From contig JALOPK010000015.1 in NCBI GenBank assembly GCA_025453925.1, forward strand, positions 1-21,113: 21,113 bases of DNA, written 5' to 3'. This DNA comes from Candidatus Eiseniibacteriota bacterium. Lineage in GTDB: Bacteria; JAFGKV01. The position numbers and the translations under genes were made by a program. Positions 1 to 21,113 of this stretch are shown here, in pieces. The notes beneath the pieces are model-generated. The model worked only from the letters and a program-made list of their open reading frames with translations, ran no database searches and was not told where the DNA came from. Position 1 is the first letter of the stretch. Each line of letters begins with the position of its first letter.

Positions 1-814
1 CCCCGAAGCTCAGATCCTCGTCGTCATAGCGGATCTTGTAGCCCGAGCGGAGCGCCACCATCTCGGAAAACCAGTACTCCATGCCAACGGTGTAGCGCTC
101 CTGGTTGTCGCTGGGATGACTGCCGGCGAAGGCGACGGTGAGCCGGTGGGGGCCGAACTGCACGGGGTCCATCGCGAACCCGAGGTTGAAGTTGATCGGG
201 AGGGGGAATCGCTCGCTGATGAACGTGAGGTCAGGTCCGAAGTTGGTGACGGACATGCCGATCCGCAGCGACCGGAATCCCGTGTCATAGTGCGTGCCGA
301 CATCGGCCGACCACCCCGCCGCGTCGACATCATGGGCATAGAGGTGTATGTACTTGGCCGTGACCCCGAAACTGAACTTGTCGGTGAGGAACCGGGAATA
401 CGTCAGTCCAACCGCCATATCACGGGCGGTGAACATCTGACCTGTTCCGTTGGGATAGAACGGAGTAGTCACCTCCATGTCATCCATGTGCAGCAGAATC
501 GCTGACACCCCGATGACGCCCGCGCCACCCGGTGCCGGGGTGGCGAAGGCGAGGAACTCACACTGAATGTCGGCAGGCCACTCGGTGTGCGACAGCAGCA
601 ACTGACGCTGATCGAGCAGGCTCAGCGCACCCGGGTTGTAGTACGTGGCCGACACGTCATCGGTCACGGCCAGGAACGCCTCGCCCATCCCCACCGCGCG
701 GGGGGATACGCCGATCTGAAGGAAATTGGCGCCGGCCGTTCCGACCTTGACCTGCGCCTGCACCATGCCCGGAACTGCGAAGAGTACGGCGACAAGAGCA
801 ATCGTCTTCCTCAT
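1..814 (-). CDS. PorV/PorQ-family outer-membrane beta-barrel protein (3' end beyond window)
   Basis: Reading down from the ATG at 812-814, 271 codons are open to the left edge, so the C-terminus is missing. Residues 1-20 form a signal peptide (MRKTIALVAVLFAVPGMVQA) with an AQA cleavage site. The mature protein starts with the PorV/PorQ/UPF0164 signature: GTAGANFLQIGVSPRAVGMG, then a D-D-V-S-A-T-Y-Y-N-P-G-A-L stretch (about residues 53-65). Alternating amphipathic strands follow, as expected for an outer-membrane barrel of the FadL-like fold. In Bacteroidetes, PorV binds the C-terminal domain of T9SS cargo and shuttles it to the attachment complex; other family members lack a known role. The gene lies 18 nt after the exoprotein gene, with an SD (GGGGAGGG, complement of 821-828), so it is the third gene of the operon. 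Family assignment is strong; a role in secretion is inferred. Confidence 0.85.
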   Translation of the reverse strand, partial: MRKTIALVAVLFAVPGMVQAQVKVGTAGANFLQIGVSPRAVGMGEAFLAVTDDVSATYYNPGALSLLDQRQLLLSHTEWPADIQCEFLAFATPAPGGAGVIGVSAILLHMDDMEVTTPFYPNGTGQMFTARDMAVGLTYSRFLTDKFSFGVTAKYIHLYAHDVDAAGWSADVGTHYDTGFRSLRIGMSVTNFGPDLTFISERFPLPINFNLGFAMDPVQFGPHRLTVAFAGSHPSDNQERYTVGMEYWFSEMVALRSGYKIRYDDEDLSFG

Positions 815-832
815 GGTAACCCTCCCCGGCGT

Positions 833-2938
833 CTACTTCAGCACCACGAACTTGCCCACCTCGACGTTGCCGCTCTTCGGCCCTGAGGTGTATTCGACGC
901 TGAAGAGGTAGACATCGCTGACAATGGACTGGTTGTTGCGGCTGATGAGATCCCACGCCTCCCGAGGGCTGTTCGCATTGGTATGCTCCACGGTATCGAC
1001 CAGGTCGCCGTCCAGCGTGTAGATCCTAATCAGTGCCGTTCCCGGCGCGAGATTGACAAAGTCTATTCTGCGGGTGTGTTCGCTCCAGCGGACGCTGGAA
1101 TCATAGGCTTCCCATTGCAGCCCCTCGTAGTCCGCATCGATTCTGTATGGGTTCGGCACGACTCTGACCGGGAGGTCGGTGCCGAAGTCGTTGGCACCCG
1201 GGAAGACCGGCCCGATCTCCAGGTAGTTCTTCAGGATTGAACTCTCCAAAGGTCCCAGACCCGCGCGTTCGTTGCCGGTGTCGAATGCCACGACCGCGTA
1301 GTAGTAGGGGTAGAGGGCAGTGAGCCCCTCGTCTACGTATGTATAGGCATAGGGCTCTCCCGGGGCGCCCTGGTAGGCGGGAGGAGGCCATTCAGGATCG
1401 TACTCAACCAAGGTGTCAGACCTCGCCCACTCGTAGAGCAAGGTGGAACTCTCCAGGGTGCCGTAGCGACTCCGATAGATGCGATACCCTGCGAAGTCCT
1501 GAAGATAGGTGAACGGGTCGATGCTCTGTTCCGAGTTGTTCGACCAGTGGATGGTCACCCTGTTCTCGTCGGGCACGGCCATGACCTGAGGCGCATCCGG
1601 CGGCGGCGGCCCCCTGAAGTCGGGGATCCCGTCTCCCTCCACCCAGATCGTGTCACCTCCCTCGATGCGGAACTCCCCGAAGTACCCGTCGCCATCGGTA
1701 TCGATGCCGGGGATGTCATACACCCGGGCGGCCCAGACGGAGTTCGCCGCGACATCGGCAAGGTTGAACACGCCCGGCGAACGTACGAAGTTCGCTCCGC
1801 AGACATAGGCCAGCGTCACGGGCAGGGTGTCCCCCGCGGCGATGTCGAAGGGCCCAAACGACAGGAGGTACCTGGTATCCTCGTACGGCGTGCCCGCGGG
1901 AATCTGATCGGCCACGTCGATCTGGTTCGGGTCGAAATAGCCGTTGGACATGATGCGGTACTTGGCCTTGTCGCCGTCCGGCGTGCCCCTGACGTCAAAT
2001 GGATCTGACACCACGCGAGGTCCCCAGTCGCGCTGGGAATTGGTATCGGACAGCCACCAGTTGTAGCTCACCCGCAGGTCCGGATTCGGTGTTCGCACGA
2101 TGCGGACGCCGCTCACGCCGGTGGTGCCGTCCGACCCGAAGTAGTCGGCGATCCAGGCCAGGTTGATGGTGATCGAATCCCCGAATACGTCAGTCGTCTT
2201 CTCAGCGAAGCCGGTGACATCGTCCTGTGCGCCGTCGCTGAGGTCCGTGTTGGGTCCGACGCAGTCCGCATCGATGTAGACCCCCAGGTAGACATCGCGG
2301 ATCGACTCGCCGTCGGTGCGGATGTTCTTCACGCTGAAGTCGAACAGCACGAAGTCCTCGGCGTACGAGTAGCTCCAAGCATAGCTGCGCTGCGTCACTT
2401 CAATGCCCAAAGGAGTGTGGGACGTGGGAACATCGTCGAACGTGCTCGTGACAAACGTGTCTGCGTAGACGGCGATGTAGTCCTGCTCGGACACGGCACG
2501 GCCAGAAATCAGGGAATCGCTACTGGTGATGGACAACGATTCGATGAGGCACGGGGCCGCTTTGAACGTGCAGGGAAACATCTCATTCTCGTGCGCCCAG
2601 CCATCCGCTCCCACCGACACCAGCGTGTCGTTGTCCACCACGCCGCCGACCCACATGGCGCCCTGGAACAGATAGTCGACGCCAGACCCGCCCGGGAACT
2701 CGCACTTGGGATACCAGTATTCGGTCCCCCGGTAGTCGATCTGCTCGTCGTTGCCGAAGAATCCGAAGTTGGATATCGTCAACCAGACATTGCCGACCTT
2801 GTGCTGTTTCTGTTCACGCAGTGGATCGCCTGCGGCCGGGGCGTACTGGCCGGCCCCCGCCGGCCCAGTGGCCGCCGTGCGAGCCCCTGCAGGCGCAACC
2901 AGGAGCACCAGAAGTGCGGCGATGACGCGCGGCTTCAT
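833..2938 (-). CDS. Exported multidomain protein with FN3 and Por/T9SS-like C-terminal sorting domain
   Basis: This 701-aa protein has a signal peptide (residues 1-19, ending PAGA) and a long N-terminal region (about 45-440) of mixed beta character that I do not recognise. One DTDGDG calcium-type loop sits near residues 413-418. A proline run (443-447) leads into an FN3-like domain (about 448-565; HWSNNS, GYRIYRS, YYYAVVAFD). Residues 588-701 look like a Por secretion tail or FlgD-type Ig domain: VVPNPYR, then IRIYTLDGDLVDTV, then SDVYLFSVEY, then GKFVVLK at the end. In T9SS bacteria such tails direct secretion and surface anchoring. The ATG at 2938 has an AGGGAGG SD (complement of 2945-2951) that overlaps the upstream receptor stop codon, indicating translational coupling. 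Export and the C-terminal fold are well supported; substrate and activity are unknown. No catalytic motif is visible. Confidence 0.85.
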   Translation of the reverse strand: MKPRVIAALLVLLVAPAGARTAATGPAGAGQYAPAAGDPLREQKQHKVGNVWLTISNFGFFGNDEQIDYRGTEYWYPKCEFPGGSGVDYLFQGAMWVGGVVDNDTLVSVGADGWAHENEMFPCTFKAAPCLIESLSITSSDSLISGRAVSEQDYIAVYADTFVTSTFDDVPTSHTPLGIEVTQRSYAWSYSYAEDFVLFDFSVKNIRTDGESIRDVYLGVYIDADCVGPNTDLSDGAQDDVTGFAEKTTDVFGDSITINLAWIADYFGSDGTTGVSGVRIVRTPNPDLRVSYNWWLSDTNSQRDWGPRVVSDPFDVRGTPDGDKAKYRIMSNGYFDPNQIDVADQIPAGTPYEDTRYLLSFGPFDIAAGDTLPVTLAYVCGANFVRSPGVFNLADVAANSVWAARVYDIPGIDTDGDGYFGEFRIEGGDTIWVEGDGIPDFRGPPPPDAPQVMAVPDENRVTIHWSNNSEQSIDPFTYLQDFAGYRIYRSRYGTLESSTLLYEWARSDTLVEYDPEWPPPAYQGAPGEPYAYTYVDEGLTALYPYYYAVVAFDTGNERAGLGPLESSILKNYLEIGPVFPGANDFGTDLPVRVVPNPYRIDADYEGLQWEAYDSSVRWSEHTRRIDFVNLAPGTALIRIYTLDGDLVDTVEHTNANSPREAWDLISRNNQSIVSDVYLFSVEYTSGPKSGNVEVGKFVVLK

Positions 2939-2950
2939 TATGCAGCCTCC

Positions 2951-5900
2951 CTAGAAGGTAGTTCTGACGCCGACGCGAACATTGCGGCCGGCATGGTAGT
3001 TGTACGGGTCGCGGAGGTAGAGGCGACCATCGCCCCATGGTGTCCCCCATTGCCCGTACACCTCGCGGACGTTTTGGCGATCGAGGATGTTGCGGACGTC
3101 GAGTATCAGGTCAAGCCCGAGCCCCGCCACCTGGAATCCCTTATCAATCTTGAGATCCAACTCGCTGGTGTACGATTTGCGCACGTTGTTGGCGACGTTT
3201 TCTCCTTCGATCTTGGTGCCATCCTCGTCGGTGAGTGTATACGGAAGCCCGCTTCCATACTTCCAGAGGATGTTGACGCCCCAGTCCGAGGGGAGCCCCA
3301 CCCCGAAGAAACGGACTTCGTCACCCGGGAAGAAACGAAAATCAAGGCTCGTGGTGAGCGAGTGACGCTCGTCCCAGTCGAGGTAGTTCTCCTTCAGTGG
3401 GAGGTTCTCACCGGCATATCCGGAGTCGTACACGCTCCGGTCGGACGAGCTCTTGCCCGTGGCGATCATGTAGCTGTAGGCAGCGTTTCCGCTGATGTGG
3501 TTGGAGTACCGCTTCTCGAAGTTCACTTCGAATCCTCTGACCCGTCCGTAGTCCACATTCCCGTAGACGTAGAACCGGTCGAATCGGTCGCCCAGCACCC
3601 ACTGGTTCACCAGATCAAACACGTCCTTGAAGAAGCCCGTCACGTCCACCTTGAAGTTGTCGTTAAACGCGTGATCAACGCCGAACTCGTAGGCCACGGT
3701 GCGTTCCGGCAGAAGATTGGGATTGCCGAAGAGGTTGTAGGCCGAGGGCCCCTGGGTATCCCGGGCGAACACCTTGTCGAATTCCGGCCATTCCACGAAA
3801 TGCCCGTAGTTGAAGTAGAGCACATCCCGATCCGTGATGGGATGGCTGATGCCTATCCGAGGGCTCAGGTAGAACTTCCACATTTCCAGGGGGATCAACT
3901 CGCCGCTCTGGTCATATACCTCGCGACCCTCAAGGTCGCTGCCCAGGTAGCGGAAATCGAGCCGCGCACCCGCGTTCACGATCAGCCCCTCGAACTCCAT
4001 CTTGTCCTGCGCATACAGGGCCCCGTCAACCGGTTTGCGGGCATAGAAGTCGCGGAACGTGCCGCGATCGGGGTATCCCCCCACGCTGTCGGCCTCATCA
4101 TCCTCGAAGGGGAACTCATGCTGCGGATACTGGATCTCGCTGTGCGAGAAATCGTTGATGTTGAGCATGAACCCGGCTTTCGCCTGGTGGTGCTGGCCAG
4201 CCTGGGTGGTCAGGTCGAACTTCACCGTCCCGATGGTCTCGCGACGCTCGTGATACTGTGCCCAGACGTCGTAGGTCCCTTCCCGCCCGGCATTCCAGGC
4301 ACCGCTCCAGTTGGCGTCTTCGTAGGGCTCGCCGAACAGGTCGCAGACGCCGTTGCTGTTGTAGTCGACCCACTCACTGGCTGAGTCGTCGGCATCCCCG
4401 CTTCCATCAGGCTCACCATTGCCGTTCTCGTCATCCCACTGGCTTCGCCACTCGGGAGGATCATACTTGCCGTTGCCTTCGGCGCCATTGGGATTTGCCT
4501 GGGAGTAGTTGTCTCCCGCGGGATCCGGGTTGGCAAGGGCGTCGTAACCCGGTTCCTGTTCGTCGGGGATGCCGTCGATCCCCACATCGTAGAAGGGCTC
4601 GGCCTCGAACCCCGGATCCGCGAAGCCGTCATAGGGATCCCACAGTCCATTGCCGTTCCAGTCGGTGTAGCGTTCTCCGGGATCGTACACGCCGTTGGAG
4701 TCCGCGAAGGCGAAGGCGCGTATGCCTTCAGTGGTAACGACCCACATCTGGTCAACCCTCATGTCGCCCTCGCCGGGTTGCCAGACTCCGTCACTGTTCA
4801 GGTCGTTCCACGGATCGTAGTCGCCGTTGAACTCGTAGTCGATGTAGGCGACCTCATTGTTACCCCACTCGCCATCCCCGTCACGATCGACGAAACTCCA
4901 GCCATCCTGGTAGGGCTCGCCTTCGTCCCATCTCCCATTGCCGTTGAGGTCACCGTATGCCTCGGCAAAGTCAAACTGGTCGTTGGGAGCGTCGTACATC
5001 CCGTTTCCGTTCAGGTCTTCGTAGGGCTCGCCCGGGTCCCAGATCCCGTTGCCTTCACCCGCGGAACGGTCACCCGTGAACGGCATGCCGTCGGCCCCAT
5101 AGTCCTGGAACGGCTCTCCATCACTCCACGGTTCGTGATAGTCGGGAACTGAACCCCTGTAGCTCCCCCAGAAACTGCCCCAGGGAAGTATTGCGAGGTT
5201 GTCGAGATCGGCCAGGAGATCATAGAACGTGCGGTAGTCGCCCCACGACCCCCATGTCCCCACGGGAACGATCTTGGGGAACCAGTCCGGGCGATGGCCG
5301 CCGGGGAGCAGCTCGTACCGCGTCTTGAACAGACCCGCATTCACCGTGTAGAACGTATTGTTGCTGAGCGTATGGGTCCAGTTCAGGTTGAAATGGTTCG
5401 AGATCCGCAGCGTCCGGTAGTTGGTCTCGGGCGTGTAGCGCTTTGCCCAGTCTGAGCCCTCATTTCGGTCGTATGAGCCGCGATAGCTCAGGGTCATCTT
5501 CATCGAAGGTCTGAAACGGTAGCTGACCTTGCTCGATGCGGAGTAGCTGTTGTACTGCCGCTCCGGGATGCTGAGGCCGAGCACATCACGGTCCGGCCGG
5601 TCGCGGCCGTTGGGGCGGTAGCCGTCAGTGACATCCCCGTCGAACGACAGGAAGTAGCTGAGGTTGTCACCGGGCAGATCCAGGCCGAGTCGAGGAAGAA
5701 GAAACGTGGTCAGGGGTTCCGGCCCGCCCAGTGAGAGGGTCACGTGCTGGGTGTTGAACGAGAACTCGCCCGGTATGATCTTCGAACCCCCCGCGCTCAG
5801 CGCGTCAGTCAGGAAGCTGAAGCTCCCGGAAGTCGTGCTGACATTCCCTTCCTTTGTCACGAGGTTGATGATGCCCGACTGGGCATTCCCGTACTCGGCG

Positions 5901-6541
5901 TTGAACCCGCCAGTGAGAACAGACATCTCCTCGATGGCGTTCTGCGCCACGGTAATCCCGGAATTGCCGCCGACCAGCGGGTCATTGATGACCATGCCAT
6001 CCACCATGTAGATGACTTCGCCGCCGCGGCCGCCCCGGACGTGTAGTTCCCCGCCTTCGAGCTTGATGGATGTCTGCGCCTCGAGTATGTCCGCGTACGT
6101 GTCGACGGGCATGTTCTGCAGCGTCTCCGCGTTGATCTGACGTCGGGAGTCGGTCACGTCGACCTCGACAATGGAGCGCTCCGCCTTGACCTCCACCGCT
6201 GCCATGTCGATGGCCTGGGTGGCCATCTTGAGTGTCTTCAGGTCAGTGGTAAGGTCGCTGGCGATCAACACATCGGTCACGCGGATGTCGGAGAAGCCCA
6301 TCATGCTCACCAGAATCGTCTGCCGCCCGGGGGGCACTTGGATGATCGAGAAGAAACCATCCTCGCCGCACACGGCCCCAAAGTAGGTCCCTTCGACGAG
6401 GATTTGTGCTCCCGGGAGCGGGCCGCCCTTTTCGTCGACTACGCGGCCGACGACCTTGCCGGTTGTTCCGGCGGCGACCATCCCGGCGGTGAGCGCCAAC
6501 GCAAATGCGCAGACGAACGCGCAACGCGCATACCGACCCAT
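2951..6541 (-). CDS. TonB-dependent receptor (SusC-like) with Asp-rich repeat insertion
   Basis: This 1196-aa outer-membrane receptor would take up or handle a ligand using TonB energy; the ligand is unknown. A signal peptide (about 1-24) is followed by a carboxypeptidase-regulatory-like domain (about 28-105; GRVVDEKGGPLPGAQILVEG). The plug comes next (about 130-230; HVRGGRGGEVIYMVDGMVIN, NAEYGNAQSGIINLVTK). The rest is barrel strands, ending in aromatic F1196 as expected for a BAM substrate. Residues about 468-758 interrupt the barrel with a repeated Asp/Gly/Asn region, listed separately; without it the length would be near the usual 900 aa. No clear TonB box was seen. The ATG at 6541 has a perfect AAGGAGG SD (complement of 6549-6555). 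It is the first gene of a three-gene operon with a strong promoter at 6670-6698. Receptor identity is secure; transport substrate cannot be told. Confidence 0.93.
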   Translation of the reverse strand: MGRYARCAFVCAFALALTAGMVAAGTTGKVVGRVVDEKGGPLPGAQILVEGTYFGAVCGEDGFFSIIQVPPGRQTILVSMMGFSDIRVTDVLIASDLTTDLKTLKMATQAIDMAAVEVKAERSIVEVDVTDSRRQINAETLQNMPVDTYADILEAQTSIKLEGGELHVRGGRGGEVIYMVDGMVINDPLVGGNSGITVAQNAIEEMSVLTGGFNAEYGNAQSGIINLVTKEGNVSTTSGSFSFLTDALSAGGSKIIPGEFSFNTQHVTLSLGGPEPLTTFLLPRLGLDLPGDNLSYFLSFDGDVTDGYRPNGRDRPDRDVLGLSIPERQYNSYSASSKVSYRFRPSMKMTLSYRGSYDRNEGSDWAKRYTPETNYRTLRISNHFNLNWTHTLSNNTFYTVNAGLFKTRYELLPGGHRPDWFPKIVPVGTWGSWGDYRTFYDLLADLDNLAILPWGSFWGSYRGSVPDYHEPWSDGEPFQDYGADGMPFTGDRSAGEGNGIWDPGEPYEDLNGNGMYDAPNDQFDFAEAYGDLNGNGRWDEGEPYQDGWSFVDRDGDGEWGNNEVAYIDYEFNGDYDPWNDLNSDGVWQPGEGDMRVDQMWVVTTEGIRAFAFADSNGVYDPGERYTDWNGNGLWDPYDGFADPGFEAEPFYDVGIDGIPDEQEPGYDALANPDPAGDNYSQANPNGAEGNGKYDPPEWRSQWDDENGNGEPDGSGDADDSASEWVDYNSNGVCDLFGEPYEDANWSGAWNAGREGTYDVWAQYHERRETIGTVKFDLTTQAGQHHQAKAGFMLNINDFSHSEIQYPQHEFPFEDDEADSVGGYPDRGTFRDFYARKPVDGALYAQDKMEFEGLIVNAGARLDFRYLGSDLEGREVYDQSGELIPLEMWKFYLSPRIGISHPITDRDVLYFNYGHFVEWPEFDKVFARDTQGPSAYNLFGNPNLLPERTVAYEFGVDHAFNDNFKVDVTGFFKDVFDLVNQWVLGDRFDRFYVYGNVDYGRVRGFEVNFEKRYSNHISGNAAYSYMIATGKSSSDRSVYDSGYAGENLPLKENYLDWDERHSLTTSLDFRFFPGDEVRFFGVGLPSDWGVNILWKYGSGLPYTLTDEDGTKIEGENVANNVRKSYTSELDLKIDKGFQVAGLGLDLILDVRNILDRQNVREVYGQWGTPWGDGRLYLRDPYNYHAGRNVRVGVRTTF
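4268..5140 (-). repeat. Asp/Asn/Gly-rich EF-hand-loop-like protein repeats inside the TonB receptor
   Basis: The region encodes receptor residues about 468-758. About 13 degenerate copies of a loop resembling D-x-N-G-N-G-x-W/Y-D are visible. Examples are DLNGNGMYD (509-517), DLNGNGRWD (531-539), DRDGDGEWG (552-560), DLNSDGVWQ (580-588), DWNGNGLWD (627-635), DENGNGEPD (704-712) and DYNSNGVCD (726-734). Several are followed by P-G-E-P-Y-x-D. The pattern matches the oxygen-ligand spacing of EF-hand, dockerin or TSP3 calcium loops. It lies between barrel segments, so it is probably an extracellular loop domain. Calcium binding is inferred, not shown. Confidence 0.8.
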
Positions 6542-6548
6542 GCTCCAA

Positions 6549-6555
6549 CCTCCTT
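6549..6555 (-). promoter_or_regulatory. Ribosome binding site of the TonB receptor gene
   Basis: The complement reads AAGGAGG seven bases upstream of the ATG at 6541, a full match to the anti-SD. It fixes the receptor start. Confidence 0.85.
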
Positions 6556-6669
6556 AGAGCGGCGCGCGGCCTGATGCCGGAGCGCCGGCCTCGACACGTC
6601 CAGGTGCACGTAGAATCCGGGGCGTCCTGCAGACAACAGGAGCCCGAACACCAACTGACGAACTAGGAT

Positions 6670-6698
6670 AGTGTAGCCCGACAGAGGTCGGGTGTCAA
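6670..6698 (-). promoter_or_regulatory. Sigma70-type promoter for the TonB receptor operon
   Basis: On the minus strand TTGACA (6693-6698) is followed after exactly 17 bp by TACACT (6670-6675). The start site would be near 6662, leaving about 120 nt of leader before the ATG at 6541. The leader holds a GC-rich hairpin (GCCGG/CCGGC, 6576-6589). The 17-bp spacer is almost filled by a perfect inverted repeat, annotated separately. No other promoter is visible ahead of the two downstream genes, so all three probably depend on this one. Confidence 0.7.
6677..6692. promoter_or_regulatory. Perfect inverted repeat between -35 and -10, possible operator
   Basis: The sequence CCCGAC-AGAG-GTCGGG has 6-bp perfect arms and a 4-bp centre. 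It occupies nearly the whole spacer of the TonB operon promoter, where a bound dimeric repressor or MerR-type activator would act. Operator function is inferred from position only. Confidence 0.4.
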
Positions 6699-6746
6699 CT
6701 GCGAAGCAGGGTTCAGGGCGCGGCTTGGGCGCATGCACCGTTGGGG

Positions 6747-6775
6747 TTGACCCGGCTCGGTCCGGGACCTATTGT
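6747..6775 (+). promoter_or_regulatory. Sigma70-type promoter for the divergent lipoprotein gene
   Basis: TTGACC (6747-6752), a 17-bp spacer, and TATTGT (6770-6775) place a start near 6782. This gives a leader of about 79 nt to the ATG at 6861. It also argues against the in-frame start at 6741, which would lie upstream of the promoter. A 6-bp hairpin (CCACGA/TCGTGG, 6789-6806) sits at the 5' end of the leader and could protect the mRNA. The -35 is about 50 bp from the -35 of the opposing operon, so the two may be co-regulated. Confidence 0.6.
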
Positions 6776-6860
6776 ATTCGGGTTTCTCCCACGAGTGTTT
6801 TCGTGGCGCCGCATCATGCGATCGGCGTCACTGCCTTCACCCCAGCGTGGAGTCCCTATC

Positions 6861-8693
6861 ATGGTGAAACGATTCATTGTCCTGTCGGCAGTGTGCATGG
6901 TGGCGATGGGCGCCGGCCTTTTCGGCGGCTGCAAGCCGGAGGTGACAGGGGATCCTCTCGATAACATACCCCCCTCGGTGCGTCTTCCGAATTCGATGGC
7001 AGACTCGATGAACCTCTCGGCCACCACCTTGGTAAAGTGGATCGGGGACGACGCGGACGGCATCGTCGTGGGCTACTCCTATCGGGTCGATGGAGGTCAG
7101 TGGCGTCATGAGGCCGACCACGATGGGGATTGGACGCCGGCGGACGACCTGAACGGCAACGATCGCCCCGATCGCAACTGGGACGGGGGCTTCGGTCTCC
7201 TGGGAGTCGACGACGACGGCGACAATGAGATCTCGGCCTATGAGGATTCTTCACGATACTATGGGTACTCCATCTACGCGGATGAGGAGCTTCCGAACGG
7301 GATCGACGATGACGGCGACGGCCGCGTCGACGAAGACTGCTGGGGCAATGACGCCAACCGGGATGGGGATTGCGGCTACGATCCCGAGGATAGTATCGAC
7401 GAGGACATGGCCGATGGCGTGGACAACGATCAGGACGGACTGCTCGACGAGGATCTCGTGGTCAGGCCGCGGTGGGTTCGGGCCATGGGCGTGGCGGGTG
7501 AGTGGACTTTCTGGTCGAGTGCGACCCAAGACACCGTTCGTTTCAATGCCACCGGAGGAGCGGCCGGGGAGGCGCATCAGTTCGAGGTGAAGTGTCTGGA
7601 CGACCAGAAGGAGGAATCCGCGCCGCTGATCCTCACCATCTTCACCACGACGTACCTTCCGACCCCAGAGATCACCGGCGGGCCTTCGGACAGCGCCAAC
7701 GTGTTTATGTCGGCGGATACCCTGGGTGCATGGAAGGGAGTCCGCTATGATCTCGGCGGCACCGATATCCATCGCGACGTGTACTACAACACCATCGAGG
7801 ACGGCCGCGTAGTGCGGTGGGCATACTGGCTTGATGATCCCGGCTACCGTCCGTCCCGCGATCGTTTCGATGCCCTCCCCGAAGCAGTCCTCTTCGATGT
7901 CACCACCGGCTGGCATACGCTGTACCTGCAATGCATGGACAATGCCGGCGCGATCTCCGATTCCGTCGTGTCGAGATCATTCTACGCTTCGAATCCGACC
8001 TTCGAACACGACATCCTCCTGGTGGATGCCACGTATCGAGGTTTCCCCGGCGCCTGGAACGAGGAGACTATCTATGAGGGGACGCTTCTCGCGGGTAAGG
8101 ACGTGACGCGCATCACCGTCCCGCCCGATGCTCCTCAATCCTTCACTCTACGGCCCGCCGACCTTGCTCCGTTCAAGGCGCTGTACTGGTACAAGGCGGG
8201 CTCGGAACAGGACTCACTGCTGCAACTGCAAAGGGCGCTGGTGAGCGAGTACGTGCTCCTCGGCGGAAAAGTCGTATTTGACGGGCTTCGAGTCCTCAGC
8301 GGTTCCTTCACCAATCTCATCCCCTCGGAATTCCAGGAGGGTGATTTCGCCCATGACTGGATCGGCCTGGCATCCGCGGATGAACCGGCAGGTTACGTTT
8401 TCCAGGGCGCGACTCCCCTCGCGGCCGGCTACCCGGTCGTTCACCTCAAGGCGGGAGCCTTCCCATACCCGGGGCTTCCGTTTACCACGACGGCCACGGC
8501 ACGACAGGGAGCCGATCCGCTCTTTGCAATAACCTCCACCGACTCGACGGCTAACGGCCGTGTGAACGCGATCCGCTACGTGCCCCAGGGCAGCACGGGC
8601 AAGGTGCTGTTCTTCGGGTTCCCGCTGATGTATCTGGAGCCGGCGGAACTCGTGCCGCTGGGCCAGGCGATACTCACGGATCTCGGTCTGTAG
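6861..8693 (+). CDS. Lipoprotein with Asp-rich calcium-loop repeats and GATase-like C-terminal region
   Basis: From the ATG at 6861 the protein is 610 aa. Residues 1-24 form a lipoprotein signal (MVKRFIVLSAVCMVAMGAGL then FGGC, acylated Cys24); the -3 residue is Phe, slightly unusual. The start is preferred because the promoter at 6747-6775 lies downstream of the longer in-frame start. Residues about 36-84 resemble the FN3-like D-x-D-G-I-V-x-G-Y-S-Y-R-V-D-G-G-x-W module. Residues 85-200 are Asp/Gly-rich repeats. Residues about 265-375 look like a second beta-sandwich. The C-terminal part (about 380-610; HDILLVDA, LGGKVVFDGLRVL, GKVLFFGFPLMYLEP) resembles a class I glutamine-amidotransferase-like or ThuA-like fold, without an evident Cys-His-Glu triad. 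Its function is unknown; it is likely anchored in the outer or inner membrane. Its gene ends at a strong terminator. Confidence 0.85.
   Translation: MVKRFIVLSAVCMVAMGAGLFGGCKPEVTGDPLDNIPPSVRLPNSMADSMNLSATTLVKWIGDDADGIVVGYSYRVDGGQWRHEADHDGDWTPADDLNGNDRPDRNWDGGFGLLGVDDDGDNEISAYEDSSRYYGYSIYADEELPNGIDDDGDGRVDEDCWGNDANRDGDCGYDPEDSIDEDMADGVDNDQDGLLDEDLVVRPRWVRAMGVAGEWTFWSSATQDTVRFNATGGAAGEAHQFEVKCLDDQKEESAPLILTIFTTTYLPTPEITGGPSDSANVFMSADTLGAWKGVRYDLGGTDIHRDVYYNTIEDGRVVRWAYWLDDPGYRPSRDRFDALPEAVLFDVTTGWHTLYLQCMDNAGAISDSVVSRSFYASNPTFEHDILLVDATYRGFPGAWNEETIYEGTLLAGKDVTRITVPPDAPQSFTLRPADLAPFKALYWYKAGSEQDSLLQLQRALVSEYVLLGGKVVFDGLRVLSGSFTNLIPSEFQEGDFAHDWIGLASADEPAGYVFQGATPLAAGYPVVHLKAGAFPYPGLPFTTTATARQGADPLFAITSTDSTANGRVNAIRYVPQGSTGKVLFFGFPLMYLEPAELVPLGQAILTDLGL
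7113..7460 (+). repeat. Asp/Gly-rich TSP3/EF-hand-loop-like repeats in the lipoprotein
   Basis: Lipoprotein residues about 85-200 contain repeated acidic loops: DHDGDWTPADDLNGNDRPD (86-104), VDDDGDNEISAYED (116-129), NGIDDDGDGRVDED (146-159), DANRDGDCGYDPED (164-177) and NGVDNDQDG-like DGVDNDQDGLLDED (185-198). Such N-G-x-D-D-D-G-D-G-x-x-D-E units are typical of calcium-binding surface proteins. Two cysteines (C160, C171) flank one loop. Metal binding is inferred. Confidence 0.75.
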
Positions 8694-8700
8694 CCCTCGG

Positions 8701-8736
8701 GGCCTGGCCCCCGCATCGCGGAGGCCAGGCCTTTCT
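8701..8736 (+). terminator. Rho-independent terminator after the lipoprotein gene
   Basis: Perfect 9-bp arms GGCCTGGCC (8701-8709) and GGCCAGGCC (8723-8731) enclose a 13-nt loop and are followed by TTTCT. The hairpin begins seven bases after the stop codon and ends 24 nt before the VOC start. Confidence 0.8.
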
Positions 8737-8760
8737 GTGGCCGCGACGTCGGAGCGATTC

Positions 8761-9147
8761 ATGTCCCGTCTCACCCTTGATCATGCGAGCTGTGTCTATC
8801 GTTCCGCGGAGATGGCGCACCGCATTCTGGGCCAATGTCTTGGCATGACCCACCTGCGCTCGTTCACCCTCGCCCCCCAGGCGGCCGGCGCGCTGTTTCG
8901 ATTGGATCGTCCCGTCGAGGTGATGGCGTTCGGCGCTGACCGGCGGTTGCTGGAAGCGTTCATCGTCCCCGAGCATGGCGGCTCGGCGTCGCCTGCCCAC
9001 GCGTGCATCATCGTCGAGAACGTGGCAGCCACCCTTGACCGTTGCCGGGTCAATGGTGCCGAAGTACGCACTGCCACTGTCGGCGAGCACGAGGTGTTCT
9101 TTGTGGCGGATCCCGACGGGAACCTCTATGAGCTGAAGCAGGGATAG
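8761..9147 (+). CDS. Small VOC-superfamily (glyoxalase/bleomycin-resistance fold) protein
   Basis: The predicted protein has 128 aa. The ATG at 8761 has GGAG six bases upstream (8751-8754), so it is preferred to the in-frame GTG at 8737, which lies beside the terminator. Two beta-alpha-beta-beta-beta-like halves are visible. The N-terminal half has RLTLDHASCVY, a helix, then a beta run to LLEAFIVPEHG. The C-terminal half starts at PAHACIIVENVAATLDRCRVNG and ends with the family hallmark FFVADPDGNLYELKQ. The final E of NLYEL and upstream histidines (H8, H around residue 80) are candidate metal ligands. The substrate cannot be predicted, as the superfamily includes isomerases, dioxygenases and resistance proteins. 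No promoter of its own was seen. Its stop lies 8 nt from the stop of the convergent HD-GYP gene. Confidence 0.75.
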   Translation: MSRLTLDHASCVYRSAEMAHRILGQCLGMTHLRSFTLAPQAAGALFRLDRPVEVMAFGADRRLLEAFIVPEHGGSASPAHACIIVENVAATLDRCRVNGAEVRTATVGEHEVFFVADPDGNLYELKQG

Positions 9148-9155
9148 GCGTCGGC

Positions 9156-10262
9156 TCACCCGGATGGATGAGCGTCAGTGGGGAGTGTGCTCCTCCTGAT
9201 TTCCTTCCAGCGGCTCAACGGGATGCCGGCGAACACGGAGACCACGTCAGGGTCAAACTGCTCTCCTGACGCGTTGATCATCTCGGCATAGGCCTGCTCA
9301 AAGGAGCGGGCTTGCCGATAGGGGCGGCGGCTGGTGATGGCATCAAGGGTGTCACAGACCGCGAACACGCGTGCGCCGAGAGGAATATCCTCGCCCCGCA
9401 GGTGGCTCGGGTAGCCGGCGCCGGAGAACTGCTCCTGGTGGGAGAGCACCAGCTCGCGCGCCTGATCGAGAAACGAGATTCCCTCCAGTATCTGGTGCCC
9501 GATGGTGGGATGACGCCGCATGATGCGCCACTCCTCGGGATCGAGCAGCCCCGGTTTCAGCAGGATGGAATCGGGAATCCCCAGCTTGCCGATGTCGTGG
9601 AGCAATGCTCCCCACGAGACCTGCGCCATTTCCTCTTCGCTGATCCCTACCTCGCGCGCCAGGAAGGTCGTGTACTCCATCACCCTCAGTGAGTGGTTCG
9701 TCGTCTCCTTCTCCCGGGCATCCAGACTTGCTACCAGCGCCTGCAGCGTCTCGCGGTAGGTTGCATGGAGCGCATCCAAAGCCGCGTGAAGCTCCTCAGT
9801 GCGTTCATCCACCATGCGTTCGAGGTTGCGCTGGTACTCCTTGTTCATGAGAATGAGATCCCGCCGCTCCAGTGCCCTTCGCACCGAGAACAGCATGTCG
9901 CTCATGTCGAACGGCTTGGTGATGTAGTCGTAGGCTCCCTGCTTCAGGCAGTCGATGGCGATCCGAAGATCGCGAACCGCGGTCACCATGATGACCGCGA
10001 TGTCCCTGCTCTTCTCCTGAACCTGGTGGAGCAGCCACACGCCGTCCTCCCCTGGCATCCGCAGATCGGTAATCACCAGGGCTATCGATTCGGCGTTGAG
10101 CATGTCGGCGGCCTGGCGAGCGCTGGAGGCAGCATGGCAGCGATAGCCCGAATCAAGGAGCGCCATCTGCACCACCTCGCGAACCCCCGCTTCATCATCC
10201 ACCACGAGCACCGCCTCGGCGGGCACGCCGTCATGGGCCGGAATGGTCGTCGTCGGGTTCAT
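9156..10262 (-). CDS. Response regulator with HD-GYP c-di-GMP phosphodiesterase domain (RpfG-like)
   Basis: The 368-aa cytoplasmic protein has an N-terminal receiver domain (about 17-130): acidic pair D22/D23, phosphoacceptor D66 in LVITDLRMPG, T94 and K116 in ITKPF. A coiled-coil linker (about 130-170) joins an HD-GYP domain (about 172-355): N-H190-S, H222-D223 in LLHDIGKLG, H251, H275-Q-E, GAGYP (281-285), and VCDTLDAITSRRPYR. Such proteins degrade cyclic di-GMP on phosphorylation by a histidine kinase; no kinase gene is nearby. The second His of the usual HHE is Gln276 here. The ATG at 10262 has GAGG seven bases upstream; a TTG at 10292 has no better signal. A promoter at 10332-10360 reads into it. 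Family assignment is firm; phosphodiesterase activity is likely but not proven. Confidence 0.92.
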   Translation of the reverse strand: MNPTTTIPAHDGVPAEAVLVVDDEAGVREVVQMALLDSGYRCHAASSARQAADMLNAESIALVITDLRMPGEDGVWLLHQVQEKSRDIAVIMVTAVRDLRIAIDCLKQGAYDYITKPFDMSDMLFSVRRALERRDLILMNKEYQRNLERMVDERTEELHAALDALHATYRETLQALVASLDAREKETTNHSLRVMEYTTFLAREVGISEEEMAQVSWGALLHDIGKLGIPDSILLKPGLLDPEEWRIMRRHPTIGHQILEGISFLDQARELVLSHQEQFSGAGYPSHLRGEDIPLGARVFAVCDTLDAITSRRPYRQARSFEQAYAEMINASGEQFDPDVVSVFAGIPLSRWKEIRRSTLPTDAHPSG

Positions 10263-10331
10263 CTGCAGTCCTCGGCATGGCACGAGTGACAAACATGGCG
10301 CGGTGGCGCCTCGCTTGGAGCGATGTCGGCA

Positions 10332-10360
10332 AGAATACGAGAATTGGGGCCATCATGCAA
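10332..10360 (-). promoter_or_regulatory. Sigma70-type promoter for the HD-GYP gene
   Basis: On the minus strand TTGCAT (10355-10360) is followed by a 17-bp spacer and TATTCT (10332-10337). The start would be near 10325, about 60 nt before the ATG. Confidence 0.55.
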
Positions 10361-10754
10361 GATGATCGGCACGGACTCTGCCGAACCCTCCTCGTCGCGT
10401 CCGGCAAGACAGGTGACGGCAGGCCGATGTGATGCGGATCCCTCCCTCGCAGGGCAATGCCCCGGCACGACCGAGGCCCCTGCCCCTTCCGCGTAGCGTC
10501 GAGGTCTTGAGGGCTGGGGACGTGCGCTCCGGGCCTTTCCCGGGCAACGACGTGGTTGTCGCTTCGGGGGCAGGGCAGGGAGGTGGAAGAAGAAGCAGGG
10601 GAAGTCTGTCGCGCGGGGAGAACGGTTCTCGGAGCCGGTCCCCCTAAGTCCGTGACGTGGCAGGACGGAGCTGACTGGTGTGCCGCGATGTCCAGTCAGA
10701 AGTCGAAGCGCGCACCAAGGGCGTGATCGCACCGCCGGGAGTAGGCTCTCGCCC
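10361..10754. other. Noncoding stretch between the HD-GYP and sdh promoters
   Basis: About 390 nt of GC-rich DNA without a convincing gene. Short ORFs here (for example 10429-10647 plus) have Arg/Pro/Gly/Ser-rich shadow-like composition and no SD. I see one clear structure, the inverted repeat at 10671-10699, and no tRNA or recognisable riboswitch. Confidence 0.5.
10671..10699. repeat. Perfect 8-bp inverted repeat upstream of the sdh promoter
   Basis: CTGACTGG (10671-10678) and CCAGTCAG (10692-10699) are perfect complements separated by 13 nt. The repeat lies 56 bp upstream of the proposed -35, a position suited to an activator site. There is no U-tract, so a terminator is less likely. Confidence 0.4.
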
Positions 10755-10784
10755 TTGACGGGAATCCGCATAGGGGAATAGTAT
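10755..10784 (+). promoter_or_regulatory. Candidate promoter for the sdh-suc cluster
   Basis: TTGACG (10755-10760), an 18-bp spacer, and TAGTAT (10779-10784) predict a start near 10791, about 50 nt before the sdhC ATG. It is the only good match in the upstream gap. Confidence 0.5.
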
Positions 10785-10841
10785 GTAGGCCGCTCGTCTT
10801 CAGAAGTCCCCCACGGGTAGTGAGGGAAAGGAGGTTCGGTA

Positions 10842-11195
10842 ATGATGTACCGCTGGCATCCGGGGTACCTGGCCTGGCTCCTCAATCGCGTCACCGGTCT
10901 TGCCGTCACGCTGTACTTGGGAGTCCATATCTGGGTTATCCACCATCTGAGCCAGGGGCGCCAGGGATTCGACCGGGTCATGCATTTCATCCAGAGCCCG
11001 GTGACCATGGTTTTTGAGCTGCTCCTCATCGGCGCAGTCCTCTACCACGGCATCAACGGCGTGCGGATCATGCTGGTGGAGTTCGCCGGTGTCTCCCGAC
11101 ACCAGAAGGTCATCTTCGTCGGCGTCCTCGCGTTCACCGGCATTCTCTTCCTGAGTGCCGTGGTTGCGGCCATTCCTCACCTCGTCTCGCATTGA
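10842..11195 (+). CDS. sdhC: Succinate dehydrogenase cytochrome b subunit
   Basis: The 117-aa membrane anchor of complex II holds heme b and helps form the quinone site. Three transmembrane helices are visible (about 12-35, 54-78, 90-112). The N-terminal R-W-H-P-G-Y-L-A-W-L-L-N-R-V-T-G motif and YHGINGVRIMLVEF (68-81) are typical SdhC signatures; H29 and H69 are candidate axial heme ligands. An AAAGGAGG SD (10827-10834) lies seven bases before the ATG at 10842; a second ATG follows immediately. It is the first gene of the sdhCDAB cluster. Identity is clear from both sequence and context. Confidence 0.9.
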   Translation: MMYRWHPGYLAWLLNRVTGLAVTLYLGVHIWVIHHLSQGRQGFDRVMHFIQSPVTMVFELLLIGAVLYHGINGVRIMLVEFAGVSRHQKVIFVGVLAFTGILFLSAVVAAIPHLVSH

Positions 11196-11235
11196 ACGCT
11201 TCCTCATCACCCGCAGACACACGGAGGCATGTGAC

Positions 11236-11595
11236 ATGACAGTCGAACGAGGACGCGGTTCCGGTGGATTCTGGTGGTGGATGATGCAACGCGTGACGGG
11301 GATCCTCCTTTTCCCTGTTCTGATGGTGCATTACGTTGTCACCCACCTGCACACATCGCACTACGTTGAATACGATAAGATCGCAGCTCGCGTCGCCACT
11401 CCGGCATGGAAGTTCCTCAACATCCTGTTTCTCACCATCGTACTTCTCCATGGTCTCTACGGCGTGTGGAACGTGTTGCTCGACTACCTCTCGAAGCGGC
11501 CCGTCCTTCGAGCCGTTCTCTACTCGATCGTCGTCACCATCGGTCTCGCGCTCTATGTGCTCGGCCTGGTGACGATTGTTCCCTTCTCGGCCTGA
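11236..11595 (+). CDS. sdhD: Succinate dehydrogenase membrane anchor subunit
   Basis: The 119-aa protein is the second hydrophobic anchor of complex II. A G-F-W-W-W-M-M-Q-R-V-T-G-I-L-L-F motif (11-26) starts the first helix, and helices follow at about 22-40, 58-84 and 93-115. H32, H37 and H72 (in LLHGLYGVWNVLLDY) are candidate heme or quinone-site residues. The ATG at 11236 follows an ACGGAGG SD (11221-11227) by eight bases; a longer frame start at 11155 would overlap sdhC and has no SD. It sits 40 nt after sdhC. A two-anchor arrangement with a conserved His in each suggests a di-heme (type A) enzyme, but this is only inferred. Confidence 0.87.
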   Translation: MTVERGRGSGGFWWWMMQRVTGILLFPVLMVHYVVTHLHTSHYVEYDKIAARVATPAWKFLNILFLTIVLLHGLYGVWNVLLDYLSKRPVLRAVLYSIVVTIGLALYVLGLVTIVPFSA

Positions 11596-11631
11596 TGGGT
11601 GCCGGACGCTCACTTAGGAGGCATTGATCGC

Positions 11632-13365
11632 ATGGAACACCATCGACATGATGTGGTTGTGGTCGGCGCCGGCATCGCAGGTCTCTACGCGGCCATGAAG
11701 GCGGGCGAGAGCGCCGATGTCGGGGTGCTGTCAAAGGTCTACCCGACACGGTCCCACTCCGGCGCGGCCCAGGGCGGTTGCGCGGCGGCGCTGGGCAACG
11801 AGGGCAACGACAGCTGGGAGTTTCATTTCTACGACACGGTACGCGGGGGCGACTTCCTCGGCGACCAGGATGCCCAGGAGCTCCTGGTGAAAGAGGCCAT
11901 CCCCGTGATGTACGAGATGGAACACCTCGGCGTCCCCTTCTCCCGGACCGCCGAAGGCAAGATCGCCCAGCGGCCGTTCGGGGGCCATTTTGCCGACTTC
12001 GGCAAGACGGCCGTCAAGCGGGCCTGCTACGCTGCTGATCGTTCGGGACATGCGCAGCTGCATTGCCTGTACGAGCAGAGCCTCAAGCAGGGAGTCAGGT
12101 TCTACAACGAATTCTTCGTGATTTCGCTCATCATCGAGGACGGTACGTGCCGAGGCCTCGTGGCGCTGGAGATCAGGACCGGAGTTCTCCACGCCTTCTG
12201 GGCCCGCGCGGTCATGCTCGCCACCGGCGGGTATGCGAGGGCGTGGCGCGTCACGTCCAACTCCCACGCCAATACCGGCGACGGTCTCGCTCTGGTTGCC
12301 GCGGCCGGCGTGCCGCTGGAGGACATGGAGTTCGTTCAGTTCCACCCGACCGGGTTGTACCCCCATGGCATCCTCATTAGCGAGGCGGCCCGTGGCGAGG
12401 GCGGCTATCTGTTCAACAATGACGGCATGCGCTTCATGGAGAAGTACGCCAAGTCCAAGATGGAGTTGGCGCCGCGGGATGTTGTCTCTCGCGCCGAACA
12501 GACTGAGATCGACGAAGGACGCGGCATAGACGGCGGGGAGTATCTGCATCTCGACCTGACGCATCTCGGGGAGAAGACGATTCTCGAACGGCTTCCCCAG
12601 ATCCACGAGCTCGTCGTCAAGTTCGCCGGCATCGACTGCACCAAGAAGCCAATCCCGACACAGCCGACGGCCCACTACTCGATGGGCGGCATACCTACTG
12701 ACCTCGACACCCGCGTGCTGCGCGACGGGAAGAAGCAGGCGGTTGAGGGGCTGTTCGCCAGCGGCGAATGCGCCTGTGTATCCAATCACGGCGCCAACAG
12801 GCTGGGCACCAACTCCACCCTGGAGGCCGCGGTATTCGGCAGGCGAGGCGGGATGGTCATGGCCCGATTCGTCAAGGAGGCAGGCCCCATCCTGCCGGGC
12901 GCCGAGCGTCCGACCCGTGAAGCCGAAGAGGGGTTCGAGCATCTCTGCGCCAGCTCGGGGCCGGAGTCGGCCAAGCGGATACGCGCGGAGCTTCAGGCCT
13001 CGATGACCGACAATGTCGGCATCTTCCGCACCGCCGCCAAGCTCCAGAAACAGGTTGCACTCATCCGGGATCTGAAGGCCCGATTCGAGAATGTGGGGAT
13101 CTCCGACCGGTCGCGACGGTTCAACACGGAGATCACCGAGCTGATCGAGCTCAAGTACATGCTCGATTTCTCCGAAGTCATCGCCGTGAGCGCCCTTGCC
13201 CGGGAAGAAAGCCGGGGGGCTCACTCGAGGAATGACTATCCCAAGCGCGATGACAACCAATGGCTCCGCCATACCCTGGCGTTCCGCGAGGCGGACGGCA
13301 GCCTACGACTCGACTACAAGCCAGTAGTCATCACCCGCTTCCAGCCAGAGGAACGCAAGTACTGA
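11632..13365 (+). CDS. sdhA: Succinate dehydrogenase flavoprotein subunit
   Basis: The 577-aa catalytic subunit oxidises succinate to fumarate using covalently bound FAD on the cytoplasmic side of the membrane. It shows the Rossmann motif [14 protein letters not shown] (8-21) and flavinylation His42 in [11 protein letters not shown]. Active-site residues are H237 in FHPTG and R281 in [22 protein letters not shown] and NRLGTNS are further family motifs. The length is normal. The ATG at 11632 is ten bases after TAGGAGG (11615-11621); the in-frame GTG at 11599 would lie directly after sdhD and has no SD. The C-terminal HTRNDYP-like region reads [13 protein letters not shown], as in the family. 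No damage was seen. Confidence 0.97.
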
Positions 13366-13375
13366 GGAGGACGAC

Positions 13376-14074
13376 ATGGAGCGGCAGTTCAAGATCTACC
13401 GGTTCAATCCCGAGGCGGCGCCGGCGGCCTCATTCCAGACATACACCGTTGACATTCAGCACGCCTGGACCGTGTTGGATGCCCTCAACGCGATCAAATG
13501 GGATCAGGATGGATCTCTCTCGTTCCGCAGGAGCTGCCGTCATGGGATTTGCGGCTCCTGCGCGATGAAGATCAATGGCAAGAATGGCCTGGCCTGCGAG
13601 GTGCAGGTTGAGTCCCTCAAGGGGGTCATCACGGTCGAGCCTTTGCCGGGTTTCAAGGTGATTCGCGATCTCGTCACCGACATGGACGGTTTCTTCAGCC
13701 ATCTGGAGGCGGTGAAGCCATGGCTCATCGCGGGTACACCGCCGACCGACAAGGAGCGGGTGCAGTCCCCCGAGGACCGCAAGCTGATCGACGGCCTGTA
13801 CGAGTGCATACTCTGCGGGGCATGTACCTCGGCGTGTCCCTCCTACTGGGTGAACGACGATTTCCTGGGACCGGCGGCACTGCTCAAGGCGGCGCGTTAC
13901 GTGATGGACACCCGGGATGACGGGCTTACCGACAGGCTCGACGTGCTCGACAGTCGAAACGGCATTTGGCGTTGCCACACCATTTTCAACTGTGTCGAGG
14001 CGTGCCCGAAGAGCCTCAACCCCACCGAGGCCATTGTGAAGCTTCGTCAGAAACTTGCCGCGCTCAGGATATAG
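13376..14074 (+). CDS. sdhB: Succinate dehydrogenase iron-sulfur subunit
   Basis: The 232-aa protein carries electrons from SdhA to the membrane quinone site through three clusters. All eleven ligands are visible: C54, C59, C62 and C74 for [2Fe-2S]; C144, C147, C150 and C210 for [4Fe-4S]; and C154, C200 and C206 for [3Fe-4S]. Motifs include CRHGICGSC and CILCGACTSACPSYW. The ATG at 13376 is coupled to sdhA, since its GAGGAGG SD (13364-13370) overlaps the sdhA stop codon. Length and order match the family. After it comes a 97-nt gap before sucC. Confidence 0.97.
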   Translation: MERQFKIYRFNPEAAPAASFQTYTVDIQHAWTVLDALNAIKWDQDGSLSFRRSCRHGICGSCAMKINGKNGLACEVQVESLKGVITVEPLPGFKVIRDLVTDMDGFFSHLEAVKPWLIAGTPPTDKERVQSPEDRKLIDGLYECILCGACTSACPSYWVNDDFLGPAALLKAARYVMDTRDDGLTDRLDVLDSRNGIWRCHTIFNCVEACPKSLNPTEAIVKLRQKLAALRI

Positions 14075-14113
14075 TCGGGTCCTGGTGCGGATCTCTGACC
14101 GATGACCGACACT

Positions 14114-14150
14114 GCGGGCGCGGCGGGCTGAGGAGCGCCGTGGCGCCCGC
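14114..14150 (+). terminator. GC-rich hairpin between sdhB and sucC
   Basis: Perfect 8-bp arms GCGGGCGC (14114-14121) and GCGCCCGC (14143-14150) are followed by GGTGCTTTCC, a poor U-tract. It may be a weak terminator, an attenuator, or an mRNA processing/stability element that sets sucCD below sdh. A tandem TGACCGA repeat (14096-14109) lies just upstream. Confidence 0.4.
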
Positions 14151-14171
14151 GGTGCTTTCCCGGAGGCATGC

Positions 14172-15341
14172 ATGAAAGTCCATGAATACCAGGCCAAGGG
14201 GATCTTGGCCAGATCCGGTGTCCCGATCCCCAAGGGCCGCGTGGTGGGTAACCCAGAAGACGCCTATCACGCCGCCCGGGAGCTGGGCGGCCGCGTGGTC
14301 ATCAAGGCGCAGGTGCACGCGGGAGGCCGTGGAAAGGCCGGCGGCATCCAGCTCGCGCAGACTCCTGAAGAAGCCGAGGCGAAGGCGGGACGAATGCTCG
14401 GATCCTCACTGGTCACGTACCAGACCGGAGGACGGGGAGTAGTGGTGAAACGAGTGCTGGTCGAGGAGGTAGTTCCCCTCCTCCGCGAGCTGTACCTTGG
14501 GGCGGTGCTGGACCGGGCGTTGAGCCGCGTGGTGGTCATGGCCAGCACCGAGGGCGGGGTCGAGATCGAGGAAACCGCAACCCGCTCGCCGGAGAAGATC
14601 TTCAAGGAGTGGGCAGACCCGTTCATCGGCCTGGCCGACTTCCAGACGCGTCGGCTGGCCATGCGGCTCTCATCGGATCGAGCGATCATTCGGCAGCTTG
14701 CCGGTGTGATCTCCGGCGTCTATGCCGCGTTCCTTGCCAACGACGCATCGATGGTGGAGATCAACCCTCTTGTGATCACTGATGATGGCCGCGTGATGGC
14801 ACTGGATGCCAAGATGAGCTTCGATGACAGCGCCCTCTACCGGCGTGCCGACGTCGCCCAGATGCGCGATCCGGCGGAGGAGGACAGTCTTGAGGAAGAG
14901 GCGCGGACTCAGGGCTTGAGCTTCGTTCGCCTCGATGGGAACATCGGGTGCGTCGTCAATGGCGCGGGGCTGGCCATGGCGACCATGGATATCGTGAAGT
15001 ACTTCGGCGGATCACCGGCGAACTTCCTCGATATCGGGGGTTCCTCAAGCCCTGAGAAGGTTCTGGCCGCGATGCGGGTCCTGCTGGCCGATCCGCGGGT
15101 GAAGACAGTGCTCTTTAACATATTCGGCGGCATTACGCGGTGTGATGACGTGGCAACGGGCATGGTTCAGGCGCTTCGCGAGATTGGGACACCTCTGCCG
15201 GTGGTCGTGCGTCTCACCGGCACCAACGAAGAAGAGGGGCGGCGGATACTGCAGGAAGTCGGCCTCGAGGTGGGCTCCTCGATGGAGGAAGCCGTCAAGA
15301 AGGCCGTGGCCAAGGCAGCGGAGCAGGGAGGGACGATATGA
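14172..15341 (+). CDS. sucC: Succinyl-CoA synthetase (ADP/GDP-forming) beta subunit
   Basis: The 389-aa beta subunit, with SucD, interconverts succinyl-CoA and succinate with substrate-level phosphorylation of ADP or GDP. The ATP-grasp domain (about 1-235) starts with [20 protein letters not shown], contains [15 protein letters not shown] (44-58) and the Mg-binding N198 (VEINPL) and D212 (ALDAKM). The C-terminal CoA-ligase domain includes [24 protein letters not shown] and [11 protein letters not shown]. Length matches the family. The ATG at 14172 follows a CGGAGG SD (14161-14166) by five bases. Its stop overlaps the sucD start by 4 nt (ATGA), so both subunits are made together. Context next to sdh places it in the TCA cycle. 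Confidence 0.97.
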
Positions 15342-16210
15342 GCATCCTCGTCGATACCAGCACGCGCGTTCTGGTACAGGGCATCACGGGCAGGGATGGA
15401 AGCTTCCACACACGGAAGATGAAGGAATACGGGACGAACGTGGTGGCGGGCGTCACCCCCGGCAAGGGCGGCACCGAGGCCGAGGGTGTGCCGGTGTTCG
15501 ACACGGTGGCCGACGCGGTGGCGGCAGTCTGCCCGAACTGCTCGGTGATCTACGTGCCGGCGGCGCTCGCCGCGGACGCGATGCTCGAAGCCGCCGAGTC
15601 GGGACTCCCGCTGGTGGTATGCATCACGGAAGGACTGCCCGCGCTCGACGTGGTCAAGGCGAAGGCAGTGATGCAGCGGCAGGGCATCCGCCTCATCGGG
15701 CCGAACTGCCCTGGCGTCATCAGCCCGGGCACGTGCAAGGTCGGCATCATGCCTGGTTCCATCCATCAACCCGGCTCCATCGGTGTGGTCAGCCGATCAG
15801 GAACGCTCACCTACGAAGTCGTCGCGGGGCTCTCAAAGGCCGGTTTGGGGCAGTCAACGGCCCTGGGCATCGGAGGCGACCCAGTGATCGGGACCACTTT
15901 CCTTGACGTGCTCGAGCTCTTCGAGAAGGATCCGGAGACGAGAGCCGTGGTCATGATCGGCGAGATTGGCGGTAATGATGAGGAACGAGCGGCGGAGTAC
16001 ATCATGCGTGAGATGACGAAGCCGGTGGTCGCCTTCATCGCGGGTCGCATGGCGCCTCCGGGGAAGCGGATGGGGCACGCGGGCGCCATCATCGCCGGAG
16101 GCAAGGGCACGGCGGCCGAGAAGACTCGCGCGCTCGAGGAGGCCGGCGTCCCCGTGGCACAGGTCCCCTCAGACATCCCAGGTCTTCTCCGTCAACGGGG
16201 CGTACAGTAG
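15338..16210 (+). CDS. sucD: Succinyl-CoA synthetase alpha subunit
   Basis: The 290-aa alpha subunit binds CoA and carries the phosphohistidine. The N-terminal CoA-binding Rossmann domain shows [22 protein letters not shown]-type sequence (starting V11) and GGVTPGKGG-like [11 protein letters not shown]124 lies in [11 protein letters not shown]. The catalytic loop [17 protein letters not shown] contains H247, the site that is phosphorylated (H246 in E. coli). The ATG overlaps the sucC stop by 4 nt, a classic coupled start. Length and motifs are ordinary. Confidence 0.97.
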
Positions 16211-16212
16211 GA

Positions 16213-16235
16213 GAGGGGTTTCCTTCGGGCCCCTC
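16213..16235 (+). terminator. Weak hairpin after sucD
   Basis: GAGGGG (16213-16218) pairs with CCCCTC (16230-16235) around an 11-nt loop. There is no U-tract after it. It may end the sdh-suc transcript inefficiently or act on mRNA stability. Confidence 0.3.
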
Positions 16236-16260
16236 ACCGGCTGATCCAGGAGTACGTCGA

Positions 16261-18741
16261 ATGCCAGTCACCTCACAGGGACGAGACCTCAGACTGGCGG
16301 CCTCGCAGGTCGCCTGGCGATGCGATGAGACGGCGCTGGGCTTCTCCAGCACCGAGCATGTCGCGCCCCCCGCCGAGATTCTCGGGCAGGAACGAGCCAT
16401 CGAGGCCCTCACTCTGGCCCTCGAAATCGAGGCGGACGGCTACAATACCTTCGTGGCCGGGGAGCCGGGAACGGGCCGCAGCACGGCCGTTCGTTCCCTG
16501 GTGGAACGCTATGCCGCGGGGAAGCCGGCACCGCCGGATCTCTGTTACGTGCACAACTTCCACGATCCGTACATGCCGCGCGCGTTGCGGCTTCAGGCGG
16601 GTTTGGGGCGGCGCTTCAGGGAAGACATGCACAACCTGGTCGGGTCATTGCGCACCAAACTGCCGCTGCTCCTGGAGAGCGATCAGTTCTCCGACCAGCG
16701 CCGCGCCGTGATCGAACGGCGCAAAGAACGGGAGCAGGCACTCCACCGGGACCTGGAAAGGGAGGTGACCGAGGCCTCGTTCGCATTGGCTCAGGTTCAG
16801 GTGGGGTCGTACACGCGCCCGGAACTGGTGGTGGTGATCGAAGAGCAGCCGGTGACGGTGGAACAGCTTGATGGGGCGGTTGCCGCAGGCAAGCTGTCCG
16901 CCGAACGCGCGCAATCCCTGAGAGAGAAGTACCGTCAGCTCTCCGTCCTGCTGGAGAGCGTTTTCAAGCAGAGCAGGGCCTTGGAACGAGAGGTGCAGAT
17001 CGAACTCGAGCGAATCGCTCACGAACTCGCGAAGCCCCTGGTGCACGGCCATGTGGCCGATCTGACGGAGCGGTACCCGTGCGAGGAGGTCTGCGCATAC
17101 CTTGATGAGGTGGAGGCGAGCGTGCTCTCCAACCTCGACGCATTCGCGAAGACGGACGAAGACCAGCAGGCTCAGGGAGAAGAACGCTTCCTCTCCTACT
17201 CGGTCAATGTCGTCGTTGACAACGGGTCGCTCCGTGGCGCTCCCGTGGTGTTCGAGACTGCGCCGACATACACGAACCTGTTCGGGCTCATCGAGAAGTC
17301 ATTTGATCGCTCCGGGCAGGTGCACACAGATTTCACGAAGATCAAGGCCGGCAGCTTCCTCCGGGCCAGCGGCGGCTACCTGGTGCTCAATGCCATGGAT
17401 GTCCTCACCGAGTCCGGGGTCTGGAACACGCTCAAGCGTACGCTGCGCAACCGCCGGATCGAAGTGCACACGTTCGAGCCGCTCTATGGGCTCCCCGGCA
17501 ACATCGCCCTGAAGCCGGAGCACGTCCCCTGCGACGTCAAAGTGATCATGCTCGGTGATCCTGAACTGTACCAGATGCTCTACGGGGTCGACACCGACTT
17601 CAAGAAGATCTTCAAGATCAAGGCCGAATTCGATTCGGAGATGCCCCGGAGCACGGACGGCATGCGGCACTACCCGGCGTTCATCAGGAAGATCGTCGAC
17701 GAGGCGGGGCTTCCCCATTTCGATGCCTCGGGCGTCGCGGCCATGATGGAGTTCGGGGTGGCCACCGCGGGCAGGAAGTCGAAGCTCTCCACACGGTTCA
17801 GCGTGCTCGCCGATCTGGCCCGGGAGGCAGCCCATGTCACCCGGACGCGAGGGGGGACACTGGTCTCCCGCAGCGACGTGGATGACGCCATCCGGAAGCG
17901 GGACCGCCGGGTGAGCCTGGTCGACGACAAGATCCAGGAGATGATCACCCAGGGGGTCAAGTGGATCGAGACGTCCGGCGCGGTCGTGGGACAGGTCAAC
18001 GGTTTGGCGGTCTATGGCCTGAGCGACCACGTCTTCGGCAAACCCGCCCGCATCTCCGCCAGCATTGCCATGGGGCAGGCGGGCATTGTCAGCATCGAGC
18101 GGGAGGTGGAGCTGTCAGGAAGCACGCACTCCAAGGGCGTGCTGATCCTGACGGGATTCCTGCGAGGCCGGTTCGCGGCGCGGTGGCCTCTGGCGCTTTC
18201 GGCAACGCTCTGTTTCGAGCAGTCCTACTCCGAGGTTGACGGCGACAGCGCGAGTTCCGCCGAGGTCTATGCCATGCTTTCCGCGCTTTCCGGGGCGCCC
18301 ATTCGGCAGGATGTCGCGGTGACCGGGGCCGTGGATCAGTGGGGGAACATCCTTCCCGTCGGAGGAGTCAACGAGAAGGTCGAGGGTTTCTTCCGGTTGT
18401 GCCGTGACCGCGGCTTGACCGGGGCGCAAGGCGTGCTGGTGCCTTCCAGAAACATCGACGATCTCCACGTTGCCGCGGAGATCGTCGATGCGGTGGAAGG
18501 GGGGAGGTTCGCCATCTGGGCCATCGACCACGTCGATCGAGGAATCGAGATACTCACCGGGATCCCGTCCGGGGCGCGGGGCCGGGGAGGCCGCTTCCCC
18601 AAAGAAACCATCAACGGTCTCACGGAACGCCGCTTGCGGGAGCTGGCCGACGGGCTCAGGCGGTTCGACCAGCCTATCCGGCCGCGGAAGCGGCGCGCGA
18701 AACGGGTGATACCCGTGAGCGCTCCCCACGATTCCGACTGA
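16261..18741 (+). CDS. Lon-family ATP-dependent-type protease (LonC/AAA_32 class) with altered P-loop
   Basis: The 826-aa cytoplasmic protein has an N-terminal AAA_32-type domain interrupted by a coiled-coil region (about 135-260), and a C-terminal S16 protease domain (about 570-770). The P-loop reads GEPGTGRST (67-75), with Arg73 where Lys is usual; the Walker B-like strand reads GGYLVLNAMD (371-380) with Asn377 instead of Asp. The Ser-Lys dyad is S663 (in GDSAS) and K706 (in GGVNEKVEGFF), 43 residues apart as in E. coli Lon. The order fits COG1067 proteases such as Thermus LonC, some of which do not hydrolyse ATP. It is probably involved in protein quality control. The ATG at 16261 follows CCAGGAG (16246-16252) by eight bases. 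Protease assignment is strong; ATP dependence is doubtful. Confidence 0.9.
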   Translation: MPVTSQGRDLRLAASQVAWRCDETALGFSSTEHVAPPAEILGQERAIEALTLALEIEADGYNTFVAGEPGTGRSTAVRSLVERYAAGKPAPPDLCYVHNFHDPYMPRALRLQAGLGRRFREDMHNLVGSLRTKLPLLLESDQFSDQRRAVIERRKEREQALHRDLEREVTEASFALAQVQVGSYTRPELVVVIEEQPVTVEQLDGAVAAGKLSAERAQSLREKYRQLSVLLESVFKQSRALEREVQIELERIAHELAKPLVHGHVADLTERYPCEEVCAYLDEVEASVLSNLDAFAKTDEDQQAQGEERFLSYSVNVVVDNGSLRGAPVVFETAPTYTNLFGLIEKSFDRSGQVHTDFTKIKAGSFLRASGGYLVLNAMDVLTESGVWNTLKRTLRNRRIEVHTFEPLYGLPGNIALKPEHVPCDVKVIMLGDPELYQMLYGVDTDFKKIFKIKAEFDSEMPRSTDGMRHYPAFIRKIVDEAGLPHFDASGVAAMMEFGVATAGRKSKLSTRFSVLADLAREAAHVTRTRGGTLVSRSDVDDAIRKRDRRVSLVDDKIQEMITQGVKWIETSGAVVGQVNGLAVYGLSDHVFGKPARISASIAMGQAGIVSIEREVELSGSTHSKGVLILTGFLRGRFAARWPLALSATLCFEQSYSEVDGDSASSAEVYAMLSALSGAPIRQDVAVTGAVDQWGNILPVGGVNEKVEGFFRLCRDRGLTGAQGVLVPSRNIDDLHVAAEIVDAVEGGRFAIWAIDHVDRGIEILTGIPSGARGRGGRFPKETINGLTERRLRELADGLRRFDQPIRPRKRRAKRVIPVSAPHDSD

Positions 18742-18773
18742 GACGGCGTTCACCTGGGCTCCGTGAGGCGATC

Positions 18774-19832
18774 ATGGGGTTTCTGAGCCTTTGGTTTGTC
18801 GCGCAGGCCTGCGCTATCGGTGGCCTCGACCCGGCCACCGTCACCTCCACCTTTGACACGGTGTGGGCGGCGACGGTGGCATCCAGGCTCGCCACGCCGC
18901 CCGTCTGCACGGGATCGAGTGTCTGGGTGGCGAAGAAGGGTTCGGTCCAGGCGTACTCGCTCGTTGACGGCTCCCGGCTCTACCGGCGCAAGACTCGCGG
19001 GACGGTGAACCTCCTGCGCGGGCCGGGCGATTCGGTGCGGGCATTTCCCCGCTTTTCGAAGGGCTCGATTCTCGTGTTCGGGGACAACCCGCCCCGCCTG
19101 GTGGCGCAGCAGCGTGGCGAGCGCACGATCATCGCGGCCGATTGTCTCGGCGCGCACACCGCGGTGTTGTACCGCCATGGCGCGGTGGGGTTGCTGACCG
19201 CCGGCGGGATGCGCCCCCGTGGGTCTCCTCGCGGGGCTGCTCCCGGGTGGTCGAACATCGAGGTCGTCGAAACGACTGGGGACACACTGATCGTGCTTTC
19301 CCGGCGGAGCGGATTTCCGATTCTCACCGGCCGTGACTCCCTCATCACGATACCCCTGGAGTTCCGTGGCGGTGTCGTCGAGGCCGGGGCTCGCGGTGAC
19401 AGCCTGTTTCTCGTCGGCGCTGAAGGCAGGATGGCGCTTCTCGACTCGGCGCGCCGGATGGTGTGGGAGCGAGGATTGCCCTCGGGGCTCCAGAGCGCGC
19501 CGGTGATGCAGGACGAATGGGTCTGGCTCGCGCTCAGGAATCGGACCCTCATTCGGGTCAACATCCACAACGGGCGAATCCGTGGGGAGTGGGTGCTGAC
19601 CGGCCCTCTCGCGTGCCCGCTGGCCGCCTACGGCGATGGGGTGGCATGGGGAACCTTGGAGGGCCGCGTATGGGTGGTGCGGAGCGGACGGGCTTCTCCC
19701 GAAGTGGCCGCTCTTCTGACGCGGCCCGCGGTCGGACTCGGTAGCCGCGGTGATGATCTGGTGATCAGCCAGGACGATGGCCGCCTCCTGTGCCTGCGCC
19801 CCCGTGCGAAGTCGCGCGGATTGGACGGTTGA
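18774..19832 (+). CDS. Probable exported beta-propeller (PQQ-like repeat) protein
   Basis: The 352-aa protein is not closely recognised. A hydrophobic N-terminus (MGFLSLWFVAQACA) could be a short signal peptide, but it lacks basic residues. The body shows repeated short beta-blade motifs: VWVAKKGSVQAYSLVDGSRLY (about 50-70), DSLFLVGAEGRMALLDSARRMVWERGL, EWVWLALRNRTLIRVNIHNG, GVAWGTLEGRVWVV and DDLVISQDDGRLLCLRP. Each alternates hydrophobic strands with a D/G turn, as in PQQ-like or WD40-like propellers. The ATG at 18774 has GAGG about six bases upstream, and the gene starts 32 nt after the protease gene, so they may share a transcript. The long opposite-strand ORF here has shadow-like Pro/His/Arg/Gln composition. 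Function is unknown. Confidence 0.65.
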   Translation: MGFLSLWFVAQACAIGGLDPATVTSTFDTVWAATVASRLATPPVCTGSSVWVAKKGSVQAYSLVDGSRLYRRKTRGTVNLLRGPGDSVRAFPRFSKGSILVFGDNPPRLVAQQRGERTIIAADCLGAHTAVLYRHGAVGLLTAGGMRPRGSPRGAAPGWSNIEVVETTGDTLIVLSRRSGFPILTGRDSLITIPLEFRGGVVEAGARGDSLFLVGAEGRMALLDSARRMVWERGLPSGLQSAPVMQDEWVWLALRNRTLIRVNIHNGRIRGEWVLTGPLACPLAAYGDGVAWGTLEGRVWVVRSGRASPEVAALLTRPAVGLGSRGDDLVISQDDGRLLCLRPRAKSRGLDG

Positions 19833-19857
19833 CAGCAACTCGGTCCTGCGCTACGTT
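19829..19857 (+). promoter_or_regulatory. Candidate promoter for the 310-aa exported protein
   Basis: TTGACA (19829-19834), which includes the stop codon of the upstream gene, is followed by a 17-bp spacer and TACGTT (19852-19857). The -35 is perfect and the -10 matches 3 of 6. The leader would be about 140 nt; it holds no riboswitch I recognise. Confidence 0.45.
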
Positions 19858-19988
19858 GCTGATTGTGTGGATGCCTCGTCGCGTCCGTACATCGCCTGGG
19901 GACCGGCCCCCCTCTCGGAAAGGAGGTCCCTGTCTGCCGCGTACCCCGCGTGCCGCGAGAGCATCTCGGGACGAATCGCTGGATTGCC

Positions 19989-19995
19989 AAGGAGG
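19989..19995 (+). promoter_or_regulatory. Ribosome binding site of the 310-aa exported protein
   Basis: AAGGAGG lies seven bases before the ATG at 20003, a full anti-SD match that decides the start. Confidence 0.8.
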
Positions 19996-20002
19996 TTAGG
20001 GT

Positions 20003-20935
20003 ATGCGCACGGCCAGTATCGCCGCTCTTCTTTTTCTCGTCTCTTCGTTCGCCTATGCCGGCCCGGTGGTCACCGGGAGAATGATGCCTGTCGGCGCTGA
20101 ACCGGGCAGGGGGCTCTACCAGTGCGATGACGGCACGTCGGAGTACTTCTGGAACGCCGACTTCGCCGGCGAAGGCATGGCGAATCAGTTCAATGCCGGC
20201 GGAGTTGCCCGGATCGACACGATTTTCTACACGGTGATGCACAGCACCGGCACCCCTCAGCCAGTGCAGAGTGCGTATGTGTGTGTCTGGGCCGATGCGG
20301 GTGGCGTGCCGGGAGCCCCGCTCTACCAGGGCCTGTACGATTTTCCGGTTCCCGAGCAGGGCTTCTACTGGTGGGTGGCCTTGGACCTCGCCGCAGCCAA
20401 CATTGTCGTGAACGGCAACTTCTGGGTCGGCTACCTCGACGATGGCACCATGACCTATCAGCCGTATCTGGACAATCCCACCGCCTGCAACACCTACATG
20501 TACACGCCCGCCGACGGATGGGAAGACATGGAAGGCTATGCGGGGATTCCCCTGGGTCTCTACTTCCGATGCTGGGCCTCGGAAGGCGTCCCGGTGGAAC
20601 TCACGTCTTTCGACGCCACTGCCGGTGACGGCGAGATCGTACTCAGGTGGGCGACTGCCAGCGAGACCAATACGTTTGGATATCGTCTTCTGCGCTCGCT
20701 GCAGGAAAATGGCTCGTTTGCCGCTGTCGGCGATCTCATCCGGGGAGCCGGCACCACCAACACGCCGCAGACCTATTCGTTCACCGACCGCGACGTGCAG
20801 GTCGGCGTTCGCTACTACTACGAGCTGGTCGATGTCGATGCATCCGGGGCCGAGACGGTTCACGGCCCGGTCAATGCACGCTTGACGCCTCCGGATGCCC
20901 GCACCTGGGGCGCGATCAAGGCCGAGTTCAAGTAG
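20003..20935 (+). CDS. Exported FN3-domain protein of unknown function
   Basis: The 310-aa protein has a clear signal peptide (MRTASIAALLFLVSSFAYA, cleaved after residue 19). The middle part (about 36-192) is a beta-rich domain starting CDDGTSEYFWNADFAGEG, rich in Tyr and Trp, with no catalytic motif seen. It resembles surface beta-sandwich modules, but I do not recognise a named family. Residues about 196-295 form an FN3-like domain: PVELTSFDATAGDGEIVLRW, TNTFGYRLLRS, YYYELVDVDASG. The C-terminus is a short charged tail TWGAIKAEFK with no typical Por sorting domain after the FN3 module. The SD is AAGGAGG. It is followed by a perfect 12-bp hairpin terminator. It is a probable surface or extracellular protein. 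Confidence 0.8.
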   Translation: MRTASIAALLFLVSSFAYAGPVVTGRMMPVGAEPGRGLYQCDDGTSEYFWNADFAGEGMANQFNAGGVARIDTIFYTVMHSTGTPQPVQSAYVCVWADAGGVPGAPLYQGLYDFPVPEQGFYWWVALDLAAANIVVNGNFWVGYLDDGTMTYQPYLDNPTACNTYMYTPADGWEDMEGYAGIPLGLYFRCWASEGVPVELTSFDATAGDGEIVLRWATASETNTFGYRLLRSLQENGSFAAVGDLIRGAGTTNTPQTYSFTDRDVQVGVRYYYELVDVDASGAETVHGPVNARLTPPDARTWGAIKAEFK

Positions 20936-20958
20936 CGCAATTTCCCATCAGCTCTTCC

Positions 20959-20986
20959 CCGAGGGGCGCGCCGCCGCGCCCCTCGG
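20959..20986 (+). terminator. Perfect 12-bp hairpin after the exported FN3 protein gene
   Basis: CCGAGGGGCGCG (20959-20970) and CGCGCCCCTCGG (20975-20986) pair perfectly around a 4-nt loop, 23 nt after the stop codon. The following CGTCGTGTTCCTT is only moderately U-rich. It is a strong hairpin and most likely the end of this transcript. Confidence 0.7.
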
Positions 20987-21038
20987 CGTCGTGTTCCTTC
21001 GCAGATCTCGCCAGGGCATTCCCATCGGTCTCTCGCCG

Positions 21039-21113
21039 ATGCCCTCGGTCCCCGCTGATTTGATCGCAGCGGTGCCGAAGACCGGTCCGGTCGAGACGGC
21101 GCAGGTTATCGAC
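21039..21113 (+). CDS. Possible start of a further gene, cut by the window edge
   Basis: From the ATG at 21039, 25 codons stay open to the edge (MPSVPADLIAAVPKTGPVET then AQVID). Third positions are rich in G and C, like the true genes in the window. The frame is also open upstream to about 20991, and no good SD precedes the ATG, so the start is uncertain. No family is recognisable from this length. Confidence 0.35.
   Translation, partial: MPSVPADLIAAVPKTGPVETAQVID

Follow-up and report, generated by a model that had tools for sequence, protein, structure and literature searches.

An extracellular loop of a TonB-dependent receptor enlarged by tandem EF-loop-like units, probably as a calcium-stabilized arm

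A TonB-dependent receptor (TBDT) of Candidatus Eiseniibacteriota bacterium carries an unusual and optional array of EF-loop-like units in its extracellular loop L4, and this array probably forms a Ca2+-stabilized arm. We analyzed a window of 21,113 nucleotides (contig JALOPK010000015.1) from a 3.9-Mb draft genome that is 82% complete, together with related loci in other genomes. The explanation we prefer, which we judge somewhat more probable than its negation, is that the region is an acidic, Ca2+-binding arm built of tandem 15-residue units. The features on which this reading draws are collected in Table 1.

Table 1. Features of the receptor, its neighbors and other array-bearing proteins (coordinates refer to the window unless a locus is named).
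Feature	Position	Strand	Basis or remark
TonB-dependent receptor, 1,196 aa	2951..6541	minus	ORF; Pfam; AF2 model; structural matches
Optional insert, aa 413–761, extracellular loop L4	4259..5305	minus	insert-less homologue alignment; AF2 strand parity
EF-loop-like array, 12–14 loops, aa 480–757	4271..5104	minus	loop scan versus shuffles
Loop DLNGNGMYDAPN, aa 509–520	4982..5017	minus	loop scan
Loop DLNGNGRWDEGE, aa 531–542	4916..4951	minus	loop scan; full ligand set
Loop DRDGDGEWGNNE, aa 552–563	4853..4888	minus	loop scan
Loop DLNSDGVWQPGE, aa 580–591	4769..4804	minus	loop scan
Loop FADSNGVYDPGE, aa 612–623	4673..4708	minus	loop scan
Loop DWNGNGLWDPYD, aa 627–638	4628..4663	minus	loop scan
P701, 701-aa surface protein	833..2938	minus	adjoins receptor; Fn3-like region by inspection
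PorV/PorQ-family outer-membrane protein	1..814	minus	NF033709, E 1.2e-55; third gene of operon, runs past window edge
P650, lipoprotein-like	6741..8693	plus	divergent here; start codon uncertain
PQQ-like propeller	L115:22-2877, L173:287-2950		arrays break several blades; other blades without arrays
Beta-helix proteins with arrays	L153, L174
Big_1 proteins with arrays	L152, L159
Ig-like protein with array	L179		by inspection
C25 peptidase with array	L154
Esterase with array	L116
P701-family proteins with arrays	L155, L176		L112 carries a different loop type

The receptor and its enlarged loop L4

The protein is a TonB-dependent receptor by its Plug domain and 22-strand barrel, and a role in uptake is predicted. 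Pfam assigns a CarbopepD_reg_2 domain (aa 32–117) followed by the Plug domain (aa 128–222; PF07715, E 2.8e-7, over its cut-off), and the barrel is confidently modeled by AF2 from a 38-row alignment. A structural search with this model returned TBDTs alone, including Fiu (Z 34.5), FecA (33.9) and BtuB (33.7), and gave no information on the insert. BtuB, FecA and Fiu have the Plug domain and 22-strand barrel in common with the receptor but lack its N-terminal carboxypeptidase-regulatory-like domain. The nearest named relative, from Candidatus Fermentibacteria, is 84% identical.

The sequence-only reading had placed the repeats at 4268–5140 on the minus strand, which corresponds exactly to aa 468–758 of the receptor; alignment with insert-less homologues, the check it had proposed for the boundaries, reveals a larger insert, the first ~55 residues of which are poor in loops. 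In the AF2 model, the insert is flanked by barrel strands 7 (aa 396–412) and 8 (aa 762–781). The neighboring turns, at 391–396 and 781–785, are short like periplasmic turns, and the insert is therefore extracellular loop L4. Strand parity in the model thus bears out the earlier suggestion of a surface-exposed loop and contradicts a periplasmic location. That the array interrupts the barrel proved correct for the sequence but not for the barrel itself, which the model shows with all 22 strands intact and the insert as a single surface loop. Model confidence falls below a pLDDT of 50 over aa 416–759 in the full receptor, for which the alignment is shallow, and averages 29 for the isolated insert of a homologue (L041, six alignment rows), so that AF2 supports neither a fold nor an ion geometry for this region; flanking helices of the EF-hand type are not predicted around the loops, again at pLDDT below 50. 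We rejected an assembly artefact, as the insert is also present in two other genomes, both Fermentibacteria, at 84 and 74% identity.

At least four strict loops lie between strands 7 and 8 in 12 of 81 related receptors, which have 196–462 residues there; two others have two loops, a single loop is present in a few, and the majority have 30–70 ordinary residues without loops. Loop number at the L4 site is thus graded from 0 to about 18, with L178 at the extreme (18 loops) and L177 carrying a short, intermediate array, and Zixibacteria, Calditrichota and candidate division LCP-89 are among the named bearers. Of the 386 genomes scanned, 15 have dense arrays of any kind (E <= 1e-10 with a four-unit profile, A3). 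These figures agree with the original impression that such an array is unusual for a TBDT and contradict the alternative that it is common to all members of the family. In a tree that excludes the insert, the bearers fall into three groups: one of nine members (SH-aLRT 98), one made up of the window receptor and its Fermentibacteria relative, and L043. The barrel tree requires three changes of insert state, with weakly resolved forks between the groups, and is compatible with two possible histories, a single origin followed by losses or several gains. Two receptors (L112:5466-9095 and L047:5923-9087) also carry NGIDDDGDG-type loops ahead of the L4 site; by inspection, these belong to the extracellular loop before it.

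The repeat unit and its conservation

The unit, defined from 101 strict loops in 12 receptors, reads [FYW]-x-D-x-N-G-N-G-x-[WYF]-D-x-x-[ED]-P, with 15 residues as the commonest spacing, and its ligands follow the EF spacing 1-3-5-9-12 with G6. In the pooled loops, D1 occurs 99 times, N/D3 101, N/D5 100, G6 92, D9 81 and E/D12 73, frequencies that are partly circular because the loops were picked by score. The score did not include the aromatic residue at position -1, G4, R/V7, proline 13 or the period of 15, which are free of this circularity.

Loops in the window receptor were found by scoring 12 residues for EF ligands (D1, D/N3, D/N5, G6, hydrophobic 8, D9 and D/E12), and 2,000 shuffles of the insert's own residue composition served as the reference. 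A loose threshold gives 14 loops (shuffle mean 4.8, maximum 13), a middle threshold 12 (mean 2.8, maximum 9) and a strict threshold 5–6 (mean 0.3–0.6, maximum 3–4), an excess that is descriptive, as the score was devised after the motif had been seen; independent evidence comes from conservation. The earlier count of about 13 loops is fair at the loose and middle thresholds, but a nearly complete set of ligands is present in only 5–6 of the 12–14. The remainder are degenerate, and about half of all the loops lack a ligand.

Comparisons with relatives indicate that the insert is under strong purifying selection and that its ligand positions are the most conserved. First, dN/dS for the insert against the Fermentibacteria relative (L038) is ~0.04, similar to that of the barrel, although dS is near saturation and the value is approximate. 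Second, 70 of 78 ligand and glycine positions are identical in a more distant homologue (L104, 74% identity), as compared with 140 of the 210 remaining positions of the insert. Finally, D/E/N ligands are kept as D/E/N at 54 of 55 positions in L038 and at all 55 in L104. At the DNA level, Tandem Repeats Finder detected no repetition of the 45-base unit, either in the window or in L115, which argues against recent expansion of the array.

These data bear on the possibility that the insert is an acidic, intrinsically disordered surface decoration that binds no metal specifically and owes its loop likeness to a composition rich in D, N, G and W. Such a reading, which we regard as rather unlikely, is favored by the very low AF2 confidence and by the net charge of -62 across the 291-residue segment at aa 468–758. 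It fits poorly, however, with loop counts above those of composition shuffles, with a fixed register in which ligand positions are more conserved than the rest, and with a 15-residue periodicity that recurs across phyla.

The unit is not captured by the family models we scanned. Searched at E up to 1, the receptor matched no Pfam EF-hand model, and neither did homologues or other hosts at the thresholds applied to them; Pfam and NCBIfam returned the scaffold families alone and left the arrays unmatched, and no TSP3 family appeared in the Pfam tables. Searching the PDB by sequence with the insert found nothing, and the array profile found no convincing structure there (best E 0.064, with calmodulin-like proteins and MMP-14 at chance level). 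The RTX nonapeptide repeat (GGxGxDxUx, 9 residues) was rejected as an identity for the unit, given the commonest spacing of 15 and the different pattern. A literature search for TonB-dependent, EF-hand and calcium-binding loop found no paper combining the three, and further searches gave only studies of BtuB, zinc piracy and lanthanides.

Several known systems nevertheless resemble the array in part. EF-hands and dockerins also space their ligands 1-3-5-7-9-12 over 12 residues, with G6, but the arrays differ from them in having no predicted flanking helices, no Pfam match and many more loops. Thrombospondin type 3 repeats and bacterial TSP3 repeats consist of DxDxDG-type Ca2+ loops in tandem, have no EF-hand helices and form extended, Ca2+-dependent structures. 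They share tandem calcium loops with the array, whereas the unit here is distinguished by its 15 residues, N3, N5, aromatic 8, D9, E12-P and aromatic spacer. PERCAL insertions of bacterial peroxidase domains likewise place a variable number of D/G-rich calcium motifs inside a folded domain, but their consensus is G-x-D-G-x-x-[GN]-[TN]-x-D-D, their host protein is another one, and Ca2+ binding has been shown for them (PMC3396595).

A calcium-dependent arm and its alternatives

We infer Ca2+ binding by the arm from its ligand pattern, its acidity, the Ca2+-rich compartment that it would face and precedent: many folds contain DxDxDG-type loops that bind Ca2+ (PMC3123361), the calcium-motif insertion of bacterial peroxidases was demonstrated to do so (PMC3396595), and BtuB holds two Ca2+ ions in an aspartate cage of extracellular loops, its affinity for B12 dropping 1000-fold when Ca2+ is low (PMC7360065). 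In our model, each unit, [FYW]-x-D1-x-N3-G-N5-G6-x-[WY]8-D9-x-x-E12-P, would bind one Ca2+ through positions 1, 3, 5, 7 (backbone), 9 or a water, and 12, and the aromatic residues would pack between units to give an extended stiff rod or a small domain rather than helix-loop-helix EF-hands. The metal-free arm would be unfolded and strongly acidic, a state that fits with transit through the periplasm and assembly in the outer membrane; millimolar external Ca2+ would then fold and stiffen it. Folding on export would parallel that of RTX repeats, in which Ca2+ bound outside the cell triggers folding (PMC5018854). The arm would most likely serve to shape the mouth of the receptor and to contact a surface neighbor, most plausibly the adjacently encoded P701, a putative T9SS export. 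Asparagine at positions 3 and 5 is expected to give weaker affinity than aspartate and counts against a calcium arm, as does the lack of a ligand in about half of the loops.

Ca2+ could also act as a gate, with ions on the arm ordering neighboring loops and switching substrate affinity in the manner of BtuB. The 1000-fold effect on B12 affinity (PMC7360065) and the closeness of the receptor model to BtuB speak for such a switch, and Ca2+ sites in extracellular loops are common to BtuB and our proposal. BtuB, however, binds its two ions with a few aspartates in short, ordinary loops, whereas L4 here spans ~350 residues with 12–14 units, an arm that would be superfluous for gating, and most related receptors have no such loops at L4; we consider a gate improbable.

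The loops might instead capture metals or lanthanides, concentrating cations for uptake by the receptor. D9, common in the array (81 of 101 loops), is a feature of lanmodulin loops, and TBDTs import metal complexes. But asparagine in place of aspartate at positions 3 and 5 disfavors trivalent ions, and the same arrays occur in an esterase, propellers and Ig proteins, none of them transporters, which makes this role very unlikely.

Least credible is a dockerin-like module, which would realize the docking to a cohesin-like partner suggested from the sequence. The genome does contain a 9,211-residue open frame in which two matches to cohesin (PF00963) exceed the cut-off (G000:C124:1003-2103; loci L121 and L122), but its dockerin (PF00404) matches lie at C468 (G000:C468:228-368) and, weakly, at C124, with none in the window or the receptor. 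Moreover, dockerins consist of two loops with helices, as opposed to 12–14 loops and no predicted helices here.

Gene neighborhood and other array-bearing proteins

The receptor gene is followed by those for P701 and the PorV/PorQ-family protein. Among loci with sufficient flanking sequence, a P701 homologue lies downstream of the receptor in all nine that bear the insert and in 51 of 58 that lack it; these counts come from relatives found starting from the receptor. P701 is thus also adjacent to insert-less receptors, and the arm is therefore not required for the receptor–P701 pair. Some P701 homologues have a T9SS-like C-terminal domain, with weak Por_Secre_tail or PorZ C-terminal matches, and SprA is present in the genome. 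The arrangement recalls SusC/SusD pairs, in which a TBDT with a CarbopepD N-terminal domain also sits beside a conserved surface protein. It differs in that P701 and two homologues have no Pfam SusD match, and P701 instead resembles T9SS cargo beside a PorV-family gene. P701 is a natural candidate for interaction with the receptor. In several large-insert loci (L039–L041 and L109), ~2 kb part the receptor from P701; this gap holds a lipoprotein-like gene in L041 and L109, the one in L041 encoding a beta-helix protein.

P650, divergent in the window, comes fourth in the same operon at loci L107 and L108, as judged by position and sequence start; it has no Pfam or NCBIfam match. It contains several NGIDDDGDGxxDED loops of its own, a calcium-loop type unlike that of the receptor. 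Elsewhere in the window, an operon-like run at 10842–16210 reads by eye as succinate dehydrogenase subunits (10842–14074) and succinyl-CoA ligase (14172–16210). A 310-residue exported-looking protein at 20003–20935 resembles FCB surface proteins in its C-terminal region and has no family match above cut-off.

Besides receptors, arrays are hosted by seven unrelated exported scaffolds (Table 1), and the only other array in the receptor's own genome at E <= 1e-3 lies in a P701-family protein. The likeness of the arrays across hosts may stem from shared ancestry or from convergence towards a simple motif. We tentatively raise a broader idea, which is possible but less than likely: that the array of 15-residue units is a portable calcium-loop module, as yet without a family model, which occupies exposed loops in a wide range of unrelated exported proteins, expands in place, folds into a rigid arm upon Ca2+ binding only outside the cell, and forms a surface interface between the receptor and P701.

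More broadly, the conserved set of receptor, P701, PorV-family protein and P650 hints at a receptor system, so far undescribed, that is linked with type IX secretion. If our reading of the insert is correct, one surface loop of a TBDT would have grown into a metal-stabilized arm across several FCB-group phyla. Arrays overlooked by the Pfam and NCBIfam models scanned would decorate many exported proteins, adding a repeat family and aiding the annotation of surface proteins in uncultured bacteria. They would also allow extracellular folding triggered by calcium to be tested in proteins exported by routes other than type I secretion.
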